A model generated the notes under the pieces. The model searched no databases. It saw only the letters and a list, made by a program, of their open reading frames with translations, and was not told where the DNA came from. The translations under genes and the position numbers were made by a program. A stretch of 36,521 nt of DNA, from positions 1 to 36,521 of the IMG/VR virus record IMGVR_UViG_3300010354_000246; one strand, given 5' to 3'. This document shows, piece by piece, positions 1 through 36,521 of this stretch (the first letter of the stretch is position 1; every line of letters begins with the position of its first letter). This DNA comes from a virus.

Positions 1-534
1 CGGATCGCCCCAAGCGTTGTCAGGAATGTTGGCCAGACCCACAAGCTTCACCGCCGTGTTGACGGCAGAGGTGCGGGAAGACGCCTGAAGCGCGTAACGC
101 GAGGTCCCGTACACGGAATCCACGTCGCCACCAGCAGCCGTCACGTTGAAGTTGAGACCCAGATCGCCGGCCGTCACCGAGGCATTCGCCTGGATCAGGA
201 ACAGAGCGAAGGGGTTGTCCACGACGTAGGCCGTCGGGCGGTCGGAACCGTCGAACAGGCCAGCCGAAGACGTGTCGGCGGGGATCGAGTTGCGAAGCTG
301 CGGCTGCTTCGTGGTCGGATCGACCCAAGCAAAACCGGTAGCAACGCCGAGCAGCGGACCATCGCCGCTAGCACCAGCCGAAGTAATGACGCCACCCGAC
401 AGCTTGACCGGAGAACCCTTGCCGAGGTCCGGGCAGTTAGCGCCGTTGGGAAGCGGATAAGCGCGGACCTCGTTGCCATGCGTGCCGAGGGCAGCAATGG
501 CGCGGAGACCGAACGGTGCGAAAGAAACGGGCAC
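1..534 (-). CDS. Virion structural protein, head-decoration-like (3' end cut by window edge)
   Basis: The frame is open from a GTG at 532-534 to the left window edge, so only the first 178 residues are visible. The start is fixed by an excellent AAAGGAGGA ribosome site a few bases upstream; the next ATG-like starts lie far inside. The protein opens MPVSFAPFGLRA and is rich in Gly, Ala, Ser and Pro with no charged coiled coil. It contains the segment VATGFAWVDPTTKQPQ, which resembles a family of small virion proteins found next to phage capsid genes and often labelled structural or decoration protein. It is the last gene of the head operon in view, after the scaffold-like gene and a 162-aa gene, so it should be co-expressed late. 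It could instead be the major capsid protein; the visible part does not look like a typical HK97-fold capsid, but this is not proven. Family placement is from memory. Confidence 0.7.
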   Translation of the reverse strand, partial: MPVSFAPFGLRAIAALGTHGNEVRAYPLPNGANCPDLGKGSPVKLSGGVITSAGASGDGPLLGVATGFAWVDPTTKQPQLRNSIPADTSSAGLFDGSDRPTAYVVDNPFALFLIQANASVTAGDLGLNFNVTAAGGDVDSVYGTSRYALQASSRTSAVNTAVKLVGLANIPDNAWGDP

Positions 535-552
535 CTTATCCTCCTTTGTTTG

Positions 553-1041
553 TTATCCGAATGAGGGACGTCGCCCCCGGGAAAAGCGTTTGGTACTTTC
601 GTTGGCAAACCGCTGCTGCCGGCCTGTACTGTCGTCGTAGCTCACCGTCTTCATATCGAAAGCCTGCTCCGCTTGAATGGACCGGTCTTCGGCCCACTTC
701 TGGATGGCTTCCGCCTTACGTCGAGGCAGCTTCGCAAGAACAAGGTCGCCGTTGATGGCAGCGCCCGCCAGTGCGGAAATCTTACTTTCGAGCCCGGGGA
801 AAACGTAACCGGCCGGAACTTCTTCCAGCGGGACGAATGCCCACCCTTCTCGCATGCGCTGCGAAATGTTGCTGAAGTCGTCCTGATCCCCATTCCTAAA
901 CCGAACCCAGCGATAAGCGTACTGGTCGTCGTCAGGCATGGGAGGGATTTCTAGCGCATTAGGAGGATTATACTCTGATTCCAAGGAATTTTCAAGAGGC
1001 TCGTCAACGGCGTTGCCGGCGAGGTTGCGCTTGGCAGGCAT
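553..1041 (-). CDS. Conserved virion-module protein of unknown function (162 aa)
   Basis: Start ATG at 1039-1041 follows GGAG by 8 bases and overlaps the stop of the scaffold-like gene (TAATG), which implies translational coupling. The protein begins with a charged, disordered stretch ([15 protein letters not shown]). A more compact core (about residues 38-110) follows, with the pattern [13 protein letters not shown], then [15 protein letters not shown] and later [20 protein letters not shown]. This layout (a YRWVR segment, a REGW segment, then a Lys/Arg-rich helix) recurs in small proteins encoded between scaffold and capsid genes of many podo- and siphophages; I do not know its biochemical role. 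The tail is basic ([12 protein letters not shown]). The neighbours argue for a head-assembly or virion function. Confidence 0.75.
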
Positions 1042-2042
1042 TACAGAATCTCCGTATACTGGCTGGTGGTCTGGGCAGCACGCTCGGCACGGGCCTTTTC
1101 ACGTGCGTAGTCCTCGACGCTGATGCCAAGATGATTGGCCATGTCGCGGTCAGCTTGGGTAATGGTGACCCGGATTTTGCCCGGGGTAGCGGTGGGAGCC
1201 GACCGGTTCTGGATGGTCGGGTTAGTGGCGGGCTGGCGAGCCGGCTTGACGCCCAGCTTGGCCGGGAACTCGGTCTTGAGGCGCTTGTCCAGTTCCTCGA
1301 AGTAGTCCGGGTCGTCAGGCGCAAAGCCGTCCGCAACCATCTGCTGGTCGATGATCCGGGCGCCGGCAGTCAGGATGGGGTCCTTGTTGAACCACGTCTT
1401 GTTGCGCTCATACCACTCGACGGCAGCCGGGGAGGGAGCCTTGCGGGCCGGCTGGCTAGGCGCGGTCTGCTGCGGGGTGTCCGACCCAGATTGCTGAGTC
1501 GGCTTCGTAGGGATGGCGCGCCGGTCCCGCTCGATCTGCTGCTTTTCGGCAGCGAGGGTCGCCATCTTCTGCTGAACCTCGAAGATCTTCTCGCGGTCAC
1601 CGGAGTCGAAAGCTGCGTCGAAGTCGCGGCGCAGGGCTTGGATGGAAGCGTCGAGGCTCTTGGCGTACAGATCGAAGCCGATAGCGGCGCCGTCATTGGC
1701 GTCCTGTTCGAACTTCTTGGCACGCTGCTCGGCTTGGGCCAAACGCTCTTGCGCTTCGGCCAGTTGTTTGGCATAAGCGTCCCGTTGGGCCTTGAGCCGC
1801 TGGCTCCGGGTCAGCTTCTTAGAGCGTTCACCAGAGGGGGCTTCGACCGTGGCATCGTCTTCTTCGTCTTCTGGTTCGGGCTCGGAAGCCTTGGCCTTGA
1901 CGGGAACGACGGGCTCTTCTACGATCTCGGTCTCAGGCGCTTCGAGGCCCTCGTGAACGATCTCGATATCAGAAGCGGCATCGGAGTCGGAAGCCTTGCC
2001 CGGGTTGTCCAGGTCAAGTTCCTTGTAACCACCTTCACTCAT
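1041..2042 (-). CDS. Probable capsid scaffolding protein
   Basis: This is a 333-residue, highly charged protein. The first third is acidic ([22 protein letters not shown]). The centre (about residues 75-175) is a long Gln/Ala/Lys/Glu helical coiled coil ([20 protein letters not shown] and onward). It is followed by a Pro/Gln/Thr-rich linker and a basic C-terminal part that could bind the capsid protein. An acidic head, coiled-coil middle and small basic tail, together with its place between portal and capsid-side genes, are the hallmarks of phage scaffolding proteins. No protease motif was seen. The start ATG at 2040-2042 has only a weak ribosome site (AAGGAAT about 10 bases upstream), and the upstream gene stops 7 bases before it, so translation may depend on coupling. 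The assignment rests on composition and synteny rather than a sequence signature. Confidence 0.8.
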
Positions 2043-2048
2043 GGGAGT

Positions 2049-2465
2049 TTATTCCTTGAAATTGGCGTCGAGGTACTCGGGCTTGTCGACCACGAGTTCG
2101 ATGGAGGACGCCTTGATCAGGAGGAGCTTCACGCCCTTCCACCAGATTTTCTGGCCGGCGAACTTGGCGTAGACGATGTAGTCACCGGGCTTGACCCAAG
2201 GGCCCTTCCGGTAGATGTCTTCGTCCACGAATGCCAGTTCGCCAAGGGCGAGAACGCGGCCTACCGTGTTGAGGTATTCCCGGTCTTCTCGGAACGTGTC
2301 GGGAAGCAGGATTCCGCCAGCGGTTTTGCGCCGAATGGGCACGGGCCGGACAAGAATCCCCACGCCGGGAATCCTAGGCAGCGGGCTCGGATCAGGAATT
2401 TCTTCCTGGGAGACCCACTGGTCGTTGGTAATCGCCCCATCCATGGGCGCACGAGCGGTAATCAT
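2049..2465 (-). CDS. GroES-like co-chaperonin
   Basis: This is a 138-residue protein with a GroES fold signature. It has a strand around PGVGILVRPV (residues 34-43), the mobile-loop-like segment RRKTAGGILLPDT that would contact GroEL, then VGRVLALGE, and the WVKPGDYIVYAKFAGQKI pair of strands typical of the GroES beta barrel. About 30 extra residues precede the domain. Phage GroES-like proteins such as T4 Gp31 replace host GroES to enlarge the folding chamber for the capsid protein; the position between portal and scaffold fits such a role (inference). Its start ATG overlaps the stop of the 63-aa gene (TGATG), and AAAGGGA lies just upstream. A longer reading frame exists upstream, but this start has the ribosome site and the expected N-terminus. 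Confidence 0.88.
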   Translation of the reverse strand: MITARAPMDGAITNDQWVSQEEIPDPSPLPRIPGVGILVRPVPIRRKTAGGILLPDTFREDREYLNTVGRVLALGELAFVDEDIYRKGPWVKPGDYIVYAKFAGQKIWWKGVKLLLIKASSIELVVDKPEYLDANFKE

Positions 2466-2656
2466 CAGTCCCTTTCTTCCACAGGAGTTTGCTCGAAGAG
2501 GTCTTTGAGGATAGTCACGGCAAGACCTAGGCCGTGTATGGTGCCGCAAGCCTTCGCATATTCGTCGTAGGACTTGGCGGCACCCCGGGCTAAGGCATCC
2601 TTTTCCCGGTCAATACGTTTCTGGACTTCTGCTGCGTACTCTGATAGTAGTCTCAT
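2465..2656 (-). CDS. Small hypothetical protein in head operon (63 aa)
   Basis: The short protein begins MRLLSEYAAEVQKRIDREKD and is predicted to be mostly helical (charged N-terminal helix, then a Gly/Ala-containing second helix ending DLFEQTPVEERD). The start overlaps the portal stop (ATGA), and its stop overlaps the GroES-like start (TGATG). Three consecutive genes are therefore locked into one translationally coupled unit, which is good evidence that it is expressed. No family was recognised. Small helical proteins in this slot can be head-completion or assembly factors, but nothing in the sequence shows this. Confidence 0.7.
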   Translation of the reverse strand: MRLLSEYAAEVQKRIDREKDALARGAAKSYDEYAKACGTIHGLGLAVTILKDLFEQTPVEERD

Positions 2657-4998
2657 ACAGCCCCTTGGTTAGCCCTCTGTGCTAGGGTTGCAGCTTGAAG
2701 ATCCGCTAGTTTGGCTGAACTATCAAGTATTTTTCCAGAAGCTGCGATCTGGTTCTTTTTCTTCTTGTCCTCCGAGTCGAGCAGCATGGAGGCTTCCTTC
2801 AGATCCAGTTCGCGGTTCTTGAGGGCGATCTGGGCAGCCTCGCGAACATCCTGCGACTGGATACGGGCAGCCGACAGAGCAAGCTCCTGCTTGTTCAGTT
2901 CGACCATCTGCTGCTCCACAGTGGGGCCAGCGCCGCCCATGCCCGACTGGGCCGAGATCATCAGAAGCTGGGTAGCGATCTGGGCCTGCACGTTCTCGTC
3001 TTGGATGGGCATGCCCATCTGCTGGGCCAGAAGCGCCGCCTGCGCCACGAACATCAGCACCTTGTGTTCGGCGATGTTCGAGTTCAGAAGCTGGAGGCCA
3101 ACGGCGATAGTAGGGTCGTTGGTGCCCTGCATCTGAGGCGACTTGATGAAGGCTTCCTTCACCGCAATGTGGGCGACGTGGTTCTGGCCCAGTTGTGCCT
3201 TGATGGGCTTGCCCGTCATAGCTGCTTGGATTTCGGTCAGCGGGTCCGCACTGATGGCCTTGGCAGCCGGGTCGATCAGCAGCTTATCGATGTTCTCGGT
3301 GCCCATCGCATAGTAAAAGCGGCGCAGCGCCTCGTTCATGTCGTGGAGTTGCGGGAAGCGAGCCGCCATCTCCAACTCGACTTGGGCTCGGGCGACGCGC
3401 TGCGACTCCGTCATGGCGTTGGGGTCAGAGGCCGGCAGCACGTCGACGATGGACGGGTCGAAGTCCGTGCGCTGAACGAACTGGTTCTCGGAGTTGACGA
3501 CAAAATTCACAACGTCCGGCAGGTTCTCGAAGTTCAGTTCCCCGATCAGCTTCAGGAACTCGCCCTGCGACTGGTGGAGGCGCTTGTGGATCGAGGAGTA
3601 GAAGCGTTGCGACGTCTCAAGGAGAGCCAGCGTCGTAGCCACCGGGCCATAGTTGGAGGCGCCAGCCACCACCTCGTCGGCAGCATCGGCGAACTTCTGG
3701 CCGCTGTCCACCATGAACTTCAGCAGCGAGAACAGGGTCTGGGAGGGTTCCTTGGCCGGCAGCGGCACGAACGCCTTCGACAGTTCGTCGGGCGACAAGT
3801 TCACGTCGCGCCATTCGCCAAAGCCGAGAGGGGTGTCGGAGTCGGAGAACTTGGCGTCCTGCGACTTGAAGCCGGCCTGCCAGTTGGCGAATTGGCCTGC
3901 GTCGACGAGGGCCCGGAGCGAGACGGTGGCGGAAGCGGCGAGGTCGCCGATCAGGTGGACATAGCCAAGGGACCAGAAGCCGAAGGCCGGGATGCAGTGG
4001 TCGACCGTGTACCAGATGCGCTTCTGAAGGGCGGCATCGCCTTCACGCCAGTTGCGCTTGATGGAGTAGACGTTGCCCGTCTTCGTGTTGAAGTGAACGA
4101 TGTAGGGAGCAGAGCCGCCCTCGGGCAGGAAGGGATCGGCACCTTCGAGATCGAGGTAGCAGTGGGCCTCGCCGACCGTGAAGCCCTTGCGCTCCAGCGA
4201 CAAATCGAAGCCTTGGGCGCGGGCGATGGCCTCGGTGATCTCGTTGGGCTCAAGGGTTTCTTCGGAGTCGTTCTCGTCCGGCTTGATGAAGGTCCCGCTG
4301 TCCACGAGGTTCTTCATCTTGCGGGGCGAGAGTTCCATCACCTCGATGTACTCTTCGGCGTCCTTGAGGTGGGTTGCGGCCGGATCGATATAGAAGTTTT
4401 CGGCGTAAACAACGGCCGGGTCAGGCGTGCCAGTGGTGGCGTTCCAGCCAGCCTTGCGGATGCCGACGCCCATGAAGCCAACGCGGAACAGGTTGCGCTC
4501 CAGATCAGAGTAGAAGCCGGCCACCTGATCCACAAGCTGGTGGTTCATGTAGGACTTGACGCGGGCAGCAGCCTGTTCGCGGGTCGGATCGGTGTAGCCC
4601 AGAATGCGGGTACGGACGGGACCTCGGGCGGGCCAGAGTTCTTGGATGGCCTTGGCTTGGAACTTGACCACGTTCTCGATGAGGAGGGGGTGGACCGCAG
4701 TGCAGGCCCCGTCAACGTCGGTGTTGCCCTCGCCCTCAGTGTTCAGGCCAAGCCACTGGATGCCCTTCTTGATCTTTTCTTCCCACTGTTGACGGGAGTT
4801 CTTGAAGGAGGTATGGACGTCCTGACGCTGGGAGCCGATGTCGTCGACGATGGCCTGATCCAGCATAGGGACAAGGTTGGCCCCGAAGGACATGTCGACC
4901 TCGATTACTTCCTCGTCGGGAATGACAATGAGGGTTTCCTCCGAGAACTCGAATTCGAGTTCAGGGTTGTCGTCGGCGAGGATCGGGTTATCGGACAT
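2653..4998 (-). CDS. Portal protein
   Basis: The 781-residue protein has the length and architecture of P22-type portals: an acidic N-terminus, a mixed alpha/beta core, and a long Gln/Ala-rich helical C-terminus (about residues 640-781) that would form the barrel. Core segments seen in podophage portals include HPLLIENVVKFQAKAIQELW and YAENFYIDPAATHLKDAEEY. It lies directly downstream of the large terminase, overlapping it by 11 bases, the classical TerL-portal order. The portal forms the dodecameric channel at the capsid vertex through which the terminase pumps DNA and to which the tail attaches. The family label is by recognition, not by search; the nearest alternative, a head-tail connector, is excluded by size and position. 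Confidence 0.93.
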   Translation of the reverse strand: MSDNPILADDNPELEFEFSEETLIVIPDEEVIEVDMSFGANLVPMLDQAIVDDIGSQRQDVHTSFKNSRQQWEEKIKKGIQWLGLNTEGEGNTDVDGACTAVHPLLIENVVKFQAKAIQELWPARGPVRTRILGYTDPTREQAAARVKSYMNHQLVDQVAGFYSDLERNLFRVGFMGVGIRKAGWNATTGTPDPAVVYAENFYIDPAATHLKDAEEYIEVMELSPRKMKNLVDSGTFIKPDENDSEETLEPNEITEAIARAQGFDLSLERKGFTVGEAHCYLDLEGADPFLPEGGSAPYIVHFNTKTGNVYSIKRNWREGDAALQKRIWYTVDHCIPAFGFWSLGYVHLIGDLAASATVSLRALVDAGQFANWQAGFKSQDAKFSDSDTPLGFGEWRDVNLSPDELSKAFVPLPAKEPSQTLFSLLKFMVDSGQKFADAADEVVAGASNYGPVATTLALLETSQRFYSSIHKRLHQSQGEFLKLIGELNFENLPDVVNFVVNSENQFVQRTDFDPSIVDVLPASDPNAMTESQRVARAQVELEMAARFPQLHDMNEALRRFYYAMGTENIDKLLIDPAAKAISADPLTEIQAAMTGKPIKAQLGQNHVAHIAVKEAFIKSPQMQGTNDPTIAVGLQLLNSNIAEHKVLMFVAQAALLAQQMGMPIQDENVQAQIATQLLMISAQSGMGGAGPTVEQQMVELNKQELALSAARIQSQDVREAAQIALKNRELDLKEASMLLDSEDKKKKNQIAASGKILDSSAKLADLQAATLAQRANQGAV

Positions 4999-6562
4999 TG
5001 GTCACTTGGCTCCAGTAGCTACGGAAGGGCTTGCGCCGGCTGGCGCGGTCGGGCTTGCTGACGGTCTCTTGGGTCAGTTCATAACGACGACGCAAGTAGA
5101 GGAGCGCCATGACCATGGCGTCGACCGAGTCGTCATGGGCGCCCCTGGGGAATTCCAAAGCCTCTTGCAGCAGTTCGGCGGCGTACTTCTTCTTGAGAGG
5201 TATCCAAACGCGCTGCCGCTCGATAATGCCTGTAACTGCATGAGCGCGGGCTAGCTTATCACGATCAGGCTGGAAAGGCAATACCGGCAGCTTGTTAAGC
5301 TTCAAGTCCTGTATGAGGGACTGGCCGGAAGCCTTGTTTTCGATTACCATCTTGTCCGGCCTGAACAGGTCATGCTGCTCTTTGGCAATGGTGCGGAGTT
5401 GGGGGAATGTCCACCGGCCCCTCACCTGGTTCAGGAGGATGGCGTTGGGCTCCTGATATTCGTAGCCTTGGTCGTCCGTGTAGGAAAGGTGGAAGATGCC
5501 CCAAGTCTGGATGACGGAGTAGTCAGCCGTGGCCTTGGTGCTGAAGGCCGTATCGAGGGTCTGGATGATCTCGTCGCACTCGGGGGGTTCTTCTTCGTCC
5601 CAGTCCTGAAAGTCGTCCTTTGTGAAGACGTTGCCGTCGTCCCCGACCGGGGTCTGCATGTACAGGGCGCCCCAGTCAGAGCGGGCAAGGCTCTCGCGGG
5701 TGGCCGTCAGGTCGTTCATGGTGATGTATTCGGGCCAGTAGGACGTGCCCTCGGGCAGCATCAGGTAGTCGGCTGCGGGTTTGTCGAGAATGGCCGGAAT
5801 GGATATGACCTCCCACTGATCGACCTTGGCGTTGCGGGCAGCCTTGTCGAGGAGGAAGCCCGAGAGGTCGCGGACATGCCAGCGGGTGTTCACGAGGATG
5901 ATCCGGGAGTCGGGCAGTTTACGGGAGCGGAAACCGGGGCCGTACCAGTTGTTGACGCGTTCGCGCTCGGTGTCGGACTTGGCGGTCTGTTCCGAGAGGG
6001 GGTCGTCGAGGATGCCCAAGTTGAAGCGGTAACCGGCGATGGACTTGCCTGCGCCTGCCGGGAGGAAGGAGCCGCCGGAGGTCAGCTTCCAGCCAGTGAC
6101 GCCGGACATGTCGTCGCGGATCTGGACGCCCGGGAAGATTTCGAGGTATTCGGGGGAGCGGACGAGGTCGCGGATGCGGCCCGAACATTCGACCGCTTTG
6201 TCGGTGGTGTGCGAAATCCACATGATGCGCCAAGTGGGGTTGCGGCCAAAGGACCACGCGGCGAACAGCATGAGGAGGACGGACTTCATGGAGCCCGGCG
6301 GCAGGGCCAGCATGAGACGGGCGACGGAACCCTCGTCAACGTCTTCGAGGGTAGCGGCAATGGCTTCGATGTGGCGCCCGTCGCGGTAGTCGTTACCGTC
6401 CAACATAAGGTGAGCTAGCAGTTTGACGAAGACGTAGAAACGGTCTTGCGCCTCGATGACGGCCTTCTGGTGGAGGGCCTCTGCTAGCTCTGCCTTGAGT
6501 TGGAGGAGAGCGTCCTGACTAGTTGATGCGGAGTTTGCGCTCAAGGTCCGGCTCGGCTTCAC
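4988..6562 (-). CDS. terL: Terminase large subunit (TerL)
   Basis: This is the packaging motor ATPase and headful nuclease. The ATPase domain shows a Walker-A-like LPPGSMKS (residues 87-94), a Walker B with acidic pair GILDDP (183-188) and a coupling segment LVNTRWH (223-229). The RNase-H-fold nuclease shows three acidic positions: D337 in TLDTAF, E408 in VIENK, and D477/D478 in HDDSVDA. The P-loop is unusual in having PPGSMKS instead of the canonical GxGKS, a variant common in this terminase branch. The chosen start is a GTG inside the small-subunit gene (44-base overlap). No other start precedes the conserved helix, and the next Met (residue 53) would remove conserved sequence; the ribosome site is weak, so coupling to TerS is likely. 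Confidence 0.95.
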   Translation of the reverse strand: MKPSRTLSANSASTSQDALLQLKAELAEALHQKAVIEAQDRFYVFVKLLAHLMLDGNDYRDGRHIEAIAATLEDVDEGSVARLMLALPPGSMKSVLLMLFAAWSFGRNPTWRIMWISHTTDKAVECSGRIRDLVRSPEYLEIFPGVQIRDDMSGVTGWKLTSGGSFLPAGAGKSIAGYRFNLGILDDPLSEQTAKSDTERERVNNWYGPGFRSRKLPDSRIILVNTRWHVRDLSGFLLDKAARNAKVDQWEVISIPAILDKPAADYLMLPEGTSYWPEYITMNDLTATRESLARSDWGALYMQTPVGDDGNVFTKDDFQDWDEEEPPECDEIIQTLDTAFSTKATADYSVIQTWGIFHLSYTDDQGYEYQEPNAILLNQVRGRWTFPQLRTIAKEQHDLFRPDKMVIENKASGQSLIQDLKLNKLPVLPFQPDRDKLARAHAVTGIIERQRVWIPLKKKYAAELLQEALEFPRGAHDDSVDAMVMALLYLRRRYELTQETVSKPDRASRRKPFRSYWSQVTNVR

Positions 6563-7247
6563 GCAGAATGGCAGTCAGTTCCCCGATCCGCGTGTCCAGT
6601 TCCTCCTTGGAGTGGACGGTGCGGTGGGTGATTTCCTTCTTGTCCACGAACATGCCCAAGTACTTGGCTAGGTTTTCCATGGCGCGGTTGGCGTTGGTGA
6701 AGTCGCCAGTCTGCATGGCTGCCGTGGCAATGTCGTTGAACCACTTGACGACGTCTTCGATGTTGATTTTCATGCGGGCTTTCTCCTCGATTTCGAATGC
6801 GGTCACTAGATCGTGGAAGTGTGGAAGGGCCAAATTCTTGTTGGCGATCCGCAGCAGGATGTTGTAGTTGTTGGTGTCATAGCCGGCGAGCCGGGCCGCA
6901 CCGCACTTGTTGGTCCGGCCGTTCAAGGCGTACTGACGAGCGAACTCCACCTGCTTCGGGGTCAGGTTCTTGAAGCGTTCCACCTTGTCCCAATGCGCGT
7001 GCCACGTCTCGCGGAGTTGGTCCTTGATGGAACGGATCGCCTCGACGTGCTGCTTGGTGACGGCTCGCTTGGGCTGGTGGATGTTGAGTTCCCGTAGTTC
7101 GCGACGGTACTGCCGTTGCCGCATGCCTTGCGAAAGGCGGTTGGGTTTGCGCGCACGATCCGCCTTCTCCTTTCGCACAAGGTGGTCCGGCTTGGGTTTG
7201 GTCGAAACTACGGGAACGTAGGGCTCGTCAGGCTTCTTTTTGCTCAT
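6519..7247 (-). CDS. terS: Terminase small subunit (TerS)
   Basis: This is the DNA-recognition subunit of the packaging complex. A long basic N-terminal region (about residues 1-95) precedes the Terminase_2-type core LTPKQVEFARQYALNGRTNK and AARLAGYDTNNY (a helix-turn-helix-like segment). It is followed by KINIEDVVKWFNDIATAAMQ and ANRAMENLAKYLGMF, helices that form the ring in this family. The ATG at 7245-7247 was chosen because GAGGAGGATA lies 9-12 bases upstream. An in-frame GTG at 7274 would place that ribosome site inside the gene. It starts within the last 20 bases of the upstream ATPase gene and overlaps terL, so the three appear translationally coupled. The basic N-terminal extension is longer than usual. 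Confidence 0.88.
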   Translation of the reverse strand: MSKKKPDEPYVPVVSTKPKPDHLVRKEKADRARKPNRLSQGMRQRQYRRELRELNIHQPKRAVTKQHVEAIRSIKDQLRETWHAHWDKVERFKNLTPKQVEFARQYALNGRTNKCGAARLAGYDTNNYNILLRIANKNLALPHFHDLVTAFEIEEKARMKINIEDVVKWFNDIATAAMQTGDFTNANRAMENLAKYLGMFVDKKEITHRTVHSKEELDTRIGELTAILREAEPDLERKLRIN

Positions 7248-8715
7248 GTGCGGCTGTATCCTCCTCGTCGACACGGACGATGGAAATGCGGGACCGGCCC
7301 TTCTGCGTCACGCTGCTAGAACGCCCGGCACTATAGAAGCGAAGGCCGTGACGTTCGAGGGCAGGACGGATGCGCCGGAGTTCCGCAGCAAAGCTGTGGG
7401 AGGTTTGCGGCAACTTCTCGCGAGGGCCGATGTTCATTTCCAGTTGCCCGATCAGGTCCGAATAGGTTCCAGAGAACTCCTTTTGCTTTTCCATCATACG
7501 CAGCATAGCGGAGGCCATGCCGTGGAACTCCAGCATGTGGCTCTCGGCGGCCGACCGGTTCCGCTTATAGACTTCCATGAGGCGACCCTCCGGCCACCCG
7601 AAAGCCTGTTCGGCAGCTACGGCCCACACCGCAAAGGCAGACATACGGGGCTTTTCAGCCAGCACCACATTACCATAGTTCTGTGTAGCAATCAACGCAG
7701 CATTCATGAGGGAGCCCAGCAACTGGGCATGGTTGGCGTGGAAGGCGTCCCAGAACTCGCTGTCGTCCCGGCGGAACTTGGGATCGATGCGGGGCAAGTG
7801 AACGTGGATGGAACGGTCCACAAGGTCGCCCCTCTCAACGACGTCAGGGATGCCGTTCATGGCAACGGGCCGGCAGACGCGGACAGCGGACTCCTCGGCA
7901 TTGGTATATAGGGCTCGACCGCCTTGCGCCCCGGTGCCGGTGCTGATGACGCATAGGGCATCGGACATCTTGTTGGTGATGTGCGACACGTTGTCGAAGG
8001 CTAGAACGAAGGAGTTGCGGACCATGGCTTGCAGGTCGCGCTGGTCTTCGGGCGGGGTACGCATGTCGAGGGCGTGTGGGTCGATGATGCGACGCATCAA
8101 ACGCAGGATGGTGGACTTGCCGGAGCCCTGCTCGCCCGAAATGGTGAGGACGGGGTAGGGACCTTCGGGACGCAGGCAGCCCAGAATCCATGCCACAAGG
8201 AGCATGAGGGTGTCGTCGTCAGCGGCCACGAACTGCTTCAGAAGGCGCGGGAACTCGGATGCTGGGACGGAAAGGTCGGGCTCGACGAGGGGCAGCATGC
8301 CGGCGCCGCGAAGCAGGCGGATGTGGGTCGGGCCGCCCGGGACCTTGGTGATGCCGTTGGCGCTGATGTGCCATGCGTCGTTGGCGTCGTTGCCGATGTC
8401 CAAATAGAGGTCGCCGAGCTTGCCGCCGACGCGGATGTAGTCCTTGACCTTCTGGCCCTTGGAGCGTACCCAATGCGAGAAGTAGGTTTGGGCCGCACTG
8501 GACAGGTCGCCGTTGGGCAGGTGTCCGGCCGTGTCCACGCAAAAGGCGCTGAACCAACCACGGAAGTCACAGTGGCCGGCGGGCGCGATGGACAGGGTGC
8601 GGCGGATGCCGGCTTCGGTGTAGTCTAGGAACAGGCGGCCGTCTTCGGTGGTCCACGGCGTCAGGTGAAGCTTCGCGTCGTTGAGGAGTTGGACGCGGTT
8701 GATCTTGTCGCTCAT
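7228..8715 (-). CDS. AAA+/SF3-helicase-like ATPase
   Basis: This 495-residue protein carries a clear P-loop GEQGSGKST (residues 194-202), a Walker B VLAFDN (237-242), a sensor-1-like Asn in VAMNGIP (284-290) and a candidate arginine finger in GDLVDRSIHV (296-305). These resemble superfamily 3 helicases of phage and plasmid primase-helicases. The N-terminal 180 residues contain no recognised primase catalytic triad. It is the first gene of the leftward head operon, 13 bases from its AAGGAG site and behind its own promoter. That is an odd place for a replication helicase. Similar stand-alone ATPases are known in phage genomes without an assigned role. It could serve replication initiation or a packaging-linked function; the position does not decide. 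Confidence 0.8.
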   Translation of the reverse strand: MSDKINRVQLLNDAKLHLTPWTTEDGRLFLDYTEAGIRRTLSIAPAGHCDFRGWFSAFCVDTAGHLPNGDLSSAAQTYFSHWVRSKGQKVKDYIRVGGKLGDLYLDIGNDANDAWHISANGITKVPGGPTHIRLLRGAGMLPLVEPDLSVPASEFPRLLKQFVAADDDTLMLLVAWILGCLRPEGPYPVLTISGEQGSGKSTILRLMRRIIDPHALDMRTPPEDQRDLQAMVRNSFVLAFDNVSHITNKMSDALCVISTGTGAQGGRALYTNAEESAVRVCRPVAMNGIPDVVERGDLVDRSIHVHLPRIDPKFRRDDSEFWDAFHANHAQLLGSLMNAALIATQNYGNVVLAEKPRMSAFAVWAVAAEQAFGWPEGRLMEVYKRNRSAAESHMLEFHGMASAMLRMMEKQKEFSGTYSDLIGQLEMNIGPREKLPQTSHSFAAELRRIRPALERHGLRFYSAGRSSSVTQKGRSRISIVRVDEEDTAAHEQKEA

Positions 8716-8738
8716 GGCTGCTCCTTGGTTAGGAGCCC

Positions 8739-8767
8739 ACTCTAGCCGGGGTGAAAAAGGAATGCAA
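8739..8767 (-). promoter_or_regulatory. Leftward sigma-70-like promoter for the ATPase-head operon
   Basis: On the minus strand TTGCAT (8762-8767) is separated by exactly 17 bases from TAGAGT (8739-8744). The start point would fall near 8732, with AAGGAG close behind and the ATPase start at 8715. TTGCAT is also the -35 of three other promoter candidates in this window. Confidence 0.65.
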
Positions 8768-8787
8768 GCAGATTCTCACCTTCCTCA

Positions 8788-11232
8788 CTACACCACAGTC
8801 CACGTCGACCCCGAAGGCACCTCGACGGTCACGCCCGTAGCAATGGTGACAGGACCAAAGGTACCAGCATTCTTGCCGGACGGAATGGAGTAGGATACCG
8901 AGACGACCGTGTCATTAAGGTAGAAGGCTTGGTTGGTACCGCCACCCGTTGCTCCACCGCCGCCACCGATTGCACCCCACGTCGCAGAGGTGTAGCCTTC
9001 GAAGGTGTTGGACCCGCTGTTGAAGCGGATGATGCCGGGTGTCGGCGAACCGGGCCGCGTAGCGGTGGTGCCGGAGTGGACGAGGAGGCCGGAGGAGCCA
9101 GTGAAGTTGACAGTGCTGGTGACGACGAGGCCGCCGACAACGCTGACGCCGATCTGGTCGGCCGAGACTGCAACGGCAAGCTGACCGGTCATGCGGTCGC
9201 CGGCGCGGAGGACGCGGAGGGAAGTCGCTGCCGAGACTGCGTTGATGGCTACGGTGTTGACGGAGACCGCAGCAGAGACGGTGCTGACTCGAATTTCGAG
9301 CGCAGAGACCACATTATTGATGGAGGTGATCGCGGCTGCATTCGTGACACCGGCAGCCGAAGCAGAGCTAACGCGGATTTCGAGAGCCGACACCACATTG
9401 TTAATGGAGGTAATAGCGGCAGAGTTTGTGGCACCAGTTGCGGAAGCGGCACTGACCCGGATTTCGAGAGCAGAGACTACGTTGTTGATAGAGGTGATAG
9501 CAGCGGCATTGGCAACACCGGTAGCGGAAGCGGCGCTAACGCGAATCTCAAGGGCAGAGACGACGTTGTTGATTGAAGTAATGGCTGCTGTGTTGACGGA
9601 AGTGATGGCCGAGACGGCAGCAAGCTGGATGTTGAGTGTGGAGATGGAGGCTTGCGCATTGATGAGGGCCGGGGAGTTGGTCCAGACCTTGGCGCTGACA
9701 TTGTAAGAAAGGACTTCGCCGTCGGCGAGGGAGGCGCTGGCGGAGGTCTTGACGTCGTGGAGTTCGCCGAGTTCGTAGCCGTTTTGGACTTTGACATAGA
9801 TGGAGCCCGCACCGCCAGAGCCACCATTGACGATGTAGCCCATCTGGACTAGGTGTTGCGGCGCTTCGGGCTTGGTGGGCGTCAGTTCGCCAGCCGATAC
9901 CGGAGACAAGTATACAATCTGGCCGTCGGTGTAGCCGAGGGTGTTGACATTCCTGATGAGACCATCGGTTGCGACGTAGCCGGAGTTGTTGACGGAGACC
10001 GTCTCCAGCATGATGCCGAAGATGGTCAGGCTGTCGGCATCGCTGTCGGCTTGGGCGAGGGCGCCCGTGAGGCGCTGACCTTGAGCGCCAGTGACGCGGA
10101 CGGCCTTGCCCTTGGGCAGGGTGACGCCACTGTTGTTGTAGATTTGGGCAACGGTACGCTGGCCGATCAGCAGATTGACGGTGCCGGTCAGGCCCAGATC
10201 GAGGGTGCCCGCCCCGATGTCCCACGTCAGACGGCCCGGTGTAGGCGCATAGCTGGTCGTGGTGTTGAAGTCGATGTACTGGACGTTGGTAAGGTGATCG
10301 CCATCGCGGAAGGCTTTGGTCGAGACAACCGCGTTGACGGAGGTGATGGCGGCCGAGTTAGCGGCACCGGTAGCGGAAGCTGCACTGACCCGGATCTCAA
10401 GCGCGGACACCGCATTGTTAATCGAGGTGATTGCCGCCGCATTGGCAGCCCCGGTAGCCGAAACTGCGCTGACGCGGACTTCAAGAGCCGAGACGACATT
10501 GTTGGTAGAAGTGAGGGCAGAGCCGAGCGATACGATGGCTGCCGACGCGTTGCTGACCCGGATTTCAAGGGCCGAGACAACATTGTTGATGGACGTGATG
10601 GCTGCTGCGTTAGTGACGCCGGTAGCAGAGGCCGCGCTAACGCGGATTTCTAAGGCGGAAACGACATTGTTTACGGAGGTGATTGCGGCAGCATTGACGG
10701 AGGTGGCGGCCGAGACGTTATTGACTTGGACTTGCAGGGCGCTGACGGAGGCCGAGACGTTGGCTACGCGGATTTCGAGAGTTGAGACACGGGATTCGAG
10801 GGCGACGAGGGCCGAAACGTCGATGGCTGCGAGCGCCGAATTGATAGCGGAAATGGAGGCTTGGACCTGCACCACCGCAGAAGAGAGCGCCGAGACGACC
10901 GCATTGGTGCTGACTACGGCCGCAGAGACAGCGTCGACGCGCCCCGAGAGGGTGTTGACAGTGTTGTTGATGGAGGTGATAGCTGCGGCGTTGGTGACGG
11001 CAAGGGCCGAGACCGTGGCGATGTTGGCAGCGTTGGCGGAAGTCGCAGCAGAGACGGCATCAAGGCGTGAGGAGACTGCCGCGACATTCGAGGAGAGCGT
11101 GCTGGTGGCGAAGATGGCGACAGCAGAGACGGTGGTCTGGAGGGTGCCGCTGTTCTGCACAATAGGCAGAAGCTCGACGCCCGTAAGCGGACCCGCCGTC
11201 GTAAGCTGCGAGATCTTTTTCGGGTCAGCCAT
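8788..11232 (-). CDS. Large repetitive tail fibre protein (814 aa)
   Basis: The N-terminal module MADPKKISQLTTAGPLTGVE probably anchors the fibre; the same KISQLTTA module begins the 179-aa protein at 14388-14927. Residues about 40-305 and 525-690 are tandem repeats of roughly 28-30 residues around ITSINNVVSALEIRVSAASA, a hydrophobic heptad-like pattern expected to form a long trimeric fibre shaft. They flank a globular centre (about 307-522) containing LDLGLTGTVNLLIGQ and YNNSGVTLPKGKAVRVTGAQ, a domain seen in other phage fibres. The C-terminus, from RPGSPTPGIIRFNSGSNTFE to GSTWTVV, is again shared with the 179-aa protein. The start ATG overlaps a GGAG site next to the upstream stop. It probably forms a tail fibre that reaches the host surface. 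Confidence 0.85.
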   Translation of the reverse strand: MADPKKISQLTTAGPLTGVELLPIVQNSGTLQTTVSAVAIFATSTLSSNVAAVSSRLDAVSAATSANAANIATVSALAVTNAAAITSINNTVNTLSGRVDAVSAAVVSTNAVVSALSSAVVQVQASISAINSALAAIDVSALVALESRVSTLEIRVANVSASVSALQVQVNNVSAATSVNAAAITSVNNVVSALEIRVSAASATGVTNAAAITSINNVVSALEIRVSNASAAIVSLGSALTSTNNVVSALEVRVSAVSATGAANAAAITSINNAVSALEIRVSAASATGAANSAAITSVNAVVSTKAFRDGDHLTNVQYIDFNTTTSYAPTPGRLTWDIGAGTLDLGLTGTVNLLIGQRTVAQIYNNSGVTLPKGKAVRVTGAQGQRLTGALAQADSDADSLTIFGIMLETVSVNNSGYVATDGLIRNVNTLGYTDGQIVYLSPVSAGELTPTKPEAPQHLVQMGYIVNGGSGGAGSIYVKVQNGYELGELHDVKTSASASLADGEVLSYNVSAKVWTNSPALINAQASISTLNIQLAAVSAITSVNTAAITSINNVVSALEIRVSAASATGVANAAAITSINNVVSALEIRVSAASATGATNSAAITSINNVVSALEIRVSSASAAGVTNAAAITSINNVVSALEIRVSTVSAAVSVNTVAINAVSAATSLRVLRAGDRMTGQLAVAVSADQIGVSVVGGLVVTSTVNFTGSSGLLVHSGTTATRPGSPTPGIIRFNSGSNTFEGYTSATWGAIGGGGGATGGGTNQAFYLNDTVVSVSYSIPSGKNAGTFGPVTIATGVTVEVPSGSTWTVV
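9264..9600 (-). repeat. Tandem about 87-bp coding repeats, C-terminal shaft of the fibre
   Basis: About four imperfect in-frame units encode variants of ITSINNVVSALEIRVSAASA. Units differ mainly at third codon positions (for example gcagagacc, gccgacacc and gcagagact at the same place). This shows that the repeat is old and maintained at the protein level rather than a recent expansion. Confidence 0.75.
10318..10700 (-). repeat. Tandem about 87-bp coding repeats, N-terminal shaft of the fibre
   Basis: Four to five imperfect units of the same 28-30-residue motif as at 9264-9600 are separated from that block by the non-repetitive central domain. Such arrays allow unit gain and loss by recombination and so variation in fibre length. 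Confidence 0.7.
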
Positions 11233-11242
11233 TCAGGCTAGC

Positions 11243-11413
11243 CTACTCCGCAGGAGCAATCGTGAGTTCGCCCGCCGCCACCAGAGCCATGATGTTCTGG
11301 TAGTCAACATTCTGCGGATCGAGCGGCACGAAGCTGGTCACGCCGTTGATGTCGCAGCGGATGCCAGCGGGGTTGCCAGCCATGTCGTTGTAGTATTGGG
11401 CGTTGGTGTACAT
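11243..11413 (-). CDS. Small tail-fibre-associated protein (56 aa)
   Basis: The gene begins ATG at 11411-11413, three bases after the stop of the upstream fibre gene, with a GGAA-type site inside that gene's end. The peptide starts MYTNAQYYNDMAGNPAGIRC and ends NVDYQNIMALVAAGELTIAP. The latter half matches a motif (Asp-Tyr-Gln, then AxGxLxIxPA) seen in many small phage proteins encoded beside fibre genes. These are thought to help fibre folding or attachment, but their role is not established. Its stop lies 10 bases before the 814-aa fibre start, which supports co-translation in the fibre operon. Confidence 0.7.
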   Translation of the reverse strand: MYTNAQYYNDMAGNPAGIRCDINGVTSFVPLDPQNVDYQNIMALVAAGELTIAPAE

Positions 11414-11416
11414 GGC

Positions 11417-12394
11417 TCAGAGTTCCGCACTAATGGTAAATACCGCGTTATTGCCTGGGGCGATATGCATAGGTCGCGGCGGGCTAAGAGTGGTAAGGCC
11501 GCTGATGAGAAACGAAGCCCCGGAAACTTCAGCCGTTGCGCCGGAGAGCGGGCCAGTGGTGGTGGTCGAAAAATAATCATCTACGGTAACAGAGCCAGAT
11601 ACAGAAATGGTTGGCGTCGCCCGCATTGTCACGGGGAAAGCCGTTTCGACCAAAGCCGCGTTTGTTGATTGCATCCCTCCTGGCGCAAGGGTGCGTAAGT
11701 TACTGACCCATGCATACCTCTGGCACAGCGCCAGTTCCTGCCCGTACAGCCTACGCTCAAACGGCGTTGCGACGGAGCCAACTTCGAGCTGGAGGCCAGT
11801 GATGAGGGTGGTGCCAGCACCAGAACGAGCAATCTGGCACTGCAAGCCATTCACGATGTTGGCATCGACGCTGGCGGTGACGGTATATCGCGTCCAGCTT
11901 CCCGACGGAGACGCGGAAACGGACGCGTTGTATATTGTGGTGAACGAGGAGTAGTTGTTCGCTGCCGTGGGGGAAACTAGCGTCACATTTAGGGCGCCGG
12001 TTCCGCTGGTGCTGCGGGCAAAAAAGCTGAAGGTTACCGACCCGCCGATAAGCCCATCGCAGTTTAGGTCTTCGATTTTTTGGTATACGGAGGCGTCAGT
12101 CCCAACCATCGACGCCGAATAGCGGAAGCCGGTCGGCACATCCGTGCTGCGAGAAAACGAAGTCACCGTCCCAAAAGTAAAATAACGGTCGGCAAGATAA
12201 GCGCCACCGCTAGGTGACGAGAAACTGGTGCCCCTTTGCCAGATGTCCATCCCACCATTGATGATGCGGTTCCGCAGGAAGCTGCTCGCCATCACCGCAG
12301 TGCCCGCGAAGGTCGCGTTGCCGCTCGCGTCGAGGACGATGTTGTTGCTCGCGGAGGCGGCGGACTTGATGTTGGTTGCCTGTACGGTACTCAT
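11417..12394 (-). CDS. Tail fibre / receptor-binding protein (325 aa)
   Basis: The N-terminus (MSTVQATNIKSAASASNNIV, then LDASGNATFAG) is the short beta-repeat linker common in modular tail proteins. It is followed by NRIINGGMDIWQRGTS, a hallmark of a widespread phage fibre head domain. The centre looks like a carbohydrate-binding beta sandwich ending in ITGLQLEVGSVATPFERR, a conserved segment of the same family, followed by the typical LALCQRYAWV. The C-terminal 80 residues are Ser/Thr/Gly-rich. It probably binds a surface glycan. The start overlaps the previous stop (ATGA). No chaperone or autocleavage domain was seen. Confidence 0.82.
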   Translation of the reverse strand: MSTVQATNIKSAASASNNIVLDASGNATFAGTAVMASSFLRNRIINGGMDIWQRGTSFSSPSGGAYLADRYFTFGTVTSFSRSTDVPTGFRYSASMVGTDASVYQKIEDLNCDGLIGGSVTFSFFARSTSGTGALNVTLVSPTAANNYSSFTTIYNASVSASPSGSWTRYTVTASVDANIVNGLQCQIARSGAGTTLITGLQLEVGSVATPFERRLYGQELALCQRYAWVSNLRTLAPGGMQSTNAALVETAFPVTMRATPTISVSGSVTVDDYFSTTTTGPLSGATAEVSGASFLISGLTTLSPPRPMHIAPGNNAVFTISAEL

Positions 12395-12630
12395 GCGGGC
12401 ATCCCCAGTGCGGTCTTGATCTCGTCAGGCGTTGCCGCTGCGTCGATCTCGGTTTGCATCGCAGCGTACTTGGCCCGGATGGCAGCGCGAGCCGCTTCGG
12501 CCTCAGCCTCAACCGTGCCGGGCAGGCGCTTGGCGATGGCCTCGTCGTGCGGCGCGAACTCAGCAGCGCGCATCTGGCGGCGCATGTCGTGCGCGATGGC
12601 CTTGGCCTTGTTCACGTTGATCGTGATCAT
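12391..12630 (-). CDS. Small tail-fibre-module protein, possible assembly chaperone (79 aa)
   Basis: The chosen start ATG (12628-12630) overlaps the stop of the 68-aa gene (ATGA). The sequence MITINVNKAKAIAHDMRRQM, then an Ala/Glu-rich helix and TPDEIKTALGMPA, is all-helical. It resembles a family of small proteins encoded with the 68-aa type protein beside fibre genes in many phages, usually annotated as tail accessory or tail fibre assembly proteins. A chaperone role is an inference from this pairing. Confidence 0.7.
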   Translation of the reverse strand: MITINVNKAKAIAHDMRRQMRAAEFAPHDEAIAKRLPGTVEAEAEAARAAIRAKYAAMQTEIDAAATPDEIKTALGMPA

Positions 12631-12833
12631 TCGGCGTACTCCCATGCGCCACGGAAGGTGCGGTCGGTCGGGATGTCCTCGACGCTGACGATCTTCCAGG
12701 GCTTGCCTTCTGGCACGTCCTTGGCGGCAAGGGCCTCCAGCGTGTTGCCTTCCTGAGCGAGCCACTCGGAGGCCGGGATGATGACGGCAACGCCGCCTTC
12801 GTCGGTGGGGTAGATGATGCGCTGATCGGTCAT
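12627..12833 (-). CDS. Small tail-fibre-module protein, partner of the 79-aa protein (68 aa)
   Basis: The protein MTDQRIIYPTDEGGVAVIIP has the recognisable layout IIYPTDxGGVAVIxP, then AAKDVPEGKPWKIVSVEDIP, then DRTFRGAWEY. This recurs in many phages and always lies next to fibre genes. It has AGGAG about 9 bases upstream of its ATG, and its stop overlaps the next start. The function is unknown; the fixed gene pair with the helical 79-aa protein suggests a small complex acting during fibre assembly. Confidence 0.75.
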   Translation of the reverse strand: MTDQRIIYPTDEGGVAVIIPASEWLAQEGNTLEALAAKDVPEGKPWKIVSVEDIPTDRTFRGAWEYAE

Positions 12834-12848
12834 GGTTCTGGGCTCCTA

Positions 12849-13613
12849 TCAGCGGAAGACAGCAAGCGTAATTCTGGGGCTGTCAAAGTTTCCAAAACTG
12901 GCGCTATCCCGAAAACTAGAATAGCAACGAAACCCTGATGTTCCATATGTGCTGGCAGGCGTTGTTCTTAGAAAAATAACAGCATCGTTAAGCTCGTTGT
13001 CTTTTGTGAGCCAATGAGTTACGCTGTAATTTACATCCGGCATCGCGTTGGTGAAGTTCACCGTGTAATCGCCTGTGCCGTTATCTGTGATGCTCGACAC
13101 GTTGCCGCTAGCCCTAATCGCCACCGTGCCCTGGCCGTTGAAGTTCACCCAAGCCCGGCAGCCGAAAGCCGTGGCGACGGAGCCGTAACCGGAGTTGAAC
13201 TGGAAAAGTCCTCCATTCGTGACGCGCGCAACATCGGATGTGCCTCCGATATCGATGCCCCACTCCGTCGTGAACCGCGAACGAATGTAGTTTGTCAGGT
13301 TTCCATTTTGCTGAAACCGCAAACCAACGCCGTTGCCTGCTACATCCGGCGCGTTGTTCAGGTCGGCAGCGTACAGTGTGCCGCCTGCATTTGAGCCAGC
13401 AACAGCAAGGCGAGCGCCCGGCGACGACGTGCCAATACCGACGTTGCCGCTGGCGTCGATCCGCATGACCTCCGTGCCGCCTTCGGCAAAGGCGATGGTG
13501 TCAGCCGCAGGAAAAAACATCCCGGTGTTGGTGTCGGTGCCCTGCACGGCGGGCGTCGCGGCAGAGCCGTCCGTGCCAGAGATGCCGGTGGAGCCGTTCA
13601 AGATCAGGGGCAT
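12849..13613 (-). CDS. Tail fibre protein (254 aa)
   Basis: It begins MPLILNGSTGISGTDGSAAT with the short repeats VMRIDASGNVGIGTSSPGAR typical of phage fibre linkers. It ends in a compact beta domain, with RAWVNFNGQGTVAIRASGNV, SSITDNGTGDYTVNFTNAMP and DVNYSV near residues 145-205, a distal domain found in several cyanophage and proteobacterial phage fibres. GGAGG lies 8 bases before the ATG, and the start overlaps the previous stop (TAATG). The distal half probably contacts the receptor. Confidence 0.82.
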   Translation of the reverse strand: MPLILNGSTGISGTDGSAATPAVQGTDTNTGMFFPAADTIAFAEGGTEVMRIDASGNVGIGTSSPGARLAVAGSNAGGTLYAADLNNAPDVAGNGVGLRFQQNGNLTNYIRSRFTTEWGIDIGGTSDVARVTNGGLFQFNSGYGSVATAFGCRAWVNFNGQGTVAIRASGNVSSITDNGTGDYTVNFTNAMPDVNYSVTHWLTKDNELNDAVIFLRTTPASTYGTSGFRCYSSFRDSASFGNFDSPRITLAVFR

Positions 13614-13792
13614 TATCGGGCCTCCACAGCGTCAAGCTGCTCTTGCGTGGGGCGAGGCAGCGTCGGGTGGTTCCAAGCGGCGATGTAGTCGCCACGGCCA
13701 TCGCTGTCGTTCTGAAGGCGGATGACGGTCAGGAAGTCCTGCGTCACCAGCGTGGGGTAGATCGCCATGATCCGGTCGTAGAGGCTCATCAT
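13613..13792 (-). CDS. XkdW-like small tail protein (59 aa)
   Basis: The protein MMSLYDRIMAIYPTLVTQDF has a Leu-x-x-Asp-Phe segment followed by LQNDSDGRGDYIAAWNHP and ends LPRPTQEQLDAVEAR. This resembles the XkdW family encoded beside tail fibre genes in prophages such as PBSX, whose role is unknown. Two adjacent ATGs (13792 and 13789) overlap the stop of the C1q-like fibre gene. A longer in-frame extension lacks a ribosome site and was not used. The family call is from memory. Confidence 0.68.
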   Translation of the reverse strand: MMSLYDRIMAIYPTLVTQDFLTVIRLQNDSDGRGDYIAAWNHPTLPRPTQEQLDAVEAR

Positions 13793-14388
13793 GCAGCCCT
13801 CGCCAGGAAGCCGGTGAACACGCACGCGCCGTTAAGCAGCGTTGGAGTTCCAGAAGCAACAATAACTCGCCCGTACATCTCTACATAGTCAGTAGTTCCG
13901 TTCAAATAAACCAACACCGTATTCTGAGACACGGCTTGATCGAAATACGGAGAGTTGGGGATATAAACATAGGAGCCGGGCACGCCGCTCGCCACCCCGT
14001 TTTTATAGATTGCCACTTCAACAAGAGCGGCTGCAGAGGTACTAGAACTTCTGCCCGCCGCGACACCACTTATGGAATAGTACCCCGCAACGTTGGGCGT
14101 AAACCTAGACGAAGAAAAACACGACGCTGTGTCAAAGTCCTCTGTGGCGAGAGTGATTTTTGTGGCCGTATTGTTCGATACTGTTTGGTCACTTGCGCTT
14201 CTGGCACTGAACGCAGGCCCATTGCCCGCCACGCTGCCTGCCAGCATCGTCTGCGTGACGACGCCCGTGCTGCCCGTGGTGACGACAGTGCCGGTGTTGG
14301 CCGGGATGGTCGCGGTGAAGTTGCTGGCCGTGCTGGGCACGTCGAGGGTGACGGAGCCGCCACCAGAGCTATTAAGCTTGAGAGGCAT
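13789..14388 (-). CDS. Tail fibre protein with C1q-like head (199 aa)
   Basis: The start ATG at 14386-14388 overlaps the upstream stop (ATGA); an in-frame ATG 15 bases upstream was rejected for that reason. The N-terminus MPLKLNSSGGGSVTLDVPST, with TATIPANTGTVVT, is a common fibre adaptor. From about residue 60 the sequence GPAFSARSASDQTVSNNTAT, then FTPNVAGYYSISGVAAGRSS and VLVYLNGTTDYVEMYGRV, follows the jelly-roll pattern of C1q/TNF-like domains, which form trimers. It is a likely alternative receptor-binding tip. Confidence 0.8.
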   Translation of the reverse strand: MPLKLNSSGGGSVTLDVPSTASNFTATIPANTGTVVTTGSTGVVTQTMLAGSVAGNGPAFSARSASDQTVSNNTATKITLATEDFDTASCFSSSRFTPNVAGYYSISGVAAGRSSSTSAAALVEVAIYKNGVASGVPGSYVYIPNSPYFDQAVSQNTVLVYLNGTTDYVEMYGRVIVASGTPTLLNGACVFTGFLARAA

Positions 14389-14927
14389 CAGACGATTGTC
14401 CATGTGGAACTGGCAGGAACAGTGACAGTAATGCCGCTGTCTACCGTGATGGGACCGAAGCTGCCGGAGTTGAATCCGTCAGGAATGCTGTAGTCAGCGG
14501 TGACAGTCTGACCGTTGTTCCAAAAGATCTGATCAGTTCCACCGCCAGCCGCACCGCCGCCAATGCCGCCCCACGTCGTACCGTTGTAGCCCTCGAAGGA
14601 CGCCCGGTCCGTGTTGAAGCGCAAGTAACCAGCCACGCCAGTCGGGCGCTGAGTAGAGGTGCCAACCGGGATCAGGATGGCGTCGGTGCCGGAGACCGCG
14701 AACTGCACAGCCGGGGCGCTGGTGTTGACGCCGACGCGGCCGTTGACTACGAGGGCAGCCCCGCTCACCGAAACGAAGACAGGGATTTCGGCGGCCGACT
14801 GACGAATGTAGGTAGCCAGAACCGAAAGCTGGACGCTCCTAGAAGCGCCGCCCCTGTTGATTTCGAACTGATCCACAGCCGACGCGGACGTGGCCGTCGT
14901 TAGCTGCGAAATCTTATAAAACGGCAT
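14388..14927 (-). CDS. Short tail fibre sharing both ends with the 814-aa fibre (179 aa)
   Basis: It starts MPFYKISQLTTATSASAVDQ, the same N-terminal module as the 814-aa fibre. It ends with RPTGVAGYLRFNTDRASFEG, then SGSFGPITVDSGITVTVPAS and STWTIV, parallel to that protein's C-terminus. The shaft repeats are missing, so it looks like a shaftless paralogue. GGAGG lies 8 bases upstream of the ATG. It is the first fibre gene in the transcription direction. Confidence 0.8.
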   Translation of the reverse strand: MPFYKISQLTTATSASAVDQFEINRGGASRSVQLSVLATYIRQSAAEIPVFVSVSGAALVVNGRVGVNTSAPAVQFAVSGTDAILIPVGTSTQRPTGVAGYLRFNTDRASFEGYNGTTWGGIGGGAAGGGTDQIFWNNGQTVTADYSIPDGFNSGSFGPITVDSGITVTVPASSTWTIV

Positions 14928-14942
14928 TAATACTGCCTCCGT

Positions 14943-15026
14943 CTAGCGGAAGAGTATAACATACATCGGCAGGACAATCAAGCCGTTCCACATGTAGCGA
15001 GCCTTTCGAATCAGGTAGTTACTCAT
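14943..15026 (-). CDS. Possible 27-aa membrane peptide
   Basis: A short frame MSNYLIRKARYMWNGLIVLP, then MYVILFR, lies between the 83-aa gene and the fibre module. Its ATG overlaps the end of the upstream gene, with GAGG nearby. One hydrophobic stretch follows a basic N-terminus, the layout of a tiny inner-membrane peptide such as a minimal holin. There is no homology support, so the call is tentative. Confidence 0.35.
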   Translation of the reverse strand: MSNYLIRKARYMWNGLIVLPMYVILFR

Positions 15027-15270
15027 CAGGGTCGGCCTCGGGCACCTCGTCGTCGCCGAAGACCGCATCGAATGCGGTGTCGACCATGCCCTTGATCAGG
15101 CTCCTAGAGAAGGGTATGGACGTCAGCCCGAAGGACGTCTCGTCTTCCCAAGCGATCAGGACGGCGCGGGGCGACTTGGCTAGGACGCGCGAGATGGCCT
15201 CCAGAAGCCGCCTGTCGATGTCGGTAGCCTCTAGGAAGTCCTGAATAGCTGAGTCCCGGTCGACGGCCAC
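15019..15270 (-). CDS. Hypothetical protein (83 aa)
   Basis: GTG start at 15268-15270 with GAGGAG 11 bases upstream. The sequence begins MAVDRDSAIQDFLEATDIDR and ends acidic (DDEVPEADPDE), with a hydrophobic middle (AVLIAWEDETSFGLTSIPFS). No family was recognised. It directly follows the 74-aa gene and belongs to the same promoter unit, so it is transcribed toward the fibre genes. Confidence 0.6.
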   Translation of the reverse strand: MAVDRDSAIQDFLEATDIDRRLLEAISRVLAKSPRAVLIAWEDETSFGLTSIPFSRSLIKGMVDTAFDAVFGDDEVPEADPDE

Positions 15271-15278
15271 GGCGCAGC

Positions 15279-15503
15279 TTACTCCTCTAGTTCGTCGAGG
15301 AACCCTTCGAGCGGGTCAGCTTCGTCGTCTCCTTCGTCTCCGGCCTCGGCAGCCTCCATGATCTCCTCGATCAGGTCCTTGGCAGCAGCCGCAGCGTCAC
15401 CGATGTTGGTGATTTCAAACTCTTCGAGGTAGTCGGGCTCGTCATCGTCGGATGCGACCGTGAAGATCCAGACGCCGTCGTCGTATTGCACCGTAAACTG
15501 CAT
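15279..15503 (-). CDS. Hypothetical acidic protein (74 aa)
   Basis: The protein MQFTVQYDDGVWIFTVASDD is a beta-rich opening followed by a very acidic helical half (about 20 Asp/Glu in the last 40 residues). Very acidic small phage proteins can be DNA mimics or host-enzyme inhibitors, but nothing specific supports that here. It is the first gene after the 15537-15565 promoter. The ribosome site is weak (GGGACC). Confidence 0.6.
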   Translation of the reverse strand: MQFTVQYDDGVWIFTVASDDDEPDYLEEFEITNIGDAAAAAKDLIEEIMEAAEAGDEGDDEADPLEGFLDELEE

Positions 15504-15536
15504 GCCAAAGGTCCCAAAAGCTGAAGGCCGATAGGA

Positions 15537-15565
15537 ATACTACCCTACCGGCCCCCATAAGTCAA
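15537..15565 (-). promoter_or_regulatory. Leftward sigma-70 promoter before the 74-aa gene
   Basis: Minus strand TTGACT (15560-15565), 17 bases, TAGTAT (15537-15542). The predicted start near 15530 gives a leader of about 27 bases. It would feed the two small genes and the fibre operon. Confidence 0.7.
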
Positions 15566-15750
15566 GCGTCTAGACTACGCCGGGCTACTGCTCTGAGAAC
15601 ATTTGCCTTTTGCTCTTCAGAGTAGGATCGCCAGCCAGCAATTTCTTCAAGACTACGCCTGCAACCAGAGCAAAAGTAACCAGCAGGGGTAGCAAAAGTA
15701 CTACATTCTCCACAACACGGGCTCCTTACCTTATTTTCGGGTTTGTTCAT
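15562..15750 (-). CDS. DUF1289-like small cysteine protein (62 aa)
   Basis: The core VRSPCCGECSTFATPAGYFC, SGCRRSLEEIAGWRSYSEEQ and KANVLRAVARR matches the DUF1289 layout: Ser-Pro-Cys, a Gly-x-Cys-x-Gly-Cys-like element, then R-T/S-L-x-E-I-x-x-W and a helix with an Ala-Val/Ile-Leu pattern. Bacterial DUF1289 proteins are small putative metal-binding proteins of unknown function. Four or five Cys (C12, C13, C16, C27, C30) could bind Zn or an Fe-S cluster. The gene overlaps the 3' end of the HNH-like gene by 20 bases. Confidence 0.7.
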   Translation of the reverse strand: MNKPENKVRSPCCGECSTFATPAGYFCSGCRRSLEEIAGWRSYSEEQKANVLRAVARRSLDA

Positions 15751-16159
15751 GTACCCAGTCCAAGATTGCTTGCAGTTCTTCTAGGGTTGCGTCACTTTTC
15801 AGACGGTTAGCCCGCATGGATATGACTGCAACATTACCAGAGACGTACCCAAGAGCCGGAACAATCTTGTCCAAAGTTGGAATATTGTCCGGCCTAGACC
15901 CCCTGCCGCAGGAAAACTCCAGTTTGAGGTTGGGAAAAACCGGGCAATACTCCGGAATATCAAAATCGTCCTCGGTAATAGAAAACGGGATGTCTTCTGT
16001 TCGGGCGCGAATACGGGCACGAGTCCACATATAGCGCTTTGGGTTCTTATCCCGCCACCGTTGCTGCATTTGACGGCTATACTCCGTATCTTCTTTTCTG
16101 CGGCGGGAGTAATAGACCTTCCTATACTCCCGCGCCACCTCTTTATCCTTGTAAGGCAT
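15731..16159 (-). CDS. HNH-like endonuclease (142 aa)
   Basis: A basic N-terminal helix (MPYKDKEVAREYRKVYYSRR) is followed by EYCPVFPNLKLEFSCGRG, then NIPTLDKIVPALGYVSGNVA and VISMRANRLKSDATLEEL. The D-K-I, then LGYVxGNVxVISxRANxLKSDAT pattern is the signature of a phage HNH-fold group also present in the 202-aa gene at 19905. In this group the catalytic His is often replaced or shifted; no classic H-N-H triad is obvious. The start ATG overlaps the stop of the ribonucleotide reductase (TAATG). It may be a homing endonuclease that inserted immediately behind nrdJ without breaking it. Confidence 0.75.
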   Translation of the reverse strand: MPYKDKEVAREYRKVYYSRRRKEDTEYSRQMQQRWRDKNPKRYMWTRARIRARTEDIPFSITEDDFDIPEYCPVFPNLKLEFSCGRGSRPDNIPTLDKIVPALGYVSGNVAVISMRANRLKSDATLEELQAILDWVHEQTRK

Positions 16160-18186
16160 TAGCGAACGGGGCACGCCCCGCTTGCACAATCAGAACCGGC
16201 GTCGATTTCGAAGTCTTCTTCGCCAGTTTCACCGGCCCCCGAGGCTCCAGTCGCCCTTTCCAGAGGCAACAACGTGCCTGCGTAAGCCCTGTAAGTTTCT
16301 TCAGTGACAACCTCTTGGGGCATATAAAGGTAGCCGAGGTCCTTGGCGGTCTTGGTGGGGTCAGTCCGGTACAGGAAGCTGACGCCGACGTAGTTATCCC
16401 AGTTCTTATGCAGCCACTCTGCCGAAGCAGCCGCCTCTTCCGGGCTGTAGCTGATGGTAACCGAGCAATTATGGTCCACGTAGTTGTCCATCAACAGCTT
16501 GTAGCGGTCCAACTGGGCGACGGCCGGCTCCAGATTCACGAACTTGCCATCGACTTCGTCGAACTTGACGTTCTCATAGGCGACAGGGAACGTGACCAGA
16601 ACGGCATCCGGGCTGGACGGGTCCTGAAACACGCGATAGTTCGCGGCGATCAGCTTCTCGACATAGGGATCATGCTTCGAGAAACGGACATTATTAAAGA
16701 TGAACTTGCCCAGCGGCTTATGCACACCTTCGGTTGTGTCCATGATCTTGGACAGGGTGCCCGACGGCTTGACCGTAGTAACCGCCTTGGGGCGGGGGAG
16801 GCCCAGTTCGTCAGCCATTTCGAACGCCGCGCCACGTGCAGCATCCCGCAGGTTCATCCAAGCCAGCGCATCGTCGGCCCGATCCCACTCGGCCACGCCC
16901 GTCACGCCCACGCCGCACAGACGCAGGAACTCGTTGTTCTCGTGCCAAGCCCGCTGAAGCACGCCGTCCACCAGATTGACGCAGGTCTGGCGGTAGTTGG
17001 CGCGAGCCAGAAGCTGCACGGTACGCCACAGCTTACGGATGTTCTTGCCGTTGAAGTGGCTCAAATTAATTTCGACAAGGTTACAAAAGCCCTTGTTGGG
17101 CAGCAAGATCTCGGCGCAGGGATTCACGCCCGAAATCCACGGGGCACGGCGCTTGCCTTCCACCATGTTGATGAAGCCCGGCTCAGAACCGCCAGCTTCC
17201 TGCATCAAGTCGAACAGGTGGGTGATGTCGGCCTGAGTGGGGCGCGACTTGAACATCACCGAGTTGTTGGACTGCTGCCGGTGGAAGTTGTTGTGGACCC
17301 AGAAGTCCTTCTTTGCCTTAGCAAACTCCACCCACTCTGGATCGCCATGAGGTACCAGTGCGATCTCAGCCGACCGACGTGAGGAGAGAGTCGTGCCGAG
17401 GTGATTGAGGACATCCAAGATGTCGATACGAGATAGCAATTGTCCTGCGCGCTTATTAAGGATTTGCGCGATCCGTTCCAGGGCCGGCGCAAAAGTCTCG
17501 TCGCCACTCGAAATCCAGCCGTACCCGGCAAGGCGCTCGCCGGCCGGACGAATCTGGCTGAAGTCAAGTCGAAGCACATCAGCCTTCCGCTTGCCCGCCA
17601 GCACCTTACCCACCGACTTGGCCCAAGCTTCGGCGCTGTCACCAATACCAATGGTCCATACACTCTTGCCGTGTTCCTGTGTATACGTCTCGACATTGGT
17701 CTCGCGGCCCTTCTTCTGCTCCAGCTTGTCACGCTGGCTCCGAATAAGTTCGATTTCCATAGGCGCCGTGAAGCCGTTCAGCGTACCAACGACAGGCTCG
17801 AAGCCCACGCCGCAGCCCTGAAGCAGCAGCCAGAAGGCATCGACGACGTCGTGGACGGTCTCGACCTTCGTGAAGGCGCAGTTGAACATGGAGGCTTCGC
17901 GCTTCTTGGCGACGGCCGTGCCACCCAGCCACAGCGTGCGACCAGAGACCGAAGCCGAGCGGTTCAGCAGGACTTCGCGCAGTTCCTCCAGTTCGTTCTC
18001 CTGTGCGGAGGTCAGCGGCTTGTCACCGAGGGCACGCTGCCACAGCCAACGCTGATGGCTAACAACTCGCCCCACAATGTCTTCCCAAGACTCGAAACCA
18101 CCAGCCGGCAGCGGCCGGGCATAGGTACGACGAATGATAGTTGCGGCACGCGCAGAAGGCGTACGCATTTCAGGCGAATTGCGCAT
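16159..18186 (-). CDS. nrdJ: Adenosylcobalamin-dependent (class II) ribonucleotide reductase
   Basis: It reduces ribonucleoside triphosphates or diphosphates to deoxy forms for phage DNA synthesis and needs vitamin B12 but not oxygen. The 675-aa length fits the monomeric RTPR type. Visible active-site features are C103, the thiyl-radical Cys C357 in NPCAE with E359, C368 eleven residues further (the same spacing as C408/C419 in the Lactobacillus enzyme), and a C-terminal swinging pair CASGAC. It has AGGAG 6 bases before its ATG and an extended -10 promoter upstream. Together with thyX it forms a nucleotide-supply operon independent of host NrdAB and ThyA. The host must have or import cobalamin. 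Confidence 0.94.
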   Translation of the reverse strand: MRNSPEMRTPSARAATIIRRTYARPLPAGGFESWEDIVGRVVSHQRWLWQRALGDKPLTSAQENELEELREVLLNRSASVSGRTLWLGGTAVAKKREASMFNCAFTKVETVHDVVDAFWLLLQGCGVGFEPVVGTLNGFTAPMEIELIRSQRDKLEQKKGRETNVETYTQEHGKSVWTIGIGDSAEAWAKSVGKVLAGKRKADVLRLDFSQIRPAGERLAGYGWISSGDETFAPALERIAQILNKRAGQLLSRIDILDVLNHLGTTLSSRRSAEIALVPHGDPEWVEFAKAKKDFWVHNNFHRQQSNNSVMFKSRPTQADITHLFDLMQEAGGSEPGFINMVEGKRRAPWISGVNPCAEILLPNKGFCNLVEINLSHFNGKNIRKLWRTVQLLARANYRQTCVNLVDGVLQRAWHENNEFLRLCGVGVTGVAEWDRADDALAWMNLRDAARGAAFEMADELGLPRPKAVTTVKPSGTLSKIMDTTEGVHKPLGKFIFNNVRFSKHDPYVEKLIAANYRVFQDPSSPDAVLVTFPVAYENVKFDEVDGKFVNLEPAVAQLDRYKLLMDNYVDHNCSVTISYSPEEAAASAEWLHKNWDNYVGVSFLYRTDPTKTAKDLGYLYMPQEVVTEETYRAYAGTLLPLERATGASGAGETGEEDFEIDAGSDCASGACPVR

Positions 18187-18215
18187 AATAGCTCCTAGTG
18201 GGGTGAAGGACGTTA

Positions 18216-18224
18216 ACTATACCA
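18216..18224 (-). promoter_or_regulatory. Extended -10 promoter candidate before nrdJ
   Basis: Minus strand TGGTATAGT (-10 TATAGT with a TGn extension) lies about 30 bases before the nrdJ start. The sequence 17 bases upstream is a poor -35 (TAGCAA), as expected for an extended -10 promoter. Confidence 0.45.
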
Positions 18225-18241
18225 AAGGTGCGCCGAAATTG

Positions 18242-18412
18242 CTAGTCCTTGCTCCCCGGACAAACAACCTCAGCGGCACTAAGAAGTTCGGCCCGGCGCT
18301 TCGAATTGACCCTTAGCTCGCCAGCTAGGAGCCTCAACGTGAACGCCGTGCCCTCGGGGGTGTAGCCCTTCTTGCGGAGGAGCGCAAGCAGGTTCTCGAT
18401 AGATTCAGCCAT
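18242..18412 (-). CDS. Small hypothetical protein between thyX and nrdJ (56 aa)
   Basis: The ATG at 18410-18412 overlaps the thyX stop by 8 bases. The protein MAESIENLLALLRKKGYTPE, then GTAFTLRLLAGELRVNSKRR, has helical, basic segments and one Cys near the end (EVVCPGSKD). No family was recognised. Overlap with thyX and the open frame to TAG at 18242 support its being real. Confidence 0.6.
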   Translation of the reverse strand: MAESIENLLALLRKKGYTPEGTAFTLRLLAGELRVNSKRRAELLSAAEVVCPGSKD

Positions 18413-19040
18413 CGGTCAGCGCCTTCCACGAATACGGAAACAGTTCCGCCATCTTAGGCCCAATCCTATAAACAATAGCCCGGGTTTCGCGCTGGGCGTC
18501 CGGCTTGACCCGCAAACCCCACACCCGGCTCCAACCCAACAGGGAACCAGTCCAGTGCCACTCCGTGTACATGTTCTGAGGCAGGATCATGCGGGCCTGT
18601 TCAGCGCAGCAGCCTTCCTGCACCATGCGCTTATAGTCCCATACCAAACAGCGTGCTGCCAGCTCAACCCGGTCAGTAATGCCGTACTGATCCACCCAGG
18701 CTTCGTTGGTGCTGCCCTGCTTGATGTCGTCGGAGCCCATGCGCCACTCGTGCGGCCAGTACAGTTCGGGCGTATCCTTGACGTAGCGGCGACTGATCTC
18801 GCTCCACACAAAGCCCACCTGATGCTTGGCCAGTTGCCGGGCCACGAAGATCGGCGCCTTAAAGTGGAAGCTCACATGCGGGTGGGCGAACGGAAGTTCG
18901 TGCTTGTGACGAGCCAGATAGTTCAGAAGACGCGCGTCCTTGTCGGGACGGAACTCCGAGATCCGCTTACCGAACGACACGCGGGCCGCGTTGACAACCG
19001 TCAGGTCGTCCCCGTAGTGGCCCAAATAGGTCACTTCCAC
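18405..19040 (-). CDS. thyX: Flavin-dependent thymidylate synthase
   Basis: It makes dTMP from dUMP using FAD, NADPH and methylene-tetrahydrofolate. The family signature RHRx7-8S appears here as K72-H73-Q74 with S83, followed by RRY (84-86). Downstream EQARMILPQNMYTEWHWTGS matches the conserved ExxRxxLPxxxYT substrate-binding segment. The Arg-to-Lys and Arg-to-Gln changes in the signature are unusual but resemble other phage ThyX proteins. The GTG at 19038-19040 was chosen because GAGGAG sits 8-10 bases upstream and the product then starts at the conserved beta strand. A GTG 42 bases earlier has no ribosome site. A strong promoter sits directly upstream. Confidence 0.93.
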   Translation of the reverse strand: MEVTYLGHYGDDLTVVNAARVSFGKRISEFRPDKDARLLNYLARHKHELPFAHPHVSFHFKAPIFVARQLAKHQVGFVWSEISRRYVKDTPELYWPHEWRMGSDDIKQGSTNEAWVDQYGITDRVELAARCLVWDYKRMVQEGCCAEQARMILPQNMYTEWHWTGSLLGWSRVWGLRVKPDAQRETRAIVYRIGPKMAELFPYSWKALTDG

Positions 19041-19069
19041 CGATAGCTCTCCTCGTTGATGGGAGAGCC

Positions 19070-19098
19070 AATCTAGTGCCACACCGGCAGTCTGTCAA
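19070..19098 (-). promoter_or_regulatory. Leftward sigma-70 promoter for thyX-nrdJ
   Basis: Minus strand TTGACA (19093-19098, perfect -35), 17 bases, TAGATT (19070-19075). The start near 19063 leaves a short leader with GAGGAG before the thyX GTG. Confidence 0.8.
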
Positions 19099-19494
19099 GG
19101 AAAGGGGCAGACCCTCACGCTTTAGGTCCGCGACGTACTGGCATCGCGACGGCCGAGCATTCCCAACCGTATCCAGATCGTTGACCCCGCCAGCTATACT
19201 AGCGAGGGTGCCGCCGCCTATGCCACAAAGGCGAGGGCGACGGCGTTGGGCTGGTATCCCAGTGGTAGGACCATCCCAGAAGAAAACCAACCCGTACTCC
19301 TTGCGGCGCAGAGGGGTTGGCCAAATTAGAAAGGTGGGCGGGCCCGCCGTCAGTTAGGCTGCGACCCGCCCAAAGCAGAGTCTCCTCTGCACAGACACGC
19401 ACACCTTCGGCTATACATGCCTGCACGAACACACAACCAAAGCAATACAGTCTACTAAAGTGCGTCAGCAATAGCGAAGCGGCTGACAAGGAGG
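19099..19494 (-). other. Non-coding, hairpin-rich leader between two leftward promoters
   Basis: No convincing gene is seen in about 400 bases. Read leftward it contains GTCAGC/GCTGAC arms near 19467-19488. It also has GCAGAG-GAGA-CTCTGC, a 6-bp stem with a GNRA-type loop (19375-19390), and an exact 8-bp pair TGGGCGGG/CCCGCCCA (19335-19342 with 19065-type spacing on the same arm at 19365-19372). A GGGTTGG/CCAGCCC pairing lies near 19255-19315. A TTG frame behind AAGGAG near 19290 exists but runs into thyX and has odd composition. It is best read as a structured 5' leader or small RNA made from the 19495 promoter. Confidence 0.4.
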
Positions 19495-19523
19495 AATATA
19501 GCGCAGCCACCCCCATTTGTCAA
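19495..19523 (-). promoter_or_regulatory. Strong leftward sigma-70 promoter
   Basis: Minus strand TTGACA (19518-19523), 17 bases, TATATT (19495-19500): a perfect -35 and a 5-of-6 -10. Transcription would enter the structured leader and then thyX. Confidence 0.8.
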
Positions 19524-19577
19524 GTGCGCTACGCGAGGGACCCGCCGGGAACAGAGGGTGTGGCAAAAATACCACAG

Positions 19578-19606
19578 TTGCATTCCCACTAGAAATAACA
19601 TACTAT
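19578..19606 (+). promoter_or_regulatory. Rightward promoter candidate facing the fold-back element
   Basis: TTGCAT (19578-19583), 17 bases, TACTAT (19601-19606). There is no convincing gene downstream on this strand for a kilobase, so it would make a non-coding transcript through the 19643-19856 hairpins and antisense to the 3' end of the HNH gene. Confidence 0.5.
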
Positions 19607-19642
19607 GTAGTCTACCCTGCCAGAAGAACACCTAAAATCCAG

Positions 19643-19708
19643 TAGCTGCCGGAGTGAGGAAGTGGAGAGAGTTTCCTGGCGCAACCCTCCCCTCTCCGGC
19701 GACAGCTA
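19643..19708. repeat. Hairpin with TAGCTG/CAGCTA and CCGGAG/CTCCGG arms
   Basis: TAGCTGCCGGAG (19643-19654) pairs with CTCCGG-cga-CAGCTA (19694-19708), leaving a 3-base bulge. The loop contains another GTGAGGAAGTG copy. Its right arm touches the left box of the adjacent fold-back element. Confidence 0.55.
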
Positions 19709-19856
19709 AGTCATTGATATCATTGGATTTGGTGAGGAAGTGAGCGAGTGAACGACGCGTCCGAACCTTTTCTATATATTTCTTCTTTCCTTAAAGAAGA
19801 AGTGGTCGCTCACCATTCTCTCCCGCTCACTTTGTCAGCAAAATCAGTAACTTAGC
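19705..19856. repeat. Fold-back repeat element, copy 1
   Basis: The element is about 152 bases long. Its left box GCTAAGTCATTGATATCATT (19705-19724) pairs with the right-end segment ATCAGTAACTTAGC (ending 19856). Six bases inside the left box is GGTGAGGAAGTGAGC, whose GTGAGCGA pairs with TCGCTCAC. The tip CTTCTTT-CCTT-AAAGAAG forms a small hairpin next to an A+T-rich CTATATA tract. It corresponds part for part to copy 2 at 24210-24356. It does not code for protein. It could be an RNA structure, a replication-origin-like DNA element, or a small mobile inverted-repeat element. Confidence 0.75.
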
Positions 19857-19904
19857 TATTTAGACCCTCACCAACTCTTCACCGTGCCCTCACTGTCAGG
19901 GCCC

Positions 19905-20510
19905 TTACGGGCGGCCCAGCTTTTTTGCCGCGGCGCGTTTCCGTTGATATTCGCGCCAATACGCTTTTTTAGCTTCATGCCGTTCCGAGCGTACTACCGC
20001 CGCAACACAGCCCGGCGCGGGTTCTCCCAACGCAGCTAAAGCTTCTCGCTCGCCATTGAAAAAGCCTTGCCAAAACTGCGCTGCCTTTAAAATCTCCTCT
20101 TTCGTGGCATCGCTTTTTAGCTTATTGGCTCTATTTGAGATGACTATAACGTTGCCTGGCACGTAACCCAGGTTGTTATCAACTCTGTCAATGCTGGGTA
20201 CAGCTTCTATGTTAGTGACGGGCCAGCCATAATCCAGAGTAATTCCCAGAACAGGGCATTTGTCTGGTAACTGCAAATCCTTCAGTTTTAAATTAAAGTC
20301 CTTTTGCCGCTGTTTGGCATTTGCCGCTACCCTCTCTAACTTTGCTTTGAAGAAGCAAGCTTTTTCTTCTCGCGTATAAAAATTGGCAGTATTGTTTTCG
20401 CTGGGCAATTTTTTAGCCGGAACATTTGCCCGACTCTCTGCATAGCGTTTTCTCTGGTACTCTCGATAGTAAGCGCGCCGATCTCGCTTTACGGCAGGGG
20501 TTTCTTCCAT
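19905..20510 (-). CDS. HNH-like endonuclease (201 aa)
   Basis: It shares with the 142-aa protein the block PSIDRVDNNLGYVPGNVIVI followed by SNRANKLKSDATKEEI; here the Asp-Arg-Val-Asp element and DKCPVLGITLDYG are clear. The N-terminus YYREYQRKRYAESR is repeated near the C-terminus as YWREYQRKRAAAKK, so a basic DNA-binding helix appears at both ends. The ATG at 20508-20510 follows the -10 box by only about 6 bases with no ribosome site, so the mRNA may be leaderless. An in-frame GTG sits just upstream. It is likely a free-standing homing endonuclease at the divergence point of the genome. Confidence 0.75.
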   Translation of the reverse strand: MEETPAVKRDRRAYYREYQRKRYAESRANVPAKKLPSENNTANFYTREEKACFFKAKLERVAANAKQRQKDFNLKLKDLQLPDKCPVLGITLDYGWPVTNIEAVPSIDRVDNNLGYVPGNVIVISNRANKLKSDATKEEILKAAQFWQGFFNGEREALAALGEPAPGCVAAVVRSERHEAKKAYWREYQRKRAAAKKLGRP

Positions 20511-20516
20511 CACTTA

Positions 20517-20545
20517 AATGTATCACACCTCACTCTCACATTCAA
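20517..20545 (-). promoter_or_regulatory. Leftward promoter for the 201-aa HNH-like gene
   Basis: Minus strand TTGAAT (20540-20545), 17 bases, TACATT (20517-20522). The predicted start coincides with the gene's ATG, implying a leaderless message. Confidence 0.6.
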
Positions 20546-20598
20546 GATATATTTGCGAGGGGGTAGGGGACGTTACGAATGCGAAATGAGTTATGTGC

Positions 20599-20627
20599 TT
20601 GACGGCTGGGTGGCGCCCCGCTATAGT
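20599..20627 (+). promoter_or_regulatory. Rightward early promoter
   Basis: TTGACG (20599-20604), 17 bases, TATAGT (20622-20627), each one base from consensus. An AGGAGG site and a small gene follow at once. It is the best candidate for the first rightward early promoter. Confidence 0.8.
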
Positions 20628-20650
20628 TAGTCCAGCTTTAGGAGGATGTG

Positions 20651-20803
20651 ATGGCGATTCCGCTAAGGGTGGTTCAGTATTATAGGCTGGACGAGCAGGA
20701 TGAGCGGGTTTATACGGGGTATGAGCTTCAGGTGAAGACGCCTGTTGGGTGGGTGGCTGTGCCTGTTGTCGCTGTTGAGGAAGGAGAGCAGGAGCCTGAC
20801 TAG
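20651..20803 (+). CDS. Small early protein (50 aa)
   Basis: The ATG at 20651 follows AGGAGG and a near-consensus promoter. The peptide MAIPLRVVQYYRLDEQDERV, then TGYELQVKTPVGWVAVPVVA, is beta-rich and ends acidic (EEGEQEPD). No family was recognised. First genes behind strong early promoters often encode small host-takeover proteins; that is inference only. Confidence 0.65.
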   Translation: MAIPLRVVQYYRLDEQDERVYTGYELQVKTPVGWVAVPVVAVEEGEQEPD

Positions 20804-21558
20804 GGGATTGTGGCAAAATAAAGGCAAAGTCTAAAAAATTGCGCGATTGTGGTAGGGGTATGCTGACACAACGCACAACCGGGCCACATTTTCCAGCCTC
20901 CCTGTGGCCTACCCTCTACAAAATACAGTATGCCGTATACGATGGGCTTTCGTAACGGGGCGCTGGCGTTGCGGCTGGGGAACGTTCCGCTCCAGGTCCG
21001 TATACAATAGGCGTTATACCTTGCCCGCCCGGAACGTGCTGACGCCGGAACGCGCCGGGGGCATATCGTTATGTTTTTCTAACGAGTCGGTTTCGTTCTG
21101 ATCCGGGATGCGAATGTTACGGATGCGGAAAACCCCTTGACAGGAATTTCTACCTGGCGGCTGGGGGATTTTGCGGCACACAAGATGTAGTATGTGAGGG
21201 TTTCCGGTAGACACAATAGCTAGCCGTAATTCTTTCGGCCTTCCCAATACTCGAAAGGAATTCCTACGGTCCTCGCTCGCCCCGCATCCCGCACCCGATA
21301 GGACCGGTTCGGACCTATTCCCTCCCGCGTAAGAATAGCTCGCGCGCGCACGTAAGCCCCGCGCCCCGTGCATAGCAGCCATGCGAAATCAGCACTAACA
21401 CCCGCCCCGGAACCCGGGATACCTATTGGCCATCGGCGAACGGGAAGCGAAACCCGCCGCCGCTAGGGACCCGCTCCCGCCGCTCTTTAAAACTGTGAAT
21501 CGTGGAGCCTTCCCTTGCGCGGCCCGACAATCCGCGCTGGTAGATGAAGGTGGTGGTA
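20804..21558 (+). other. Non-coding stretch, no gene seen
   Basis: No frame has both a ribosome site and protein-like composition. The stretch contains small inverted repeats. One is TCGTTA/TAACGA near 21066-21086. Another is a bulged CCGTA...TACGG stem with TCTTTCG/CGAAAGGA inside (about 21223-21270). An isolated TTGACA at 21136 has no matching -10. It is followed by the hairpin cluster at 21559. Confidence 0.45.
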
Positions 21559-21804
21559 GTGGGGGACCTATCGAGAGAACCCCACAGAACATGGACTGGT
21601 CGCCTAGTAGGTCCGGGCCTGTAGATAAGACAGGCATTGTGTTAGCCTTGCACGCTAACATGGTGGTGCCGAACACGGATAACGCTAGGCGAGACAAGGC
21701 GGGAACGAACCCGCGCCCATGTAACAAACGTATGCGCTGATGCCCGGCGCATGGCTTAGAAATAGGGCACTGCTATTCCGGTTTCCCCATGGAAAGCCAT
21801 GGGG
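21559..21804 (+). ncRNA. Candidate structured RNA (cluster of nested hairpins)
   Basis: A run of stems covers about 245 bases. GTGGGG/CCCCAC spans 21559-21585. A closing stem TCGCCTAG/CTAGGCGA (21600-21607 with 21685-21692) encloses GTCCG/CGGAT, GCCTGT/ACAGGC (21617-21635, 7-base loop) and TGTTAGC/GCTAACA (21640-21660, 7-base loop). GCGGG/CCCGC (about 21700), ATGCGC/GCGCAT (21732-21752) and CCCCATGG/CCATGGGG (21785-21804) follow. The nested multi-branch layout is more than expected by chance and no credible gene overlaps it. Strand cannot be decided from symmetry; plus is assumed from the flanking genes. Confidence 0.5.
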
Positions 21805-21830
21805 TTTCCGAAATTGCAGCACATTAGAAA

Positions 21831-21856
21831 CAACCCCTCGCATAAGGTTCTGCCCT
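21831..21856 (+). promoter_or_regulatory. Shared early-gene leader, copy A
   Basis: CAACCCCTCGCATAAGG, then TTCTGCCCT immediately before ATGTCC. AAGG acts as the ribosome site 9 bases from the ATG. It matches copies B, C and D before three other early genes. Confidence 0.7.
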
Positions 21857-22048
21857 ATGTCCCTAACTGAAGCCCGCCGCGTTGCGGACAACCCCGCCGC
21901 GATATCTTCCGCTTCCGTCCGGTGGCTTAAAACCGTATCCAATACCCTCGCGCGAAGCGATGCGCTGGAAGATTCCGCGCGTAGGCTTGCCCTATCTTCT
22001 GAATTGGTCACGCGCATATGGCATGACATGCCGCAATCCAACGCCTAA
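21857..22048 (+). CDS. Small early protein (63 aa)
   Basis: The start is set by the conserved leader ending CCCTATGTCC. The protein MSLTEARRVADNPAAISSAS is helical with alternating charged and Ala/Leu positions and contains VTRIWHDMPQSNA at its end. No family was recognised. It shares leader and MSL start with the 99-aa gene at 23085. Confidence 0.65.
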   Translation: MSLTEARRVADNPAAISSASVRWLKTVSNTLARSDALEDSARRLALSSELVTRIWHDMPQSNA

Positions 22049-22059
22049 CATTCCGGCTT

Positions 22060-22099
22060 CCGGGTGGGTTGCCACCCGGTTTCCCGAGTGCTAGCACTC
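22060..22099 (+). other. Two adjacent hairpins between early genes
   Basis: CCGGGTGG-GTTG-CCACCCGG (22060-22079) is followed by the perfect palindrome CGAGTGCTAGCACTCG (22084-22099). No T-tract follows, so this may be an RNA-processing or stability element rather than a terminator. Confidence 0.55.
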
Positions 22100-22105
22100 G
22101 ACTCG

Positions 22106-22130
22106 CAACCATAGCATAAGGCTCTGCCCT
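22106..22130 (+). promoter_or_regulatory. Shared early-gene leader, copy B
   Basis: CAACCATAGCATAAGG, then CTCTGCCCT directly before ATGTCC of the GP88-like gene; near-identical to copy A. Confidence 0.7.
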
Positions 22131-22811
22131 ATGTCCCACATGATGACGGCCAAGGCTGCCGCCGATATCGCCGGCTCGCTAGGCTTCCCATCCAAGATGC
22201 CCGGAACCGCGTATGGCCTGCCTGCGCAAGCTTGCATCACGGGTGCCAAGCTTCACGCCGTGCCGGATACCGTGTGCAGCGATTGCTACGCGCTCAAGGC
22301 CAACTATCAATATCCTTCCGTGAAAAAGGCGCAGGCAACCCGCCTTGCCGCAATCGAACATCCGCGTTGGGTACCGGCCATGGTGTCAATGCTGCGCAAG
22401 GCGCATGGCCTAGACGGGGGCAAGGTGCATTCCAGCATCACCGATCCGGGCTGGCATCGCTGGCATGACGCGGGCGACGTGCAAGGGCAAGCGCACATTG
22501 CCGCCATCTGCGAAGTGGCCCGGCAAACCCCCGAAATCCAACATTGGATTCCGTCTAAGGAATTGCGCATGTGGCTTGTCTACGTGGCCACGGGCGGCAT
22601 CATCCCCGATAACCTGACAGTGCGCATGTCGGGCTATAGCATTGACGAGGCGCCGACCGACAAGTGGCCTCTCACGTCTAGCGTCTATGACAAGGCGCCT
22701 CCGCGTGCTGGCGCCCATGTGTGCCCTGCCTACACGCAAGGCGGCAAGTGTGGTCCGTGCCGCGCCTGTTGGTCCCATGAGGTCGCCGAGGTCGCCTATC
22801 CTCGCCACTAA
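22131..22811 (+). CDS. GP88-family phage protein (226 aa)
   Basis: The sequence GFPSKMPGTAYGLPAQACIT, then VPDTVCSDCYALKANYQYPS, PRWVPAMV, HRWHDAGDVQG and a Cys-rich end CPAYTQGGKCGPCRACWS matches the gene product 88 family of phages, described first in mycobacteriophages. Eight Cys (C35, C49, C52, C127, C198, C207, C210, C213) with CxxC and CxxCxxC patterns suggest a metal or Fe-S site, and His109/His112 could contribute. The enzymatic role is unknown. It is the largest early gene here and carries the shared leader. The family call is by pattern recognition. Confidence 0.8.
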   Translation: MSHMMTAKAAADIAGSLGFPSKMPGTAYGLPAQACITGAKLHAVPDTVCSDCYALKANYQYPSVKKAQATRLAAIEHPRWVPAMVSMLRKAHGLDGGKVHSSITDPGWHRWHDAGDVQGQAHIAAICEVARQTPEIQHWIPSKELRMWLVYVATGGIIPDNLTVRMSGYSIDEAPTDKWPLTSSVYDKAPPRAGAHVCPAYTQGGKCGPCRACWSHEVAEVAYPRH

Positions 22812-22814
22812 CCT

Positions 22815-22843
22815 GCAACCCCTAGCATAGAGGAACCTTCCCT
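22815..22843 (+). promoter_or_regulatory. Shared early-gene leader, copy C (diverged)
   Basis: CAACCCCTAGCATAGAGG, then AACCTTCCCT before ATGTCC. The AAGG is replaced by GAGG and the spacing shifts by two bases, keeping a ribosome site. Confidence 0.65.
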
Positions 22844-23047
22844 ATGTCCATCGCTGGCCGAATTGTCGGGTGCGCCCATGGCGGCGTGTGGTATGAACCG
22901 CCCGGATACTATTGCGATTTCGCAATCGGTTCCGCGCGCCGGTCATGGTTCGCCACGCGCGAAGCCGCCGAGGCATACCGCGACGAACAGCGCATTGCGC
23001 TTTCTTCACAAATCCGTAACTTGCAACTGCAACTGGAAGCCGTCTAG
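22844..23047 (+). CDS. Small early protein (67 aa)
   Basis: MSIAGRIVGCAHGGVWYEPP, then GYYCDFAIGSARRSWFATRE, is a small beta-rich N-terminal part followed by a helix (AAEAYRDEQRIALSSQIRNL). The layout suggests a compact domain with two Cys. No family was recognised. The start is fixed by the shared leader. Confidence 0.6.
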   Translation: MSIAGRIVGCAHGGVWYEPPGYYCDFAIGSARRSWFATREAAEAYRDEQRIALSSQIRNLQLQLEAV

Positions 23048-23056
23048 GCTCCGCTC

Positions 23057-23084
23057 GCAACCTCTCAGCATAAGGTTTCGCCCT
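23057..23084 (+). promoter_or_regulatory. Shared early-gene leader, copy D
   Basis: CAACCTCTCAGCATAAGG, then TTTCGCCCT before ATGTCC of the 99-aa gene. Confidence 0.7.
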
Positions 23085-23384
23085 ATGTCCCTCTCAGCTA
23101 CCGCGCAAGCCGCGCTTGCCGCCGCCCTCTCCACCCGTGGCCCGAACAAGGGCAAGCTCCTGCGCTCCGCCCCTAAATCCAACACGCATGCCTGCGCCGC
23201 GTGGCAGGGTGCCATGCTGTCCGTCAACCCGTTCAAGGCTAGCATCTTCGCGCTGATCATGATGGATGAGGCGCAGCGCGCCATCTTCGCCGAGGTGCAG
23301 GCACATTTCGATGCCATGCCCAAAGCGGAGCGCATCAAATTCGATGCCGATCGCGCCACCCTCGAAGCCTGCGGCGTGTGGTAA
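23085..23384 (+). CDS. Early protein of unknown function (99 aa)
   Basis: MSLSATAQAALAAALSTRGP, then NKGKLLRSAPKSNTHACAAW and a hydrophobic region FKASIFALIMMDEAQRAIFA, ends with KAERIKFDADRATLEACGVW. It is mostly helical. The shared leader fixes the start; a longer reading frame upstream in the same phase is a shadow of the 67-aa gene. Confidence 0.65.
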   Translation: MSLSATAQAALAAALSTRGPNKGKLLRSAPKSNTHACAAWQGAMLSVNPFKASIFALIMMDEAQRAIFAEVQAHFDAMPKAERIKFDADRATLEACGVW

Positions 23385-23396
23385 GGAGCTAGAACC

Positions 23397-23648
23397 ATGT
23401 CCGAACATGCAAGCGATGATGCGTCTGAGGCGATGCGCTACGCGCACCATGCCGCCGAGCAGGTGGAGATGCTGCTGGATCGCTACTGGGGCGATGCTGG
23501 GTCCGATCCTGAGATGGTTCACGCATGGTGCGACACGTTGGAAGCTCTCGCAAAAGAAATTGTGCGCGAGATCGGCGAACCAGCGGAACGCCTGCCAAGC
23601 GGGGGCCTCGTGAAGCGCCGCTTCCTCGACGTCTACAGGGGAGAGTAG
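23397..23648 (+). CDS. Early protein of unknown function (83 aa)
   Basis: Good AAGGAG site 8 bases upstream. The acidic helical protein MSEHASDDASEAMRYAHHAA, then EQVEMLLDRYWGDAGSDPEM, lacks the shared leader even though it also starts ATGTCC. No family was recognised. Confidence 0.65.
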   Translation: MSEHASDDASEAMRYAHHAAEQVEMLLDRYWGDAGSDPEMVHAWCDTLEALAKEIVREIGEPAERLPSGGLVKRRFLDVYRGE

Positions 23649-23650
23649 GG

Positions 23651-23929
23651 ATGATGAACAGTCTTATACAGCAATTACGAGGGCTTTCTCGTTGGGAACA
23701 TGGCGACGTGTCAATCGGCGACGAGGCTGCCGATGAAATTGAACGATTGCGAGCAGCACTGCGCCCGTTTGCAGGGCTGTTTCTCTGGCCCGATGACTTA
23801 GGGGAAGATGCCGCCGCAAACATTCGTTCTGATCCGGACTGGGACAGTGTGGAAAACGATTCTTCGAAAGAGGAAATATTCATATCTAGAGGCTGCATCA
23901 GGGCTGCGCGTGCCGCGCTCAAGCCGTGA
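23651..23929 (+). CDS. Early protein of unknown function (92 aa)
   Basis: Two consecutive ATGs (23651, 23654) follow GGGGAGAGTAGGG. The sequence MMNSLIQQLRGLSRWEHGDV, then SIGDEAADEIERLRAALRPF, has the ADEIERLRAAL helix common in small phage proteins that accompany nucleotide or replication genes. No function is assigned. Confidence 0.6.
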   Translation: MMNSLIQQLRGLSRWEHGDVSIGDEAADEIERLRAALRPFAGLFLWPDDLGEDAAANIRSDPDWDSVENDSSKEEIFISRGCIRAARAALKP

Positions 23930-23951
23930 GGAACGTAAGGAGAACATCGCC

Positions 23952-24248
23952 ATGCACGATTCGTGGGGCTGGCAGGGGTTGCGAATAGCGTGGGAGGCGC
24001 ACCAAAAGCCTGCGCGGATAGCGGCCCGGCTGCGAGCGGAGGCCGAGTGTAATCGGAAGGAGGTGGAGGCGCTGCACGTGGTGCTGTCGCATGCCAAGCC
24101 GAAGGATGCCCGTGCCATCAAGACGCGCATCCTGATGCTGCTGCGGGAGGCGGGTGAAAAGAGAGCAAGGGCACGGCGGCTAGAAGCGAGGCGCTCACCG
24201 GAAATGTCTAATGATATCAATGACTTAGCCGGCGGGGTGAGGAAGTGA
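23952..24248 (+). CDS. Early protein of unknown function, 3' end inside fold-back copy 2 (98 aa)
   Basis: AAGGAG lies 9 bases before the ATG. MHDSWGWQGLRIAWEAHQKP leads into a long basic helix (RIAARLRAEAECNRKEVEAL) and ends NDINDLAGGVRK. The last 39 bases are the left part of the fold-back element, so its C-terminus is encoded by the repeat. No family was recognised. Confidence 0.6.
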   Translation: MHDSWGWQGLRIAWEAHQKPARIAARLRAEAECNRKEVEALHVVLSHAKPKDARAIKTRILMLLREAGEKRARARRLEARRSPEMSNDINDLAGGVRK

Positions 24249-24356
24249 GCAGCGTGCCCAACCTTTTTCTATATCTTCTTCTTTCTTAAGAGGAGAATAG
24301 GGTGCTCGCCTTCCTCACTCCCTCACCGATCGACAGTAAGTCCTTGATTTTGTTGG
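24210..24356. repeat. Fold-back repeat element, copy 2
   Basis: The left box AATGATATCAATGACTTAGC (24210-24229) is the exact reverse complement of the left box of copy 1. It is again followed after 6 bases by GGTGAGGAAGTGAGC. It pairs with TAAGTCCTTGAT (about 24338-24349). GTGAGGAAGTGAGC pairs with GCTCGCCTTCCTCAC, and an A+T-rich CTATATC...TTAAGA tip is kept. Box orientation is reversed relative to copy 1, yet base pairing within the element is preserved. Confidence 0.75.
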
Positions 24357-24402
24357 GTTTTTTGTGGTGAGAAAGGCGCCGAGAACCCGGTGAGAAAGTA
24401 TC

Positions 24403-24432
24403 TTGACACGCCGAATGCCACCCAGCTAGAAG
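24403..24432 (+). promoter_or_regulatory. Rightward promoter candidate with overlapping inverted repeat
   Basis: TTGACA (24403-24408, perfect), 18 bases, TAGAAG (24427-24432, weak). TGCCACCC/GGGTGGCA arms (24416-24447) span the -10 and could be an operator or a leader hairpin. Two GGTGAGAAAG copies lie just upstream. The next gene starts at 24542. Confidence 0.5.
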
Positions 24433-24541
24433 CACAGACGGGTGGCATAGTATCAGGAGACTACATCTTGCCACGTGTTGCGTAGGAATTCAACTTGGCG
24501 GGGGCCTTACGGCCTGCCCCATACATGAAGGAGGGAAGCAG

Positions 24542-24745
24542 ATGATCGAACGTGATCCGCAGCTAACGCTGCAAGCGGTGGCCGACGAGCTAGGCTGGGA
24601 CACTTCCAGCATGCTGCTGGTCACCCTGAATTTCATCGCATCACTGGGGCATGAGCGCCGGCAAGCCTTCGCAATCTACCTTGACACCGTGCGTGAGGAG
24701 GAGATAGCCTTCAACACGTTGCCGCCCAACCATCAGGGCGCTTGA
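24542..24745 (+). CDS. Hypothetical protein (67 aa)
   Basis: Strong GGAGGGAAGCAG ribosome site. MIERDPQLTLQAVADELGWD, then TSSMLLVTLNFIASLGHERR, is helical; the first 25 residues resemble half of a helix-turn-helix (LQAVADELGW). It might regulate transcription, but the domain is incomplete and this is weak. Confidence 0.65.
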   Translation: MIERDPQLTLQAVADELGWDTSSMLLVTLNFIASLGHERRQAFAIYLDTVREEEIAFNTLPPNHQGA

Positions 24746-25025
24746 CCCTCGCACCTGCAAGCTCTGGCATTGGGGCTTGCATAGCGAAGGCCAATCCCGG
24801 CTTTCACAATTTATCTAGGAGGTGACCCCGCTTTCAACGCTGGATGATCCGGCTGGCGTATCTACTCTGCATCTCTAGCCCCGCATGACTCCTAGAGTCG
24901 GATACATGCGTGCGGGGTATGGGCAAACCGTTGGCGGTCACGCGCACCCATTGCGACGGGGTGTGGAAGTGTGGCGGTAATGCAGGGACCGGATCACTTT
25001 ACTTCAACCCAACAGGAGATCAGTC
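24746..25025 (+). other. Non-coding stretch with a long stem-loop
   Basis: No gene is supported in about 280 bases. A perfect anti-16S site (AGGAGGTGA, about 24820) has only tiny frames behind it. CCCCGCATG (24879-24887) pairs with CATGCG-tg-CGGGG (24905-24917), with a second stem GACTC/GAGTC inside the loop. Confidence 0.5.
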
Positions 25026-25358
25026 ATGGTCAAGCATGTTTCTTCCGTGATCACCCACTACAACTACGTGTGGCAGCACCGTGCCACGCACCGGGTTTCG
25101 AGCGGCGTGCATATCGCCAGCATGAAGTCCGGCTACCATTGGCAGGTGACGCCCCGCATGCAGGCATGGGTGTTCGACCTGCGCCGCCTTGGCGACGTGG
25201 ACATGGTGGAATTCCGGGTGACCAGCGAGCGTGGCACGTGGCTGGGCAAGGTTCCCCGGGCGCGCCTGCCCCGCAAGGTGGTCTCGATTGCGGCTAGCCC
25301 CGAGGGTGACCTGCTGCTGGGCCGCCGCTACTCTGCCTACTTCCGCAAGGTGGCCTGA
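25026..25358 (+). CDS. Hypothetical protein (110 aa)
   Basis: AGGAG lies 8 bases before the ATG. MVKHVSSVITHYNYVWQHRA, then SSGVHIASMKSGYHWQVTPR and FDLRRLGDVDMVEFRVTSER, is beta-rich and basic (pI high by inspection), compatible with nucleic-acid binding. No family was recognised. Confidence 0.65.
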   Translation: MVKHVSSVITHYNYVWQHRATHRVSSGVHIASMKSGYHWQVTPRMQAWVFDLRRLGDVDMVEFRVTSERGTWLGKVPRARLPRKVVSIAASPEGDLLLGRRYSAYFRKVA

Positions 25359-25359
25359 C

Positions 25360-25455
25360 ATGGAAGGCATTGTCACGTATCTGCTGCTGGAGGTGGCCAT
25401 CGCTGCCATTGGCGGTGGCATCCTGGTTGTATACCTTTTGAGCAAGGGAGGCTGA
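25360..25455 (+). CDS. Single-pass membrane peptide (31 aa)
   Basis: MEGIVTYLLLEVAIAAIGGG, then ILVVYLLSKGG, has one transmembrane segment with acidic N-terminal and basic C-terminal ends. It starts one base after the previous stop, in a chain of tightly packed small genes. The role is unknown. Confidence 0.5.
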   Translation: MEGIVTYLLLEVAIAAIGGGILVVYLLSKGG

Positions 25456-25456
25456 C

Positions 25457-25555
25457 ATGGGCGAGCGCCCCTTCTTTGTGGTGCCCCGGCTTAGGAGGGG
25501 CGCACTGGGCTGGATGTATCTGCGCTGGGGCCGCAAGCTCTGGCGCCTGTGGTGA
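25457..25555 (+). CDS. Small basic Trp/Arg-rich peptide (32 aa)
   Basis: AAGGGAGG lies 6 bases before the ATG. MGERPFFVVPRLRRGALGWM, then YLRWGRKLWRLW, is Arg/Trp-rich and amphipathic, reminiscent of membrane-active peptides. It starts one base after the membrane peptide's stop. No homology is known. Confidence 0.5.
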   Translation: MGERPFFVVPRLRRGALGWMYLRWGRKLWRLW

Positions 25556-25565
25556 GGAGGCAAGC

Positions 25566-25811
25566 ATGCCACGCAGAAAGAAAGCTGACCTGAATCAGAT
25601 CTTGGAATGGGAGCTTGACCCGTTCCGAAAGCTGAAGCCTGAGATCGAGCAGTTGCTGGTGGACATCGGCCATGACTACGCTCGCCTGCAAAAGAGTGGC
25701 ACCGCCCTCGACTACAGGGTGGCCGTCTCCAAGCAGGCAGCGGTGGCCCGCCAGCTTCTGTCCGTGGTGCGGGCCTGTCAGGGGCTGCCCAACAGGGAGG
25801 ACATCTTGTGA
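25566..25811 (+). CDS. Hypothetical helical protein (81 aa)
   Basis: GAGGAGG lies 5 bases before the ATG. MPRRKKADLNQILEWELDPF, then RKLKPEIEQLLVDIGHDYAR, is mainly helical with a basic start. It overlaps the next gene's GTG by 4 bases. Confidence 0.6.
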   Translation: MPRRKKADLNQILEWELDPFRKLKPEIEQLLVDIGHDYARLQKSGTALDYRVAVSKQAAVARQLLSVVRACQGLPNREDIL

Positions 25812-26095
25812 CTAGGACGCAAGCCTTGCAGGTGTCCTTTCCGCTGCGCCTGCATGATGGTACCGAACACGATGTCAATGGTACCGCCGTCGCTGTGTGG
25901 CGGGAGTGGGTGCAGGATGGCGAGGCCCTGATCGCACTCGAACAGGTGGCCTTGGTCAGCGCCGAGGTGGATGGGCTGCATCTGAACGACGAGCAGCTTC
26001 GTCTCTTTCAGGAACTCTACAAGCCGATGTATGAGGAGGCACTCGAATGGATGGCGTTGTCGCTGGTGGAGGCATCCGTCTCCGTCATCCACTGA
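25808..26095 (+). CDS. Hypothetical protein (95 aa)
   Basis: GTG start overlapping the previous stop, with GGGAGGA upstream. MTRTQALQVSFPLRLHDGTE, then VNGTAVAVWREWVQDGEALI, is a beta-rich N-half followed by a helical C-half (DEQLRLFQELYKPMYEEALE). No family was recognised. Confidence 0.6.
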   Translation: MTRTQALQVSFPLRLHDGTEHDVNGTAVAVWREWVQDGEALIALEQVALVSAEVDGLHLNDEQLRLFQELYKPMYEEALEWMALSLVEASVSVIH

Positions 26096-26280
26096 AGGCG
26101 GGCGTCAAGGCCCGTAAGTATTATCTCGGGTGCGTCATGGTCCGGCAGCTTGACGGCACCGTGAAAGTGTGGGCACCTGTCTACGGGGAGCGGCCTGCCC
26201 GGTGGGAACTGGTCAGGATCGCCTCCTCGATGAAGTCAGCGCACAACTTTGTGCATAACACACGAGCAAAGAAAGGCTGA
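26047..26280 (+). CDS. Hypothetical protein overlapping its neighbour (77 aa)
   Basis: GAGGAGG lies 7 bases before the ATG although the gene starts 49 bases inside the previous one. MDGVVAGGGIRLRHPLKAGV, then KARKYYLGCVMVRQLDGTVK, is basic with a beta-like pattern. The overlap in another frame constrains both sequences. Confidence 0.55.
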   Translation: MDGVVAGGGIRLRHPLKAGVKARKYYLGCVMVRQLDGTVKVWAPVYGERPARWELVRIASSMKSAHNFVHNTRAKKG

Positions 26281-26284
26281 TCAC

Positions 26285-28441
26285 ATGCTTATGATGCGAG
26301 AGCGGGAGACTGGGGAGGCCGGCGGCCTTGGCAGCGGCGGCGCATTCACCATTGCGGCCAGTGTCAAGGCGTTCGAGGTTCTGTCCTCCAACCTGTACCA
26401 GAACAAGACCCTTGCGGTGATCCGCGAGATCACGTGCAACGCAGTGGATGCACACACGGCGGCTGGCCTGCCGATTAGCACCATCCAAGTCCACCTGCCC
26501 ACCTACATGGAGCCGGTGTTCTGGGTGCGCGACTACGGGTCCGGCCTGTCCGACGAGGATGTGCTGTCCCTGTATACGACCTACTTCCGATCCACTAAGG
26601 ATCAGGACAACAGCCAGATCGGCGGCTTTGGTCTCGGCTCCAAGTCCCCCTTCGCCGTGGCCGACCAGTTCACCGTCACCTCGTGGCACGGTGGGTTCAA
26701 GTCCACCTATGCCTGCTACAAGCAGGACGGCATGCCGCAGGTCAATGCGGTGGGCAAGGAACCTTGCGGCTCTCAGACCGGCTTCGAAGTGCGCGTGCCC
26801 CTGACTGCCCGCTCCGCCTCCATCGTGGGCTGGCATACGCAGGCGCGCTCGCTGTTCCGCTGGTGGCCCGAGACACCTGCCGTCACTCCCTCCGATATCT
26901 TGGATGGCAGCTTCCTTTCCGACGACCTGCTGCTCACGTCCGACTATGAGGTGGGCGGGGCGCCGGGCTGGGCTATCTTCAAGCACGTGCATCAGAACAC
27001 GCTGGTCATGGGCAATGTGCCCTACCACCTGAACGAGACAGCCATCACGGGGCTGCCCGGTCTTATCCTGCAACTGCTGGGCAAGATCAGGCTTGTCATT
27101 CGGGTGCCGATGGGCAGCGTGTCCATCAGCCCCTCTCGCGAGACGCTGTCTTATGATGCGGCTACCAACAAGTATCTGGCAGACAAGCTGGTGCAGATCG
27201 GCCGTGAGATCACGGTCAAGCTGGAGAAGGAAATCTCTGCCAGCCCAAGCCTGGCCGCAGCCCGTGAACGTGTGCACGGCCGGGGCGAACACTCCCTGTC
27301 CCTCCTGTTCGGACGGCTCAGGGATATTGTGAAGCCGCGCTGGAATGGGAAGCCCGTGCCCGAGACGGTTAGCTTCAAGCTGCACACCGCCTTCACCAAG
27401 CCGGCGCAAGCCTTCGACTATGTGAAGCCCGGCCACTGGTCCACCTTCCGGCGGGATTCCTACCCCGAAACTGATCCGGTCTTCGAGCATGCCTTCCCCA
27501 AGTATGAGACCGTGGTGCGCCTGATCATGTGGACTGAGCGGGTCACGGCTGCGACCTTCCGCAAGCTTCGCCACCACTACTTGCAGGGTGGCAAGCGAAA
27601 TGACGTGCGGTTGCAGGTGGTGTCGGGCATCCCGTATCAGGAGCTTGTGGATAAGTGTGCCGAGATCGGCATGCCGGTCCCCGTGAATATCGACACGGCG
27701 CTGACTGCCCCGCCGCCTGTCACGTCCGCATCTACCCGTGTCCCGGCCACCCAGTTCTATGACGTATCGATGCGTGATCACAACTACAGCTACACGCTGG
27801 TACGGGACACGCTCGACCTGTCGGGCGGCGGTGTGTACGTCCGCTTCGCTGATGGCAGGCCCATCCACTCCAAGCTTCTGTATGTGGCGGCCTGTCTGTT
27901 GACGCAGCAGGCGATTGCTCCGGCGCGTGTCATCGGCCTGCCCTCCAGCAAGCTGGCTCCGAATGGCAAGCTGCTCAAGGCGTTGGCTGCCAACGGCTGG
28001 CAGGAACTGGATACCGACTACCTCCAGAACATGGTGGACATGCCGGCTCTCCTCGAAGGCGAGCGCCAGACTGCCATCCATTACCTTCTTTCCGAACTGT
28101 CTGGCCTGCGCCGCAGTCTCGTGCGGGTCGGCATGGAGGACGCGAATGCAGGCGCAATGTGGAAGGGCTTCGCCCCTGTTCACGCTGCCCTTCAGCCTCA
28201 CTTCGCCTTGTATTTGAAGGCTGGCACCCAGCTTGGCCAGCGTGTTCGCAGGCTGGATGCTGCCACGTTGCAGGAGGTGTTGTCGCCTGCACAGTGGAAG
28301 CAGATCGAGGATACGCTTGCAATCAAGAGCAATGTGCTGCAAGCTGTCGAGGGTTTCTTGAAGCAGCACCCGCTGCTCGCTTACGTTGACGGGGCAGGTA
28401 AGCTCGACGTTGACGCTGTCCGTGAATACGTAAACCGCTGA
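26285..28441 (+). CDS. rIIA: RIIA-like GHKL ATPase (718 aa)
   Basis: It carries a GHKL (Bergerat) nucleotide-binding fold: N-box REITCNAVDAH (residues 46-56), G1 RDYGSGLS (about 82-89) and G2 IGGFGLGSKSPF (112-123). The length matches T4 RIIA (about 725 residues) and the next gene is RIIB-like, the same pair as in T4. RIIA/RIIB act at the membrane in T4 exclusion by lambda Rex; their molecular role elsewhere is unclear. The start is ATG at 26285 with GAAAGG upstream. It is the first of a rightward block leading into recombination genes. Confidence 0.87.
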   Translation: MLMMRERETGEAGGLGSGGAFTIAASVKAFEVLSSNLYQNKTLAVIREITCNAVDAHTAAGLPISTIQVHLPTYMEPVFWVRDYGSGLSDEDVLSLYTTYFRSTKDQDNSQIGGFGLGSKSPFAVADQFTVTSWHGGFKSTYACYKQDGMPQVNAVGKEPCGSQTGFEVRVPLTARSASIVGWHTQARSLFRWWPETPAVTPSDILDGSFLSDDLLLTSDYEVGGAPGWAIFKHVHQNTLVMGNVPYHLNETAITGLPGLILQLLGKIRLVIRVPMGSVSISPSRETLSYDAATNKYLADKLVQIGREITVKLEKEISASPSLAAARERVHGRGEHSLSLLFGRLRDIVKPRWNGKPVPETVSFKLHTAFTKPAQAFDYVKPGHWSTFRRDSYPETDPVFEHAFPKYETVVRLIMWTERVTAATFRKLRHHYLQGGKRNDVRLQVVSGIPYQELVDKCAEIGMPVPVNIDTALTAPPPVTSASTRVPATQFYDVSMRDHNYSYTLVRDTLDLSGGGVYVRFADGRPIHSKLLYVAACLLTQQAIAPARVIGLPSSKLAPNGKLLKALAANGWQELDTDYLQNMVDMPALLEGERQTAIHYLLSELSGLRRSLVRVGMEDANAGAMWKGFAPVHAALQPHFALYLKAGTQLGQRVRRLDAATLQEVLSPAQWKQIEDTLAIKSNVLQAVEGFLKQHPLLAYVDGAGKLDVDAVREYVNR

Positions 28442-28461
28442 TCCAGAAGGAGATGTCAGCA

Positions 28462-29259
28462 ATGGTTCCGTTCATCCTCGCTTCCGACTCGGTGTCCCTG
28501 TTCCCGTTCGGGCTGGCACCGATCACGCTCGACTCGTCGCACGTCAACTTCGCTGCGGTGGTCGAGGCCATCAAGGCGCGCGACTTCGACACGGCTATCG
28601 AACTGGCCTCCATCGCATCCTTCGTCAACAAGGTGACTGAAGGCAACGTCACCGTGACTGAGGCCGGCGTTACCTTCAAGGGCCAGCCCATCAGCGGCTA
28701 CCTCGCCGACAAGATGGTGGTGTTCCTGCGCAATGGCCTGCCCATCGAACACTACTGCCGGTTCCTCGACAACCTCATGGCCAACCCGTCCATGACTAGC
28801 CGCAGCGAACTGTTCTTGTTCCTCGAAGCTGCCGACCTGCCGATCACGCCGGACGGCCACTTCCTGGCATACAAGGCGGTGCGCTCCGACTTCAAGGATA
28901 AGCACTCCGGCACCTTCGACAACTCGCCCGGCAACATCCATGTCATGGCACGCCACGATGTGGACGACGACCGGAACAAGACGTGCAGCTACGGCTTCCA
29001 CGCTGCCGCATACGAGTACGCGAAGAACTTCATGTCAGGCGATGGTAAGATGGTCGCCGTCAAGATCAACCCGGCACACGTGGTGTCGGTGCCTTCTGAC
29101 TACGGTAACCAGAAGCTGCGCTGCACCAGCTATGAGGTGATGTTCGAGGTGCCCGGCGCTGCCGACATCTTCAAGGGCAAGCCCCTCTATGAGGACACGC
29201 ATGCCCCCTTCGACGACGAGGATCGTGACTACCTGTTCTGGCTGGGCGACAAGGACTGA
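28462..29259 (+). CDS. rIIB: RIIB-like protein (265 aa)
   Basis: Conserved RIIB segments are visible: PISGYLADKMVVFLRNGLPI, then ELFLFLEAADLPITPDGHFL, AYKAVRSDFKDKHSGTFDNS (about 135-155), VDDDRNKTCSYGFHAAAYEY and MVAVKINPAHVVSVPSDYGN. AAGGAG sits 9 bases before the ATG at 28462; an upstream ATG touches the ribosome site and was not used. It ends just before a UUCG-loop hairpin. It pairs functionally with the upstream rIIA-like protein. Confidence 0.87.
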   Translation: MVPFILASDSVSLFPFGLAPITLDSSHVNFAAVVEAIKARDFDTAIELASIASFVNKVTEGNVTVTEAGVTFKGQPISGYLADKMVVFLRNGLPIEHYCRFLDNLMANPSMTSRSELFLFLEAADLPITPDGHFLAYKAVRSDFKDKHSGTFDNSPGNIHVMARHDVDDDRNKTCSYGFHAAAYEYAKNFMSGDGKMVAVKINPAHVVSVPSDYGNQKLRCTSYEVMFEVPGAADIFKGKPLYEDTHAPFDDEDRDYLFWLGDKD

Positions 29260-29266
29260 CGGATCG

Positions 29267-29288
29267 GGGGAGGGCTTCGGCTCTCCCC
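29267..29288 (+). terminator. GC-rich hairpin with TTCG loop after rIIB
   Basis: GGGGAGGGC-TTCG-GCTCTCCCC (one G-T pair), a very stable UUCG tetraloop hairpin followed by TTCCC. It is probably a partial terminator or 3'-end protector; no long T-tract. Confidence 0.6.
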
Positions 29289-29310
29289 TTCCCATCCCGG
29301 AGACATGAAG

Positions 29311-29604
29311 ATGAGCGACGATGCGACTGATACACCTGCTGCTGTTCCTGTGGATAATCCTCCTGTTCTGAACCGGCTCACGCGGGCGCAGGTCTTTGCC
29401 CGAGATCCCGAGGAGACGACACAGGAAGACATCGACTTCATCGTGGCCGAGCTTCGCAAGATCAATGAGCGCAACCGCAAGGCCCGCAAGGACGACGAAG
29501 CCATTGCCGAGGGCACGGCCAAGCTCAAGAAGGCCAACGCCGCAACCCGCAAGAAGAAGGGCGCCGCCCCGCTTCCTGCCGATCTGCTGGACGCCAAGCT
29601 ATGA
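29311..29604 (+). CDS. Hypothetical charged protein (97 aa)
   Basis: GGAG lies 8 bases before the ATG at 29311 (an ATG at 29305 is only 3 bases from it). The N-terminus is Pro/Asp-rich, then TQEDIDFIVAELRKINERNR and a Lys/Ala-rich tail (KKANAATRKKKGAAPLPADL) follow. The stop overlaps the next start. It is possibly an accessory of the nuclease that follows. Confidence 0.6.
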   Translation: MSDDATDTPAAVPVDNPPVLNRLTRAQVFARDPEETTQEDIDFIVAELRKINERNRKARKDDEAIAEGTAKLKKANAATRKKKGAAPLPADLLDAKL

Positions 29605-29888
29605 AGCTGACCAATAAGCTGCGGCTGCCCGAGGCTATCGTCCGCGCAGTCAGCAACGATTCGTATACGAAAGGCGAGGCCGACATCTCGGTGACCGAAC
29701 TGCTGGTCCCGCCGCAGATGCGCAGGCTGCGTCTTGCCTATGACCACGAGCTTGAGGAGGATGTGAGCGACCGCATCTATTCGTTGCAGGGTCAGTCGAT
29801 GCACCATATCATCGAGCGTGCAGCGGATGGCGACGCCTTCGTTATGTGGAGGCTACCCTGTATGCGGAGTACGCAGGCTGGAAGGTGA
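29601..29888 (+). CDS. PD-(D/E)XK nuclease, N-terminal fragment (frameshifted)
   Basis: MKLTNKLRLPEAIVRAVSND, then DISVTELLVPPQMRRLRLAY and YSLQGQSMHHIIERAADGDA, matches the start of a phage Cas4/RecB-like nuclease family. After DAFVM (position 29846) the frame leaves the family and stops at 29888. The continuation is in the -1 frame of the next entry. If the two are joined there, the result, ending DAFVM-VEATLYAEYAGW, reads as one 295-residue protein. No slippery heptamer is present, so a base loss or a true split gene is more likely than programmed frameshifting. Confidence 0.7.
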   Translation: MKLTNKLRLPEAIVRAVSNDSYTKGEADISVTELLVPPQMRRLRLAYDHELEEDVSDRIYSLQGQSMHHIIERAADGDAFVMWRLPCMRSTQAGR

Positions 29889-30487
29889 AGGGCCAGGTCG
29901 ACCACCTGCTGCTGGCGACAGGCGAACTGCTGGACTTCAAGCTGACTTCCACCTACAAGGTGAAGCCGGGCCAGCCCCCTCGTGAGTGGGTCGAGCAGAC
30001 CAACATCTACAGGCGCATGCTGGAACGCGAGAAGGGCATGAGCATTCCTGCGGTTGCGATCCTTGCGATCCTGCGTGACTGGTCCAAGAGCCAGAGCCGC
30101 CGGTCACAGGACTATCCGCAGGCGCCCGTCATCAGGCTGGAGGTTCCGCTCTGGACACCGGAGCAGGCCGACGCTTTCATCGAGGAGCGTGTGCGTCTGC
30201 ATCAGGCGGCAGAGCCTGCGTCCTGCACCGAGGCTGACGTGTGGGCCAAGCCTGCCAAGTGGGCTGTCCATAAGCGGGGTGCTGCCAAGGCGATCCGGGT
30301 CTTCGATAATCCGATCGATGCGGAACAGCTTGCCAGCACAGCGTCTTCGTTGTATGTTGAGTACCGGCCGGGTGAAGCTGTTCGATGCCAAGACTGGTGT
30401 CAGGTGGCGCATCTGTGCCCGCAATGGCAAACAGATCCACGTAACAAACGCATCCCTTCCGTAGAGGAGAGTCTTTTCAATGGCTAA
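29846..30487 (+). CDS. PD-(D/E)XK nuclease, C-terminal fragment with Cys cluster
   Basis: From GTG 29846: GWKVKGQVDHLLLATGELLD-type strands with the active-site pattern VDHL then LDFKLTS (Asp-x-Lys), ILAILRDWSKSQ, APVIRLEVPLW and a final RCQDWCQVAHLCPQW. This is a Cas4-like C-terminal Cys cluster (Cx3Cx5C, perhaps with C227-type PASCTEADV) likely to hold an Fe-S site. The catalytic D and K are here but the His/Glu motif (HHIIER) is in the first fragment. No ribosome site precedes the GTG. It stops 8 bases inside the Sak4-like gene. Confidence 0.7.
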   Translation: MEATLYAEYAGWKVKGQVDHLLLATGELLDFKLTSTYKVKPGQPPREWVEQTNIYRRMLEREKGMSIPAVAILAILRDWSKSQSRRSQDYPQAPVIRLEVPLWTPEQADAFIEERVRLHQAAEPASCTEADVWAKPAKWAVHKRGAAKAIRVFDNPIDAEQLASTASSLYVEYRPGEAVRCQDWCQVAHLCPQWQTDPRNKRIPSVEESLFNG

Positions 30488-31280
30488 GTTCGAAGCGTCG
30501 GCGCTTCCGCCCCGCATCCTGATCTGCGGCGAGCCCGCCTCCGGCAAGACCGGCGCCCTGGCGCAGCTTGCCAACTCCGGCTATCGCCTGCTGATCCACG
30601 ACTTCGACAACAACAGCCGCGTCATCGGGTCCTACCTGAAGCCGGGCGCTGCTGACGTGTACCTTCAGACCTATGCGGTCGCGAAGATCACCAACACCAA
30701 CCTGTTCGGGGGCACGTCCGTTGCGCCGAAGCAGGCCGTCGACTCGATGCGTACCTTCTGCAAGCTCCTTGAGCATTGGAAGACGCCGACCGAAGACCTT
30801 GGTCCGATTGCCAACCTGACATCCAAGGATGTCATCGTGATCGACAGCGGCACCTTCCTTGGTGAAATGCTGCTGCTGGCTGCGCACGAAGACCCCGAGA
30901 CCAAGCGTGACCTGCGCTCCCTCTACAATGTGGCGGGCCGCTACTACGGTGCGATCCTCGATCACCTCACTGGCCCGAAGGTCGGCGCCTCCGTGATCGT
31001 GCTGACGCACATCATGCAGACCGGCGAGAAGGACGACCAAGGGAAGATCGTGGGCAAGGCCCGTGACATTCCGGTGGGCGTGGGCGAGAAGTTCTCGAAG
31101 AAGATGCAGACCTACTTCTCTGACATCTGGCACCTCGAAGTGGGGCGCGACGGCAAGCGTTCCTTCAAGACCAGCGCAACCGACAAGGCTTCGCTGCGAT
31201 CCTCCGCACCCAACCTGATCAAGCCTGTCGAGGACTTCGACCTCGCGTCCATGCTTGATCGCCTGACCGGGAGCAAGTAA
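30480..31280 (+). CDS. Sak4-like / AAA_24 recombination ATPase (266 aa)
   Basis: Walker A CGEPASGKTGAL (residues 16-27), Walker B DVIVIDSG (117-124) and a strand ending VIVLTHIMQTG resemble the small RecA-core proteins of phages (Sak4/AAA_24) that promote single-strand annealing together with an SSB. GAGGAGAG lies upstream. It follows the nuclease and precedes an ssDNA-binding-like gene, the usual trio for phage recombination and replication. Confidence 0.85.
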   Translation: MAKFEASALPPRILICGEPASGKTGALAQLANSGYRLLIHDFDNNSRVIGSYLKPGAADVYLQTYAVAKITNTNLFGGTSVAPKQAVDSMRTFCKLLEHWKTPTEDLGPIANLTSKDVIVIDSGTFLGEMLLLAAHEDPETKRDLRSLYNVAGRYYGAILDHLTGPKVGASVIVLTHIMQTGEKDDQGKIVGKARDIPVGVGEKFSKKMQTYFSDIWHLEVGRDGKRSFKTSATDKASLRSSAPNLIKPVEDFDLASMLDRLTGSK

Positions 31281-31281
31281 C

Positions 31282-31494
31282 ATGCCGTGCATGCTTGAGT
31301 TCGAGACCCTCGACAAGGCTCCGCAGAACGTCATCTTCATCAATGCCAAGTCCATCCACACAGCCAAGCCGCATCATAAAACTGAAGGCTTGACTGAGAT
31401 CAACTACGGCCATGACAACTATATTGTCGTGCGCGAGAAATGTGACGATGTTGTAGACAGGCTTCGCCGCGCCTTCGAGATAGGAGAAGCATAG
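31282..31494 (+). CDS. Small protein resembling FlbD-type domain (70 aa)
   Basis: MPCMLEFETLDKAPQNVIFI, then NAKSIHTAKPHHKTEGLTEI, INYGHDNYIVVREKCDDVVD and RLRRAFEIGEA. An FI/VNA-type strand followed by a VREKxDDVVxRL helix resembles small FlbD-like proteins found in phages. The function is unknown. It is followed by a nine-codon stub at 31496-31525 (MLGVDLKMK) cut by the HNH cassette. Confidence 0.6.
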   Translation: MPCMLEFETLDKAPQNVIFINAKSIHTAKPHHKTEGLTEINYGHDNYIVVREKCDDVVDRLRRAFEIGEA

Positions 31495-31526
31495 CATGCT
31501 GGGCGTGGACCTGAAGATGAAGTGAC

Positions 31527-31555
31527 TTGCATTTTGGCGGTAACCATGGTATACA
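31527..31555 (+). promoter_or_regulatory. Promoter of the HNH cassette
   Basis: TTGCAT (31527-31532), 17 bases, TATACA (31550-31555). The spacer is one arm of a long inverted repeat; the start point would fall in the centre of a 10-bp-arm palindrome. Confidence 0.7.
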
Positions 31556-31601
31556 GATCAAATTGATCTGTAACAGGAGTTACTATATGGTTACCGCCAA
31601 A
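31533..31601 (+). promoter_or_regulatory. Nested inverted repeats occluding the HNH start codon
   Basis: TTTGGCGGTAACCAT (31533-31547) is the exact 15-base reverse complement of 31587-31601, which begins with the start codon. Inside lies a perfect palindrome with 10-bp arms (TACAGATCAA at 31552-31561, one central base, TTGATCTGTA at 31563-31572). RNA entering from upstream would pair the start codon away; RNA begun at the internal promoter lacks the upstream arm. Confidence 0.85.
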
Positions 31602-32072
31602 TCTATTCCCGCTTTTGACGCGACGCGCTTCTGGAAAAATGTGGACAAGACAGGAGGTAAAAACGCTTGTTGGCCTTGGATTGCCAGCGTAAACAAGTCC
31701 GGTTATGGACAAGTAAATATCGGGGGAAGCATATACAAATGTCATCGAGTGGCACTTCATCTGGATAGCCCGGCTCCCTCTAATGACTTGTATGCATGTC
31801 ATACTTGTGATAACTCCAGGTGCTGCAACCCCGCTCACTTGTACTGGGGAAGCGCCAAGCGTAACACGAATGATCGGGATGAAAGGGGTCGCAGGAAGGG
31901 ACCGGCAGGTGTAACTCACCACAAAGCCAAGCTCGACCCGGAAAAAGTTCGCGAGATTCGCCGCCTAGCTTCGTCTATGACACAGCGTGAACTGTCCGCT
32001 ATGTTTGGCGTAGCGCAGGGGGTTATCTGGAATGTCATCCACCGAAAGTTTTGGAAAGAAGTGGATGATTAG
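31587..32072 (+). CDS. HNH homing endonuclease with HTH tail (161 aa)
   Basis: An HNH_3-type domain has CWPWIASVNKSGYGQVNIGG, KCHRVALHLD (catalytic His about 53) and CHTCDNSRCCNPAHLYWGSA, with Cys pairs that bind a structural metal. The tail KLDPEKVREIRRLASSMTQR, then ELSAMFGVAQGVIWNVIHRK, is a helix-turn-helix for DNA binding as in many free-standing phage HNH enzymes. The ATG follows AGGAG. It sits in its own transcription unit between two replication genes and probably spreads by cutting HNH-free relatives at this place. Confidence 0.88.
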   Translation: MVTAKSIPAFDATRFWKNVDKTGGKNACWPWIASVNKSGYGQVNIGGSIYKCHRVALHLDSPAPSNDLYACHTCDNSRCCNPAHLYWGSAKRNTNDRDERGRRKGPAGVTHHKAKLDPEKVREIRRLASSMTQRELSAMFGVAQGVIWNVIHRKFWKEVDD

Positions 32073-32074
32073 GC

Positions 32075-32103
32075 TTGACGGCGGGGCTGGCCTCCCGTAA
32101 AAC
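32075..32103 (+). promoter_or_regulatory. Promoter candidate before the ssDNA-binding-like gene
   Basis: TTGACG (32075-32080), 17 bases, TAAAAC (32098-32103). The -35 is near-perfect and the -10 moderate. It may restore expression of genes downstream of the HNH insertion. Confidence 0.5.
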
Positions 32104-32145
32104 AACCTTGTCCCACGGTGGACAAAACACGATGGAGAAGATGTT

Positions 32146-32601
32146 ATGGACTTGTTCGACCACGTCATTTCGGAAACCGCTTCCGAGCGCCCGGCTTTCC
32201 GGCAGGCTCCGGCGGGTGACTATCTGGTGACGGTCCAGTCTGTGAAGTTCGTCAAGGCGAACTCCGGTACGCAGGGTATCGAGCTGACCTACACGATGGT
32301 TGAGCCGATGCACGACGAGGACATGGAGGGCGTTGAGCTTCCGAAGTGCCGCCTCCGTGACACCCAGTGGATCACGGAGAAGACTATCGGTTACGTGCAG
32401 GAACGCCTTGCCCGTATCTCGCCCGAGGTTGTGGGCAACACGATCCGCGAAGTCGCCGACATTCTGCCCGGCAACGACGTGGTGGTGAACGTGTCGCACG
32501 AGACTTCCAACCGTGACGGCACGCCACTGAACACGCCCCGCCTGAAGGTCGAGCGTTACTACTCGGTCGACTGGTACATGAACAACAAGAAGGCCGCCTA
32601 A
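32146..32601 (+). CDS. ssDNA-binding-like protein (DUF669-type, 151 aa)
   Basis: RQAPAGDYLVTVQSVKFVKA, then NSGTQGIELTYTMVEP and an acidic loop, is the beta-barrel opening seen in DUF669-like phage proteins that sit beside Sak4-type ATPases. The end KVERYYSVDWYMNNKKAA lacks the usual acidic tip. It probably coats single strands during recombination and replication. The gene follows its own promoter candidate and ends before a UUCG-loop hairpin. Confidence 0.72.
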   Translation: MDLFDHVISETASERPAFRQAPAGDYLVTVQSVKFVKANSGTQGIELTYTMVEPMHDEDMEGVELPKCRLRDTQWITEKTIGYVQERLARISPEVVGNTIREVADILPGNDVVVNVSHETSNRDGTPLNTPRLKVERYYSVDWYMNNKKAA

Positions 32602-32613
32602 CGGCACGGGGAG

Positions 32614-32635
32614 GGGGTAGGCTTCGGTCTACCCC
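32614..32635 (+). terminator. GC-rich hairpin with TTCG loop after the ssDNA-binding-like gene
   Basis: GGGGTAGGC-TTCG-GTCTACCCC followed by TTTCC. It has the same design as the hairpin after rIIB. Confidence 0.6.
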
Positions 32636-32660
32636 TTTCCACTTTCAGGAGGGTACTCAC

Positions 32661-32810
32661 GTGATCCTCGAAGTCTTCCACACTGAGACCACCCCCGCAC
32701 ACGAGCTTCGCCGCAGGGTCACCGAGATCCTCGTGGCAGCCGGCGAGCCTGCTCCCCTCACCATCGAGGACTTCCAGGCTATGCGGCAGGAGAAGAAAGA
32801 TGCCCGATAG
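32661..32810 (+). CDS. Small hypothetical protein (49 aa)
   Basis: GTG start 8 bases after AGGAGG. MILEVFHTETTPAHELRRRV, then TEILVAAGEPAPLTIEDFQA, is mostly helical. It ends by overlapping the next ATG by 11 bases. Confidence 0.6.
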   Translation: MILEVFHTETTPAHELRRRVTEILVAAGEPAPLTIEDFQAMRQEKKDAR

Positions 32811-33030
32811 CGCAGTTGCGCAGGCCCGCCGCCTGTACATGCACTCCAAGAACGACGGCCGCATCACGGCTATGGATATGTCCCGCCTCATCGCCTCGAT
32901 GGAACTGCTTCAGTCCGAGCGCAACCGCCTGTTCGCTGCCGTCAAGTTGGCCGAGGAAATGCTGCGCGATGCCGGCCTGACCCACGGCGCCGATGCTATG
33001 CTGGCTGCGCAGATGGAGACCGACACATGA
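32800..33030 (+). CDS. Hypothetical helical protein (76 aa)
   Basis: AGGAG is 8 bases upstream. MPDSAVAQARRLYMHSKNDG, then RITAMDMSRLIASMELLQSE and RNRLFAAVKLAEEMLRDAGL, is entirely helical, coiled-coil-like. No family was recognised. It overlaps the next start (ACATGA). Confidence 0.6.
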   Translation: MPDSAVAQARRLYMHSKNDGRITAMDMSRLIASMELLQSERNRLFAAVKLAEEMLRDAGLTHGADAMLAAQMETDT

Positions 33031-33107
33031 CATGGCCCGAGATAATCATCTTGACGGCGGCCGTAATCATGGCTGGCTTCATGATCTTCGGAGTGTCCGA
33101 TGACTGA
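33027..33107 (+). CDS. Tiny membrane peptide (26 aa)
   Basis: GGAG lies 8 bases before an ATG that overlaps the previous stop. MTWPEIIILTAAVIMAGFMI, then FGVSDD, is a single transmembrane segment with an acidic tail. It stands two genes before a cell-wall hydrolase, so a lysis role (holin-like or spanin-like) is possible. Confidence 0.5.
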   Translation: MTWPEIIILTAAVIMAGFMIFGVSDD

Positions 33108-33438
33108 CGCCGAACGCGACCTGCTGCTGGCCGTAGCCAAGGCTGTACTCGTCGGCACCCATGCGCCGCCCTACGATTACGCTTCAAGCGATGAACTGTC
33201 ACGGGCATGGCATGCCATTCGCAAGGCAAGAGAGGAAGTCGAACATGAGGTGGAAGCTCGCCGCGCTGACATTGTTGCTCTGCTGGCTACCCTTGAAGGC
33301 GCAAGCAAACCCCAGCCGGCAGATGGAATGTCTGGCGAAGGCAGTGTACTGGGAAGCGCGAAACCAGCCGTTCAATGCCCAAGTTGCGGTCGCCCAAGTT
33401 GTCCTGAACCGCGTCGAGGATGGTCGTTTCCGCTCTGA
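33100..33438 (+). CDS. Hypothetical protein overlapping the hydrolase gene (112 aa)
   Basis: GGAG lies 6 bases upstream and the ATG overlaps the previous stop. MTDAERDLLLAVAKAVLVGT, then SDELSRAWHAIRKAREEVEH, is an ordinary helical start. The last 64 residues lie out of frame over the hydrolase signal peptide and core (194-base overlap), and their Pro/Cys-rich composition (CPSCGRPSCPEPRR) looks like by-product coding. The first half is probably the functional part. Confidence 0.5.
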   Translation: MTDAERDLLLAVAKAVLVGTHAPPYDYASSDELSRAWHAIRKAREEVEHEVEARRADIVALLATLEGASKPQPADGMSGEGSVLGSAKPAVQCPSCGRPSCPEPRRGWSFPL

Positions 33439-33688
33439 CATTTGCGGCGTAGTCTTCCAGCGGGACTCGCGCGGCTGCCAGTTCACGTGGGTCTGCACCA
33501 ACGCAACCCGCCGGCCTCGTGATCCGCACCCGTGGCATATCGCCCAAGTCGCAGCCTATGTGGCCGTCTTCGACTACATCGACATGGTGAACGGCGCGAT
33601 CTTCTTTCATGACACGAGCGTCCGGCGCTGGTCACATCTGGAACGGACTGCTAGAATCGGCGAACTCGTTTTCTACAGGGAGCGATGA
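33245..33688 (+). CDS. SleB-like cell-wall hydrolase with signal peptide (147 aa)
   Basis: It has a signal peptide or anchor MRWKLAALTLLLCWLPLKAQ, then the Hydrolase_2 core MECLAKAVYWEARNQPFNAQ (catalytic Glu in YWEAR, about residue 37) with VAVAQVVLNRVEDGRFRSDI, SRGCQFTWVC and later DTSVRRWSHLERTARIGELV. SleB-type enzymes cut peptidoglycan. The start was set at 33245 by AGAGGAAG; a longer frame has no ribosome site. Export by Sec with a small membrane peptide just upstream suggests a lysis cassette placed in the middle of the early or replication genes, unusual for its class. Confidence 0.82.
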   Translation: MRWKLAALTLLLCWLPLKAQANPSRQMECLAKAVYWEARNQPFNAQVAVAQVVLNRVEDGRFRSDICGVVFQRDSRGCQFTWVCTNATRRPRDPHPWHIAQVAAYVAVFDYIDMVNGAIFFHDTSVRRWSHLERTARIGELVFYRER

Positions 33689-33689
33689 T

Positions 33690-33944
33690 ATGGCTATCAT
33701 CCAGATTGAGGGCGACCTTCTCGACGAACTGGCTATCAAGTGGCTGTATGAAGTGGCCGATACGCAAGTTCACGCCATTGCCTTGGAGCGCCCCAACCTT
33801 GGCGATGATGTTCGCGGCGAAGACTGGGGTTGCATCCAAGACTGCATTGAAGTGTTGGGCGCAGTGAACCGCTTGCTTACCTACCATGGCAAGCCTCGTG
33901 TGGATCTTGTTGGCGCGCTTGTGCGGAAGGTGTCGGATGTGTAG
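33690..33944 (+). CDS. Hypothetical protein (84 aa)
   Basis: GGGAGCGATGAT precedes the ATG. MAIIQIEGDLLDELAIKWLY, then EVADTQVHAIALERPNLGDD and CIQDCIEVLGAVNRLLTYHG, has helical segments with two Cys. No family was recognised. Confidence 0.6.
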   Translation: MAIIQIEGDLLDELAIKWLYEVADTQVHAIALERPNLGDDVRGEDWGCIQDCIEVLGAVNRLLTYHGKPRVDLVGALVRKVSDV

Positions 33945-34110
33945 GAACTACAGTGCGGCTGCGAAGCTGGAGATCGAGCGCGAGAAGTGGCGGCAGGAGC
34001 ATGGCATCGAGGCGCCCGTCTCGACCTCCGCAACAGATCGCCGCACCCAAGTTGTGATTGTGCCCATCCAGTTGGAGCTTCCCTTCGATGAAGACAGCAC
34101 TAGTCGTTGA
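33937..34110 (+). CDS. Hypothetical protein (57 aa)
   Basis: GGAAGG lies upstream of an ATG that overlaps the previous gene. MCRNYSAAAKLEIEREKWRQ begins with a charged helix and continues into QVVIVPIQLELPFDEDSTSR, an acidic tail. The last 23 bases overlap the polymerase gene, with which it may be co-translated. Confidence 0.55.
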   Translation: MCRNYSAAAKLEIEREKWRQEHGIEAPVSTSATDRRTQVVIVPIQLELPFDEDSTSR

Positions 34111-35032
34111 CTGGCCGTCCATCGATGCGGCTGACGGCAACGTCATGTCGGAGTGGGAGTGGCAGGTCACCAGCGAACTGATGAAGCTGGCCGACTTCAA
34201 ACCTGATGTCATCCGGGTAGCCTACCCCACCTACGTGGCGAAGTGGCCCAGCCTGTTCGTCGGTGGCAAGGTTGGCGGGGAACTGATCCCTGCCGCCCAA
34301 GCTGCGCGCGACAAGCTGGTGGCTGCGCTGAAGGGCTACGATATGGTGCTGACGCTGGGTCCGCATGCCATGTTCTGCCTGACTGGCGAGTGCAAGATCG
34401 ACACCTTCCGGGGCACCCACGTGGACAGCCCTGCCGTCGAGGGGTTGCAGGTGGTGCCGACCTACGCGCCCTACCTGTACGCGCGCATGGCTTGGAGCGA
34501 GCGGCCCGTCGTAGTCTCGGCTATGCGCAAGGCCAAGCAGCGGTTCGTCGATAAGCCCCGGACCATCTACCTGCCTGACAACATCGCTGATCTGTACGCG
34601 TTCTCGACGCAACACATCGGCGACCAGATCGTCTTCGACGTGGAGACCAACAAGTCCTGCCGTATCACGGAGTTCTCGGTCTCGACCTCGTCAGCCTGCT
34701 GCCTGTACGTGCAACTGGAAGACCGGGCCTACCGTTCGACGTGGTCCGAGCAGGACGAACTGGATATCTGGCTGTGGCTTCGCTTCCTCGCAGCCCGCAA
34801 GGATCTGGCGTGGGGTTTCCACAACGCGACCTATGACTTGACCTACCTCGACGCCTATAGTATACGACCTCGTGGCCCGATCTTCGACACGATGCTTCGG
34901 CACCACGCATGGCAACCGGAATGGGAGAAGTCGCTGGGTTTCCTAGCTTCCCTCCACATTCCGACCCGGGCGTGGAAGCATCTGCGGACCAAGGCCAAGA
35001 AGGACTTCAACAAAAGCGGCTCCGTCGATTGA
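34088..35032 (+). CDS. DNA polymerase A part 1: UDG-like domain plus incomplete 3'-5' exonuclease (314 aa)
   Basis: Residues 1-150 resemble a uracil-DNA-glycosylase fold (VLTLGPHAMFCLTGECKIDT and FRGTHVDSPAVEGLQVVPTY). From about 178 a DEDD exonuclease begins: motif I FDVETNK (D184, E186) and motif II GFHNATYDLTYL (N246, D250), then D267 in FDTML. Motif III (Tyr-x-x-x-Asp) is absent here and occurs as YNASD in the second polymerase gene. The protein stops after FNKSGSVD with no sign of a frameshift, so the exonuclease is split over two proteins. GGAG precedes the ATG at 34088. Confidence 0.82.
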   Translation: MKTALVVDWPSIDAADGNVMSEWEWQVTSELMKLADFKPDVIRVAYPTYVAKWPSLFVGGKVGGELIPAAQAARDKLVAALKGYDMVLTLGPHAMFCLTGECKIDTFRGTHVDSPAVEGLQVVPTYAPYLYARMAWSERPVVVSAMRKAKQRFVDKPRTIYLPDNIADLYAFSTQHIGDQIVFDVETNKSCRITEFSVSTSSACCLYVQLEDRAYRSTWSEQDELDIWLWLRFLAARKDLAWGFHNATYDLTYLDAYSIRPRGPIFDTMLRHHAWQPEWEKSLGFLASLHIPTRAWKHLRTKAKKDFNKSGSVD

Positions 35033-35052
35033 CGCCCGCACAGGAGAGAGTA

Positions 35053-35313
35053 ATGGCTGAGATTGCAGTTTCGTTTCGGGCCAACTTCGAGGCTGATGGC
35101 CTCACGGCTAGCGCCCGCTACAAGATGCAGCAGGTTCTGATGGAATGGCTGCGCGAAGCTACCCGCAACAGCAACACCAACAAGCTGCACCGCGAGCTTG
35201 AAGCGGCGGCCGGCATGACTGTGCCGGAGTTCTATTTGTTTGTGATCGACGATCTGAATACTTCTCGGGACGATGCTCGTTACGAACAGGCGCTGGCAGA
35301 GCAGACAGCCTGA
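35053..35313 (+). CDS. Hypothetical protein inside the split polymerase locus (86 aa)
   Basis: AGGAGAG lies upstream. MAEIAVSFRANFEADGLTAS, then ARYKMQQVLMEWLREATRNS, KLHRELEAAAGMTVPEFYLF and VIDDLNTSRDDARYEQA, is helical. No family was recognised. Its position between the two polymerase parts is the notable feature. Confidence 0.6.
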   Translation: MAEIAVSFRANFEADGLTASARYKMQQVLMEWLREATRNSNTNKLHRELEAAAGMTVPEFYLFVIDDLNTSRDDARYEQALAEQTA

Positions 35314-35314
35314 C

Positions 35315-35641
35315 ATGAGCGAAGATGATGCGGCCCTGCGCCGCCTGTGGGCTAGCGTAATTATTCAGGCGCTGATCGATGCCACGGCAATACCACACTC
35401 GCCAGTGGCAGCGGCTCACAAGCGGCAGGCCAGAGCCTGGCTTTCGGTCGAGTACGGCACGACAGCACAGAACTTCGACGAGGTTTGTCTGGCTGCCGAC
35501 ATCGAGCCGAGCAGGGTCCGCAACTTCTTCAAGGCATACGAGGGGCCACCCTTGACGCTGCATGTCCTGTCCCGTATGCGAGACACCTTCCTGAAAGGTA
35601 ACGTCAGTGCGAACAATCACCGACATGACCCCGACTCCTGA
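35315..35641 (+). CDS. Hypothetical protein inside the split polymerase locus (108 aa)
   Basis: It starts one base after the previous stop with only a weak site. MSEDDAALRRLWASVIIQAL, then AAHKRQARAWLSVEYGTTAQ, EVCLAADIEPSRVRNFFKAY, suggests a helix-turn-helix-like C-half. The end (NNHRHDPDS) overlaps the remnant of the second polymerase part. Confidence 0.58.
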   Translation: MSEDDAALRRLWASVIIQALIDATAIPHSPVAAAHKRQARAWLSVEYGTTAQNFDEVCLAADIEPSRVRNFFKAYEGPPLTLHVLSRMRDTFLKGNVSANNHRHDPDS

Positions 35642-35681
35642 GAATCAGGAGATCGTCTACAACAGGTCACTTGCATTTTAA
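35607..35681 (+). pseudogene. Remnant of the old start of DNA polymerase part 2
   Basis: From GTG 35607 (GAAAGG upstream) the frame reads VRTITDMTPTPENQEIVYN, the same as the intact copy at 36230 (RTIQTQGLQITPENQEIVYN), and then runs into the HNH cassette and stops (RSLAF). It is a severed 5' end left by the insertion. Confidence 0.75.
35634..35663 (+). repeat. Duplicated insertion flank, left copy
   Basis: The 30 bases coding TPENQEIVYN match 36263-36292 at 26 positions. All four differences are third-position and synonymous. It contains the hairpin CTCCTGA-GAA-TCAGGAG. Confidence 0.85.
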
Positions 35682-35699
35682 CCTGCGGCCTGTTATAAT
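35671..35699 (+). promoter_or_regulatory. Promoter of the HNH-AP2 cassette
   Basis: TTGCAT (35671-35676), 17 bases, TATAAT (35694-35699): a perfect -10. The -35 is shared with the other HNH cassette. Flanking AACAGG/CCTGTT arms surround the spacer. Confidence 0.8.
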
Positions 35700-35721
35700 G
35701 CCGGCTTGAAGGGAGGGCACC

Positions 35722-36270
35722 ATGCCTATCGAAATCAAGCTGACGAACAGTGACCGCGTTGCCTATGTGGACGAGGCTGACTATCCCCTTGTCAAAGGCT
35801 ATGTGTGGTGGGAACACTTTCCTACACAGACAGACCGTTTGAGCTATGCTTACGGAATGAAACTGCCTCGCACCAGAACGGGGGAGCGCGTAGTTAAGAT
35901 GCACCGTCTGATACTGGGCTTTACTAAAAAAGATCCGTTAATAGACCATGTGGATGGCAACGGGCTGAACAACTGCCGGAGCAACTTACAGCCCGTTACG
36001 ATGGCGCAGAATTTACAGAAAGCTAACTTCGACCCGGAAAGAAATCCGCGAAAGGTCCATTCCAAGTACCGGGGCGTAAGCTACCTAAAGTGGTATGGTA
36101 AGTACATGGCATATGTGAATTGCCAAGGAAAGCGAGAGTATCTAGGATACTTCGATACGGCAGAAGAGGCTGCCCGCGCGCGGGATGCCAAAGCAAAACA
36201 ACTCCACGGTAAATATGCGAGGTTGAACTTTGCGAACGATCCAGACCCAAGGCTTGCAGATAACTCCTGA
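35722..36270 (+). CDS. HNH-AP2 homing endonuclease (182 aa)
   Basis: An HNH domain (MHRLILGFTKKDPLIDHVDG, NGLNNCRSNLQPVTMAQN) is joined to an AP2-type DNA-binding domain (SKYRGVSYLKWYGKYMAYVN, REYLGYFDTAEEAARARDAK, LHGKYARLNF). This is a standard free-standing phage homing enzyme. GGGAGGG lies upstream of the ATG, and the cassette has its own promoter. It interrupts the start of polymerase part 2; its 3' end overlaps the new TTG start of that gene by 41 bases. Confidence 0.9.
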   Translation: MPIEIKLTNSDRVAYVDEADYPLVKGYVWWEHFPTQTDRLSYAYGMKLPRTRTGERVVKMHRLILGFTKKDPLIDHVDGNGLNNCRSNLQPVTMAQNLQKANFDPERNPRKVHSKYRGVSYLKWYGKYMAYVNCQGKREYLGYFDTAEEAARARDAKAKQLHGKYARLNFANDPDPRLADNS

Positions 36271-36521
36271 AAATCAGGAGATTGTCTATAATGCCAGCGA
36301 TACCATGCAGACCATGGCCCTCAAGGAAATCTACGACGAGGGCCTTCTGCCTGCTTGGGCCAAGACCACCTACGAATACAGCGAACTGATGCTGGGTCCC
36401 ATCATGACCATGATGCGGCGCGGCGTCCAAATCGACACAGCCAAGCGTGACCGTCTTGTGGCTGGCCTGCGTGCCCGTGCCGACAAGGTGCAGGCCAACT
36501 TCGACTACGTGTGCGAGGCGC
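36230..36521 (+). CDS. DNA polymerase A part 2 (5' end; cut by window edge)
   Basis: From TTG 36230 (GAGG 7 bases upstream, and a stop codon just before in frame) the protein reads RTIQTQGLQITPENQEIVYN, then ASDTMQTMALKEIYDEG (exonuclease motif III as YNASD) and YSELMLGPIMTMMRRGVQID, the start of the family A palm/thumb region. It continues beyond the edge. The exonuclease active site is thus completed only if this product associates with part 1. Confidence 0.8.
   Translation, partial: MRTIQTQGLQITPENQEIVYNASDTMQTMALKEIYDEGLLPAWAKTTYEYSELMLGPIMTMMRRGVQIDTAKRDRLVAGLRARADKVQANFDYVCEA
36263..36292 (+). repeat. Duplicated insertion flank, right copy
   Basis: Recoded copy of 35634-35663 (TPENQEIVYN with GAA, ATT, TAT and AAT in place of GAG, ATC, TAC and AAC). 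It keeps the CTCCTGA/TCAGGAG hairpin and lies in the functional polymerase gene. Confidence 0.85.

Follow-up and report, generated by a model that had tools for sequence, protein, structure and literature searches.

A start-codon hairpin formed on read-through messages may insulate a mobile HNH endonuclease gene in a phage recombination operon

We propose, at a probability of about two in three, that the HNH endonuclease gene at positions 31587 to 32072 (plus strand, 161 aa) of the 36,521-nucleotide viral DNA analyzed here (the window) is an insulated expression unit, that is, a mobile, homing-type gene lodged in a recombination/replication operon and predicted to be silent on messages that read through from upstream. 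The inverted repeat at its start, the promoter elements, the difference between the predicted folds, their conservation and their travel with the gene were all computed here. As we picture it, messages from upstream promoters would contain both arms of a 15-bp stem in which the AUG and codons 2 to 5 are buried, and this buried start would block translation initiation. Transcription from the gene's own promoter would begin near 31562, which is downstream of arm 1; the short message would therefore lack that arm and its start codon would be open. The dose of the nuclease would then be set by the promoter of the cassette rather than by the host operon, and a temporal switch would not be needed. 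An earlier note on this DNA had claimed silencing on read-through messages and expression from an internal promoter. That claim gains from the energetics with an upstream-shuffle control, from changes that preserve pairing, from the movement of the control region together with the HNH gene and from a similar layout at two unrelated loci; the use of the promoter, the start near 31562, the fold in vivo and the translation block, hence the silencing itself, are what we infer.

The HNH gene lies on a replaceable cassette

The HNH protein matched PHROG 1872 (endonuclease, E=4e-25) and PHROG 59 (HNH, E=1e-23), with a further match to Pfam zf-His_Me_endon that fell under the cut-off (E=1e-3) and a weak similarity to the zinc/active-site loop of I-PpoI (E=0.015). 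Residues C71-H72-C74 and C79-C80-N81-P82-H84 were invariant in relatives. Judged by these similarities, the protein belongs to the HNH (His-Me finger) endonucleases of PHROG 1872/59. By eye, its C-terminal part resembles a helix-turn-helix. Upstream in the operon is a gene for a Sak4-like recombination ATPase (30480 to 31280, plus strand; AAA_24, PHROG 124), followed by a small open reading frame remnant (31496 to 31525, plus strand), and downstream is the gene for a DUF669-type single-strand DNA binding protein (SSB; 32146 to 32601, plus strand). No terminator-like site was found on the plus strand between 23.8 and 35.2 kb, and read-through into the HNH gene is therefore expected. The Sak4 protein had no match in the isolate phage collection and none in the genome contigs, while a DNA similarity search of isolates returned only short matches, located in other HNH genes. 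A search of the window and four relatives against Rfam 15 gave no match at the gathering score.

To place the gene among related phages, 60 Sak4 relatives were taken from viral contigs, and in seven of them, as in the window, Sak4 and the DUF669 SSB gene are separated by an HNH gene. Comparison of the window with two HNH-less relatives (L004 and L005) showed flanks of 94 to 98% nucleotide identity, with homology lost at about 31500 to 31525 and regained at about 32155; the small open reading frame remnant is longer in these two relatives, the common end being GGGCGTGGACCTGAAGATGAAGTGA. Similarly, HNH-bearing L059 and HNH-less L047 and L053 share flanks of 95 to 96% identity, their difference extending from the Sak4 stop to roughly SSB codon 3. 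Bounded by these breaks in homology, the replaced segment (approximately 31526 to 32154, plus strand) is a single unit that holds the HNH gene with its own promoter, arm 1 included, and its hairpin, together with a substituted SSB promoter and leader. On its left side, the swapped stretch of the window begins with the -35 box. This presence or absence between near-identical genomes matches, at the sequence level, the pattern of a free-standing homing endonuclease, and we regard the segment as a homing-type HNH cassette with putative cleavage of the HNH-less allele.

Two inverted repeats and a predicted extended -10 promoter at the HNH start

The earlier note had described a perfect 15-bp inverted repeat, one arm in a promoter spacer and the other beginning at the HNH start codon. 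Both the repeat and its placement are borne out exactly by the coordinates. Arm 1 (31533 to 31547, plus strand; TTTGGCGGTAACCAT) and arm 2 (31587 to 31601, plus strand; ATGGTTACCGCCAAA) are 100% complementary and lie 39 nt apart. Of the 17 spacer bases that separate TTGCAT from TATACA, arm 1 takes up 15, and it would be present in RNA only when transcribed from upstream; arm 2 consists of the ATG and codons 2 to 5. Among perfect inverted repeats of at least 11 bp (gap 3 to 100), this was the sole one in the 36.5-kb window, and ten dinucleotide shuffles of the window averaged 1.3 repeats for 11 bp, 0.2 for 12 bp or longer, 0.1 for 13 bp and 0.0 for 14 and 15 bp. Inside it lies a second, 10-bp inverted repeat (31552 to 31572, plus strand), which the earlier note did not contain, with arms at 31552 to 31561 and 31563 to 31572 (TACAGATCAA-A-TTGATCTGTA) and with its centre on the predicted transcription start (about 31562). 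Its core, AGATCA-NNN-TGATCT, is kept in relatives; among the close cassettes the arms are invariant and the centre alone varies.

The predicted promoter consists of a -35 box, TTGCAT (31527 to 31532, plus strand; TTG[C/T]AT in L045, L049 and L026), and an extended -10 element, TGG-TATACA (31547 to 31555, plus strand), of which TGGTATA is invariant in the window and the same three relatives. Against the consensus, the -35 box scores 3/6 and the -10 hexamer (31550 to 31555) 4/6, so both are weak, and the site was absent from the hits of a 9-of-12 promoter scan of the window. Nevertheless, the pattern TTGNNN-N16-18 with TGNTATA has only three matches in the window on both strands; two of these matches, each opening with CTTGCATTTT, are promoters of HNH genes, one for each of the two in the window. 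Because the extended -10 is this rare in the window, the HNH promoter is credible despite its weak hexamers, and by its motifs it is of the ordinary extended -10, sigma-70-like type. The second HNH gene (35722; region 35670 to 36270) encodes AP2 and HNH_3 domains and has the extended -10 promoter CTTGCATTTT-TATAAT; no relatives of it were found in viral contigs.

No later-class promoter was found for the HNH gene, and the other promoters of the lineage (TTGAC-N17-TA) are also sigma-70-like. With no separate promoter class, a late-timing reading was dropped. The earlier note's suggestion that the nuclease is limited to a chosen time is thus unsupported, because the promoter is sigma-70-like and no temporal switch was found; the unit would work like the known read-through hairpin systems, with no timing evident.

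The predicted cost of opening the HNH start depends on sequence upstream of the start site

The predicted RNA fold of 31527 to 31640 had an energy of -39.1 kcal/mol, compared with -22.7 for dinucleotide shuffles (z of -5.0). It is made of the outer and inner stems, which form a long, nearly continuous rod with the AUG paired in a stem and the Shine-Dalgarno sequence AGGAG (31575 to 31579, plus strand) unpaired in an internal loop, the latter a further detail absent from the earlier note and one that counts against the proposed block. The fold was retained in a 440-nt prediction. We then calculated the opening cost, defined as the predicted energy needed to open positions -14 to +6, for a long leader, which includes 60 nt of sequence before the predicted start site, and for the short, promoter-initiated RNA. 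For the HNH gene of the window it was 15.3 kcal/mol in the read-through RNA versus 7.2 in the promoter-initiated RNA. When only this 60-nt upstream part was shuffled (n=60), the cost fell to 7.8 +- 1.2 and none of the 60 shuffles reached 15.3.

Relatives behaved alike to different degrees. The long and short values were 15.7 and 6.7 in L049 (0/60 upstream shuffles as high), 11.4 and 6.7 in L045 (2/60) and, as a weaker effect, 13.5 and 9.2 in L026 (3/60), with no clear rise in L025 (7.5 versus 6.2) and L027 (6.3 versus 6.8). No upstream-dependent opening cost was seen for the SSB gene in the window or in L009, nor for the second HNH gene, which was rejected as a further example (14.1 long versus 14.2 short) although its promoter is of the same type. 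Taken alone, the opening cost at the HNH start ranks 4 of 37 genes in the GC-rich window; opening energy by itself was rejected as a test, high values being too frequent across this GC-rich genome. According to these models, what sets the HNH start apart is that its opening cost depends on what lies upstream of the start site, not the cost as such. Both the energetics and the upstream-shuffle control thus predict that the hairpin over the HNH translation start needs sequence lying upstream of the internal start site.

Pairing is retained in related cassettes

Four of the HNH-bearing relatives (L045, L046, L049 and L059) have near-identical cassettes, with HNH proteins 78 to 79% identical to that of the window. 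Across the window, L045, L049 and L026, the outer stem was paired in 90% of cells. In two of its pairs both partners changed (GC/UA/CG at columns 17-79 and GC/AU at columns 20-76), and three further pairs vary one-sidedly, mostly to G-U. For both stems together, 88% of cells were paired in register versus 30 to 44% when slid by 1 to 3 columns. The covariation of the HNH stems was not significant with only four distinct close cassettes (71/500 in the shuffle control). In these stems G-U cells outnumbered A-C cells by 8 to 2, an excess that, as far as sequence can tell, favours plus-strand RNA over double-stranded DNA. L025 and L027 carry a different repeat (AACGGGCGG/CCGCCCGTT and AATGGGCGG/CCGCCCATT), with a C-G to T-A exchange between them, whose arm 1 is at the -10 end and whose arm 2 is at about codons 8 to 11, so that it encloses the start region. 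The earlier note had made its reading depend on the arms being conserved in related cassettes; pairing is indeed retained in the close relatives, only partially in L026, and L025 and L027 have their own repeat instead.

The same comparison bears on a serious rival to start-codon hiding, namely that the repeats are DNA operators at the HNH promoter, serving a phage or host repressor or the HNH protein itself, as I-TevI acts over its late promoter. The inner palindrome AGATCAAATTGATCT (31552 to 31572) would suit such a site, since its centre coincides with the predicted start site and the close cassettes show no variation in its arms; moreover, it holds two GATC sites, which methylation could affect, and a role for a protein or for methylation is possible. 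However, the changes in the outer arms retain RNA pairing via G-U and in doing so break the DNA symmetry, and L025 and L027 are without the inner palindrome. Autorepression by the HNH protein in the manner of I-TevI was rejected, as the promoter region was no more similar to the HNH-less allele, in which a homing site is expected, than shuffles were. Overall, we consider an operator unlikely.

Arms also straddle the SSB promoter and other internal promoters

In the HNH-less relatives, the SSB promoter (TTGAC[A/G]-N17-TAT) bears two interleaved pairs of arms in the order A-B-A'-B', with A around the -35 box and B running from the -35/spacer to the start-site region. By its sequence layout, this order is that of an H-type pseudoknot. 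Aligning 19 distinct HNH-less loci (L004 to L058; e.g., L009:1340-1441), with the diverged L028 left out, we found that A was 100% paired and B 92.7% paired, and that 11 of the 18 pairs had changed on both sides. The covariation was 0.429, compared with 0.201 +- 0.018 in shuffles (0/500) and 0.06 to 0.11 in slid alignments, and there were 24 G-U cells versus 13 A-C cells. By eye, the L028 leader has its own arms (AAGAGGAG/CTCCTCTT and GACGC/GCGTC). An autoregulatory site like the pseudoknot of T4 gene 32 is one possibility for this element, and a role at the DNA level is another.

In the HNH-bearing phages, these interleaved arms are replaced. The SSB promoter that the cassette brings (TTGACG-N17-TAAAAC with a 5'-leader stem TTGTCC/GGACAA; 32075 to 32125, plus strand) is without them. 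The SSB mRNA would begin with that small stem-loop (32108 to 32125 in the window), for which relatives have GTCAC/GTGAC or TGTTC/GAACA, and which is apparently kept through paired changes.

Two other promoter-like sites in the window carry stems. On the minus strand (15565 to 15522), TTGACT-N17-TAGTAT has its -10 as the loop of a 14- to 15-bp stem; it was matched in 13 contigs (L183 to L195), where the arms change together from GGGGGCC/GGCCTTC to GGAAGCC/GGCTTCT, and AGCTTTT comes next, so that a terminator function is also possible. On the plus strand (24403 to 24448; also L097 at 11313), TTGACA-N18-TAGAAG has 9-bp arms (ATGCCACCC/GGGTGGCAT), arm 1 within the spacer and arm 2 past the start site. 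Straddling stems were found at 13% of 47 non-coding promoter-like sites versus 2% in swapped pairs, with 8% in a coding control; the 47 sites were thinned at 70% identity and still include homologous promoters from different phages. Promoter-straddling stems as a general feature are therefore a lead, not proof.

These elements are relevant to the other serious rival, in which the stem is a double-stranded RNA site for processing or decay: RNase III or a similar nuclease would cut the read-through RNA, separating or destroying its HNH part. The outcome for expression may be similar, with a nuclease rather than a hidden start codon as the agent. A long, near-continuous rod of outer and inner stems would make a fitting substrate, and the arms at 15565 and 24403 straddle internal promoters without covering a start codon. 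Against this, arm 2 of the close cassettes falls precisely on the start codon, and it is specifically at this place that the opening cost increases; no such increase is seen for the SSB gene, whose arms cover its promoter and leave its start free. We hold processing to be improbable as the main role of the HNH stem.

More tentatively, and with a chance that we put well below even, start-codon hiding at the HNH gene could be one form of a lineage-wide device. Arms straddling internal promoters (the pseudoknot-topology element at SSB and hairpins at two or three others) would fold in read-through RNA and not in promoter-started RNA, so that each internal promoter would open an insulated unit; the HNH version would have shifted to cover the start codon, and the inserted HNH cassette would take the place of the SSB element.

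A similar layout at unrelated HNH loci

TGNTATA at -34 to -41 occurred in 7 of 76 distinct HNH relatives (9.2%, versus a background of 0.7%), and in all 7 of these loci hairpin arms overlap that promoter. The counts are small and include related family members, five of the loci belonging to the cassette family of the window (three of the window type plus L025 and L027); the remaining two are L153 and L154, from unrelated phages. The opening cost of the HNH start was 27.1 long versus 7.3 short in L153 and 8.6 versus 1.3 in L154, where 4/60 upstream shuffles were as high. In both (L153:1434-1477 and L154:1404-1441), the -10 of the promoter lies inside arm 1 and the stem covers or abuts the Shine-Dalgarno sequence; by our own reading of the open reading frames, a capsid-like gene immediately precedes the HNH gene. 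Judging from these features, the two HNH genes have a layout similar to that of the window, made from unrelated sequence. A general HNH-leader hairpin was rejected, since only a minority of the 76 loci would have it. A long upstream open reading frame ends at the HNH start in 12 of the 76, and in Pam5 and BUCT566 the annotated HNH gene overlaps its predecessor, without a separate leader.

An incidental repeat, left by the insertion or imposed by overlapping sequence and with no regulatory role, would accord with a hairpin near the edge of the inserted segment and with an opening energy that alone is unexceptional for the genome. It is nonetheless very improbable, given a repeat far beyond shuffles, pairing retained in diverged cassettes and the similar layout from unrelated sequence in L153 and L154. 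Finally, we give almost no credence to a start of the HNH protein at TTG 31527, which would make the repeat merely coding sequence: the frame is open from 31527 to the HNH stop (181 aa) and, by inspection, in the L045 leader, but the L026 leader has an in-frame TAG by inspection, a good Shine-Dalgarno sequence lies 7 nt before the ATG at 31587, and the relatives align from M1.

Discussion

In phage T4, a hairpin is described as silencing the genes for I-TevI, I-TevII, I-TevIII and segB on transcripts from upstream, and an internal late or middle promoter frees them (PMC2988022). The proposed control of the HNH gene is like theirs in that a structure would hide the translation start only on upstream transcripts, with a promoter at the 5' arm giving short messages without that arm, and in that a homing endonuclease sits inside another transcription unit. 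The differences are threefold. T4 has promoter recognition modified by the phage, which makes a time switch, whereas the promoter here is extended -10 and sigma-70-like, with no switch evident. T4 hides the ribosome binding site, while the HNH gene of the window would pair its AUG and loop out the Shine-Dalgarno sequence. Lastly, the Tev genes are intronic and the HNH gene is free-standing.

In this last respect, a close counterpart is mobE of Aeromonas phage Aeh1, a free-standing HNH endonuclease under the same hairpin/internal-promoter control (as described in PMC2988022). Both are free-standing HNH genes in a phage operon; the hairpin over the start and the downstream promoter of its own that mobE has are predicted for the HNH gene of the window. 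Aeh1, however, is T4-like. For the phage of the window, the Sak4 protein found no counterpart among the isolates of the phage collection, and a T4-type late promoter was not observed. For the T4 lysozyme gene e, soc and 49, long transcripts are silent and short ones translated, with about a 100-fold effect for e (PMC3014915). The same is proposed for the HNH gene of the window, but those genes are not mobile and have late promoters.

A further likeness concerns the neighbouring gene. In T4, segG lies beside gene 32, whose leader has a pseudoknot (PMC535899); here, an HNH cassette lies just upstream of a DUF669 SSB gene, and the SSB leaders of HNH-less relatives have arms of pseudoknot topology. 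The likeness is one of layout. Unlike those of gene 32, the SSB arms overlap the promoter and would be in RNA only by read-through, and they are lost, not kept, where the HNH cassette takes their place. Should the SSB promoter arms function at the RNA level, they would be a leader element comparable to the gene 32 pseudoknot, possible only in read-through RNA.

Overall, these comparisons indicate that the HNH gene and its control region pass on together as one cassette. They also indicate that hiding a homing nuclease on read-through messages, a strategy known from T4, has arisen in or spread to phages that are not T4-like, there with ordinary sigma-70-type promoters. The reason for it would then be to insulate a selfish gene from expression by its host operon, rather than timing.
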